A stretch of 43,118 bases of DNA from Brevundimonas sp. (lineage in GTDB: Bacteria; Pseudomonadota; Alphaproteobacteria; Caulobacterales; Caulobacteraceae). Location of the stretch: positions 1 through 43,118 of the forward strand of contig NZ_PNLV01000009.1 in assembly GCF_013823285.1 (NCBI RefSeq), read 5' to 3'. Within the stretch, counting starts at the first letter, position 1, and every line of letters begins with the position of its first letter. Both the position numbers and the translations under genes were made by a program. This document shows, piece by piece, positions 1 through 43,118 of this stretch. The notes under the pieces were generated by a model. That model was given only the letters and a program-made list of their open reading frames with translations. It made no database searches and was not told where the DNA came from.

Positions 1-1392
1 TTCGGGGCCTTCGGCGCGGATGACCCGGTGGGTGGCGCGCCGCCACTGGAACCGGGCAGGGGGGCTGTCGGGCGCCAGAGCCACGGCCTCGACCGGCTGG
101 GGCGGATCGAACAGGTGCAACGGCCGCAGCTGGGGCGAATCCGGGTCGGGCGCAGGCCAGTCCTCGCCGCGCGGCGTCGCCTGGGCGGGCGCCAGCCGGC
201 TGGATCGCTCCGGCAGGTGAGAGGCCACGGGCGTGACCCGCAGCACTGCCTCAGGCCCCAGCCTGGCGCTCAACTGGTCGATCAGGGCGTCCAGGGCCTC
301 GCCGCCGTGGGGGCGCTGGTCGAAGGCGACCTGCCGGGCCGCGACGGCGCGCAGCTGCTCGGCGCCCAGACGCAGGTGGTCAAAGCCGAAGCCGGGATCC
401 ACCGGCCGGCCCAGCGCCGCCAGCCGCTCGCGGAACAGGCGCATGACCACCCCCGCCTCCCGCACGGGGCGGGCGGTCTGCAGGGCGATGCGGCGGACGT
501 GGCCGTCCAGGCGGTACAGACCCAGCACGAACCGCCGCGCGCCCTGACCCCGGCTCTCGAGCTGCTGTTCGGCGTCTGCCAGCAGGTCGGCGATGACGGC
601 GTGCACCGCGTCCAGATCGGTGATGGGTTCGGCCAGCACCCGGTCGGCGGTGACCGGCGACGGCGGACGGTGGGGCGTGATGCGCACATCCACCCGCCCC
701 ATCACCCGGTCCAGCCGATCGGGGAAATCGGCGCCGAAGCGGGCGGCCAGCGGCGCCCGGGGCCGGGCGTCCAGATCGCCGAGGGTCTTCAGCCCCGCCC
801 GGCGGATGGCCTGATGATCGCGCGGGTCCAGTTCCATGGCCGCCACGGGCAGGCGCTGCGCAAGGGCCGCGTCCTGCCCCTCCGGCGCGACGCCGCCGGG
901 ACCGAACCGGGCCAGGGCTCGGGCGGTCTGGGGCGTGCGGGCGAGCGCCAGCCGGACCTGCAGCCCGAGGCGTTTAGCCCGGGCCCTGACCACGCCGACC
1001 ATCCGCGCCTCGCCGCCGAACAGATGGGCGCAGCCGGTCACGTCCAGCATCAGGCCGTTGGGCGCGTCCAGCGCCGCCATGGGGGTGAAACGGTCGAAAT
1101 CCTCCAGCACCGCGCGCAGCAGTCGGGCGTCGGCCTCGCCGTCGTGGGGAACCGCCTCGATCCCGGGTACCCGCGCCTGGGCGTCGGCCAGGGTCATGCC
1201 GGGCGACAGTCCCAGCGACAGGGCGGCCGGGTTCGCCGCCGTCAGACGCAGGGCGCCCCGGTCCTTGTCCACCAGAACCACGGGATGCTCAGGCGGCGCG
1301 GGATCGGCCTGCGCCCGCCGCAGCCGGTCGGTCGGCAGGACGGGAAACCAGACCGCCAGATGCCGACGGCGTGACGAAACTGCGCGTCTCAC
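1..1392 (-). CDS. imuB: ImuB, inactive Y-family polymerase-like protein (3' end outside window)
   Basis: The reading frame is open from a GTG at 1392 to the left edge, so about 464 N-terminal residues are present. The ORF track misses it because no stop lies in the window. The start reads LAVWFPVLPTDRL, the usual ImuB opening. Where true Y-family polymerases carry acidic catalytic residues, this protein has WFP and LDVTGCAHLFGG, so it should be non-catalytic. In the known ImuA-ImuB-DnaE2 mutasome, ImuB is the beta-clamp-binding adaptor for error-prone synthesis by DnaE2. It overlaps the imuA 3' end by about 100 bp in another frame, so translation is coupled. dnaE2 would be expected just outside the left edge. 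Confidence 0.9.
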   Translation of the reverse strand, partial: MRRAVSSRRRHLAVWFPVLPTDRLRRAQADPAPPEHPVVLVDKDRGALRLTAANPAALSLGLSPGMTLADAQARVPGIEAVPHDGEADARLLRAVLEDFDRFTPMAALDAPNGLMLDVTGCAHLFGGEARMVGVVRARAKRLGLQVRLALARTPQTARALARFGPGGVAPEGQDAALAQRLPVAAMELDPRDHQAIRRAGLKTLGDLDARPRAPLAARFGADFPDRLDRVMGRVDVRITPHRPPSPVTADRVLAEPITDLDAVHAVIADLLADAEQQLESRGQGARRFVLGLYRLDGHVRRIALQTARPVREAGVVMRLFRERLAALGRPVDPGFGFDHLRLGAEQLRAVAARQVAFDQRPHGGEALDALIDQLSARLGPEAVLRVTPVASHLPERSSRLAPAQATPRGEDWPAPDPDSPQLRPLHLFDPPQPVEAVALAPDSPPARFQWRRATHRVIRAEGPE

Positions 1393-2059
1393 GATCCCAC
1401 TCCATGGTCCATTCGCCGGGCGGCGCGCCGGACCGGCTGCGCAACAGCCGAGCTCGAAAGGCCGGTCGTCCCGGCGCATTGGCGGCCAGCGGCGCGGACG
1501 GGGCCGAGGCGATCGACCAACGGGTCTCCGCCGCGCTTGGCGCCGGCTCGGCGTTGGCGCGCACCAGCAGACCCAGGGTCGACCCGCTGCGCGCCGCCAT
1601 CATCAGTCGCCGGCTGGCGGTCAGGCCGTGGACTTTCGCCTCGCCCCAGCCGCTCATGATCACCGCCCCGGCCGCCCCGCTGCGCAAGGCCTCCTCGCCC
1701 GCCGCAAGCAGGGAGGCGGCGTCGGAGACCCGCACCATGATCAGATCGCCGGGATCCAGGCCCCAGGCCGACAGCCCGGGGCCAAAGGGCTCCCCCATCT
1801 CGGATCGTCCCGTTGTCTGGAGGATCCACACGGTTGTCCCCGAAACGCTGGATGCCAGACCCAGGGCGAACCCGTGGGCCGCCACCGCCTGGCGGGGCAC
1901 TTCGGGCAGCACCTCGTGCACCGCATCCGCCCTGACCGCCCCCAGACGCCCGTCCAGCGCCTCAATCCCCAACCGAAAGGGCTGCCCAGGCATGCACGGC
2001 CTGGGCTTTAGGGCCGACAGCTGTCGGCGCAGATGGTGAAGGGAAGGCGGCGGAGGCAT
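1289..2059 (-). CDS. imuA: ImuA, RecA-like SOS mutagenesis accessory protein
   Basis: A 256-residue protein whose N-terminus (LRRQLSAL, FRLGIEALDGRLG) and gene order directly before imuB match the alphaproteobacterial ImuA family, a RecA/SulA-like fold. In the known pathway ImuA works with ImuB and DnaE2 in damage-induced mutagenesis. The C-terminal tail is Arg/Ala/Pro rich and is the part that overlaps imuB. The ATG at 2059 is preceded by AGGAAC, and that AGGA lies inside the LexA operator, so operator and ribosome binding site are superimposed. No Walker A motif is obvious. Identification rests on context and the N-terminal pattern. Confidence 0.85.
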   Translation of the reverse strand: MPPPPSLHHLRRQLSALKPRPCMPGQPFRLGIEALDGRLGAVRADAVHEVLPEVPRQAVAAHGFALGLASSVSGTTVWILQTTGRSEMGEPFGPGLSAWGLDPGDLIMVRVSDAASLLAAGEEALRSGAAGAVIMSGWGEAKVHGLTASRRLMMAARSGSTLGLLVRANAEPAPSAAETRWSIASAPSAPLAANAPGRPAFRARLLRSRSGAPPGEWTMEWDRETRSFVTPSASGGLVSRPADRPAAAGAGRSRAA

Positions 2060-2063
2060 AAAA

Positions 2064-2078
2064 GTTCCTGATATGTTC
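2064..2078 (-). promoter_or_regulatory. LexA (SOS) box of imuAB
   Basis: The plus strand reads GTTC-CTGATAT-GTTC, an exact match to the alphaproteobacterial LexA operator GTTC-N7-GTTC. It lies only 4 bp upstream of the imuA ATG and includes the likely Shine-Dalgarno. LexA bound here would block transcription at or past the start site. SOS control of imuAB in Caulobacter is established; the site here is seen directly. Confidence 0.9.
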
Positions 2079-2216
2079 TCTCATATGCCTCTCCTTCCGC
2101 CATGAGAGTCAAGCGGAGCGTTGGGCAGAAAACGGCCTGTGCCAGGACAAGACCCGAGAGTCTCTTGACGGAATGCGGCATGAGCGGAATCTATCTGGCC
2201 TCAGGAGGGACATGAC

Positions 2217-2471
2217 GTGCCGACACGCAAATCCCTGATCAGATCAACCGCCGGGGTGAGGCTGGAGCGGATCGAGCAACTGAGCGCCCAAGGCAGGGTT
2301 CAGCAGCAGCACTTCACGCTTCGGACCCTGCGACCCCAAGCTCCTCGCGTCATCGCCGACGAGACGGCCGCGCTTGACGCCTTTGATCTGGAGGTCATCG
2401 CCTCCCTCGCCGATCCTGTGGCGTCGAAACTGGCGGATCATAAGGATCAAGCCGACCGTTCCGGCGCCTGA
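2217..2471 (+). CDS. small hypothetical protein
   Basis: An 84-residue ORF starting at GTG 2217. Eight bases before it is a strong AGGAGGG ribosome binding site. The ATG at 2212 meets a stop after eight codons, so GTG is the likelier start. The product is basic at the N-terminus (MPTRKSLIR) and acidic toward the middle, with no signal peptide or membrane segment. I do not recognise a family. It stands alone between imuA (divergent) and a convergent small gene, with the terminator hairpin at 2480-2507 just past its stop. Confidence 0.55.
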   Translation: MPTRKSLIRSTAGVRLERIEQLSAQGRVQQQHFTLRTLRPQAPRVIADETAALDAFDLEVIASLADPVASKLADHKDQADRSGA

Positions 2472-2479
2472 ACGAAAAA

Positions 2480-2507
2480 GGCCCCGTCGGCGCGAGCCGG
2501 CGGAGCC
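2480..2507 (-). terminator. intrinsic terminator of the 57-residue small gene
   Basis: A GC-rich hairpin has 12-nt arms (GGCCCCGTCGGC / GCCGGCGGAGCC, 11 of 12 paired) and a GCGA loop. On the minus strand it is followed by CTTTTTC, so it terminates the minus-strand gene ending at 2532. It may also stop reads from the plus-strand gene ending at 2471. Confidence 0.75.
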
Positions 2508-2531
2508 TCATCATGTCACTGCCTTGAAAGG

Positions 2532-2705
2532 CTAGTCCCCCGTGCCGAACCCGGCGGGGCCGCCGGCGCCCTGCGAGCCGTCGCCGCCTGTAGCAGGCGA
2601 TCCGGGCTTCTGACCGGGCTGATCGTCAGCGGGCGTCTGACCGGGGGTGTTGCCCTGGCCGGGCTGGCGCGGATCGTTGTCTTGTTCGATCGGTTGGTCG
2701 GTCAT
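2532..2705 (-). CDS. 57-residue Gly/Pro/Gln-rich hydrophilic protein
   Basis: This ORF is too short for the supplied track. It begins MTDQPIEQDNDPRQPGQG and ends GFGTGD. Composition is disordered, full of Gly, Pro, Gln and Asp, with no hydrophobic core. The ribosome binding site CTGGAGAG sits 5-6 bases before the ATG and an intrinsic terminator follows the stop, which together support a real gene. The composition resembles other small hydrophilic proteins in this window (18521, 22505, 33952) that look stress related. Function unknown. Confidence 0.6.
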   Translation of the reverse strand: MTDQPIEQDNDPRQPGQGNTPGQTPADDQPGQKPGSPATGGDGSQGAGGPAGFGTGD

Positions 2706-2849
2706 GATGCTCTCCAGTGGTTGCTCCGATCAACCAGGGGCGAAGGCGCTTGTTCCCGGCTCCCCGACGAACCGGGTTCGCGCCAGGGTGAGATCTGGCG
2801 AAGGAGCGGGCCGAAGGTAGTCCCAGCACTGGGGCTTATGCCTACAAGC

Positions 2850-4287
2850 GACGGGAGCGTGATGGTGGACCGTCAGGCACGGCCCGTCCGATGTCCGCTC
2901 TCAGACCAGATCCGAATGTCGGCTGCTGGCGCTTCTCAGTCCTTCAGTCGCCGATGGGCGGCGCTTTCGGACTGGGATGACAGGGTCACGGTGAACGTGC
3001 TGCTGTCCTTTGCCCAGTTCGAGCGGGACGTGACGGGGGAGCGCATACGCGACAAGATCGCCGCTTCAAAGGCCAAGGGCATGTGGATGGGTGGCGTCGT
3101 GCCCTTGGGATACGACGCGCCCGACAACTCGGGCGACAGGCGTTTGCGCGTCAACGAGACCGAGGCGGCGACAGTGCGGATGATTTTCGATGAGCTCATC
3201 GCATGTCGGTCCTTTTATGATCTCCAGCAACGGCTGGAAGAGGAGGGGATACGGTCAAAGGCCGGTCGCTCCCGGCGCGGCGTCGCCTATCCGGGGATGC
3301 CTTTCAGCCGGGGGGCCCTTCGCCATCTGCTGCAGAACAAGACCTACCTCGGCCTTATCTGCCACAAGGGCGGGACCTACGAGGGCCGGCATGAGCCTAT
3401 TGTCGACCAGCATACGTTTGATGCCGTGCAGGGCCTGCTAGAAAAGAGGAGCGCAGTCTGGAAGGCGCGAGGCGCCGAGTCTTGACAGAGCGCCGCTTCG
3501 GGGGCGGGTTTTCGATGAGCTCGGGCAACTCATGCGGCCATTGTTCGTCCGGCGGAAGGGGCGCGTATACAGCTATTACGTCGGGCCAGCTCCCTTACTC
3601 GGCATAATCGGACCGCAGCAGGCGGACGCCTTACGTCGCGTCCCCTGCGCCGCGCTGGAGGGAATACTTCTCCGACGTCTCGGCCACCTGATTGACCGAG
3701 ATGAGCGAACGATCAGCATCGATGATCTCCGCAGGGCGGTGGCGCGCGTCGAGATCCGGAGTGATTGCGTGCATCTGGTGGTCGCTCTCAGGGCTCTGAA
3801 ATATTTCAGGGAGGATTTGAACCCTGCTGCGGCGGTGGAGGCCAGGCTGATCTCCGGCGATCGTGTCCTCGCCGAGGTGAACCGACCCGGGCACATTCGG
3901 ATCGCCCTACCCATCCGGATGAAGGTTCGTGGAGGGCGGACCTGGTTCAGCCATCAGGGGCGGGAGGTCGGCGCCGATGCAGACGCGGCGAGGTCCGCAG
4001 CCCTGAAACGGTTGAGGAGCGCCCATGAAGCATTTGCCCTCGCCCGTCCCGGTCTATCGCCGTTGCGACACGTTGTGCGGACAGCGAGGACGCCTACGGC
4101 TGATTTCAGGAAGTACGCGTGGGTCTTCCTCGCTCCCGACATCCAGTCCGCGATCCTGACCGGTGGCATCTCCACCGGGGCAATAGCCAAGCTCAACACT
4201 CAGAAGGCGATTCCTCTGAGCTGGGAGGCCCAGCGTCGACTGCTGGGGATAGACGGTGCTGCTCAAGCGGACATGTTGGGCGCGTAA
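2850..4287 (+). pseudogene. decayed large serine recombinase (N-terminal decay plus frameshift)
   Basis: Two frames together make most of a large serine recombinase. From about 2990 frame 3 reads VNVLLSFAQFERDVTGERIRDKI then GMWMGGVVPLGYD, the junction of catalytic and recombinase domains. It continues through the zinc-ribbon region to a stop at 3483. Frame 1 resumes at 3481 (LRGRVFDELGQLMRPLF, RKGRVYSYYV) and runs to LSWEAQRRLLGI near 4260, the usual family C-terminus. One extra base near 3480 explains the break. The resolvase domain with the catalytic serine is unrecognisable except for traces such as VDRQARPVRCPLSD and SQSF around 2863-2945. The gene cannot make an active integrase, so it is a relic of an integrated element. 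Confidence 0.85.
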
Positions 4288-4312
4288 GGTTCGAGTCTCC
4301 CCGGCCAGTCCA
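4288..4312 (+). other. tRNA 3'-end-like sequence, possible attachment-site remnant
   Basis: Right after the recombinase stop the sequence reads GGTTCGAGTCTCCCC then GGCCAGTCCA. This fits a T-loop (TTCGAGT), a 3' T-stem strand (CTCCC), a 7-nt acceptor strand and NCCA. The matching 5' half is absent; recombinase sequence is there instead. Such half tRNAs mark att sites of integrated elements. It could also be chance or tRNA-derived debris. Confidence 0.4.
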
Positions 4313-4329
4313 GGGTGCGCTAGCTGAAG

Positions 4330-4613
4330 CAGCGCGAGGTCACCGCGACCTGTTCGGCTTCCTGACCAGCGATCCGAACGCCCAGGTGCGGACCGTTCAT
4401 TCCAAGACCATGCCCGTGATCCTGACCAAGCCGAAGGACTTCGAGATATGGATGACGGCGCAGCGGGAGATCGCGGCCGATCTGCAGCGGCCGCTGTCGG
4501 AGGGGGCGCCTCGTTGTCTTGAAACGGTAAGCGCGACCTGGATTGGCGCGCAAGTCTGGAGCGTCGTGATCGGGTCATTCTCGGCGCGGGTCGCAATGTT
4601 CGCCGACGGCTGA
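4330..4613 (+). pseudogene. 3' fragment of an SRAP (YedK/HMCES-type) peptidase gene
   Basis: The frame contains LFGFLTSDPNAQVRTVHSKT, then MPVILT, FEIWMTA and LQRPLSEGA. This is the C-terminal part of SRAP-domain proteins, including the conserved His of the IHPKAMPVIL-type motif (here VHSKTMPVIL). The N-terminal two thirds, with the catalytic Cys2 that crosslinks abasic sites, is missing. Upstream in this frame lies out-of-frame recombinase sequence, so no functional start exists. It is a broken copy next to the recombinase relic and probably arose when the element inserted or was partly deleted. Confidence 0.65.
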
Positions 4614-4625
4614 TTTGGGCTCAAA

Positions 4626-4646
4626 GCGGACCTCTGGCAGGTCCGC
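4626..4646 (-). terminator. terminator hairpin after the MerC-like gene
   Basis: A perfect 8-bp stem GCGGACCT / AGGTCCGC with a 5-nt loop is flanked by AAA on one side and AAAA on the other, so it could act in either direction. It lies about 40 bp past the stop of the minus-strand MerC-like gene. Confidence 0.55.
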
Positions 4647-4688
4647 AAAACGGATCGCTATGAGGAGCCGAGCTTTGTAGCATCCTTG

Positions 4689-5072
4689 TCAATGAGCCAC
4701 GTGGCGGTCCAGTTTGCGGTGCCGCCAGTTGAGCGTGTGCGCCCCGGCCAGCAACAGGGCGCCGGCGACCGTCAGGCCGGTTTCCCAGTCATGCGAGGGA
4801 AACGCCGCCACGCCGGCCACCAGAAGCGCCAGACCCGAGCCGGCCAGTATCGCGAGAGACCACGAACGGGTCACGGGACGGCTGAAGGCCCAGAGCGAAA
4901 CTGGCGCGGCGATCGCCACGAACAGCCAGTGCACCCATTCCGTCTCAGCCCAGACCCCGGCCAGAGGTAGCAGGCTCGCCACCAACGGCAGGGCCAGGCA
5001 GTGGGTCAGGCACAATCCCGACACGCCGATGGCCAGACTATCTCCGAGGGCGGCAGTGCGGGCAGCGGGCAT
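4689..5072 (-). CDS. MerC-like inner-membrane protein, probably zinc-regulated
   Basis: A 127-residue protein with four hydrophobic segments (about residues 12-38, 46-64, 70-88 and 95-112) and the short Cys motif GLCLTHCLALPL in the first one. That arrangement fits the MerC family, small membrane proteins known for taking up mercuric ions. No mer genes are present. The gene is divergent from a metal-transport operon and shares a Zur-type palindrome with it, so a role in zinc handling is more likely than mercury resistance. The ATG at 5072 has GGAGAGAG upstream. The His-containing tail (HRKLDRHVAH) faces one side of the membrane. Confidence 0.75.
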   Translation of the reverse strand: MPAARTAALGDSLAIGVSGLCLTHCLALPLVASLLPLAGVWAETEWVHWLFVAIAAPVSLWAFSRPVTRSWSLAILAGSGLALLVAGVAAFPSHDWETGLTVAGALLLAGAHTLNWRHRKLDRHVAH

Positions 5073-5101
5073 GGTCTCTCTCCGGAAGGTTGCCCTTCTA
5101 T

Positions 5102-5118
5102 GTGTTACTATATAACAC
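5102..5118. promoter_or_regulatory. Zur-type operator between the MerC-like gene and the ABC operon
   Basis: GTGTTACTATATAACAC is a palindrome with perfect 6-bp arms (GTGTTA / TAACAC). It resembles the proteobacterial Zur box core (GTTAT-n-ATAAC type). It sits 10 bp before the ATPase ATG and 29 bp before the MerC-like ATG, so one Zur dimer pair could repress both directions. The site at 12477 matches it at 14 of 15 core positions. Confidence 0.8.
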
Positions 5119-5128
5119 TCAACACAAG

Positions 5129-5806
5129 ATGCCTGATGTCGAGAAATCTCCCCTGCTGCAGACGCACGCCCTGAGGGTCGGGTGGGACGGCGCCGCCGTG
5201 GCCGATCTGGACGATCTCGCCCTTGAAGCCCGCGACGCGAGTCTGATGCTCGGGCCGTCGGGCAGCGGCAAGACCACGGCGCTATTCACCCTCGCCGGTC
5301 TTCTCCCGCCGGTGGCGGGGGAGGTGCGGCTGGCGGGCGATGCCCTCTGGAGCCTGCCTGCCGCCCGCCGGCGCGCCCTGCGGTCGAGCCGGATCGCGGT
5401 GGTGTTTCAGGACATGCACCTGCTGGGCGGCCTGAGCGTGATGGACAATCTGCTGCTGGCGCCGTTCGCGGCCGGGGCGCGGCAGGACCGGGGCGCGGCG
5501 ATGGGCAGCCTCGAGCGGCTGGGTCTGGCGGGGCTGGCGGATCGCAAGGCCGACGCCCTCAGCCGGGGCGAGGCCCAGCGCGTGGCGGTGGCCCGCGCCG
5601 TGCTGATGCAGCCGCGCCTCATCCTGGCCGACGAACCCACGGCCAGCCTTGATGACGACAATGCCGAGCGGGTGGGGCGCCTGCTTGTGGACGCGGCGGC
5701 GGACGTCGGGGCGGTGCTGGTGATCGCCACCCACGACCGCCGGCTGATGACGCTCGTGCCGGGCCGGATACCGCTGCGGGCGCCCGGGGCGGAGGTCGCG
5801 GCGTGA
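5129..5806 (+). CDS. LolD/MacB-like ABC transporter ATPase
   Basis: A 225-residue ATPase with Walker A GPSGSGKTT (about residue 41), Q-loop VVFQDMHLL, signature LSRGEAQRV, Walker B LILADEPTASLD and H-loop ATHD. All catalytic residues are present. The ORF-track start at TTG 5090 lies inside the promoter, so ATG 5129, just after the Zur-type operator, is the better start although its ribosome binding site is weak. It is translationally coupled (GTGA overlap) to an FtsX-like permease. Similar ATPase-permease-DUF3299 operons in Pseudomonas (the PA4063-PA4066 group) are Zur regulated and thought to serve zinc homeostasis; that parallel is recalled, not searched. Confidence 0.85.
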   Translation: MPDVEKSPLLQTHALRVGWDGAAVADLDDLALEARDASLMLGPSGSGKTTALFTLAGLLPPVAGEVRLAGDALWSLPAARRRALRSSRIAVVFQDMHLLGGLSVMDNLLLAPFAAGARQDRGAAMGSLERLGLAGLADRKADALSRGEAQRVAVARAVLMQPRLILADEPTASLDDDNAERVGRLLVDAAADVGAVLVIATHDRRLMTLVPGRIPLRAPGAEVAA

Positions 5807-7041
5807 ACCCGTTCAAGCTGACCGCAGCCCTGATCGCCCGACGACCCGCAAGCTGGGCCTTTCACGTTCTGGTTCTGGCCATGGCGGCGGCCGTCACCGG
5901 GGCGGTGCTGCTGGTCCAGCAGGCGGCGGAAGAGGGTCTCCAGCGCGATCTGGCCGAGGTCGATCTGGTGGTCGGCGCCGAGGGCAGCCCCCTGCAACTG
6001 GTCATGTCCGCCCTGTTCCAGACCGACGCGCCCACGGGGAATATTCCGCTGGGGGAAGCCCGGCGTCTGGCCGCGGATCCGCTGGTCGCCCGGGCGATCC
6101 CCCTGTCCCTCGGCGACAGCCTTGGGACGGCGCGCATCGTCGGAACCGAGCCGGCCTATGCCGATCTCTATGGCGCCCGCCTGCGGGACGGGCGCTGGTG
6201 GACCGCCCCTCTGGAAGCCGTGATCGGGGCGGAGGTGGCGCGCACCCAAGGCCTCGCGCCCGGCGATGAATTCGTCGGCGCCCATGGTCTGGGAACCGGC
6301 GGCGACGCCCATGAGGACCATCCCTACCGGGTGGTGGGCGTCCTGGCGCCCACCGGCGCCGTGATCGATCGGTTGATCCTGACGGATCTGGCCAGTGTCT
6401 GGGTGCTGCATGAGGCTCACGCAGCCGAGGCGGCGCCCGAGCATCACGCCCATGTGGGCCACGATCATGGCCATGAGGCATCCCCCCGAACGGAGGCGGC
6501 GGCCCGCGAGGTGACGGCCGTTCTGATCCAGTACCGGTCCGCCCTGGGCGCGGTGACGCTGCCGCCGCGGATCGACCGCATCCCCGGACTTCAGGCCGCG
6601 TCGCCGGCGCGGGAGGCGCAGCGCCTCAACGCCCTGCTGGGGGCCGGAGCGGGCGCCATGGCCCGGCTGGGGCAGGGGCTCATGCTTGTCGCGGCGCTGG
6701 GCTTCGTGGTGGCGACCAGCGCCGCCGTTCTGGCCCGGCGACGGGAGCTGGCCCTGCTGACGGCCTTGGGCTGCGGGCCGATCAGGCTGGCGAGCCTCAT
6801 CCTGCTGGAGGCCGCCATACTGGGTCTGGCCGCCGGTCTGGCGGGCTGGCTTGGCGCGCGAGGGCTGACCGAGGCCGTGGCGCGATGGGGCGCTTCGCCT
6901 CTGGACCTGCCCACGCCGCCGCTCGCGGGCCTTGATGTCCTCCTGATCGCCGGGCCCGTGCTGGTCGCTCTGCTCGCAGGCCTTCCTGCCGCCGTCATCG
7001 CCGCGCGCACCGACCCGGTCCGCGTGCTGGGAGAGCGCTGA
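5803..7041 (+). CDS. FtsX-like ABC permease with a His-rich periplasmic loop
   Basis: A 412-residue permease starting at GTG 5803. It has one N-terminal membrane helix (about residues 18-40), a large periplasmic MacB/LolC-type domain, and three C-terminal helices (about 285-305, 325-350, 375-395), the FtsX topology. The periplasmic domain carries a striking His run at about 205-226 (HHAHVGHDHGHE), a likely zinc-binding loop. It ends on TGATG, overlapping the next start. Its partners are the ATPase before it and the DUF3299 lipoprotein after it. The family usually couples ATP hydrolysis to periplasmic work such as lipoprotein extraction or export, so the direction of any metal movement is unclear. 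Confidence 0.8.
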   Translation: MNPFKLTAALIARRPASWAFHVLVLAMAAAVTGAVLLVQQAAEEGLQRDLAEVDLVVGAEGSPLQLVMSALFQTDAPTGNIPLGEARRLAADPLVARAIPLSLGDSLGTARIVGTEPAYADLYGARLRDGRWWTAPLEAVIGAEVARTQGLAPGDEFVGAHGLGTGGDAHEDHPYRVVGVLAPTGAVIDRLILTDLASVWVLHEAHAAEAAPEHHAHVGHDHGHEASPRTEAAAREVTAVLIQYRSALGAVTLPPRIDRIPGLQAASPAREAQRLNALLGAGAGAMARLGQGLMLVAALGFVVATSAAVLARRRELALLTALGCGPIRLASLILLEAAILGLAAGLAGWLGARGLTEAVARWGASPLDLPTPPLAGLDVLLIAGPVLVALLAGLPAAVIAARTDPVRVLGER

Positions 7042-7754
7042 TGGTTCGCTATGCACCGGTGATCCTCGCGGCGCTGGCGCTGGCCGCTTGCGGCGAGCCC
7101 TCAGCCACGACAGAGCCCGCGCTCGCCGGCGGCGCCGCGGCCGAAGCGTGGGGAGCCGTGGGGCAGGGCGCCGAGCCGATCACGCCGCCGGCGAGCCCCT
7201 CCGCCGACGAGGACGCGCGGGCTTCGGTCGATCAGGACGCGCCGCTGGACCCTCTGGATCAGGCGATGGCCGACCTGCCGCCGATCCAGACCGGGCCCAT
7301 GTCGTCCGGCGCCGGCGGCCCTTGGGATGACGAACTGGCCGCCGAGCGTCAGGCCCAGCTGAACCTTCCAACGGCGGATGATCCGCTCTGGGACCTGTTG
7401 CGCCAGACGCGGGTGACAATCGACGAGCGCACCCAGCTGTTCGAGGCGTCCCACCCCGCCCCGGTCCGCGCCCGCGCCGGACGCCGCGTCACCGTGCGGG
7501 GCTACATGCTGCCGCTGGAAGCCACGAACAGGACGGCCCACTTCCTGATCTCGCCTTATACGCCCGTCTGCTATTTCCACCCGCCCGCGGAGCCCAACGA
7601 GGTGATCGAGGTTCGCCTCAGCCGCCCCATCGAGGCGGGCTATCATCTGGTGGAGGTGACGGGCGTGCTGCGGCTGTCCAATGACGGAGAGAAGGGCCTG
7701 TTCTTCGTCATTCCCGAGGGCTCGGCGCGGGTGATCGAACGGGTGGTGGGCTGA
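7041..7754 (+). CDS. DUF3299 lipoprotein
   Basis: A 237-residue protein with a lipoprotein signal ending LALAAC (Cys17), a low-complexity acidic linker to about residue 110, and a C-terminal DUF3299 domain. Recognisable pieces are TVRGYMLPLE, then TPVCYFHPPAEPNE, which hold the family's Cys and His. The fold resembles an OB-like periplasmic domain of unknown role. The gene is the last of the operon led by the ABC ATPase and overlaps the permease stop. It converges on the DUF1826 gene and overlaps its 3' end by 47 bp. Zinc-starvation control is inferred from the upstream operator. Confidence 0.75.
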   Translation: MVRYAPVILAALALAACGEPSATTEPALAGGAAAEAWGAVGQGAEPITPPASPSADEDARASVDQDAPLDPLDQAMADLPPIQTGPMSSGAGGPWDDELAAERQAQLNLPTADDPLWDLLRQTRVTIDERTQLFEASHPAPVRARAGRRVTVRGYMLPLEATNRTAHFLISPYTPVCYFHPPAEPNEVIEVRLSRPIEAGYHLVEVTGVLRLSNDGEKGLFFVIPEGSARVIERVVG

Positions 7755-8343
7755 CGGCCTGGGGCGCTGCTTCGGGTTCCAGCGACCAGACGTCCAGGGT
7801 CAGCACCTGCCGGGGCGCGGCGGGGGATGCGGCGGGCGAGCGGTGAAGCAGTACCGGAAAGTCGGGCCAGGCCTCCCAGCCCGGCGCCGAGCCCTTCATG
7901 ATCGCTACGTCGCCTGGAAACAGCGTGCGGACCTGGCCCTTCGTCTGGCTGAGCCGGGCATCCAGATCGTCGCCGCATTCGTGCGCGAACAGCCATTCCG
8001 TACCCGGCCCGGCATAGGTGGTGATGAGCCTGACGGACACGGCGTCCTGATGAAAGCGGGGGCACTGGCGCTCCCGAACGGTCTCATGACGGCCTTTCCA
8101 GAAGAGGCTTCCGCTGACCGCGCAGAAGATTTCTCCGAGCTGCTGGAGATCCGTGTGCAGCCATTCGGGCGCCTGGCCCGAGGTGGAGACCCCGACCCCG
8201 TCAAAGGCCAGGAGGATGTCTCTATCCTCATGGAGATCCAGACACGGCGAGGGCCGGTTCCAGACCGCCATCCGCACCTGTGGCTCCCACAGGGTTGAAA
8301 AGACCAGAGGGGTCAGACCCTCGACGACGCAGCCGACAGCCAT
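7708..8343 (-). CDS. DUF1826 family protein
   Basis: A 211-residue soluble protein with the DUF1826 pattern: RMAVWNRP near residue 23, LHTDLQQLG, then FHQDAVSVRLITTYAGPGTEWL with conserved His, Asp and Arg. The His/Asp spacing recalls metal-binding cupin or 2-oxoglutarate oxygenase folds, but that is a guess. It is the third gene of a minus-strand operon, 3 bp after the second TonB receptor. DUF1826 genes are, to my knowledge, repeatedly found with Zur-regulated and COG0523 genes, which fits this location. The Pro/Ala-rich tail (about residues 190-211) overlaps the convergent DUF3299 gene. Confidence 0.75.
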   Translation of the reverse strand: MAVGCVVEGLTPLVFSTLWEPQVRMAVWNRPSPCLDLHEDRDILLAFDGVGVSTSGQAPEWLHTDLQQLGEIFCAVSGSLFWKGRHETVRERQCPRFHQDAVSVRLITTYAGPGTEWLFAHECGDDLDARLSQTKGQVRTLFPGDVAIMKGSAPGWEAWPDFPVLLHRSPAASPAAPRQVLTLDVWSLEPEAAPQAVSPPPVRSPAPSPRE

Positions 8344-8346
8344 TCT

Positions 8347-10368
8347 CTAGAAACGTCCGCTGAGGGTGACGGTGACGAATGAGCCCCGGCGTGTGACGCG
8401 ATCCTCAAATCCCGTGATCGCGCCGGATCGATCGCCCGCGAACAGGGTGCGCCGGCGACGCGTCTCCTGCCCGTTGAGGTCCTGGACCTTCAGTTGCAGC
8501 ATCAGGCCGCCGGTCAGGCGACGCTCGACGAAGCCGCCCCATCCGGCGTTGTCGCTGTAGCGGGTGAACTCGCTGAGCAGGTAGTCGGTCTGTCGCGCGC
8601 GGGCGGTGTAGGCCACACCCCAGCTCCAGGGACTTTCGGGGACGTCGCGGCGGAAGGCCGCTTTGATCCGGGGGTCGGAGGCGCCGCTGATGCCGCGATC
8701 TTCACCCGTCACCGGATCCGTGAAGTCCGTATCTAGGAACAGCGCCTCCAGGGTCAGGCGGCTGCCCGACCACAGGGTGTCCAGAGGGATGGTCGCGGCC
8801 GCCTTGATCCCGCGATAGGTCGCGTCGCCGACGTTGGCCAGGCCAGGAGCGCCGGACGGCAGCAGGATCTGCTCCAGCACATCGGTGCGGTCTTCGTGGA
8901 ACAGCTCAAGATTGGCCGCGAAGTCGCCGCTGCCACGGTAGTCCATGGACAAGGCGTACCGGGTGGTCCGCGCGGGCTCGATGTCCGGATTGCCCGCCTG
9001 GGTCTGGCCTTCGTTCAGCTCGGCGGACGCCGCGAAGTCGGCGAAGTCGAGTTGGCCGACGGTGGTGCGCACGCCCGCCCGGAGAAGGAGAGGTTCGCTC
9101 GGCCGCCAGGCGATGGCGAAGGACGGCTTCAGATAGGTCAGGTCACGGCTGTTGTCCGCGTCGCCGCTGACCGAAATCCTGGAGGCTTCGGCGGCGAGGC
9201 CGCCTTCGAGGGTCACCGCAGGGGTGAGGGCGTAGCTGGCGTTGGCGAAGGCTTCTCCGCGCCATTCCTCCACCGTGATATTGGACGCCGGCACAGGCGC
9301 GTCGACGCCGTCCACCGTCAGGCTGAAGGTGCTCTCGAGGCGATTGTAGGCGAACTCGCCCCCGACTTCTCCTTTCAGACGTCTGTCCTGGGGGGAGGCG
9401 AACCGGGTGCGCGCCACAGCTTCCAGCGGGCGGGACGTGGAGGCGACCCCGACCCGCCCCGGAAGGGGCCCCGCCGCATCCCGCGTTCGCTGATCCTGAC
9501 CGGCCTCGTTGTCCTCCACGTTCAGAAGGCCGACGGTGCTCCAGCTCCATTGACCCATGGGCCGGGTGAAATCGACACCCAGCTCCCCGATCCACAGGAT
9601 GCTGTCCAGCGACAGAAGCTCCAGCTGGTCGGGTGCGCCATCCGGAAGCCGAGCCAGGAACCGGTCGCTGGTCTGATCGAAATAATAGAAGGACCGGCCG
9701 AACCGTCCCGTCACCTTCAACCTGCCGCCGAGGGCGTCGCGCGTGGCTTCTCCGGAGAGGAAGACGTCCGTGAGGGTGGAGGGGAGAAACACCTCCTGGC
9801 TGGACACCACCTCGCCGTCCGGGTCCGTGAAGACGCGCTCGGTCTCGAAGGGATATTCCTCCCAGAAGCCGTTGAACTGGACGGATGTGTCCCACCCTCC
9901 CATTTCCCGCGACGCCGTGGCCGCCAGGCGGGGATAGACCATCCCCCGGCCGTTTCGCTCCAGGCCCGCCGACCAGATTCCGGACGTCCCGCCCCGGAGC
10001 CGGACGAGATTCAGCACCAGCGCTTGCCCCTGGGCGTCGGCGAGATTGGCGTTGCGAAGCAGCTCCACCCGGTCGATCTGATCCGCCGGAATGCGGCGCA
10101 AAGTCTCGCGGATGCCGCCCGATTTGGAGGAGGGCCGGGCGCCGTCGATCAGGACGTTGGAGCCTGAACCGGCCAGTCCGCGCACCGATCCGTCGCCCTC
10201 GATGAGAACGAACCCCGGGGTGCGTTCGACGATGTCGAGCGCTGTGCGCGGGTTGAAGGCGGCGAAGTCCGATGCCGGGTAGGTCGTGGTCCCCGCGCTT
10301 TGGGCGCGGGCGGGCTCGCCGGCTCCAAGGAGCGCCAGAATGCCGGCCAGGGTCAGCGCCGTGCGCAT
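8347..10368 (-). CDS. TonB-dependent outer-membrane receptor
   Basis: A 673-residue protein with a signal peptide (cleavage near GEPARAQ), a plug domain (TALDIVERTPGF, VLIDGARPSSKSGG, VELLRNAN at about 40-105) and a long beta-barrel ending in LSGRF with a terminal Phe, the outer-membrane insertion signal. It lacks the N-terminal STN and CarboxypepD domains, so it is a transport-only receptor. It lies 1 bp after the siderophore-type receptor and 3 bp before DUF1826, so the three form one transcript from the Zur-type operator at 12477. The ligand cannot be read from sequence; zinc or a zinc chelate is inferred from regulation. Confidence 0.85.
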   Translation of the reverse strand: MRTALTLAGILALLGAGEPARAQSAGTTTYPASDFAAFNPRTALDIVERTPGFVLIEGDGSVRGLAGSGSNVLIDGARPSSKSGGIRETLRRIPADQIDRVELLRNANLADAQGQALVLNLVRLRGGTSGIWSAGLERNGRGMVYPRLAATASREMGGWDTSVQFNGFWEEYPFETERVFTDPDGEVVSSQEVFLPSTLTDVFLSGEATRDALGGRLKVTGRFGRSFYYFDQTSDRFLARLPDGAPDQLELLSLDSILWIGELGVDFTRPMGQWSWSTVGLLNVEDNEAGQDQRTRDAAGPLPGRVGVASTSRPLEAVARTRFASPQDRRLKGEVGGEFAYNRLESTFSLTVDGVDAPVPASNITVEEWRGEAFANASYALTPAVTLEGGLAAEASRISVSGDADNSRDLTYLKPSFAIAWRPSEPLLLRAGVRTTVGQLDFADFAASAELNEGQTQAGNPDIEPARTTRYALSMDYRGSGDFAANLELFHEDRTDVLEQILLPSGAPGLANVGDATYRGIKAAATIPLDTLWSGSRLTLEALFLDTDFTDPVTGEDRGISGASDPRIKAAFRRDVPESPWSWGVAYTARARQTDYLLSEFTRYSDNAGWGGFVERRLTGGLMLQLKVQDLNGQETRRRRTLFAGDRSGAITGFEDRVTRRGSFVTVTLSGRF

Positions 10369-10369
10369 G

Positions 10370-12445
10370 TCACCAGCGCCTGCTGAGCGTCAGGCGGGCC
10401 GTTCGCGGCGCCTGGGGGTAGATCTGGGAGAAGCCGCCGGTGATGAAGATGGTCTCGTCGTTGACGTTGTCCACGTTCAGCCGGACCTCGTAGCCGCCCG
10501 CGAAGGCATAGGCGGCGTTGAGGTCCAGGCGGGTGTAGCCGGGCAGATCGAAATTGTTGGAGGTGGTCGCCGCCTGGCTCGAGGCGTGGAACAGGCCGCC
10601 CCCCACCGTCAGGCCCGCCAGCGCACCGTCAAAGGCCCACGAGGTCCAGAGCGCGGCCTGATGATCGGGCACCCCCGCCAGCCGATTGCCGAGCACGAAG
10701 CTGTTGGTGTCCTCGGTGATCTCGCTGTCGCTGTAGGCGTAGGACGCCACCACGGTCCACGGATCCAGCGGGCGGGCGGACAGTTCCGCCTCGACGCCGC
10801 GAACCCGGATCTCCCCCGCCTGGATGACGAGGTTGAAGTCCACCGGATCGCCGACCACCGCGTCGGTCTTGGTGATTTCATAGGCCGACAGGGTCATCTC
10901 GGCCCGGCCGTCCAGGAACAGGGCCTTGGTCCCGACCTCGAACTGTTCGCCGCGCGTGGGCCTCGGCGTCAGGCCGCTTTCCAGCAGGCCCGCGTCAGCT
11001 TCATTGCGCGAGGATTGCGCCCAGCTGCCATAGACGGACCAGTCGGGCGTCACGAGATAGGTCAGGCCCGCCCGGGGCGAGAAGGGGCTGTCGGTGCGGG
11101 TGACAGCCGGCTCCACGAAGCCTGCCGAGAAGGCGTAGGTCTCAACCTCCTCCAGCCGTCCGCCCAGCAGCAGCCGCCAGCGATCCCAGGCGATTTCGTC
11201 CTGGATATAGATCGCGTTGGAGCGGTACTCGTAGCGGCTGTCGCCGGTGGCGATGTAGCTGTCCGGCCGGCCGGTCGGAACCGGATTGTTCAGGTCGATC
11301 GGCTGAGCGTAGGCGATCTGGCCGTCGAGGAAGGCGAGCTCGTCCCGGGCATGCTCGACGCCGATCAGGAGGCGATGGGTGAGCGAGCCGGTGGTGACGC
11401 GCCCATAGAACTCCGCCTGAAGCGTGAGGTCATCCTGGGTTTCGTTGTAGCTGACGAAATTGCGGTTCACCGTCGTGCCGGAAAGGGCCGGGAAGCCGTA
11501 GTTGAAGAACTGCTCCTCTGGCACGTCGACGGCGGAGACGAAGGCCCCCAGCCGCATGCGCCAGTCGTCGGTCAGCCGTCGGTTGAACTCCAGCCCGCCG
11601 ACCCACTGGCGCTTCTCGATGCGCATGAAGTCTTCGCCGTAGTTCCGGCTGATGGGCTGGTCAAGAAAGACCGGACTGTTGCCCAGGCCGCGGTCGAAGG
11701 CGGCGTCGCGGTTGAGATACTCCAGTCGGGCCAGCAGGCTGGTGCGGTCATCGGGCCGCCATTCCACCACCGGCGAGATGAACAGCTGTTCGTTGTCGAT
11801 CAAGTCGCGATAGCTGTCGGCGTTCTCATAGCCGATGTTCAGCCGTCCCAGCACGCTGCCGTCGGCGGTCAGCGCCCCGGTGACATCCAGCCCGCCGCGC
11901 CAGTAATCGTGGCTGCCGCCGACGATGAAGGCCTCGCCCCCGAACTCGGATTGCGGTCGCTTCGAGACGAAGTTGATCACGCCCCCCGGCTCGAACCGGC
12001 CATAGAGGGCCGAGGCCGGGCCCTTCAGGACCTCGATGCTCTCCACGCCCTGAAGATCGATCTCCGGCTGGCTCACCGACTGGCGCATTCCGTCGCGCAG
12101 GGTCGAAATGTTCTGGAAGCCCCGGATGCGGAACCGCTGGTTGCCGGAGAACCCGATCGTGCGCTGGACGCCGCTGATCGTCTCCGCCGCCTCGCCGATG
12201 TTGGAGACGTTGCGCAGATCAAGCAGTTCGCGCGAGACGATGTTCACGGTGAAGGGCGTCTCGATCACAGGCGCGCCCGACTTCGTGGCCGTCTCGCCGG
12301 GAATGCGCCCCAGGGGGCGGCCATAGACGGTCACCGCTTCGACCTCCGTGGCCGACGGATCGTTGGTGACGATCGGCGCGTCCTGGCCCAAGGCCGGTGA
12401 CGACAGCAGCGCGGACAGGCTGACGGTGACGAAAAGCGTTTTCAA
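10370..12445 (-). CDS. TonB-dependent siderophore-type receptor
   Basis: A 691-residue receptor with signal peptide (SSPALGQ), plug domain ([21 protein letters not shown], then [19 protein letters not shown] at about 60-170) and a barrel ending LTLSRRW with terminal Trp. The plug matches the TonB-dependent siderophore receptor family. It heads the minus operon and diverges from a FecB-like binding-protein gene, a typical receptor plus ABC importer pairing. The Zur-type palindrome about 32 bp upstream of its ATG suggests that its ligand is a zinc-loaded chelator rather than a ferric siderophore. Confidence 0.88.
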
Positions 12446-12476
12446 GGAAATCCCCCGGTGAACTGAACCTGGTGCT

Positions 12477-12491
12477 TGTTACGATATAACA
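12477..12491. promoter_or_regulatory. Zur-type operator between TonB receptor operon and FecBCD operon
   Basis: TGTTACGATATAACA is a palindrome with arms TGTTA / TAACA. It differs by one central base from the core of the operator at 5102. It lies 31 bp from the receptor ATG and 40 bp from the binding-protein ATG, so it can control both transcripts. Confidence 0.8.
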
Positions 12492-12531
12492 TTGCAGTTA
12501 GTCACCCCCTTCCGGCGTGCGGGAGTGAAGG

Positions 12532-13719
12532 ATGCTGAGAAGACATTTTCTGCTGGCGGCGGCGGCAACGCCTCTGGCCGGCTGTGAAGCGGGCGATGCT
12601 GCTTCCCGCGCCGGCGCCGCGGCGACCGGTGAACCCATCCCGCTGAAGTACGCGCGCTATCTTCAGCTTGAGCGGCACGAGGGGTTCACCGTCGCGCGGC
12701 TGCGGGCGCCGGTGGCTGATCAGAGCGGCGGCCAGGCCGAGGAGCAGTCGGCGGTCATCGTCATGGCGCCGCGCGATGGGCCGGCGCCGCAGCTGGAAGG
12801 CGAGCTCAGGACCGCGACCGTGGTTCGTACGCCGGTCATGCGCGTCGCGGCCAACAACGGATCGGACGAGGCATTCCTGGGGCAACTGGGCGCCAGCGAC
12901 CGTCTGGTGGCCGTGGGCGGCCGTGGCTCCTATGACGATGAGGTGCGGCAGGCGGTCATCGACGGGCGCATCGGGCAGATCGGCTACAACTGGCATGCAC
13001 CGCCGAACATGGATGTGCTTCTGGCGGCGCGGCCCGACGTCTTTCTGATGCGGCTGTCCGATCTGGCGCACACCCCGGTTCTGGATCGCGCGCGTCAACT
13101 GGGCCTCACGGTTGTGCCCACCTTCGCCGAAGACGAGCCGACCTACATGGGGCGGGCCGAGTGGATCCGGTTCTACGGTTTGCTGACGGGACTGGAGTCC
13201 GTGGCGGACGATCTGTTCTCGCAGATCGACGCGCGCGTGGCCGCGTTGAAATCGGCCGTCGTCGACCGGGAGAGGGTTCCCATGCTGTGGGCCTATCCCA
13301 GTGGAGGCGGCCGCTGGGTCGCCACCGTGCGGGGCGCGGAACAGGACTATATGGCGGACGCCGGGGGTCTCAACCTGCTTGCGCGGTCCGAGGATTTGCG
13401 CCGCTATTCCTCCGACGAGCTCTCGACCGAACAGGTCCTGCTGGTGGCCGAACAGGCCCAGGTCTGGATCATCGGCGACATCCATGCGGCGCCTCCGCGA
13501 AGCACCGCCGTGGAAGCGGTCTCTCCCGCCTTCCAGAACGGGCGCCTGTTTTCCAATGCGGGCCGCACCAAGCCCGAGGCCAACGCCTATGACTGGTACC
13601 AGACCGGTCTTGTGCGGCCCGACTGGGTGCTGGCGGACGTCGTCAAGGCGCTCCACCCCGATCTGGTGACCGAGCCATTCCGCTACCTCAAACCGGTGCC
13701 GCAGGGAGCCTACCTGTGA
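12532..13719 (+). CDS. FecB-like periplasmic binding lipoprotein
   Basis: A 395-residue ABC substrate-binding protein. The signal LRRHFLLAAAATPLAGC carries a twin-arginine pair and a lipobox (Cys18), so it may be Tat-exported and lipid anchored. From about residue 100 it follows the type III binding-protein pattern (TVVRTPVMRVAANNGSDEAF, RLVAVGG, ARPDVFLMRLSD, LVPTF-like strand VVPTFAED), as in vitamin B12, heme and siderophore binding proteins. It overlaps the permease start by 4 bp (GTGA). It should hand the periplasmic ligand from the TonB receptors to the FecCD permease. Confidence 0.85.
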   Translation: MLRRHFLLAAAATPLAGCEAGDAASRAGAAATGEPIPLKYARYLQLERHEGFTVARLRAPVADQSGGQAEEQSAVIVMAPRDGPAPQLEGELRTATVVRTPVMRVAANNGSDEAFLGQLGASDRLVAVGGRGSYDDEVRQAVIDGRIGQIGYNWHAPPNMDVLLAARPDVFLMRLSDLAHTPVLDRARQLGLTVVPTFAEDEPTYMGRAEWIRFYGLLTGLESVADDLFSQIDARVAALKSAVVDRERVPMLWAYPSGGGRWVATVRGAEQDYMADAGGLNLLARSEDLRRYSSDELSTEQVLLVAEQAQVWIIGDIHAAPPRSTAVEAVSPAFQNGRLFSNAGRTKPEANAYDWYQTGLVRPDWVLADVVKALHPDLVTEPFRYLKPVPQGAYL

Positions 13720-14753
13720 CGGGCGTGGCGCGATCGACGGCGGTCTCTGCCTGCGTTGCGGCGGCGCTGATCGCAGGCGTGATCGGCAGCCTGATGATCG
13801 GTCAGGTGATGCTGTCGCCGGGCGATGTAATCTCGGGCCTCATGGGCGCCGGGTCCGGATCAATGGAGTCGCGGATCGTGGTGGATCTGCGTCTTCCACG
13901 GGTTCTCGCCGCCGTTCTGGGCGGCGGCGCGCTCGGCGTCGCCGGACTGTTGATGCAGACCCTGTTCCGCAATCCCCTGGCGGACGCGTGGTCGCTGGGT
14001 CTGATGGCTGGCGGCCAGCTGGGCGCGGCGCTGGTGATCGTGGCTGGCGCGGTGGTCGGGCCGGGCTTTCTCATGTTTCTGACAGGCTTTGCCGGCATCG
14101 GCGTCGTTGCGGGATCCGCCGCTGGCACCCTCGCGGTGGCCCTGGCCATGACGGCCATGGCGCGGCGGGTGGGCACCGTGACCCTTCTGGTGCTGGGTCT
14201 GATGCTGGGTTTCATGGCCCAGGGCCTGATCAGCGTCCTGCTGCACTTCACCAACCGCAGCCAGGCGCGGATCTTCGCGGCCTGGAATGACGCCACCTTC
14301 GCCGGCGTCGTCTGGACCGACTTCCTGACCCTCGCGCCGCTGCTGGCCCTGGGCCTCATCGGCGCGATCGCCCTGGCCAAGCCCCTTACAGCCCTTCTGC
14401 TCGGAGACGCCTATGCCGAGAGCCTGGGGGTCAACGTAGCCAGGCTGCGTCGTCTGGTGCTGGGAGCGACGATCCTTCTGGCCGCTCCTGTCACCGCCTT
14501 CTGTGGTCCGGTGGCCTTCGTCGGGCTGATCGTCCCCCACTTGGCGCGCGGGCTGGTCGGATCGACCCGCATTGGCGCCCTGATCCCCGCCACGGCCCTG
14601 CTTGGGGGACTGCTCGCCCTGGCCGCCGATCTTGTCGTCCACCTGCCTTGGGACCAGCACTTCCTGCACCTGAACGCGATCCTGGCGATCCTGGGCGCGC
14701 CGGTGGTGATCCTGCTGCTGCTGCGCTCCCGCAGCCTCCGTACGGGGGTCTGA
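13716..14753 (+). CDS. FecCD-type ABC importer permease
   Basis: A 345-residue protein with about ten hydrophobic segments. It carries the FecCD signatures LRLPRVLAAVLGGGALGVAG, QTLFRNPLADAWSLG, GPVAFVGLIVPHLAR and the C-terminal GAPVVILLLLR. Length and motifs match BtuC/FhuB-family permeases that move siderophores, heme or cobalamin. It starts at GTG 13716 within the binding-protein stop and is followed 2 bp later by the ATPase. A homodimer with two ATPase subunits is expected. Confidence 0.9.
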   Translation: MTGVARSTAVSACVAAALIAGVIGSLMIGQVMLSPGDVISGLMGAGSGSMESRIVVDLRLPRVLAAVLGGGALGVAGLLMQTLFRNPLADAWSLGLMAGGQLGAALVIVAGAVVGPGFLMFLTGFAGIGVVAGSAAGTLAVALAMTAMARRVGTVTLLVLGLMLGFMAQGLISVLLHFTNRSQARIFAAWNDATFAGVVWTDFLTLAPLLALGLIGAIALAKPLTALLLGDAYAESLGVNVARLRRLVLGATILLAAPVTAFCGPVAFVGLIVPHLARGLVGSTRIGALIPATALLGGLLALAADLVVHLPWDQHFLHLNAILAILGAPVVILLLLRSRSLRTGV

Positions 14754-14755
14754 CC

Positions 14756-15742
14756 ATGTACGACCTGAATGCCCTGCAGATCGGCCACGGCGGGACCGCG
14801 CTCTCCACGCTCCAGGAGGTCTCCGTGGCGCCGGGCGAGTTCATCTGCCTGCTGGGCCGCAACGGACAGGGCAAGTCGACCCTGTTGCGCACCCTGGCCG
14901 GATTTATTCCCCCGGTTGGGGGGCAGGCGCTTCTCGATGGCCGTCCGGTTCGTGACTGGTCGGCGGCGGAGCGGGCCAGGAAGATCGCGGTCGTCCTGAC
15001 GGACCGCCCACAGGTCCCGGCCCTGCGCGTGACAGAGCTCGTGGAAATGGGGCGACAGCCCTACACAGGCTGGTCTGGCGCCCTGTCGGTCGAGGATCGC
15101 CGGATCGCGGACGAGGCCCTTGAGCGTGTGGAGGGGGGCCACCTGCGGGACCGTTATGTGGACAGCCTGTCGGACGGTGAGCGCCAGCGGGTGATGATCG
15201 CCCGCGCCCTGGCCCAGCAGCCGCGCATCATGCTGCTGGACGAGATCACCGCCTTCCTCGATCTGCCCAGCCGCGTGACCATCGTGTCCACCCTGCGCCG
15301 GATCGCGCGGGATGCGGGGGTGTCGATCATCCTGTCCAGCCACGACTTAGAACTGTCGCTGGGCTCGGCGGATCGGCTTTGGCTGCTGCCGGGCGGCGGC
15401 CGGTTCGTCGACGGCGCGCCGGAGGATGTGGCGCTTTCAGGCGCTCTGGGCGAAGCATTCGACCAGCCGAACCTGTCCTTCTCCCTGGAGCGGGGCCGCT
15501 TTGAAACCCATGCGGCGCGGCGCGGTCTGGCGCTCGTCAAGGCGGAAGGTGTGGTTCGGCCGTGGCTGATCCGGGGGCTTGAACGCCTCGGCTTCGAGGT
15601 CGCTGCTTCGGCTGATCATGCCGATGTGGTCGTGTCCTATGCGGACGGCATGTTCCGCATCGGTGATGAGGCCTACGGTTCGATCCTTGACCTCAGTCGG
15701 TCGCCGCAACTGTCACTGACCACGGTGCAGGCTCCCGTCTGA
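14756..15742 (+). CDS. FecE-like ABC importer ATPase with a C-terminal extension
   Basis: A 328-residue ATPase; ATG 14756 lies 2 bp past the permease stop. It shows Walker A GRNGQGKST, a Q-loop region (VVLTDRPQ), signature LSDGERQRV, Walker B IMLLDEITAFLD and H-loop SSHD. The core ends near residue 225. A further 100 residues (DQPNLSFSLERGRFETH, RPWLIRGLERLGFEVA) form an alpha/beta extension also known from some Bacteroidetes and sphingomonad siderophore or heme importers. The extension may be regulatory. The gene closes the FecBCD operon and converges on the flavoprotein gene 16 bp away. Confidence 0.88.
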   Translation: MYDLNALQIGHGGTALSTLQEVSVAPGEFICLLGRNGQGKSTLLRTLAGFIPPVGGQALLDGRPVRDWSAAERARKIAVVLTDRPQVPALRVTELVEMGRQPYTGWSGALSVEDRRIADEALERVEGGHLRDRYVDSLSDGERQRVMIARALAQQPRIMLLDEITAFLDLPSRVTIVSTLRRIARDAGVSIILSSHDLELSLGSADRLWLLPGGGRFVDGAPEDVALSGALGEAFDQPNLSFSLERGRFETHAARRGLALVKAEGVVRPWLIRGLERLGFEVAASADHADVVVSYADGMFRIGDEAYGSILDLSRSPQLSLTTVQAPV

Positions 15743-15758
15743 CGCAGGCTCCCTCTGG

Positions 15759-16685
15759 TCAGGCCAGCTCCTCCTCGAGCAGGGAGCGGAACAGGCCATG
15801 GGCGGCGGTCATGCCGTCCGATGCGGCGTAGGTGATGTTGGATGCGGCGCGGGCCAGGTCGCCGGCGGCGAAGACGCCGGGCTGGCTGGTCTGCTGCATG
15901 GGGTCCACCTTGACCAGACGACCCACCGGCGTGTCCGTCATCTCGCAGCCGAGGTGTTCCGCGAAGCTGTTGCCCAGCCGCACATGGGATCCCACGAAGA
16001 TCGCCTTCAGCGGGATGAACCGGCCATCGGCCAGCCGGGCGCCGTCTAGCAGCGGGGCCGCACCCTCCAGCGCGGCGATGGGGGTCCGTTCGATGGCGAC
16101 GCCCCGCAGACCCAGCATCCGGGTCTCTTCGGCGGACAGCTGGACGGCTGGGTCGAGGAACAGGGTGGGCTCGCCCCATTCCGCCACCATGAGGGCGTAG
16201 TGGGTGGTGTGCTCGCCCTGGCTGAGAACGCCGATGGGCCCACGGTCGATTTCATAGCCGTGGCACCAGGGGCAGTGAATGGCGGTCTGGCCCCAGCGCT
16301 CCTTCACGCCGGGTATGGCCGGGGGGGCGTCCTCGACGCCGTGGGCTAGCAGCACCCGCCGCCCTTCCACAGTCGCGCCGTCAGCCATGGCGATAGAGAA
16401 GCCGCGCCCGGAGCGTTCGACGGACACCGCTTCGCCCTGCCGAATGACTGCGGTGGGATAGGCCATGATCTGACGTCGGGCGTCGTCGGTGATGTCACGC
16501 CCCGGTCGCCCATCGTTGGCCAGAACGCCGTGCGCGTGGGAGGCGAACCGGTTTCTCGGCCGGCCGTCATCGATCACCAGAACCCGTCGGCGGGCCCGCG
16601 CCAGCTGGAGGCCAGCCGACAGCCCGGCGTAGGAGCCGCCGATGATCACGGCGTCATGGGGCAGAGGGCTTTCTTGCATAGGCAT
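15759..16685 (-). CDS. FAD/NAD(P)-dependent thioredoxin-reductase-like protein
   Basis: A 308-residue flavoprotein. The FAD-binding GGSYAGLSAG lies near residue 16, the redox CxxC is CPWCHGYE near residue 140, and the second FAD contact is GVFAAGDLAR near 270. The domain order (FAD, then NADPH domain with CxxC) matches low-Mr thioredoxin reductases and the related fungal-type disulfide oxidases. CPWC instead of the bacterial TrxR CAxC suggests a non-thioredoxin partner. It starts inside the 3' end of the Rrf2 gene (32-bp overlap), so the regulator and enzyme form one operon. Confidence 0.85.
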   Translation of the reverse strand: MPMQESPLPHDAVIIGGSYAGLSAGLQLARARRRVLVIDDGRPRNRFASHAHGVLANDGRPGRDITDDARRQIMAYPTAVIRQGEAVSVERSGRGFSIAMADGATVEGRRVLLAHGVEDAPPAIPGVKERWGQTAIHCPWCHGYEIDRGPIGVLSQGEHTTHYALMVAEWGEPTLFLDPAVQLSAEETRMLGLRGVAIERTPIAALEGAAPLLDGARLADGRFIPLKAIFVGSHVRLGNSFAEHLGCEMTDTPVGRLVKVDPMQQTSQPGVFAAGDLARAASNITYAASDGMTAAHGLFRSLLEEELA

Positions 16686-17142
16686 GGATCAGATCCCGGT
16701 TCGGATGAGCGGCCAGCCGCCGCGCGAAGTCGTTCGCTAGGTCGGCCAAGGTGATGTCATGGAGCCGCGCCAGCAGCAGGGCGCGGGCGGCGGCGTAGGT
16801 CTGGGTCAGGGCGTCGTTGACGGCGGCCTCGACCAGGCAGCCGTCGGCCTCCACCGGCGGCGCGTCGGGCAAGAGACCGGTTCCGCCCAGGGCGTCGTGA
16901 ACCTCGCCCAAGGTGACGGCGTTCAGCGGACGAGCCAGACGCCATCCGCCGCCGTGGCCCTTCTCTGAGGTGACGAGGCCTTCCTCGCGCAGGCCCGCCA
17001 TGGTGCGCCGCACGACCACGGGATTGGTCGAAAGACAGACCGCCAGCTGTTCGGACGTCATGGGCGAGCCCGTCCGCTCTTCGTGTTCCGCCATGTGCAA
17101 CAGGGCGTGAAGGACATTGGACAGACGGCTATCGCGTTTCAT
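16654..17142 (-). CDS. Rrf2-family transcriptional regulator
   Basis: A 162-residue protein with the Rrf2 winged helix (SNVLHALLHMAEHE, MTSEQLAVCLSTNPVVVRRT, GLVTSEKGHGGGWRLA). It has Cys at about residues 35 and 100 but not the three-Cys cluster of IscR/NsrR, so it is more like the thiol or electrophile sensors of the family. The ATG at 17142 has no Shine-Dalgarno and touches a palindrome, which suggests autoregulation and perhaps a leaderless message. It precedes and overlaps the CPWC flavoprotein, its likely target. Confidence 0.85.
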   Translation of the reverse strand: MKRDSRLSNVLHALLHMAEHEERTGSPMTSEQLAVCLSTNPVVVRRTMAGLREEGLVTSEKGHGGGWRLARPLNAVTLGEVHDALGGTGLLPDAPPVEADGCLVEAAVNDALTQTYAAARALLLARLHDITLADLANDFARRLAAHPNRDLIHAYARKPSAP

Positions 17143-17160
17143 GAAACATCAATTGTTACA
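17142..17160. promoter_or_regulatory. candidate Rrf2 operator
   Basis: TGAAACA-TCAAT-TGTTACA is an inverted repeat with 6 of 7 paired positions. It abuts the Rrf2 start codon, where an autoregulator would bind. Confidence 0.55.
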
Positions 17161-17279
17161 TGAGGACGCCCGTGCGGCGCGCCTCAGGAGGGGCCGGGAT
17201 ATTCAACGGCGGATTCGCAGTCAGAGCTTGAACCTCCAGATGTGTTCGCTCTGCGAGCGCGTGCGGTTCGCCGATTCCC

Positions 17280-17315
17280 GAACGATCGGTGATCCTTCCG
17301 ATGATCGGATCGTTC
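17280..17315. repeat. inverted repeat upstream of the Crp/Fnr gene
   Basis: GAACGATC and GATCGTTC form perfect 8-bp arms at the two ends of a 36-bp segment that also holds internal GATC repeats. It lies about 58 bp before the Crp/Fnr gene, in the divergent promoter region. It could be an operator or a leader hairpin. Confidence 0.5.
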
Positions 17316-17372
17316 AGAGAGACACGCGCGGGGAATGCCGCGCGGGCTTGAGACAAGCTCCAAGGAGGCCCC

Positions 17373-18128
17373 ATGAGTGATGCGACTGAACCCGTGTACA
17401 TGGCGTGGGCTCGAGAGCGCTTCGGCAAGACCGCGCCCCTTCAGAGCAATCCGGCCCGGACCTTCCGGTCCGCACCTGAAAATGATCGTCATCCCGTCCT
17501 CGCGGCGCTGCCGCCCGAGGTTCGGCTGGCGGTCTACCGCCGTGGACACCTTCGCGATATCGCCGCAGGCGACCCGCTGAGCGGAGGCAACTGCGTACTC
17601 TTCATTCTGACCGGAGCGGTGGGCCTGTTCCCGGGTGATGGGTCCGGAATCTGCCTGGGTCTGGCTGGACCGGGGTCTGTGATCAACGCGGAGGAGTTGG
17701 CCGACGCCGGCCCCCGCCGCGATATGAGAGTGCTGGTAAAGGGTGCGGTGCTGGCCCTGCGCGCGCCGGAACTGATAAACATCCTCGGCCCCGACCGGGC
17801 GGACCGGCTGCTCATTGACCAGATGCTGGGTGACCGGGCGGCTCTTGATCGCGCAGTGGCATGCAACGCCCTGCATCTCGCACCCGCACGGCTGGCGCGG
17901 TGGCTCCTCATGCTGGACAAGGCGGCGGGCGGCGGCGACATCCACATCACCCAAGCCTCGCTCGCTAAAATGCTGGGCATCCAGCGGACCAGCGTCAACG
18001 CCGCCGCCCGGCGCCTTCAGGATCGTGGCGCATTGCGCTTCGTGCGGGGCCGCGTCAGGGTCCTAGATCAAGCAGCACTCAGGGCCCAAGCCTGCGGCTG
18101 CTCGGCGCCGCTGTCATTTCATAAATAA
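17373..18128 (+). CDS. Crp/Fnr-family transcriptional regulator
   Basis: A 251-residue protein with an N-terminal cyclic-nucleotide-binding-like barrel (about 45-150, LFILTGAVGLFPGDGSG) and a C-terminal helix-turn-helix (ITQASLAKMLGIQRTSVNAAARRLQDRGAL at about 192-221). It lacks the N-terminal Cys set of oxygen-sensing Fnr and the usual cAMP contacts, so the signal is unknown. A short CGC motif sits near the end. The ATG at 17373 has a strong AAGGAGG. It diverges from the Rrf2 operon and its 230-bp upstream region contains an inverted repeat. Confidence 0.85.
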   Translation: MSDATEPVYMAWARERFGKTAPLQSNPARTFRSAPENDRHPVLAALPPEVRLAVYRRGHLRDIAAGDPLSGGNCVLFILTGAVGLFPGDGSGICLGLAGPGSVINAEELADAGPRRDMRVLVKGAVLALRAPELINILGPDRADRLLIDQMLGDRAALDRAVACNALHLAPARLARWLLMLDKAAGGGDIHITQASLAKMLGIQRTSVNAAARRLQDRGALRFVRGRVRVLDQAALRAQACGCSAPLSFHK

Positions 18129-18156
18129 AATCCAGGAAGCCGGACCTGCCTGGATT
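18129..18156 (-). terminator. intrinsic terminator between convergent genes
   Basis: AATCCAGG / CCTGGATT is a perfect 8-bp stem. On the minus strand it is followed by TTATT, fitting termination of the minus-strand gene ending at 18195. The Crp/Fnr stop overlaps its plus-strand side, so it may serve both genes. Confidence 0.6.
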
Positions 18157-18194
18157 CTAAGCCGGCCACGGAAAGCTGTGCGTCGGGGCTGGCT

Positions 18195-18521
18195 TCATCG
18201 TCCCTCGATCGCCGCCTGGTTAGCGGCGCGGGTCCTGGGCCCTTGGCCGGACTGCGCCTCGGTGCGCTCGGGCCGACGTGTGTGGTCGCCGCCCATGTGG
18301 ACCTCGGCCCCGTCCAGCGGTTCACCCTCATCCTGATAATCGGCCATTTCTCCTGCGGCGGGCGGCGCCACGCTCGAGTCCGCGACGTCGGGCGCCGCGT
18401 ATCGATCGGGATCCGGCCGAACGGCGCGGTGCTGCTCCCTGGCCTGGTCATTGGGCGCGTAGGGGCCCGTTGCGGCGTTCTGCGCCGCGGCGGTGCTCGA
18501 CTGGGTGTTCTGGTGAGGCAT
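18195..18521 (-). CDS. 108-residue hydrophilic protein, EcfG-type promoter
   Basis: The ORF-track start at 18560 is too far upstream. ATG 18521 (MPHQNTQSSTAA) has AAAGGAAAA before it and lies about 42 bp from a GGAAC-N17-GTT promoter. The product is disordered, rich in Gln, Asp, Ala and Pro, and has no signal peptide or helix that would cross a membrane. It has no recognised family. Promoter type and composition point to a general-stress-response small protein. Confidence 0.6.
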   Translation of the reverse strand: MPHQNTQSSTAAAQNAATGPYAPNDQAREQHRAVRPDPDRYAAPDVADSSVAPPAAGEMADYQDEGEPLDGAEVHMGGDHTRRPERTEAQSGQGPRTRAANQAAIEGR

Positions 18522-18562
18522 CGGTTTTCCTTTCTGGGCCATGCAAGCGCTGTCCATCACGA

Positions 18563-18588
18563 CAACCGGGGGCGAGTGGCGGAGTTCC
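18563..18588 (-). promoter_or_regulatory. EcfG-type promoter of the 108-residue gene
   Basis: On the minus strand GGAAC is followed 17 bases later by GTTGT. The general stress sigma factor EcfG/SigT consensus is GGAAC-N16/17-cGTT; only the base before GTT differs (G for C). Confidence 0.6.
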
Positions 18589-18764
18589 TTCGTCCTCGGG
18601 GGTGTGTCAGCCAGCCCCGCCTCAGGACGGGTTCCCGACTTAGGGAGCCATTCGGGGCGTCCACGGTTGATGCCGCGCCCCGGGTGTCGCTCGTTCGGGG
18701 CGCAGCGGCTCGGGCGGGCGTCCCCCCCACTTCATCGCCCGGGCCGCCTTTTTCACAGGAGTCC

Positions 18765-18995
18765 ATGATCATTCCCGCTCGTCCTGCTTTGACGCGGGCC
18801 TGTCAGTTGGCCCGAAGCGGCGTGTGCGCATCTCTTGATGAGATCGAGACTCGCCTGGCGCTGGAGGGCCTCGACTGTGGGGACTTGCACCAGGACACGG
18901 ATGTCCGGCGAATGCTTCGAGGACTGATGCGTCAGGCCTGTGTGATCAGGTCAGGCGCATTGGTCGCATCACCCCCGCTGTCGGAGCAAGCTTAG
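18765..18995 (+). CDS. 76-residue hypothetical protein
   Basis: The C-terminal part of the 250-residue track ORF is the real gene. ATG 18765 has AGGAG five bases before it, while the upstream extension is frequency-poor sequence covering the divergent promoter. The product starts MIIPARPALTRACQLARSG and has a helical, Cys-containing middle (DCGDLHQ). No domain is recognised. Its stop overlaps that of the convergent lipoprotein gene by 4 bp. Confidence 0.55.
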   Translation: MIIPARPALTRACQLARSGVCASLDEIETRLALEGLDCGDLHQDTDVRRMLRGLMRQACVIRSGALVASPPLSEQA

Positions 18996-19219
18996 TCCTG
19001 CCCCGGTGCGGGAGGCGCGACGTCCTGGTCCTGGTCCACATGAAAGGGAGCCTCATGGCGGTAGCCCGGATCGGCCGATCCGTCCCTCTCGGAGGTGTCT
19101 TCAGGATTTGGGTTTTCGATGTCGGCGCGTTCCTCCACCCGCTCGAAGCGCGCCGATTCCTGCTCATTGCCGCAGGCGGCCAGGCACAGGATCGCGGCGG
19201 CCGTCATAATTATGCGCAT
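18992..19219 (-). CDS. small acidic lipoprotein
   Basis: A 75-residue protein from ATG 19219 (GGGAG upstream). The signal ends CLAAC with Cys16, followed by an acidic, disordered tail rich in Glu, Asp and Pro. An alternative start six codons upstream gives a weaker signal peptide. It follows a 78-residue gene and the DUF4142 gene on the same strand with no gap, so the three form an operon. Function unknown. Confidence 0.65.
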   Translation of the reverse strand: MRIIMTAAAILCLAACGNEQESARFERVEERADIENPNPEDTSERDGSADPGYRHEAPFHVDQDQDVAPPAPGQD

Positions 19220-19220
19220 G

Positions 19221-19457
19221 TCACGCTCCCCTGTCATCCGGGTGAGTTTGAGTGCCGGGAAATGCGAGCCCGGCGTCCGGGGCGGGCGAAGACGCTCCCT
19301 TAATCTCGTTTACGGCGATGATGCGTTCACCAGGCCGCATCAGCTTGCTCGCCGCGTCCTGCGACTGAACCTCGGTGCGCGCCTGGACAATCACCGTGCG
19401 GGCCTCGTCCGCCTCGGGATCGTCCAGGGTCACCCTGAACTGTCGGAAATCACTCAT
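19221..19457 (-). CDS. 78-residue hypothetical protein
   Basis: MSDFRQFRVTLDDPEADEA then VIVQARTEVQSQDAA looks like a beta-hairpin and helix module that might sit in a small sensory or binding protein. No family is recognised. Its ATG overlaps the DUF4142 stop (ATGA), and the next gene, a lipoprotein, starts 2 bp after its stop. Coupling to both neighbours is the main evidence that it is translated. Confidence 0.6.
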   Translation of the reverse strand: MSDFRQFRVTLDDPEADEARTVIVQARTEVQSQDAASKLMRPGERIIAVNEIKGASSPAPDAGLAFPGTQTHPDDRGA

Positions 19458-20026
19458 TGGTCCAAGGCTCTCGCCCGCTGCAGATGCCTCTCGATGGGGC
19501 CAGTCACCTCGCGGGCATGGGCGGCCAGCGCGGGCACATCCCCATTGTCGGCGAAGCCGCGATGCAGCGTCAGGGCCTCCTGGTGCGCGGCCACCTGTTG
19601 ATCGATGAAGACCTCATCGAAACGATAGGCTTCTCGCAGATTGTCAATCAGGCCCTGCCGCCGCTCGTCCAGTTCGGTGGGCAGCTCGGCATCGATATTT
19701 CCGCCCTGGACGATGGACTGCATCCGCTGGCTCGCGGCGGTATGATCGTCACGGATCATCTGAGCCAGTTCGCGCACCTCGGCGTTCTGACTGCGCTCCA
19801 GGGCGATCTCGGCGGCCTGGATCTCGTACATGTCGCCGATGGCGGCGTTGGTGACGTACCCCTCCACCGTGTTGGCGCCGAGGGTGGCGGCCGACATCTG
19901 ACCCACGGGGACCGACGCAGCATCTTGGGCGGCGTCCACAGGGTCCTGGGCCATCTGGTTGTCATTCTGACCGCAGGCGGCGAGCAGCGCCAGGGCCGAA
20001 GCGGCGGGAACAAGCATGCGGATCAT
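19454..20026 (-). CDS. DUF4142 lipoprotein
   Basis: 190 residues from ATG 20026 (CTGGAGACG before it); the longer track ORF runs into the divergent gene's promoter. The signal peptide ends ALLAACGQ (Cys18). The rest is a DUF4142 four-helix, ferritin-like bundle: YVTNAAIGDMYEIQAAEIAL, VRELAQMIRDDHTAA, and a C-terminal helix with HLQRAR. DUF4142 proteins are periplasmic, often in stress or heavy-metal loci; their activity is unknown. It heads a three-gene operon and diverges from the YciE/YciF-like gene. Confidence 0.85.
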   Translation of the reverse strand: MIRMLVPAASALALLAACGQNDNQMAQDPVDAAQDAASVPVGQMSAATLGANTVEGYVTNAAIGDMYEIQAAEIALERSQNAEVRELAQMIRDDHTAASQRMQSIVQGGNIDAELPTELDERRQGLIDNLREAYRFDEVFIDQQVAAHQEALTLHRGFADNGDVPALAAHAREVTGPIERHLQRARALDQ

Positions 20027-20201
20027 GGTTCGTCTCCAGTTGCGAGACCCGGACAATCGCCAAGGCTCCGCCCGGTTCCCGCTGCGCCGCCGAGCGGCAA
20101 GCGGAACCGCAAAAATCCCGGCCGTAGGTCCGGTATCGGACACAGGAGCCATGCGGCGCGTAACGGGTTGGATCGGGACCTTCAGCAAGAGGAGAGCCCC
20201 C

Positions 20202-20723
20202 ATGACCCGATCGACTGACGACGTGCTGCGCGACGTTTTCATCGCCGGCCTGAAGAACGCGCACGGCGTGGAGCATCAGGCCCTGGCGCTGATAGACCGG
20301 CAGCTGGACCGCCTGAAGAACTATGACGACGTCGCGGCGCGGCTGCGTGAGCACCGGGGCGAAACTGAAACCCAGATCGAGCGCCTTGAGAGCATTCTCG
20401 GTCAATTCGACGAGAGCGCCTCCGGCCTGAAGGACGCGGCGATGACCATGTCCGGCAATCTCGCGGCGCTGGGCCACACCTTTGCGGACGACGAAATTCT
20501 CAAGAATTCCTTCGCCAATTTCGCCTTCGAGAACTTCGAGGTCGCCAGCTACAAGTCCCTCATCGTTCTTGCGAAGAACGGCGGTTTCTCCTCGGTCATG
20601 GATCCGCTGGCTGAGACGCTGGGCGAGGAAGAGGCCATGGCCGCCTGGGTGGACGAGAATCTCGCCGCCCTCACCGAGAAGTATGTGACGCTCAAGGCCG
20701 CCGGCGAAAAGGCTAGCCGCTGA
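20202..20723 (+). CDS. YciE/YciF-like ferritin-fold protein (DUF892)
   Basis: 173 residues from ATG 20202, which has AGAGGAGAG before it. The protein is all helical: VLRDVFIAGLKNAHGVEHQALALI, then LREHRGETETQIERLESIL, then a third and fourth helix. Glu and His sit at the spacing of DUF892 di-metal sites (EHQ, ET..QIERL). The family is induced by osmotic and general stress. It overlaps the following SRPBCC gene by 1 bp and probably forms an operon with the alcohol dehydrogenase beyond it. Confidence 0.8.
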   Translation: MTRSTDDVLRDVFIAGLKNAHGVEHQALALIDRQLDRLKNYDDVAARLREHRGETETQIERLESILGQFDESASGLKDAAMTMSGNLAALGHTFADDEILKNSFANFAFENFEVASYKSLIVLAKNGGFSSVMDPLAETLGEEEAMAAWVDENLAALTEKYVTLKAAGEKASR

Positions 20724-21295
20724 TGGCCGACGGCAAGCACACAGACACCGATGCGCGCATGGCGTCGCCCGCCTACCTGGACGACGACCTGCATCAGGGC
20801 CGCTACGACTCGGACTCTGTCCGGGCGGCGATGATCAATCGACCGCGTGACGAGCTCTATGCCTTCTGGCGCGACTACCGGAATCTCCCCGCCTTCATGG
20901 AAAACGTGAAGTCGGTGGAGCTGCTGGACTCCGTCCGCTCCAGCTGGATGATCGCCGGCCCAGGCGGAAGCGAGTTTGAGCTCGTCTCGGAAATCGGCGA
21001 GGACCGCCCGGGCGAGCGCATCGCCTGGCGCTGCACCGAGGAGTCGGACGTCGATAACGAAGGCTGGATCGAGTTTCGCGACAACGCCTTCGGCCGGGGC
21101 ACGGAGGTGCGCCTGTTCATCAGCTATGACCCGCCCGCGGGCGCGGTCGGCAAGCTGGTGGCCAAAGTCATGCAGCGCGAGCCCCGCATTCAAGCCCGCC
21201 GCGAGTTGCGCCGATTCAAACAGCTGATGGAGACGGGCGAGATCTCGACCTCCAGAGCGCCTGCGGCTGCGCCGCGCGCCGATCGCCCTCTCTGA
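20723..21295 (+). CDS. SRPBCC-fold (polyketide cyclase-like) protein
   Basis: 190 residues. An N-terminal disordered stretch of about 35 residues is followed by a START/Bet v1-like domain: RPRDELYAFWRDYRNLPAFMENV, SWMIAGPGGSEFELVSEI, ERIAWRC, GWIEFRDNAFGRGTEVRLFI. These match the membrane-associated COG5637-type cyclase/dehydrase proteins common in rhizobial and caulobacterial stress loci. Substrate unknown. Its ATG overlaps the previous stop, and an alcohol dehydrogenase starts 26 bp after its stop. Confidence 0.8.
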   Translation: MADGKHTDTDARMASPAYLDDDLHQGRYDSDSVRAAMINRPRDELYAFWRDYRNLPAFMENVKSVELLDSVRSSWMIAGPGGSEFELVSEIGEDRPGERIAWRCTEESDVDNEGWIEFRDNAFGRGTEVRLFISYDPPAGAVGKLVAKVMQREPRIQARRELRRFKQLMETGEISTSRAPAAAPRADRPL

Positions 21296-21321
21296 TCCCA
21301 CACTGAAAAAGCGAGTCATCC

Positions 21322-22494
21322 ATGCGCGCACTGACCTGGCACGGAAAACATAATGTGCAGGTGGACACCGTCCCCGATCCGCAGATCATCAATCCCCGGG
21401 ACGCCGTCATCAAGGTGACGTCCACGGCCATCTGCGGGTCTGATCTGCACCTCTACGACAGCATGATCCCATCCATGTCCAACGGCGACATTCTGGGGCA
21501 CGAGTTCATGGGGATCGTGGAGGAGGTCGGGCCCCGGTCGACGCTCAAGCGGGGTCAAAGGGTGGTCGTGCCCTTCACCATCTCGTGCGGCTCCTGCTTC
21601 TTCTGCGGCAAGCAGCAGTATTCCGCCTGCGACAATTCCAATCCGGCCGACAAGGCCGACGCCTCGGAGGTCGCCTACGGCTACGCCGCCGCAGGCCTGT
21701 TCGGTTACTCCCACCTGACCGGCGGCTACGCGGGCGGCCAGGCTGAATATGTGCGCGTGCCCTATTCTGATGTGGGACCGCTGGTCGTGCCCGACGGGAT
21801 TGAGGACGACCAGGTCCTGTTCCTGACCGATATCTTTCCCACGGGCTGGATGGCCGCCGAGAACGCGGAGATCGAGCCGGGTGACACGGTCGCCGTCTGG
21901 GGCTGCGGACCGGTCGGACTGTTCGCCATCAAGAGTGCGTTTCTCCAGGGCGCCGGCCGCGTGATCGCCATCGACCACCTGCCCCGTCGGCTGGCGCTGG
22001 CGCGCAAGAACGGGGCGGAGGTCCTGAACTATCATGAGGTCAAGGTTCGCGAAGCCTTGATGGAGATGACCGCCGGGATCGGCCCGGACGCCTGCATCGA
22101 CGCGGTCGGGATGGAGGCGCACGGCTTTTCGCCCGACAACATCATCGACGCCGTCAAGCAGGAAACGAAGCTAGGCACAGACCGTCAGCATGTACTGCGC
22201 GAGACCATCATGGCCTGTCGCAAGGGCGGTCGGGTTTCGGTGCCTGGCGTCTACGGCGGGTCTGGCGACAAGCTGCCCATCGGGGCCTTCATGCAGAAGG
22301 GACTGACCATCAAGACCGGCCAGACCCATGTGCAGAAATACCTGCCGCAGCTGCTGGAGATGATCCTGGAGGGCAAGCTCGACACCACGGATCTGATCAG
22401 CCACCGCCTGCCGCTGGAGCGCGCGGCGGAGGGTTACAAGAACTTCCATGACAACCCGAACGAATGGACCAAGGTGGTCCTGAAACCGCACTGA
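21322..22494 (+). CDS. zinc-dependent alcohol dehydrogenase, formaldehyde-dehydrogenase-like
   Basis: A 390-residue medium-chain dehydrogenase. Catalytic zinc ligands are Cys in AICGSDLH and His/Glu in GHEFMG. The structural zinc loop [16 protein letters not shown] has four Cys. The NAD-binding Rossmann motif is [11 protein letters not shown] near 195. Length and sequence follow the glutathione-independent formaldehyde dehydrogenase-like branch. The usual role is NAD-linked oxidation of small aldehydes or alcohols in the cytoplasm. It is in line with the YciE-like and SRPBCC genes and 10 bp before a small gene, so all four may be one stress transcript. Confidence 0.85.
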
Positions 22495-22504
22495 GGAGGC
22501 TGAG

Positions 22505-22720
22505 ATGCCCGAGAAAAATCCCGAAGCCGAACGCTGGGGAGGTCCCGGCTCAAGCCACCAGAACCGCTCCGAGGCGCCGCCCGACCCGGTGGTCAAGGAT
22601 GCGGATGACCCGGACCACCAGAGCAAGCACACCCAGATATCCGGGGGGCGGGGGAGAGCAGGACATTCACAGCGGACACGCGGCCGGCATGAAGCGGGAC
22701 CAACAGGCCAGCTCCACTGA
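22505..22720 (+). CDS. small hydrophilic protein, possibly frameshifted
   Basis: 71 residues from ATG 22505, which has a strong GAGGAGG. The N-terminal half (MPEKNPEAERWGGPGSSHQN) is the disordered Pro/Asp type seen in other small genes here. After a G-rich run near 22641-22653 the current frame becomes Arg-rich and unlike a protein. The next frame instead gives EQDIHSGHAAGMKRDQQ and ends at 22751. A one-base slip in the G run would join the two into an 82-residue product. Either an error or recent decay could explain it. Confidence 0.5.
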   Translation: MPEKNPEAERWGGPGSSHQNRSEAPPDPVVKDADDPDHQSKHTQISGGRGRAGHSQRTRGRHEAGPTGQLH

Positions 22721-22896
22721 AAAGAGGCGGGAGATCGACAACCGCAACTGATCAGGCTGGCGAGGCCGCGGCCATCAGGTTCCCCAAGAGTCATCCGGTA
22801 GTCCGGCGCGTTGGCGGCGGGTGAATGAGGGAAGCCCTTGCATCCGGCGAGGTTCGAAAAGCCCCTCAGCTCCCAGTCGTTAAGAAGGAGACTGTC

Positions 22897-23265
22897 ATGT
22901 ACGAAGGTGAAGTCCGGTCCTGTCATGTGGACCGCCGGCCCATCGTCTCTGATGAGGACCAGAAGGCGGAGCCCTGGTTTCAAAAGATCGGGGCCTCGCC
23001 CGGGCAACTTCTGGAAGCGGTCGGGGAGAACCCCGACGATGTGGAGCGATACCTGGCTCACGGCCGAATGCCGCTACGAGAGCTCGCGACGGGACCATCA
23101 GCGCCAGTCTGGTGGGAGCCGATCGAACAATCACGCGGCCAAGGGCTGGGTCAGCGGCATCCCGGCCGCACGCTCGGGCGGGCGAGCCGAGAATCATTAT
23201 CGAGGGTCTTCGACCGCCGAATGGTCGAGGCGTGGGTCGATGTGACGACGGAAGGCGGGAAGTGA
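22897..23265 (+). CDS. small protein with a DUF3606-like middle
   Basis: 122 residues from ATG 22897, preceded by AAGGAG. The longer track ORF from 22825 lacks a ribosome binding site. The middle (WFQKIGASPGQLLEAVGENPDDVERYLAHG) resembles the short helical DUF3606 motif, a helix with Gly-Ala-Ser then Leu-x-x-Ala-Val. The tail is basic and Trp-containing, with no recognised domain. The following lipoprotein starts inside its stop codon. Confidence 0.5.
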   Translation: MYEGEVRSCHVDRRPIVSDEDQKAEPWFQKIGASPGQLLEAVGENPDDVERYLAHGRMPLRELATGPSAPVWWEPIEQSRGQGLGQRHPGRTLGRASRESLSRVFDRRMVEAWVDVTTEGGK

Positions 23266-23411
23266 CCCGCGCAGTCGCAGTGGTCTGCCTGGCCTGGGCG
23301 CTTCTGGCTGGCTGTCAGACGCAGGAGGGTGAGACCGAACAGACCGTCAACCCCGCAAGCGAGCGCCAGGGCGACCGGCCGGGTTCCCAGCTGACCGAGG
23401 ATGACATCTGA
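23262..23411 (+). CDS. 49-residue lipoprotein
   Basis: A short ORF not on the track. GTG 23262 overlaps the previous stop and encodes MTRAVAVVCLAWALLAGCQT, a full lipoprotein signal with Cys18. A 30-residue hydrophilic tail ends LTEDDI. It resembles small entericidin-like lipoproteins in plan but not in sequence. Confidence 0.6.
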   Translation: MTRAVAVVCLAWALLAGCQTQEGETEQTVNPASERQGDRPGSQLTEDDI

Positions 23412-23745
23412 TCGCGAAAACCCTGCGGCGCCAATGCTCGGGGCGAGTAGCTGTTTACGCTCATGGTCCGCATAAGAGCGATGTGTGGGACTTCCTTGAC
23501 GAGGCGGTGGCAACCTTCGTGCACGCGATCCTTTATTTAAAGCCGCCAGCTGGGGCGCCTTCACCGTCGCGCAGGAACTGCCGGGCCGCTCGTAGAGAGG
23601 GACGATTCTGTTGACGGGAGGATGGCGTCGGGGACGTGTCACGTTCGTGGATTCGGACTCTCAAAGGCGAGCCTCCGGGACAAGGCTTGTTAGCGGTGGT
23701 GCTGGCTGGCGGCCCGAATTTAGGCCGATGAGACGGTGACGCCCA
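23412..23745. other. intergenic region, no gene seen
   Basis: About 330 bp between the small lipoprotein and the convergent L,D-transpeptidase. All track ORFs here are shadows without ribosome binding sites. I see no tRNA, no clear terminator with a T run, and no EcfG-type promoter (one GGAAC lacks a GTT at the right spacing). Confidence 0.4.
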
Positions 23746-24648
23746 TCAAGCGACCCCGGTTGAGCCGCGGGCAAGGCGGAGCTCCGTCTTCAACGCAGAA
23801 TCCAGCCCGTAGGGATCTGCGCCGAACACGACCGAGCCCGACCCGTCCGGGCGGGCGGTCAGATAGAGAATATAAACCGGCACGGGATCGGCCAGGGGGG
23901 CGGCCTGTTCCGGCTCGCCCGTACCGACTGTCCACCACGAGGATCCATATAGCCACTCCCACAGCCGACCCGCATCCTCCAGCCGGACGCACCCGGCGCT
24001 CAGGGTGCGGACCTCCCGGCTGAAGGCTGACCGATCGGGGGTGTCATGCAGATATATTCCGAGGTTGTTGGGGAACATGAACTTCACGGCCCCCATCATA
24101 TTGGCGGATCCTGGCCGCTGCCGCAGGCGCTGGCTGCGGCGGCCGTCAGCAACCGCTTCCCAATCCACGCCGCCGGCGTCGACGACATGCGCCCCCGCGG
24201 TCCAGTCGGATAAAGTCTCGATGCCCTGACGAACCAGCGCGTCCGGGCCTTGCCTGAGGACGAGTGGAGCGAAACGGCTCTGGGCCAGATCCTCCGGCAC
24301 ATTCCAGTAGGGCTGCAGAACCGAGAAACGGACAAGGGCCGCCATGGCCGGAGTCTGCTGGCGCGCACTGCCGACGACGACCTTCATTTCGTCGGTGGGA
24401 TCGCCGTTTTCATAGGTCCACAGTCGGGCGCTCGCGACATCCACGAGGATGAAGCGTTGGCCCATGTCACGGGGAAGCGCCCGGGCGCGCTCCATATTAA
24501 GGCGGATCACGGGCTCGCGGCTTCGCAGATAGGCTTGTCGCAAGCCGTCGTAAATCGGCACGAGCCGTTCGGAGGTCCTGCGGACTCCCCCGGACACGGG
24601 CCTCGACGATGTCCGCAAACAACCCCCCCCGGTTGGGCGCGACCACAT
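23746..24648 (-). CDS. L,D-transpeptidase (YcbB/LdtD type), N-terminus short or misread
   Basis: Up to 300 residues. The catalytic core is intact: IYLHDTPDRSAFSREVRTLS then SAGCVRLED, with the active-site Cys and the upstream His of the YkuD fold. An earlier block reads IRLNMERARALPRDMG and VVVGSARQQTPAM. These enzymes make 3-3 crosslinks or anchor proteins to peptidoglycan. YcbB-type proteins are usually longer, with a signal or anchor and a peptidoglycan-binding domain, while the first 30 residues here look untranslated. A true start may be GTG 24558 (VPIYDGLRQ), or a frameshift may hide the N-terminus. It follows the small TM gene by 35 bp. Confidence 0.75.
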   Translation of the reverse strand: MWSRPTGGGCLRTSSRPVSGGVRRTSERLVPIYDGLRQAYLRSREPVIRLNMERARALPRDMGQRFILVDVASARLWTYENGDPTDEMKVVVGSARQQTPAMAALVRFSVLQPYWNVPEDLAQSRFAPLVLRQGPDALVRQGIETLSDWTAGAHVVDAGGVDWEAVADGRRSQRLRQRPGSANMMGAVKFMFPNNLGIYLHDTPDRSAFSREVRTLSAGCVRLEDAGRLWEWLYGSSWWTVGTGEPEQAAPLADPVPVYILYLTARPDGSGSVVFGADPYGLDSALKTELRLARGSTGVA

Positions 24649-24683
24649 TAAGGACGGCCGCTTCGTTCAGTGCAGATCACTGC

Positions 24684-24950
24684 TCAGGACAACAGTGCGG
24701 CGACGATCAAAATCCCGAGGCAGACCGCCGCTGCCGCGTACCAAAACCTGGGCGTCAGCCTCCCGCCCAGACTTCCGCCCTCCGGCGCGTGCCGGATGGG
24801 TGGCTCCTGGACCTGGGGCGGAGGCGCGGTCGAGTTCCCTCCGGCTTCGGCGTCAGTAGCTCCGGGGGAGAGGGCGGGATCGAACACCGGCGTGGCGCCG
24901 TTCTGGCCTTTCTTGCGGCTTTCTATGTCTCGCGACTGGGGGTGAGGCAT
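24684..24950 (-). CDS. small C-tail-anchored membrane protein
   Basis: 88 residues. The first 65 are hydrophilic and Pro/Gly rich (FDPALSPGATDAEAGG, QEPPIRHAPEGG). The last 20 form one membrane helix (FWYAAAAVCLGILIVAALLS). That plan fits small tail-anchored envelope proteins of unknown role. ATG 24950 has GGAAG upstream. It sits between the SDR and the L,D-transpeptidase on the same strand (60 and 35 bp gaps), so it is probably in their operon. Confidence 0.65.
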   Translation of the reverse strand: MPHPQSRDIESRKKGQNGATPVFDPALSPGATDAEAGGNSTAPPPQVQEPPIRHAPEGGSLGGRLTPRFWYAAAAVCLGILIVAALLS

Positions 24951-25010
24951 CGTGACGCTTCCGCACTTGGTGAGAGGGGCGCCGACCGAGGACGCCCTTC
25001 CGGGTTCAGA

Positions 25011-26054
25011 TTAGGCCGCCCACCGTCCGGGGGCGCCCCCGTTGGAGAGACGACGGGCGAGCAGCACCGCCGCGCCCGCGCCAAGCGCGGCCAGGCCCAG
25101 CCCGGCCCCGGCGACGGCCCCGGGGTGCTTCTGGGCCGCGGTGTAGACGCTGAATTTGCGTCCAGGGCCCTTGTCGGCACGGTACATGTCGCCGTCGTCG
25201 GAGTGAGCGAACAGGCTGTCAGCCTCGGTGCGCGGTTTTTCGGTCTGCTGCACCTTGGGCATGGACCAGGCGAAGAAGCGGTCCGCCAGCCCCGGCGCGA
25301 GGACGGCCGCGCCCACCATCATCCGACCCGAAGCGCCCACGGTGATGTCTCGCACCCGATGCGTCGCCGCATGCAGGATCGCACCGGCCACAACCTCCGG
25401 CGCATAGACCGGCGGGGCGACCTGTGGATCGCTATCCATGTGATTGCGCGCGTGGACAGGGAACGGCGTGCCGATGCCCGACGGCTTGATCAGGGTTACG
25501 GACACCGGGGCGCCTTCGTGCCTCAGTTCCATACGCAGCCCGTCGGTGAAGCCCTTCACCGCGTGCTTGCTGGCGGCGTAGGCGCTCAGCAGGGGAATGG
25601 CGAAGTCCGAGTTGATGGAGCCGATGTTGATCACGACGCCGCCGCCGGTGGTGCGGAAGTGCTGCACCGCGGCTTTGGAGCCGAACACGACACCCCAGTA
25701 GTTGGTCTGAAAAAGGCGCTCATGCTCCTCGATCGGGATGTCCATGAGATCCCCATAAATCCCGACGCCTGCGTCGTTCACCCAGGTGTCGAAACCGCCG
25801 AACTCGCGCAGAGCCGTTTGCACCACGCCGTCGACATCCGCCTCTACGCCCACGTCCGCGACGGCGTAGGCGACGCGCCCGCCCTGTTCGCGCAACTCGT
25901 CACAGATCGTCTTCAGGGCGTCCTCGTTGCGCGCCACCAGAACGACCGCCGCGCCCTCCGCGACCGCTTGCCGGGCCGTGGCAAGACCGATTCCGGACGA
26001 GGCGCCGGTGATCACGATGGTCTGTTGATCAAGGGACTTGGGCCGGAACTTCAT
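25011..26054 (-). CDS. membrane-anchored short-chain dehydrogenase (SDR)
   Basis: 347 residues from ATG 26054 (AAAGGA before it), not the track start at 26111. Classical SDR features are TGASSGIG near residue 16, NDAG (a variant of NNAG) near 90, GSIN, and the catalytic pair Tyr/Lys in YAASK near 160. After the SDR core a linker of about 50 residues leads to a membrane helix (AVAGAGLGLAALGAGAAVLLA) near the end, so the enzyme is probably tethered to the inner membrane. Substrate unknown. A terminator hairpin lies in its leader. Confidence 0.85.
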   Translation of the reverse strand: MKFRPKSLDQQTIVITGASSGIGLATARQAVAEGAAVVLVARNEDALKTICDELREQGGRVAYAVADVGVEADVDGVVQTALREFGGFDTWVNDAGVGIYGDLMDIPIEEHERLFQTNYWGVVFGSKAAVQHFRTTGGGVVINIGSINSDFAIPLLSAYAASKHAVKGFTDGLRMELRHEGAPVSVTLIKPSGIGTPFPVHARNHMDSDPQVAPPVYAPEVVAGAILHAATHRVRDITVGASGRMMVGAAVLAPGLADRFFAWSMPKVQQTEKPRTEADSLFAHSDDGDMYRADKGPGRKFSVYTAAQKHPGAVAGAGLGLAALGAGAAVLLARRLSNGGAPGRWAA

Positions 26055-26078
26055 GGCGAATCCTTTCGTCGCATACTC

Positions 26079-26109
26079 AAAAAAGAGGAGCGGCCATGAG
26101 CCGCCCCTC
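26079..26109 (-). terminator. intrinsic terminator or attenuator just upstream of the SDR gene
   Basis: On the minus strand GAGGGGCGGC-TCATG-GCCGCTCCTC is followed by TTTTTT. The hairpin is near perfect (9 of 10 pairs). The T run ends only 25 bases before the SDR ATG, with the ribosome binding site between. No coding gene on the minus strand ends here, so it is either the end of an unannotated RNA or an attenuator. Confidence 0.65.
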
Positions 26110-26390
26110 ATTAAACAAGCCGGCGCAGGCTGGCTGGTTCCCCGAAATCGGGTCAGTGCTGCCGGTGCAGACTGGCGGGCTCGGAAATGTGCCGCAAAGC
26201 GTCACCGCTTTAGCCGGCGTCGGCAGAACGGCTCACGTCGCCGAGTGAGATCCTTCCGCCTATGTCGACTGTCGGACCGTGGCGGAGGGCACAGGGCGCA
26301 AAGTTTCTCGCGCGACACAAACCTTGAGCGCGGACCGGCCGGGGCCCCGGGCATCATCCTACCAGGCCGTGTGATGGGCAGCGAAATGAG

Positions 26391-26418
26391 CCGGGCTGTT
26401 TCGCCGAGCGAAACCCGG
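26391..26418. repeat. hairpin with perfect GTTTCGC/GCGAAAC stem
   Basis: GTTTCGC-CGA-GCGAAAC, extended by outer CCGG pairs across a small bulge, lies in the non-coding region between the SDR and P450 genes. There is no T run. It could be a structured RNA element or an operator. Confidence 0.4.
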
Positions 26419-26479
26419 ACCACCCGGAACGGGAGCTTCGATGTCAGGAAAAAAGCCTATGTGTGCAAAACCCGACGGA

Positions 26480-26702
26480 ACGTCGGCCTTGGAGGCGCCT
26501 TACCTCCCTTGTCGCGGCTCGAGATGTGCGCGCCGTGTCAGTTCCTGGAGCCCCCGTCATGAGCATGGCGGGGGTTCTTGGTTGTAATGGGTGCAGGCGG
26601 ATGCCGCCCGGCTCGCCAACACCCAGACCCCTGTTCCTCGCGTCGGCACAAGGCGTGGGCAGCGTTACGTTCCATCCTCCTGGCGTGTTTGGCTGCGGCT
26701 AG
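26480..26702 (+). pseudogene. decayed duplicate of the 28.5-29.1 kb small-gene segment
   Basis: Two blocks here match the segment 2 kb downstream. TCGGCTCG-GATGTGCGCGCC then GTGTCAGTTCC at about 26516-26548 matches 28529-28561. Also, the frame ending at 26702 reads SAQGVGSVTF, matching SAQGVGSVAF of the 108-residue gene at 28801. The copy here changes frame between AAR(L)AN and SAQGV and stops early, so it is broken. Between 26110 and 26846 I see no intact gene. Confidence 0.55.
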
Positions 26703-26846
26703 CCCGGCGTTACAGCAGGAGCTTCATCGATGCTGATCGCCCCGCCACGGTGCATTTTCGATCCGAGTCCGAAATCAGAAAGATGACTTGGAGCCTCCGT
26801 CTTAAGGGCAGACGGATTCCCGCTGCGGCCGTAAAGGTGTCTCCGT

Positions 26847-28205
26847 TCACTTCGCCGTCACCAAGAACCTCAAGGTGTAGTTGTCCAGTGTTCCCGGCAG
26901 CCGCCGGGGCGAGAGCCTCTCGGGCTCTTCCAGATTCATCGTCATTCGTGTGAGCAGGCGGCGCAGGGCCAACGAGGCGGTCATGGGTACAAAGTGCGCC
27001 GCCGGGCAGACTACCGGGCCGTGGCTGAACGGAACCAGGGCCAGGTCCGGCCGGACGATCCCGTCGGTCCACAAGGCCGGGTCGAACACGTGGGCCTGGT
27101 CCAGAGTTTCGTCGTCCCGATGGAAGAAGGGGGCGAAGATGAAGATGTGCACGTCCTCATCCAGACCGCCGCGCGCCCATCGGACCGGCCGTGTAGTTTC
27201 ACGGAGGATGGCGGGCGTTGTGGGCCACAGCCGCAGTGCTTCCAGAAAACAGGCGCGCAGATAGTCGAGAGACGGAACGGCTTTCCCCTCTGCAGCAGCA
27301 ATCTCGGCGCGCGCCTTTTCCTCCGCAGCGGAATGGGCCGAAAGCAGGGCCAGGGTTCGAAACAACGCCATGCCGCCTGGGTCGAAGGCGAACAGGTACT
27401 GCGGCAATTGATGGTGGGGCTGAAGGCCTGCTTCCGGACAAAGCTGGGCCATCCGACCCGCCAGGCTTTGGGGATCCGCCTTATCGACATAGCGGCGCAG
27501 ACTCCGCAGAAACGCCTCGCGGCCTTTCCGGTGCCTGGGACGCAGGAAGGCGTAATTCGCTCGGTAGCGCAGATCCTCAAGCAGGTCGGTCAGTTCCGTG
27601 TCGTCCCTCGCGTCGTCGCCCAGCACGATGCGCCTGACCGTGCGCATCCAACCGGTGAAAAAGCTGTCCCAGTCGAGAACGCCCTGCTCGAGAGCCTGGT
27701 CGCAGACCGCATCCATTTCTTCGGCCACGACCTTGGCGAACCGTTCGCTCATGGAGTGGATCGGACAACCGGTCTCCAGCGTCTCTTCGTTGAGCCGCCG
27801 CCGCTTTTCGCGATCGGCGCCCTTTGACGCGAGAACGACATGGGGCTCGAAGTGATTCAGGGCCGAGCGCTTTTCGCGGGTAGCCGCATCGAAGGGATCG
27901 GGTGAGCCTTCCAGCACCATGCGCACATCAGCTGGCGACAACAGCAGGGCCTGGCGTCGGAACGGGACCGCCAGAACCAGGGGCCCGGCCCCATGCTTGC
28001 GCCGCAGCGCCTGCAACCGTTTCACCGCCCGGTCGTCGAGGCCTTTCCGCTCAGCGTATCCCACCACCTTCCGGCGGCGGATGAGCGGGCCCTTCCCCAG
28101 AGTGGGAAGGATCACAGCCTTTAGGACAGCGAAGGTATCGAGGACGCCCGCGTGTGAGACCGCGTGTGGCGAAACGGCCATGAGAACGGGCTCAGTGCGG
28201 GTCAT
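26847..28205 (-). CDS. cytochrome P450-like protein
   Basis: 452 residues from ATG 28205, with GGAGG before it. P450 landmarks are the K-helix ExxR (FLEALRLW near 320), a PERF-like region (FDPALWTD), and the heme loop PFSHGPVVCPAAHF with the Cys ligand near 414. The I-helix, normally AGxET, reads FAFDPGGMALF, so the oxygen-activating acid-Thr pair is missing. That suggests atypical chemistry, or peroxide use as in some bacterial P450s. It has no membrane anchor. A symmetric EcfG-type promoter lies about 80 bp upstream. No redox partner gene is nearby. Confidence 0.8.
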   Translation of the reverse strand: MTRTEPVLMAVSPHAVSHAGVLDTFAVLKAVILPTLGKGPLIRRRKVVGYAERKGLDDRAVKRLQALRRKHGAGPLVLAVPFRRQALLLSPADVRMVLEGSPDPFDAATREKRSALNHFEPHVVLASKGADREKRRRLNEETLETGCPIHSMSERFAKVVAEEMDAVCDQALEQGVLDWDSFFTGWMRTVRRIVLGDDARDDTELTDLLEDLRYRANYAFLRPRHRKGREAFLRSLRRYVDKADPQSLAGRMAQLCPEAGLQPHHQLPQYLFAFDPGGMALFRTLALLSAHSAAEEKARAEIAAAEGKAVPSLDYLRACFLEALRLWPTTPAILRETTRPVRWARGGLDEDVHIFIFAPFFHRDDETLDQAHVFDPALWTDGIVRPDLALVPFSHGPVVCPAAHFVPMTASLALRRLLTRMTMNLEEPERLSPRRLPGTLDNYTLRFLVTAK

Positions 28206-28286
28206 GTGACCTCCAGCGTAAGACAGGACGATGCGCCTTTATCGAAGCGGCGCGCGACGCATCTGGAAGGACGAACGCCTTGGTCA

Positions 28287-28314
28287 GGAACCCGGTGACG
28301 TAGAGGGTAGTTCC
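28287..28314. promoter_or_regulatory. symmetric EcfG-type promoter, possibly bidirectional
   Basis: The sequence is GGAAC-N18-GTTCC, which reads the same on both strands. Each strand therefore shows a -35 GGAAC and a -10 GTT at EcfG spacing. The minus direction leads to the P450 gene, and the plus direction leads into the 28.3-28.6 kb non-coding segment. Confidence 0.6.
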
Positions 28315-28597
28315 TCAGAACCGTCTGCGACTCGTTGATCGAAAACGGACGCCAGGAAAGCCTCCCTGAACATCGCCGATGTTCCCGCGTGGAGGACTCC
28401 TCGTGCAGGCGGTTTTCCGGCGTTAGGCCGGGGTCTGCTCACCGAGGCGCCCCTTCAGCATATCCCGCTCTGATGATGAGTCCGAAGCCGACGGGACATC
28501 GATCGGGGCAATGCCTTTTGCACTGTCTCGGCTCGGATGTGCGCGCCCCGTGTCAGTTCCGGGCCCATCCGCGGTGGCGGTGCTCTTGGCTGAGAAG
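28315..28597 (+). other. non-coding segment with inverted repeat, possible RNA
   Basis: The only ORF (from 28335) has no ribosome binding site and a poor composition. The segment holds a perfect 7-bp inverted repeat GAACATC-GCC-GATGTTC at 28368-28384. At 28529-28561 it carries the block shared with 26.5 kb. A transcript from the plus side of the symmetric promoter would cross it. RNA function is an inference. Confidence 0.35.
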
Positions 28598-28623
28598 GGA
28601 ACAGATGGCCAGCACTGTATGTT
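28598..28623 (+). promoter_or_regulatory. EcfG-type promoter of the 52-residue gene
   Basis: GGAAC is followed 18 bases later by GTT (GGAAC-N17-tGTT), within the EcfG spacing range. The promoter ends 22 bases before the ATG at 28646, leaving a short leader with AAGGAG. Confidence 0.65.
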
Positions 28624-28645
28624 CGCTTACTGAAGGAGAATGCGC

Positions 28646-28804
28646 ATGACCACAGGAAATCCCGAGGAGAAACCCCGGACCGCACCGGCGGAAGGCGACA
28701 ACGACCGCGAGGACACGACGCCCGAAATCGCCGCTGATGACGCCGGGGCCTCGGCCATGGCGGAACGGAAAGCCAAGAAGTTGGAACAGCGGGAAAAGTC
28801 ATGA
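28646..28804 (+). CDS. 52-residue charged protein
   Basis: Too short for the track. MTTGNPEEKPRTAPAEGDND opens an acidic stretch, and the end is a basic helix (AMAERKAKKLEQREKS). AAGGAG precedes the ATG, an EcfG-type promoter lies just upstream, and the stop overlaps the next start (ATGA). It has the look of a small general-stress protein. No family is recognised. Confidence 0.65.
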   Translation: MTTGNPEEKPRTAPAEGDNDREDTTPEIAADDAGASAMAERKAKKLEQREKS

Positions 28805-29127
28805 AGAAGCCGCGCCCTTCGACGCCCCCTGAGCCCTACACCCCCGGGGAACAGATGGATCGACCCATCAAGCCCGTCGAACGCGAGGTCATGAACCGGG
28901 AAGCCGCCACATTGGCCATGCGCTCGCACCACCATGCGTTTGCAGGGTCAGCCCAAGGCGTGGGCAGCGTCGCCTTCGACGACCCCGGAGCGTATGACGT
29001 CAGCCAGCCCGCTGTTCAACCGGAGCAGCGGCTCAACTCCGATCCAGCGGCCACGCCGCATTCCGATCCGTGTCCGAGCGCCGAGGCCAGCCGTATTCGC
29101 GCGGGGGGCTTGGCTCCGGGGGAGTAG
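28801..29127 (+). CDS. 108-residue hydrophilic protein
   Basis: Starts inside the previous stop codon, so it is coupled to it. The sequence is Pro-rich at the start (KKPRPSTPPEPYTPGEQM), then has a helix with a His cluster (MRSHHHAFAG) and a conserved-looking SAQGVGSVAFDDPGAY. The end is disordered. A broken copy of the middle part lies at 26.6 kb, which suggests the family duplicates locally. Function unknown. Confidence 0.6.
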   Translation: MKKPRPSTPPEPYTPGEQMDRPIKPVEREVMNREAATLAMRSHHHAFAGSAQGVGSVAFDDPGAYDVSQPAVQPEQRLNSDPAATPHSDPCPSAEASRIRAGGLAPGE

Positions 29128-29314
29128 GCTGCCTGTGGGGAGGCTGACTCCCGCAGCTTACCATATGGCCACTTGATCCCCTCAGGATGTGTTCTCCCAG
29201 CGAGCATGGGCGCCCGCTGGACCAGCGTGGCCTCGCCCGAGCCGAGGCTCCCGATTTTGTGCGCAACCAGCTTGATTGCGTCGCGTTCCCTCGTGGCGGC
29301 TGGAGGCCGCTTGA

Positions 29315-29476
29315 ATGCGATCATCCCAAGAGTGCAAGGCCAAAGCCCGCGAGATGGACGGCTTGGCCAGGGAGGCGACAGCAGACCCCATTCGGGCTGG
29401 TTTTCTTTCAATGGCGGCGCATTGGCGAGAGCTAGCCGTCGTTGCGGCATATCAAGAGGCGATGAAGCGTCGCTAA
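29315..29476 (+). CDS. 53-residue helical protein of a common alphaproteobacterial type
   Basis: Too short for the track. MRSSQECKAKAREMDGLARE then MAAHWRELAVVAAYQEAM has the pattern of a widespread small-protein type: a Cys-containing first helix followed by a helix with Met-Ala-x-x-Trp-Arg-x-Leu. GGAGG lies 7 bases before the ATG. Role unknown. The 29128-29314 stretch before it has no gene I can support. Confidence 0.6.
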   Translation: MRSSQECKAKAREMDGLAREATADPIRAGFLSMAAHWRELAVVAAYQEAMKRR

Positions 29477-29587
29477 TGTCGGCTCAGCGACAGACCGTCT
29501 GCTGTGACGCGGCTATTGTGATGTGGAACCGCTGGCCGCCATCGTCGCCGGCCGCCCTTCCTGGACCCTGCAATGCGGGAGACGGAA

Positions 29588-29821
29588 ATGACCTATTTTT
29601 GCTTTATCGAGTCCTCCATCTTGTCCGTTCCCCATATGGAACCCTTGGTCGCGGACGACCTGGACGAAGCAAAACTGGAAGCCGAAGCCCTCCTCGGCCA
29701 GCACGCCAGTGGTTATGCGGCACATATCGTTAAGGACGAGAGGCGGCTGACCAGCATTCGCCGAGCCCGCGCACCGAAGGCTGCCCCTTTGGAAAATGGA
29801 CCTGCGCCGTCGTCCCTTTAG
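29588..29821 (+). CDS. 77-residue hypothetical protein
   Basis: From ATG 29588 (MTYFCFIESSILSVPHMEPL), with GGAGACGGAA before it. It is a short beta-beta-alpha protein: two strands, then a helix (DLDEAKLEAEALLGQH) and a strand (GYAAHIVKDERRL). Similar small proteins with an HMEPL-type turn occur in Caulobacterales. The basic tail is disordered. Function unknown. Confidence 0.6.
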   Translation: MTYFCFIESSILSVPHMEPLVADDLDEAKLEAEALLGQHASGYAAHIVKDERRLTSIRRARAPKAAPLENGPAPSSL

Positions 29822-30046
29822 GTCCGCGCATAAACGCGCGCCGCACCCTTCAGACAACGTCCTCCGCGGCGGATTTCGTTGAACGAAAGTCGCCTTTCTG
29901 GCGGGGAGTGCCAGTCCGCTCCTGGCGCAAGGCGGACCGGAGACTGCCCGGCTAGAGTTCTAGTCGCTGTTTTCACCACAACATGTGCGCTACCAGGAAG
30001 CCCCTAGCAGTAGGGACCGACATAGGTACCGGACGGCATTCCACAT
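29822..30046. other. intergenic region, no gene seen
   Basis: Between the 77-residue gene and tRNA-Ser. It contains only short imperfect repeats (CTAGAGTTCTAG) and the region that a tRNA-Ser transcript would leave. No ORF with a ribosome binding site is present. Confidence 0.4.
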
Positions 30047-30082
30047 AAAAAAATCTAATTATTCCGCCGTTTAATTGGGCGG
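30047..30082 (-). terminator. terminator of tRNA-Ser
   Basis: On the minus strand CCGCC-CAATTAAA-C-GGCGG directly follows the tRNA CCA end. An A/T-rich stretch with seven T comes 10 bases later. Confidence 0.5.
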
Positions 30083-30172
<90 letters not shown>

Positions 30173-30256
30173 GCGGTCGCTGTTTCCCCTGGGGGTGGTC
30201 GAGCGAGGCGGGATGTCTAATCGGCCCGGGCGTTTCCCGCAAGCGTTCCGTTGCGA

Positions 30257-31207
30257 TTATCGCTGGCCGGGCAGGGACAAGCCGGTGACGCCGCCGCCGG
30301 AGGCCTCGGCGCCCCGGTAGCGATAGAGTTCGGCGGGCCGCCCGCCGGTGGCGGCGCTCAGCCGTCCGGTGGGTTCGACCAGGCCGGTGCGCTCCACGCC
30401 GCGGCGGAAATTCTGCTTGTGCAGCGACAGGCCCGAGACCGCCTCCGCTGCGGCCTGCAACTGGGACAGGGTGAAGGTGTCCGGCGTCAGGTCGAACAGC
30501 ACCGGGCGGTATTTCAACTTGCTGCGCAGACGGCCGATCGCGGTGGCCAGAATGCGGCGGTGGTCCGACACCATGGCGCGGCCCGGGATGGCGCCGGGGG
30601 CGGACTGCCCGTGGTCGCGCACCGCTTCGGGCGTCAGGCCGGCCTCATAGAGCAGTTCGTAACGCTCCAGCACCTGCTGCTCGTTCCAGCGCCCGCCCTT
30701 CAGGGCGAACAGACGCTCGGCCCGGGCCGCGCGGGGGGCTGCATCCGGACCGGCCGCCCATGCCGCCAGGGCGGGCGCGATCAGCCGGTCGATCATGTCC
30801 GGCCGCCCCCGGCGCCAGTCCTCCCACGGGAAGAATTCCAGAACCGGCGTCCAGGCGGACCCGGGGCCGGCCACCGCGCTCGGGTCATGGGTCAGGGCCA
30901 GATAGCCCACCGAGACCACGCGCCGGGCGCCCACGCCCATCTCAGCGCGCGGCGATTCCCGCCCCGCGTCGCCGAAGGTGTAGAGTTGCTCCACATAGCC
31001 TAGGGGAAAGGTGGTCTGTTCGGCCACGAAATCGCGCAGGGCCAGTTCGAAGGTGCGGTGCCGGGTCGGCTCGAACGGGCCGAAGGGCAGGCCGGCGCCG
31101 TCGGGGCCGCCCCCGGTGGTCAGCACCACCGCCTCGCCGTCGCGCAGGGCGAACACCACCACCGACAGCCCGATCAGCACGCCTTGGTCCTGAACGGCGC
31201 GGTTCAT
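30257..31207 (-). CDS. NrtR-like NAD regulator (Nudix plus winged helix)
   Basis: 316 residues from ATG 31207. GGAG is correctly spaced from it but touches the GTG at 31213. The N-terminal half is a Nudix-like fold (VQDQGVLIGLSVVVFALRDG, LPFGPFEPTRHRT) without a complete Nudix box, so it is probably a sensor and not a hydrolase. The C-terminal half is a winged helix with TLSQLQAAAEAVSGLSLHKQNFRR. This is the COG4111 'NAD regulator' plan in Alphaproteobacteria, related to NrtR, which senses ADP-ribose. It follows an HD hydrolase by 2 bp, so the two are co-expressed. Confidence 0.75.
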   Translation of the reverse strand: MNRAVQDQGVLIGLSVVVFALRDGEAVVLTTGGGPDGAGLPFGPFEPTRHRTFELALRDFVAEQTTFPLGYVEQLYTFGDAGRESPRAEMGVGARRVVSVGYLALTHDPSAVAGPGSAWTPVLEFFPWEDWRRGRPDMIDRLIAPALAAWAAGPDAAPRAARAERLFALKGGRWNEQQVLERYELLYEAGLTPEAVRDHGQSAPGAIPGRAMVSDHRRILATAIGRLRSKLKYRPVLFDLTPDTFTLSQLQAAAEAVSGLSLHKQNFRRGVERTGLVEPTGRLSAATGGRPAELYRYRGAEASGGGVTGLSLPGQR

Positions 31208-31209
31208 GG

Positions 31210-31863
31210 TCACTCCGTGTGCCAGGCGTCGGGGGCGGGCAGGGCGCCCATGGCCCCGGCCAGCAGGCGATAGCGCTCCAGATACCGCGCCTGGGCCTGG
31301 CCTGCGGGCAGGGGCTGGATGACAAGATCATAGTCCGGGGGCGGGGCGCCGAACAGGCGCAGGGACTCCTTGCGATCGAACCCCGCCAGCTGCGTCGCCT
31401 CGAAGAAGGCGCAGGCCCGGTCGGCCTTCTTTATCAGGCTCTTGACGGCCACGGGCGACTTCGGCGGCAGGCCGAAACGCAGGTGAATGGCGCTTTCCAG
31501 CCGCGCCTCGAATTCCTTGTAGTTGAAGCCCAGGGCCGATTTGAACGGCGAGATCATATCGCCGATCACATATTCGGAGGCGTCATGCAGCAGGGCCGCA
31601 AGCCGCCATTTTGGCGCGATGTCCGGCTGGATGTGGGCCACGATCTCCTCGACCACAACGCTGTGCTGGGCGACCGAAAAGGCGTGGTCGCCGAGGGTCT
31701 GGCCGTTCCAGCGGGCGACCCGGGCCAGGCCGTGGGCGATGTCCTCGATCTCGATGTCGAAGGGCGACGGATCCAGCAGGTCCAGCCGCCGGCCGGACAG
31801 CATCCGCTGCCAGGCGCGGGGCGCCTTTTCGCTGGGTCTCTTTCGCGTCTGGGCCAAGATCAC
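31210..31863 (-). CDS. YfbR-like HD-domain hydrolase
   Basis: 217 residues. HD-family metal ligands are visible: His in VAQHSVVV near 67, the HD pair in LLHDASEYVIGDMISPFK near 93, and a later Asp in KKADRACAFFEA. The sequence is like YfbR/HDDC2 5'-deoxynucleotidases, which cut dNMPs to nucleosides, but the substrate is not proven. The track start is GTG 31863. TTG at 31857 has better spacing to GGAG and could be the true start. It is coupled to the NrtR-like gene. Confidence 0.75.
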   Translation of the reverse strand: MILAQTRKRPSEKAPRAWQRMLSGRRLDLLDPSPFDIEIEDIAHGLARVARWNGQTLGDHAFSVAQHSVVVEEIVAHIQPDIAPKWRLAALLHDASEYVIGDMISPFKSALGFNYKEFEARLESAIHLRFGLPPKSPVAVKSLIKKADRACAFFEATQLAGFDRKESLRLFGAPPPDYDLVIQPLPAGQAQARYLERYRLLAGAMGALPAPDAWHTE

Positions 31864-31926
31864 TCCGTCGGTTCGAGGCCCCGGACGTGACGCATTCGCG
31901 CACAGCGATCAAGCCCGTCGGCCCGC

Positions 31927-32751
31927 TTATTCCCCGACGTTCAGACGAACCAGGGACTTGGCCCCGTCGAACACCTCGTCCTCGCGGCGATCCTTGCTGC
32001 GCACCACGGCCACGATCAGGGGGCCGCCCTCGGGGCCGCGCGCCTCGTATCCCACGAGACGCCAGCCCAGGTCCGAGCCGCGCTCGTCCACCAGAATGTA
32101 GGTGGCGCGGACGCCGTGCGCGGTGTCGCGGGTGCGAATCTCCACCGCCTCCTCCCGGGCGCGGATGCGCACGGCCTCGTTGTCGGTGCTGATGTTCACC
32201 TGGTCCCCGGCTTCATCGCTGCGGATGCTGAAGCCGCCGACGCGCACCCTGGACTGGCCGCCGTCGGTGTCGATGCTGATGCCGGGGATGCGGACCCTGG
32301 CGTTTTCACCCTCGGTTTCTATGGTCACGCCGGGAACCTGAACGGCCACGTTGTCGCCGTTCGCTGCTGAGGCGGAGGCCGGGGATCCTGCGTCAGCGGT
32401 CGCCATCGCAAGGGCGCCGCCCACCCGTTCGATCGCCGAAGGCAGCAGCGCCTGGACCTCGGCTTCCAGCGCATCCAGGGCGGCCAGCCCCTCGCCCTCC
32501 AGGCGGATCAGCCGCAGGGTGACCTGGGAGCCGCGCGGACCGGTGTATTCGCAGGACAGGCCGTCGGCGGCCGGCGCGCCTCTGCGGGTCAGCACCTCAT
32601 GGGTCTGGGGGCACTGGAGGGTGTCCACCATGCGCAGGGCGCCGCTGGACTCGGCGCTCTGATCGCTGTCGCGAGAGATGCGGATGGAGGGCTCGGTGTC
32701 GCAGGCCGCCAGCAGGGCCGCCAGGCAGATCGGAAGGATGAGGGCGCGCAT
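31927..32751 (-). CDS. lipoprotein with a repetitive beta-strand region
   Basis: 274 residues. The signal ends LAALLAACD (Cys17). After a Cys-containing domain (LQCPQTHEVLTRRG, CEYTGPRGS) comes a run of short similar strands: VQVPGVTIETEGE, VRIPGISIDTDGG, VRVGGFSIRSDE, VNISTDNEAVRIR, VEIRTRD, each about 16 residues. This suggests a small beta-solenoid or stacked-strand structure. The C-terminal part (YILVDERGSDLGWRLVGYEARG) looks globular. It is probably outer- or inner-membrane anchored. No known function. Confidence 0.65.
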   Translation of the reverse strand: MRALILPICLAALLAACDTEPSIRISRDSDQSAESSGALRMVDTLQCPQTHEVLTRRGAPAADGLSCEYTGPRGSQVTLRLIRLEGEGLAALDALEAEVQALLPSAIERVGGALAMATADAGSPASASAANGDNVAVQVPGVTIETEGENARVRIPGISIDTDGGQSRVRVGGFSIRSDEAGDQVNISTDNEAVRIRAREEAVEIRTRDTAHGVRATYILVDERGSDLGWRLVGYEARGPEGGPLIVAVVRSKDRREDEVFDGAKSLVRLNVGE

Positions 32752-32837
32752 GGTGTCGGCTCCTGTTACTGCCCTATTGTGCGCCGGGGTTTTTCAGACG
32801 CCAGTGAAATCGCGGTAATCGGTCCTGACGGAACCCG

Positions 32838-33698
<861 letters not shown>

Positions 33699-33760
33699 TC
33701 GTCCACTCCGTCCATGAGAGACCCGAGTGGGTAGCGGATCAGGACGCACCTGAACAGGGT

Positions 33761-33952
33761 TCAGGTGATGCGCTTGGGCGTCGCAGGGTCGCTGGCGGGG
33801 AAGGTCTCCTCGACAGCCTCGTCCACCAGGTCCTCCTGACGATCCTTCGCCGTGCGGTCCTTGTCGTCGAGCTGATCGGGCTTGCCCTCTTCCGGCGGAA
33901 CCTTGCGGGCGTAGGGGGCGTCGATGTCGTCGTCTCGCTTGTGGTCGGTCAT
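33761..33952 (-). CDS. 63-residue acidic protein
   Basis: MTDHKRDDDIDAPYARKVPP begins a hydrophilic protein ending in DEAVEETFPASDPATPK, a short motif (ETFPASDP) seen in many small alphaproteobacterial proteins. No membrane segment. Its ATG overlaps the previous stop by one base (TGATG), so it is coupled to the 140-residue gene. Confidence 0.7.
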   Translation of the reverse strand: MTDHKRDDDIDAPYARKVPPEEGKPDQLDDKDRTAKDRQEDLVDEAVEETFPASDPATPKRIT

Positions 33953-34374
33953 CAGGCTTCCTTCCGTGGGTGTTCGTCGGGGCCGTAGCCCAAGGCGTCG
34001 ATGTCGTCGTCGTCCAGGCGGCGGGACTCCCAGTGCGCGGCCGAACCCTGCGCGCCCTTGACGTTGCGCATCAGGCCGGAGGGCACCAGTTCGATCTCAT
34101 CGGCGCCGTACTCGCCGTCGCTTTCGGCGTCCTGTTCATTCAGGGGCTGATCGCCCTCGTTGAGCCGGGCGTCAGCATGGGGGTCGACGCCGTCCAGGGC
34201 CTGGACATCGTCCAGCTCCAGATCCTCGTCGTCTGCGTCGCCCGCTTCCTGGGTGACGTCCAGAACATCCATCTCCTCCAGGGCGACGTCGCCGTCGCCC
34301 TCGTCGTCCAGATGGGTCTCGTCGAAAGTCTCGGACTGATCCTGTTCTTCGGGTTCTTCCGGGCGTTCGGCCAT
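33952..34374 (-). CDS. 140-residue highly acidic protein
   Basis: Rich in Asp and Glu (EEPEEQDQSETFDETH, DDEDLELDDVQALD), strongly acidic and disordered. The C-terminal 45 residues are more conserved in feel (VPSGLMRNVKGAQGSAAHWESRRLDDDDIDALGYG). No signal or helix for a membrane. It is followed by the 63-residue gene in one operon. Function unknown. Confidence 0.7.
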   Translation of the reverse strand: MAERPEEPEEQDQSETFDETHLDDEGDGDVALEEMDVLDVTQEAGDADDEDLELDDVQALDGVDPHADARLNEGDQPLNEQDAESDGEYGADEIELVPSGLMRNVKGAQGSAAHWESRRLDDDDIDALGYGPDEHPRKEA

Positions 34375-34414
34375 TGTCTCGGCTCCCTTTGTCCGGGAGT
34401 GAAACGTGCGGCGA

Positions 34415-36205
34415 TCAGGCGGCGTTCCGACCCGCCGAAGATATTCGCGCCAGTTCGACGGCCATCTCGGCCATCACCGCGTCCCAGCGCCCGAACGAGC
34501 CCGCCGCCCAGCCCCGCATGCGCGGATAGAAGGGATAGGTCTTGCCCGTGCCCAGCAGGTGCCAGTCGTCCGGCGCCTGGATCATCCAGGTGTTCGCTCC
34601 CACCGCCGCGGCGATGTTGGTGCCTGCGATTCCCGGGCCGATCACCAGGTCCAGAGCCGCCGACAGGGCGGCCACGTCCTCAAGATCGTCCTTGAGGTTG
34701 ATGGGCGGAGTCCAGATCTCCAGACCCTCCGCCTCGGCCTGGGCCAGTTCGGCGGCGGTGTCGCCGCACTGAAGGTTGACCATGACGCAGCCGGGCGTGG
34801 TCAGGATCGGCCGCCACTGGTCGAAGGGCGAGAAATAGCGCGACCGCACGCCTTTCAGCACCAGGCTCTTCCAGTGAAGCCCCACCTTGAAGCCGTCGCC
34901 CAGCCCCGCCAGTTCGCTCCGCCAGCGCGCGACGCGCTCCGGCTCGGGCGTCATATAGCCCGCGTGGTCCGGGAAGGCCTCCAGCGTCGGGCGGAAAGGC
35001 GCCATCAGGCTGGCCATGGGCAGCCAGCCGTCCAACGCGCCATGCTCTTGCATGAACGGCGCGAAGCGGATCAGCCGTCCGGCCTTTCGCACCGCCTGGT
35101 GCGCGCCGACCACGGCGCCGGGGAAGCTGCGCTGGAAGATCGAGACCAGTCTCGGCTCCACCGCCAGAAACACCTTCCCCTCCGGCCCCACCGCCCGGAT
35201 CAGGTCGGGGATCATGTTGGCGAAGATGAATTCGTCGGCGACGCCCTGTTCGCCCACCGCCAGGATGCGCTTGCCCTCCAGCGGCTGGTCCGGCGTCCAG
35301 CGCGGGCCGTCGGCCATGATGGCGATGGCGTCGGGCATGACCGGGTCCAGCCGCACCTCATAGGCCTCATAGCCCTCCTTGAGGCGGCCGGAGGCCATCA
35401 GGGTCAGGGCCCGGGCCATGGTCATCATGCCGGTTTCGTATCCGGGCGCGGCGTGGGGCAGGGCCGCCTCGATATCCTCCAGCGCTCCTTCGAAATCACC
35501 CAGAGGCTGGCGCGCGTTGCCGCGATTGTAGCGCGCCTTGGCGAAGCCCGGCTCCAGCCGAAGGGCCTCGTCATAGAAGGTCATGGCGGTGGCCATGTCG
35601 CCCTGGTCGCCCATCACGGTGCCCAGGGTGTTCCACATCAGGGCGCTCTCCGGCGCGGTCTGCAGCCGGGCGCGCAGCACCTCGATGGCCTGATCGTAGC
35701 GGTTCTGGTCGCGCAGCACGCAGGCCAGATTGTTGATCGCCTCGATGTGCTCCGGGTCCGCCGCCAGATAGTGCAGCAGCAATTTCTCGGCGATCTCCAG
35801 ATAGCCCAGACGCTGGGCCAGGCGCGCCAGGTCCTGCGCCACCGCCGTGTCCCGGGGCAGCAGCTTCAGGGCCGCCTCATAGGCGTTCAGCGCCTGCACC
35901 AGATCGCCGGCCTTTTCGCGCGCGATGGCCAGCACATGCCAGGCCACGCCGTGCTGGCTGTCCAGCTCCAGCGCCTTCAGGGCCTTCTTGCTGGCGGCCT
36001 CATAGTCATGGATGCGAAGATCGGCGACGGCGGCCTTCAACTGGGCCAGGGCCGCGCGGGCCTGCTTTTTCGCTTTCCCGCCGTCCCGGGCCAGAACGCG
36101 CGACAACCGTCCAACGGCCTCGGGCGAGGCGGCGTCACCGGCGGCGGCGTCGGCGGCGCGAGCCAGCCCCGGCAGGGCGGTCGGCGCCTCGAATGCGATG
36201 CTCAA
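34415..36205 (-). CDS. flbA: TPR protein of the flagellin cluster (FlbA-like)
   Basis: 596 residues. Residues about 40-270 are TPR repeats (for example VLAIAREKAGDLVQALNAYEAAL, NTLGTVMGDQGDMATAMTFY, ARYNRGNARQPLGDFEGALED). The C-terminal half resembles a glycosyltransferase-like fold (GLHWKSLVLKG, DLVIGPGIAGTNIAAAVGANTWM). In Caulobacter the gene flbA encodes a TPR protein in the flaF-flbT-flagellin cluster, which matches this position, divergent from flbT. A role in flagellin modification or export is possible. Symbol assigned from context. Confidence 0.7.
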   Translation of the reverse strand: MSIAFEAPTALPGLARAADAAAGDAASPEAVGRLSRVLARDGGKAKKQARAALAQLKAAVADLRIHDYEAASKKALKALELDSQHGVAWHVLAIAREKAGDLVQALNAYEAALKLLPRDTAVAQDLARLAQRLGYLEIAEKLLLHYLAADPEHIEAINNLACVLRDQNRYDQAIEVLRARLQTAPESALMWNTLGTVMGDQGDMATAMTFYDEALRLEPGFAKARYNRGNARQPLGDFEGALEDIEAALPHAAPGYETGMMTMARALTLMASGRLKEGYEAYEVRLDPVMPDAIAIMADGPRWTPDQPLEGKRILAVGEQGVADEFIFANMIPDLIRAVGPEGKVFLAVEPRLVSIFQRSFPGAVVGAHQAVRKAGRLIRFAPFMQEHGALDGWLPMASLMAPFRPTLEAFPDHAGYMTPEPERVARWRSELAGLGDGFKVGLHWKSLVLKGVRSRYFSPFDQWRPILTTPGCVMVNLQCGDTAAELAQAEAEGLEIWTPPINLKDDLEDVAALSAALDLVIGPGIAGTNIAAAVGANTWMIQAPDDWHLLGTGKTYPFYPRMRGWAAGSFGRWDAVMAEMAVELARISSAGRNAA

Positions 36206-36327
36206 GTCTGATCTCCCGGACTCGGATTTCCCTTATGCTGCCGCCCGAAACACAAGGGATGGTTAACCACGTTTGTTTAATCAGCGTCAGGCGAGCTCCG
36301 GTAGGTCTGGGGCGCCGGAGGGTCGTC

Positions 36328-36747
36328 ATGCCGCTGAAACTGTCGCTCAAGCCGGGCGAGAAATTCGTCCTCAACGGCGCTGTCGTCCAGAACGGCGACC
36401 GCCGCGGCGTTCTTCTGCTCCAGAACAAGGCCTCGGTCCTGCGCGAGAAGGACATCATGCAGGCCGACGAGGTGACCACGCCGGCGCGCCGCATCTATTT
36501 CCCGGTCATGATGATGTACCTGGACGAGTCTTCGGCGGACAAATTCTACGACGAGTTCGCCATGCGCCTGTCCGAGTTCATGGGCGCCACCCGTAATCCG
36601 GACACCATGGCCGACTGTGTGGCCGCCTCACGGCACGTGATGGCCCGCGAATATTACAAGGCCCTGATGGCCGCCCGCAAACTGGTTGAATACGAAGAGT
36701 CGAGGATCGGCGATGTCGCTTCAGGCCTACAAGACAGCGACCGCTAG
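36328..36747 (+). CDS. flbT: FlbT, flagellin translational repressor
   Basis: 139 residues from ATG 36328, which has GGAGGG; the track start is far upstream. The sequence [20 protein letters not shown], then [12 protein letters not shown], then [13 protein letters not shown] is typical FlbT. In Caulobacter FlbT binds the flagellin mRNA 5' leader and limits translation until the hook is built. It overlaps flaF by 35 bp, and the flagellin gene follows on the same strand, so regulator and target are linked. Confidence 0.93.
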
Positions 36748-37081
36748 GGCGGAGAACCCGCGAGAGGCGGAATACCGTCTGTTCGGCCAGGTCACGCGGG
36801 CGCTCATGGAGGCTTCACGCGCAGACCCGACCGACCTCAAGACGCGCATCGACGCCCTGGACTGGAACCGGCGCCTGTGGTCGACTCTGGCCACGGATTG
36901 CTCCAATCCCGACAACAGCCTGCCGGCCCCGCTGCGCGCGCAGCTCATCTCCATCAGCCTGTTCGTCAGCCGCCACTCCTCGGCCGTCATGCGTCGCGAG
37001 GAGGATTTCGAACCCCTGATCGACATCAACAAGATGATCATGCAGGGCCTGGCTGCCGCCTCGGGCGCCCAGGCGGCGTAG
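36713..37081 (+). CDS. flaF: FlaF, flagellar biosynthesis regulator
   Basis: 122 residues from ATG 36713 (GAGGA upstream), overlapping the flbT 3' end. It contains [24 protein letters not shown], then [31 protein letters not shown], the FlaF family pattern. FlaF is the partner of FlbT and promotes flagellin translation or secretion. The protein is helical with no signal peptide. Confidence 0.93.
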
Positions 37082-37093
37082 GGGGCGCCTGAT

Positions 37094-37140
37094 CCTCCCC
37101 CATCGGGGGAGGGGGACCGCGTAGCGGGGGAGGGGGCCGG
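37094..37140. repeat. palindromic GC repeat after flaF
   Basis: CCTCCCCC-ATC-GGGGGAGG is a perfect 8-bp hairpin, followed by GGACCGCGTAGCGGGGGAGG, which repeats the G-rich arm. Such CTCCCCC...GGGGGAG modules are dispersed palindromes in Caulobacterales genomes, and this one may also terminate flbT-flaF. Confidence 0.6.
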
Positions 37141-37341
37141 CCGGCAGGATGGATGCTCGACCGCCGCGCGTCCGTCTGCGATCCAGCCCCACCCACACCC
37201 GCACAGCCCGGCTTCAGCCCCCTGCCGTCGCGGGCGCCTTGGCGCGCCTGCAATCGGCAAAAGCTTCCCCCGGGGCCCGGCAGAAATCGCGCGTTAGCGG
37301 GGGCGGCGCCGTCATTCCCTTGATAATCAAACACCTGATGT

Positions 37342-37356
37342 CGGCCCGATCCTTGC
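37342..37356 (+). promoter_or_regulatory. sigma-54 promoter of the flagellin gene
   Basis: CGGCCCGATCCTTGC carries GG and GC exactly 10 bases apart and the TTGC of the -12 element. It matches the TGGCCCG-N4-TTGC class used by late flagellar genes in Caulobacter at all but the first base. It implies a leader of about 70 nt before the ATG, room for FlbT control. Confidence 0.8.
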
Positions 37357-37437
37357 GGGAGCGTGCGCGAGCCAGAACCAGCTCGGCGGCCAGAAGGCCG
37401 TTTTTCACTCCCCGACCAGAATGGAAGGACCGCCGAC

Positions 37438-38262
37438 ATGAACTCGGTGAACGTAAACGTGGGCGCGATGATCGCGCTCCAGAACCTGAACAAGACCAAC
37501 CAGGATCTGGGCACCACCCAGAACCGCATCAACACCGGGATGAAGGTCGCGTCCGCCAAGGACAATGGCTCTATCTGGGCCATCGCCCAGGGGCAGCGCG
37601 CTGAACTCGGAGCCCTGAATGCGGTTTCTCAATCGCTGGATCGCGGCACGTCCGCGGTCGACGTGGCCATGGCTGCGGGCGAGACGGTGTCGGACCTTCT
37701 GGTGCAGATGAAGGAGAAGGCCCTCGCGGCGACTGACGAGACCCTGACCACGTCCTCCCGCGAAGCGCTCGCGGAGGACTTCGAAGCCCTGCGCGACCAG
37801 ATCTCCAGTGTGGTCGCCAACGCCGAGTTCAACGGGGTCAACCTGCTGAACACCGGCGCCACAGGTTTCGAGGCCCTCGCGGACGCCAGCGGCGCGCTGC
37901 GGCTCACCGTCGCGGCCGAAGTGATGGCGCTGGGCGGGACCATTGTGTCGGTCGGCGCAAGTCAGAGCATCACCAGCATGTCCGACGCCTCGACCGCGCT
38001 GGACGCTGTGGACGACTCCATCGCCGCCGTGTCCGCCGCCCTCGCGCGGATGGGCACGAAATCCAAGGCGCTGGAGACGCACTCGACCTTCGTCGGCAAG
38101 CTCCAGGACGCCCTGGAGGCCGGCGTGGGGAATCTGGTGGATGCGGACCTGGCGAAGGAAAGCGCAAGGCTCCAGGCGTTGCAGACGAAGCAGCAGTTGG
38201 GCGTTCAGGCGCTGGGCATCGCCAACCAGGCGCCGCAGATGCTTCTGGGCCTGTTCCGCTAG
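37438..38262 (+). CDS. flagellin
   Basis: 274 residues from ATG 37438 with AAGGA upstream. The N-terminal D0/D1 helices read SVNVNVGAMIALQNLNKTNQ then NRINTGMKVASAKDNGSIWAIAQG, and the C-terminal helix reads LQALQTKQQLGVQALGIANQ ending LLGLFR. The central D2/D3 region is minimal, giving the short length typical of Caulobacter flagellins (about 270). It forms the filament with other flagellins, after export by the type III apparatus. It is controlled by sigma-54 and probably by FlbT/FlaF. Confidence 0.95.
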   Translation: MNSVNVNVGAMIALQNLNKTNQDLGTTQNRINTGMKVASAKDNGSIWAIAQGQRAELGALNAVSQSLDRGTSAVDVAMAAGETVSDLLVQMKEKALAATDETLTTSSREALAEDFEALRDQISSVVANAEFNGVNLLNTGATGFEALADASGALRLTVAAEVMALGGTIVSVGASQSITSMSDASTALDAVDDSIAAVSAALARMGTKSKALETHSTFVGKLQDALEAGVGNLVDADLAKESARLQALQTKQQLGVQALGIANQAPQMLLGLFR

Positions 38263-38278
38263 GGCCTGATCGGTTGAA

Positions 38279-38301
38279 GAGGAATCGCTTCGCGCTTCCT
38301 C
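38279..38301 (+). terminator. hairpin after the flagellin gene
   Basis: GAGGAATCGC-TTC-GCGCTTCCTC, with 9 of 10 bases paired, lies 16 bp past the flagellin stop. No T run follows, so termination may need Rho or be weak. Confidence 0.45.
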
Positions 38302-38352
38302 CGACGCCGCAAGTCAGGCTCTCGCTGATGCCGGTTCTGTTCGGGATCAAGC

Positions 38353-38388
38353 GCCGGACGTGCGGAGCCTTCGGGCCCGCCGTCCGGC
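38353..38388 (-). terminator. hairpin after the coiled-coil gene
   Basis: GCCGGACG / CGTCCGGC, a perfect 8-bp stem with partly paired interior, lies 14 bp past the stop of the minus-strand gene ending at 38402. There is no T run. Confidence 0.45.
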
Positions 38389-38401
38389 GTCCCTTACCGG
38401 A

Positions 38402-38878
38402 TCAGCGAATGGTCGAGGGATCGCAGACCGCGATCACGCCCCGCTGGCACGCTTCGACCCGACGGCGCCACTCGGCCAGATTGGCCTCATGCTCCTGCTG
38501 CCGGCGCAGCACTTCGGCCTCATAGGCCGCCTGTTCGGCCATATGCTCTTCCTCCAGCCGCGCCACCCACGCCTCATGATCGCGCAGGCCCTGCTCGTAT
38601 TCGGCCTGGGCCGAAGCGTTGGTCTGGCGCACGGACTGGTTATAGGCCTCGACCGCGGCGTTCAGACGCCGGGTCTCGTCGGTCTCCGGATCGTGGGCAG
38701 GCTTGTCGACCGGGGCGATTTCGTCCACCGGCGTCGGCTCAGCGGGGCGGGGCGGCGGAGTCCGGGTCCGCTCTTCGGCCTCCCGGGGATTGGCGAACAG
38801 ATCGTCCACAGCGTCCTGGGCGGCTGCGGGCATGGCGACCGCCAGGGTCAGGGCGGCCAGCAGGGGGATGCGAAGCAT
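38402..38878 (-). CDS. secreted coiled-coil protein
   Basis: 158 residues from ATG 38878 (AAGGAAG upstream; the track start adds unlikely Arg-rich residues). A signal peptide (PLLAALTLAVAMPAAAQ) is followed by a Pro-rich linker and a long charged helix from about residue 70 to 150 (AAVEAYNQSVRQTNASAQAE, LEEEHMAEQAAYEAEVLRRQ). The end has two Cys (ACQRGVIAVCDP) that may pair. It is likely periplasmic. Unknown function; it converges with the flagellin gene. Confidence 0.7.
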   Translation of the reverse strand: MLRIPLLAALTLAVAMPAAAQDAVDDLFANPREAEERTRTPPPRPAEPTPVDEIAPVDKPAHDPETDETRRLNAAVEAYNQSVRQTNASAQAEYEQGLRDHEAWVARLEEEHMAEQAAYEAEVLRRQQEHEANLAEWRRRVEACQRGVIAVCDPSTIR

Positions 38879-38967
38879 GACGGGTCTTCCTTCACCTCGG
38901 CGCCGGGGGCGGTCCGGCGGTTCGTCCTCACAACGAGCATGACCGCCGAACCGTTGCAATAAGGCGC

Positions 38968-40545
38968 GTGGACGCCGCCGGCTCCCGACGGGGTGGGCAA
39001 GCATTCCGGCCTCTGCTAGTTGCGCCGTTTACGGACGAAATTCTCAGACAAGCGACGCTGTTGGCCAAGACCCTCGACAAGGATCTCAAGAAGATCGGCC
39101 GCCTGGAGGCCGCGACCGCGGATCTCGGGCGCTCGCTCGCGTTCCCCGGCGTCGCCCTGCTGTTCCTGCTGGCCGTGGCCCTGTTCGCCCTGCGCATCGC
39201 CGGTGTCGGCGACCTGGCCATCTATGTGGTCTTCGGCACGGTGGTCGCAGGCTACATGGCCCTGAACATCGGCGCCAACGACGTGGCCAACAACATGGCC
39301 CCGGCGGTGGGGTCCAAGGCGCTCAGCCTGACCGCCGCCCTGATCATCGCCGCCATCTGTGAAGTCTCCGGCGCCCTCCTGGCCGGGGGGGCGGTGGTCG
39401 ACACCATCTCCAGGGGCATCATCACCCCGTCGCCGGAGCTGGACGCCCAGAGCCTGATCCTGCTGATGACCTCGGCCTTGCTGGCCGGGGCGCTGTGGCT
39501 GAACCTGGCCACCATCCTCGGCGCGCCGGTCTCCACCACACATTCCATCGTCGGCGCGGTTCTGGGCGCGGGCCTCGCGGCCTTCGGCGTCGGCGCCGTG
39601 GCCTGGCCGGTCATGGGGGGCATCGCGGCCAGCTGGGTCATCTCGCCGGTCATGGGCGGCATCATCGCGGCGGCCCTGCTGGCCTTCATCAAATGGCGCA
39701 TCCTGTTCCAGCAAGACCGGGTCGCCGCCGCGCGCCGCTGGGTGCCGGTGCTGGTGGGGCTGATGGCGGGGGTGTTCACCCTCTATATGTTCTCCAAGGG
39801 GCTCAACCGGATCTGGACGCCCCCCACGGCCGTGGTGCTGATCGGCGGCGCCGCCATGTCCGTGATCGGCTGGGCGGGCTCACGGCCCTGGGTGCTGCGC
39901 AAGGCCCGGGGCATGGAGAACGCCAAGAAGCAGGTGGCCACCCTGTTCGTGCCGCCCCTGATCCTGGCAGCCGCCCTGCTGTCCTTCGCCCACGGCGCCA
40001 ACGACGTGGCCAACGCCGTGGGGCCGCTGGCCGCCATCGTCGCCGCGGCCCAGTCCGGCTCGGCCGAGACCGGGGCTGTCGCCCTGCCGGTCTGGGTGCT
40101 GATCGTCGGCGGCATCGGCATCTCGCTGGGCCTGGCCCTGTTCGGGCCGCGGCTGATCCGCACCGTGGGCGAGAAGATCACCCGGATGGACCCCATGCGC
40201 GCCTTCTGCGTGGCGCTGGCGGCGGGCTCGACCGTGCTGGTGGCCTCCACCCTTGGCCTGCCGGTGTCCTCGACCCACATCGCCATCGGCGGCATCTTCG
40301 GCGTGGGGCTTCTGCGCGAGGTCATGACCAATCGCGGCGTGCGTCGGCGCAACGGAACCCCGTCGCCGGACACCATAGCGGTCACCCCGGAACAGGCCGT
40401 CAAGGCGGAGACCAAGCGTCAGAAGCGCCTTCTCGTCCGTCGCCAGCACCTTTGGGGCATCGCCGCGGCCTGGGTCGTCACGGTGCCTGCGGTGGCGATC
40501 CTCTCGGCGGTGATCTACCTGATCCTGACCCGTTTCCTTGGCTGA
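38968..40545 (+). CDS. PiT-family inorganic phosphate transporter
   Basis: 525 residues with two halves carrying the family repeat: GANDVANNMAPAVGSKALS near 98 and GANDVANAVGPLAAI near 345. APVSTTHSIVGAVLGAG and LPVSSTHIAIGGIFGVG follow. About 11-12 membrane helices. PiT proteins import phosphate with protons or sodium, often as metal-phosphate. Start GTG 38968 is from the track; the first 50 residues are soluble and could be shortened. The 3' end overlaps the convergent Nudix gene by 31 bp. No PhoU-like partner lies upstream. Confidence 0.9.
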   Translation: MDAAGSRRGGQAFRPLLVAPFTDEILRQATLLAKTLDKDLKKIGRLEAATADLGRSLAFPGVALLFLLAVALFALRIAGVGDLAIYVVFGTVVAGYMALNIGANDVANNMAPAVGSKALSLTAALIIAAICEVSGALLAGGAVVDTISRGIITPSPELDAQSLILLMTSALLAGALWLNLATILGAPVSTTHSIVGAVLGAGLAAFGVGAVAWPVMGGIAASWVISPVMGGIIAAALLAFIKWRILFQQDRVAAARRWVPVLVGLMAGVFTLYMFSKGLNRIWTPPTAVVLIGGAAMSVIGWAGSRPWVLRKARGMENAKKQVATLFVPPLILAAALLSFAHGANDVANAVGPLAAIVAAAQSGSAETGAVALPVWVLIVGGIGISLGLALFGPRLIRTVGEKITRMDPMRAFCVALAAGSTVLVASTLGLPVSSTHIAIGGIFGVGLLREVMTNRGVRRRNGTPSPDTIAVTPEQAVKAETKRQKRLLVRRQHLWGIAAAWVVTVPAVAILSAVIYLILTRFLG

Positions 40546-41069
40546 CGCCGCCGCTTGAGCGGTTTGGCTGGCGGGCCGTCGGCATCCGGCGGCGCCGTGA
40601 GGTCGGCGTGCAGGCGATCCAGCACCACGAGCAATTCGGCATTGTCGATCAGCCGCCGGGCCTGACGGTGGGTGGCCCAGTGGCGTCGCCGGCTGCCGCG
40701 CTCCGGCCAGTCCTTGGCCTGGTCATCGACCTTCAGCGGATACAGATCCACCGCGATCATGCGACGACTGTGACGCTCGATCTTTTCGGTCCGGTAGGTG
40801 CCGATGGCGACCTTGCCGATCTCTCCTCGAACGCCGGCTTCCTCCCAGGCCTCCTTGGCGGCCGAGCGGGCAGGGGTCATGTCATCCTCCACCGCGCCCT
40901 TCGGAAAGATCCACCGGCCGGTGCGCCGCGAGGTGATCAGCAGATAGGTCGGCTCGTCTCCGGCCCAGGCATAGGGAATGGCGCCGCTCTGAACGGTCGA
41001 GGGGCGCCCCGCCGGGGGCCAGGTTCGTCTGTGGCGAGCCCCCAGGGCCCGCACGATGCGGCGCAACAT
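40515..41069 (-). CDS. Nudix hydrolase
   Basis: 184 residues. The Nudix region reads WIFPKGAVEDDMTPARSAAKEAWEEAGV. The EE of the REUxEExGU core and the PKG entry are present, but the first E of GX5E is M and R is K. That is the variant seen in diphosphoinositol-phosphate-like hydrolases, and activity may be kept. The basic tail (KPLKRRRQPRKRVRIR) may bind nucleic acid or membranes. It converges on the PiT gene. Confidence 0.8.
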   Translation of the reverse strand: MLRRIVRALGARHRRTWPPAGRPSTVQSGAIPYAWAGDEPTYLLITSRRTGRWIFPKGAVEDDMTPARSAAKEAWEEAGVRGEIGKVAIGTYRTEKIERHSRRMIAVDLYPLKVDDQAKDWPERGSRRRHWATHRQARRLIDNAELLVVLDRLHADLTAPPDADGPPAKPLKRRRQPRKRVRIR

Positions 41070-41178
41070 CCAGCTACACTAGCCGGGTCGACTGAGTCGG
41101 GGGAGGCGGAAGACAAGCGTGTCGGGCGTCGCGTCCGGGGTGCGTCATCAGAAGGGCGCCGCGGGCCGACCGGGGCGG

Positions 41179-41586
41179 TCAGCGATTGGCCAAACCCGCC
41201 TTGGCCGGGAGCTTCGAGGCAGGGATCAGGAGATCCTTGACCACCTGTCGGAACCGCGCGGCGCTGAGCGGCTTGGACAGGACGGCGTCAGCGCCGAGCG
41301 TTGTGGCCACGGCGAGCAGATAGTTGGCGTCCATGCTGCCGCCGCTGGAGATCGCCAGAATCCGCACGTTCGGATAGAGCTGGCGCGCTTCCATGAGCGT
41401 CTCCAGTCCGTCCTTCTCGGGCATCAGCATATCGAGCACCATCAGGTCGATGGGGACGGCCTTGAGGATGCGGAGCGCCTCGCTTCCGTCGGCGGCTTCG
41501 ACGATGGCGTGGTCCCCGTCGCGCAGGAACTCCACCGCGATGGCGCGTACGGTCGGGTCGTCGTCTACGATGATGATGGCGGCCAT
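41179..41586 (-). CDS. single-domain response regulator
   Basis: 135 residues from ATG 41586 (GGAG upstream). It is a lone receiver: acidic pocket IIIVDDDPTVR, phospho-acceptor Asp in LMVLDMLMPEKDG near 51, Thr/Ser switch as ILAISSGG near 80, and Lys in VLSKPLS near 105. It has no output domain, so it acts by protein contact, as do CheY-like and DivK-like proteins in Caulobacterales. It is 66 bp downstream of the receiver-HPt-EAL gene and may be its partner. Confidence 0.85.
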   Translation of the reverse strand: MAAIIIVDDDPTVRAIAVEFLRDGDHAIVEAADGSEALRILKAVPIDLMVLDMLMPEKDGLETLMEARQLYPNVRILAISSGGSMDANYLLAVATTLGADAVLSKPLSAARFRQVVKDLLIPASKLPAKAGLANR

Positions 41587-41651
41587 GAGTTTGCTCCGTA
41601 TGCACACTCTCACGGAAAGGGCGCCAATCCGCTAACGGAGAGGCTTAACGC

Positions 41652-43118
41652 TCAGGCCGCGCGATCGCCCAGGCGGGAAATCTCGCTCAATTCCATAGGT
41701 CTGTAGAAATGGTACCCTTGGAGGTAGTGGACCCCCGCAGTGCGCAGGAAAGCCGCCTGTTCGGCCGTCTCCACCCCTTCGCAGACCACCTTCACCCCCA
41801 GGGCGCGGCCCACCCCGATGACGGCATGGATGATCGCGGCTGAAGCCGTGCTGGACAGGCAGTCCTGAACAAAGCTGCGGTCGATCTTGAGCGTGTCGAA
41901 CGGCAGGTCCTTCAGGGCCTGGAAGCTGGTGAAGCCAGTCCCGAAATCATCCAGCGCGGCGCGTACGCCCAGCGCCTTCAGTTCAGCGATGCCGATCGCC
42001 GACCGCTTCATATCCAGCATGGCGGTTTCGGTGACCTCGATCTCCAGTCGTTGCGGATCGAAGCCCTCGGCCGTCAGGGCGTCACGCACCCGGTCCGCGA
42101 AGCCCGGCTCCTGGAACTCCTCGGGGAAGACGTTCACGGCGACGCTAAGATGTTCAAGGCCCGCCAGATCCCGCATGGCGCGGCGCATAACGAAATCGGT
42201 CAGTCGCGGACCCAGGGCCGCCCGGGCCACGCACGGCAGGAAGGCGTCGGGGCACAAGGGGCCTCGTTCGGGATGGTCCCACCGCACCAGCGCCTCGACC
42301 TTGCCGCAGGGACCGGCGTTGCGATCGACGATGGGCTGGTACACCAGCCTCAGGCCGCCGTTGGTCAGGGCTTCCTCGAACTCGGCCTCGAACGGTTCGC
42401 GGACGGGGGCGTCCCCGAACAGGGCGGCGGAGGTGAGCTCGAGGGCCTGATGCAGGCCGTCCACCTCGACGTAAAGACCGGATCTGTTCTCGCGCGCCCC
42501 GGCCTCGACGGTGGAGGCGGCCGCCGCCACGGCGCGGGCGCCGATGCTGAGGCTCATGGACTTCAGGGCATGGGCGGCGCGGGCCAGGGCGTCCCTGTCG
42601 CCCGTCAGCAGCGCGGCGTCGATTTCGCCTGCACGCAGCGGCGCATTGGCGCGATAGAGGCCTTGCACCCGATCCAGGAACTCGGGCTTGCGCAGGGCGA
42701 TGGCGTCCAGTTCCGCCCGCACTTGGGGGTCAAACAATGCGGCGTCGGCATCCGCCTGCGGGGTGCGGGGTTCCGCGGGTTCCGGCGCCGTCACGGCCTT
42801 GTCGGCGCAGGTCCGCTGCAGGGCGCCTGCCAGATCCCGCACAGTGAAGGGCTTGTAGACGACACCGTCCATCCCCGCCTCGCGCCAGGCGTCGGCCCCG
42901 GCTCCGATCACATGGGCGGTCAGGGCCAGGATCGCCGCGCGGGGCCGGCCGGCCTCGCTTTCCTCCGCCCTGATGCGGGCCGTGGTCTCGAAGCCGTCCA
43001 GACCCGGCATGGACCCGTCCATGAACACCAGATCGAAGGCTTCGGCCCGCATGAGCTCAATGGCCGCTTCGCCGCTCTCCGCCAGGGTGACCTCCACATC
43101 CAGCTGACTCAGGGTCTC
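41652..43118 (-). CDS. receiver-HPt-EAL hybrid signalling protein (5' end outside window)
   Basis: The frame is open to the right edge; 488 C-terminal residues are seen. A receiver domain comes first (phospho-Asp in LVFMDGSMPGLDG, Lys in VVYKPFT), then an HPt domain with AHALKSMSLSIGA near residue 180. A C-terminal EAL domain has all catalytic motifs: EALVRW, VAVNVF, EVTETAML, LDDFGTG, LKIDRSF, CEGVET, QGYHFY. It should hydrolyse cyclic-di-GMP and take part in a phosphorelay. A histidine kinase part probably precedes it outside the window. The single-domain regulator follows on the same strand. Confidence 0.88.
   Translation of the reverse strand, partial: ETLSQLDVEVTLAESGEAAIELMRAEAFDLVFMDGSMPGLDGFETTARIRAEESEAGRPRAAILALTAHVIGAGADAWREAGMDGVVYKPFTVRDLAGALQRTCADKAVTAPEPAEPRTPQADADAALFDPQVRAELDAIALRKPEFLDRVQGLYRANAPLRAGEIDAALLTGDRDALARAAHALKSMSLSIGARAVAAAASTVEAGARENRSGLYVEVDGLHQALELTSAALFGDAPVREPFEAEFEEALTNGGLRLVYQPIVDRNAGPCGKVEALVRWDHPERGPLCPDAFLPCVARAALGPRLTDFVMRRAMRDLAGLEHLSVAVNVFPEEFQEPGFADRVRDALTAEGFDPQRLEIEVTETAMLDMKRSAIGIAELKALGVRAALDDFGTGFTSFQALKDLPFDTLKIDRSFVQDCLSSTASAAIIHAVIGVGRALGVKVVCEGVETAEQAAFLRTAGVHYLQGYHFYRPMELSEISRLGDRAA

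Follow-up and report, generated by a model that had tools for sequence, protein, structure and literature searches.

A predicted one-way EcfG general-stress promoter upstream of a cytochrome P450 gene in Brevundimonas sp.

Bidirectional promoters that arise from the symmetry of their sequence are known in bacteria for the −10 elements recognised by sigma-70. The promoters of the extracytoplasmic function factor EcfG/SigT (ECF15) of Alphaproteobacteria are described as GGAAC-N16-CGTT and variants of it. Their −10 element is flexible, with 14 different −10 boxes reported (PMC7083833), CGTT being a preference and not a strict requirement. In Rhizobium etli, a non-coding RNA, ReC64, is known to depend on EcfG (PMC3892343).

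The window analysed here, a stretch of 43,118 nt of a Brevundimonas sp. genome, carries at positions 28287–28314 the 28-mer GGAACCCGGTGACGTAGAGGGTAGTTCC, which is an exact match to GGAAC-N18-GTTCC, as the original prediction had it, so that GGAAC-N18-GTT is found on each of the two strands. The prediction was also right in describing GGAAC and GTTCC as reverse complements of each other, a relation that gives some EcfG sites a two-way appearance. The match of the plus strand to GGAAC...GTT arises solely from this relation, GTT followed by CC being GGAAC on the opposite strand. The site shares with the known EcfG/SigT promoters the GGAAC −35, the GTT core, an allowed spacing, the position before a gene and the presence of NepR-EcfG-PhyR in the genome, and departs from their commonest form in its GGTT −10 (instead of CGTT), in a spacer one base longer (N18 instead of N17) and in the CC that follows the −10 and gives the element its symmetry. 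Promoters of the sigma-70 kind were looked for near the site and none was found.

When read on the minus strand, the −35 GGAAC occupies 28314–28310 and is followed by a spacer of 18 nt and by the −10 GGTT at 28292–28289 (GTT at 28291–28289). This predicted promoter (28289–28314, GGAAC-N18-(G)GTT) lies 83 nt upstream of the ATG of a cytochrome P450 gene encoded on the same strand (26847–28205), with GGAGG ahead of its start codon. The presence of a P450 in one of the two directions had been proposed and was confirmed by its match to PF00067 and by the ExxR (EALR) and FxxGxxxC (FSHGPVVC) motifs. The element is probably a one-way EcfG (ECF15) general-stress promoter of this gene, read leftwards. 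Its observed basis is the motif itself, the enrichment of the motif in the genome, the NepR-EcfG-PhyR locus and the promoters of P450 homologues; actual transcription, its start point, its direction and its dependence on stress are what we infer. In the proposed mechanism, RNA polymerase carrying EcfG would bind the −35 and −10 elements given above and start transcription of the minus strand at around position 28280, so that the mRNA would have a leader of about 75 nt ahead of the P450 coding sequence, and under stress phosphorylated PhyR would take NepR off EcfG, by which the P450 would be switched on.

At 9 of the 12 P450 homologue loci that were read, a sense GGAAC-N17/18-GTT was detected 30–86 nt before the start codon, and a homologue from another alphaproteobacterium (G599) had no such site. 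Most of the Rhizobium P450 promoters read are symmetric, several of them in the form GGAAC-N17/18-GGTTCC, whereas the homologues of Paracoccus and of strain WSM1325 have lost the symmetry and retained GGAAC...GTT. When seven Rhizobium plasmids were aligned, GGAAC was invariant and the −10 region was no more conserved than its surroundings, so that shared ancestry is enough to explain the symmetry; a selective conservation of the CC in Rhizobium was therefore rejected.

The general stress locus of this genome was located through its nepR gene, identified with a Pfam model at position 35393 of contig C11, the ORFs at either side of which read as PhyR and EcfG from their sequence and position. 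Two canonical divergent sites lie beside nepR, one with a spacer of N17 and the other of N18, each ending in CGTT, and the corresponding nepR/phyR sites read in the genus also end in CGTT, the one exception being a symmetric site of one relative when read in its second direction. In that relative (L078, 1718–1744), the nepR/phyR intergenic EcfG site has the form GGAAC-N17-GGTTCC.

The frequency of the motif was assayed with a simple purpose-written gene caller on samples of 825 kb of the own genome and 1.2 Mb of six relatives. In the former, GGAAC-N17/18-GTT was found upstream of genes in the sense orientation 23 times, roughly elevenfold the 2.1 expected as the mean over 87 permuted motifs, the highest permuted count being 10; in the relatives, 22 sites were found against 3.0 for permuted motifs. 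From 23 observed and 2.1 expected, an upstream match has a chance of around 9% of being accidental. A fortuitous match, with an EcfG promoter on neither strand, is an alternative to be weighed, as about two such sites among the 23 would be expected to arise by chance and symmetric sites are not enriched in the genome. Nevertheless, similarly placed sites are found before P450 homologues, and at the rate of the permuted motifs a site would fall within 250 nt of any particular gene in about 0.6% of cases, and we regard such a coincidence as unlikely.

To compare the two strands, a profile was built from 44 upstream EcfG-like sites, from which the 28287 site itself was excluded, and 41 sites elsewhere were used for comparison. 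The minus reading scored −0.94, at the 16th percentile of the real sites and so in the lower part of their range, whereas the plus reading (28287–28312, GGAAC-N18-(A)GTT) scored −5.00, below every one of the 44 reference sites. The base before GTT was G in 14 of the 44 reference sites, GGTT being a common variant among them, but in none of them was it A, compared to 8 of the 41 sites elsewhere (p = 0.002). Of the proposal that the element reads as a promoter on each strand, the part concerning the minus strand is supported, as its GGTT lies in the genuine range, and the part concerning the plus strand is not, given its AGTT; this −10 sequence speaks against two-way firing, and the mirror reading is probably not an effective promoter.

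The plus side had been described as a segment without a gene, but it carries a pair of overlapping genes conserved in the genus. The first (28646–28804, plus strand) encodes a small acidic protein of 52 aa and the second (28801–29127, plus strand) a protein of 108 aa, with a 4-nt overlap between them; neither protein had a Pfam or NCBIfam match. Homologues of the second gene were found in 24 of 198 other genomes of the family, and in the genus they are commonly adjoined by a purL-like ORF. Twenty-two nucleotides before the ATG of the first gene lies a predicted EcfG promoter (28598–28623, plus strand, GGAAC-N18-(T)GTT), at a position equivalent to that in relatives: GGAAC was present about 50 nt before the start of this gene in all 13 relatives read, in seven of them as an exact GGAAC-N17-GTT and in others with ATT replacing GTT. 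The plus side therefore does contain genes, and their operon, with its own predicted promoter, does not need the 28287 site. If the element did fire in both directions, its rightward transcript could be an alternative upstream mRNA of the 28646–29127 operon, with the 28287 and 28598 promoters in tandem. On the plus strand, GGAAC and GTT are both exact and their spacing is an allowed one, no terminator-like site was detected on this strand between the element and the operon, and AGTT is present at some EcfG-linked genes of other alphaproteobacteria, such as #2534 of Sphingomonas melonis (PMC6599016), and at candidate EcfG sites in Rhizobium. Against this stand the absence of AGTT from the upstream sites, the score of the plus reading and the fact that the operon is already served by a predicted promoter at the position used in relatives, all of which make a tandem arrangement improbable.

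Even less probable is that two-way firing would yield a discrete stress small RNA on the right, for which the EcfG-dependent ReC64 of R. etli offers a precedent. The 321 nt between the element and the operon did not match any Rfam family and folded no better than their shuffled versions (z-score −0.68), no terminator-like site was found on the plus strand between 28320 and 28640, and the plus −10 is the disfavoured one. For lack of a family match, an unusual fold and a terminator, a discrete plus-strand stress RNA was rejected; with an operon bearing its own predicted promoter downstream, the unannotated stress RNA hinted at in the original prediction has no support.

Symmetry of this kind is no more frequent in the genome than would be expected by chance. 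Across the genome, GGAAC-N16-19-GTTCC was found at 15 sites, compared to 21 for the reversed motif used as a control, and CC followed GTT in 5 of the 44 upstream EcfG-like sites and in 2 of the 41 others, with about 11% expected from base composition. At the gene of an OmpA-like lipoprotein, 28 of the 30 loci retain the promoter and only three retain the symmetry. All four N18 symmetric sites of the genome precede genes, which makes the symmetry seem more meaningful than it is, and in relatives symmetric sites were 0 of 22. Symmetry as a feature selected genome-wide was therefore rejected, there being no enrichment over the control or in relatives. Its dyad symmetry and the symmetric sites at most Rhizobium P450 promoters read might suggest that the inverted repeat serves as an operator for a dimeric regulator and not as a promoter. 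This is hardly credible, since the two arms coincide exactly with the EcfG −35 and with its complement and the Paracoccus and WSM1325 homologues lose the symmetry yet keep GGAAC...GTT.

A site that appears from its sequence to be a better candidate for two-way promoter activity than the 28287 element lies in the intergenic region between an SDR gene and hslO (Hsp33) on contig C6 (20942–20969), where a GGAAC-N18-GTTCC presents CGTT towards SDR and GGTT towards hslO. In the SDR/hslO regions read in the genus (L144, L303–L330 and others), 21 exact sites were found, 12 of them symmetric; the reading towards SDR has CGTT and that towards hslO has, in most cases, GGTT. Seven of the 12 symmetric genomes look like a single clade, so that about five independent lineages are represented. 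The excess of symmetry over other promoters gave a Fisher p of 0.0002 for the first ten loci, a value to be read with the related genomes not being independent and the locus having been noticed after the fact. It is tentatively possible that some EcfG promoters are truly two-way, with the −35 of one strand overlapping the −10 of the other, SDR/hslO being the strongest candidate and the P450 site a weaker example.

The P450 gene was likely acquired horizontally. No close orthologue was found in 149 genomes of the family, a single match of 51% was obtained among 385 genomes of the class, and a scan of genome contigs for the P450 revealed no relative. Homologues were found on plasmids of Paracoccus (61%), Neorhizobium (46%), Roseinatronobacter (44%) and Rhizobium (around 42%). 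In Paracoccus, genes for Mn catalase, DUF892 and SDR proteins are clustered with the homologue. Several GGAAC-N17-GGTT sites precede P450, DUF892, SDR and other genes on plasmid p296221 of Paracoccus aestuarii (positions 264–8427 of the region read), a pattern that suggests a plasmid-borne stress cluster.

The DNA around the 28287 site is absent from relatives, which have no orthologous place for it. In seven relatives, the similarity to the window extends no further than the 3′ end of a tRNA-Ser(CGA) gene (30083–30172, minus strand) or its vicinity, meaning that the sequence to the left of the tRNA gene is not shared at this place and is a variable, possibly acquired region. Direct repeats of the tRNA-Ser of at least 12 bases were searched for as traces of island integration, and none was found. 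A repeat of around 39 bases with 88% identity is present at 26510–26548 and 28524–28563, intergenic on both sides of the P450 gene, and the sequences near 26643 and 28946 also resemble each other, as if part of the 28801–29127 gene had been copied and the copy had decayed.

With respect to the known systems, the 28287 site resembles the sigma-70 bidirectional promoters in that, owing to symmetry, a single site can be read on either strand, but in those it is the −10 itself that is symmetric, whereas at 28287 an overlap would join the −35 of one strand to the −10 of the other, and the second direction is probably ineffective. ReC64, an RNA associated with EcfG1 in R. etli, is alike to the proposed stress RNA in that an EcfG promoter drives an intergenic RNA (PMC3892343), but on the plus side of the 28287 site no structure, terminator or family match pointing to an RNA was found. 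As an EcfG promoter can become symmetric by gaining only CC after its −10, there is a simple way to test if two-way promoters are made by ECF sigma factors, and SDR/hslO is the place for it.

Through the predicted one-way promoter, a mobile P450 would join what is likely the general-stress regulon, and its homologues in other alphaproteobacterial families mostly have the same kind of promoter. A close parallel is that of the P450 genes of Rhizobium plasmids, such as p42f of R. etli CFN 42, the P450 of the window having around 42–46% identity to the Rhizobiaceae proteins. Several of these homologues directly follow a gene of the sigma-70 family, as is the case on p42f, whose locus PF00052 represents the second copy of ecfG in this strain (PMC3892343) and, we infer, the neighbour of the P450. 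In these cases the P450 gene comes after a sigma factor gene, whereas that of the window is divergent from a small-protein operon.
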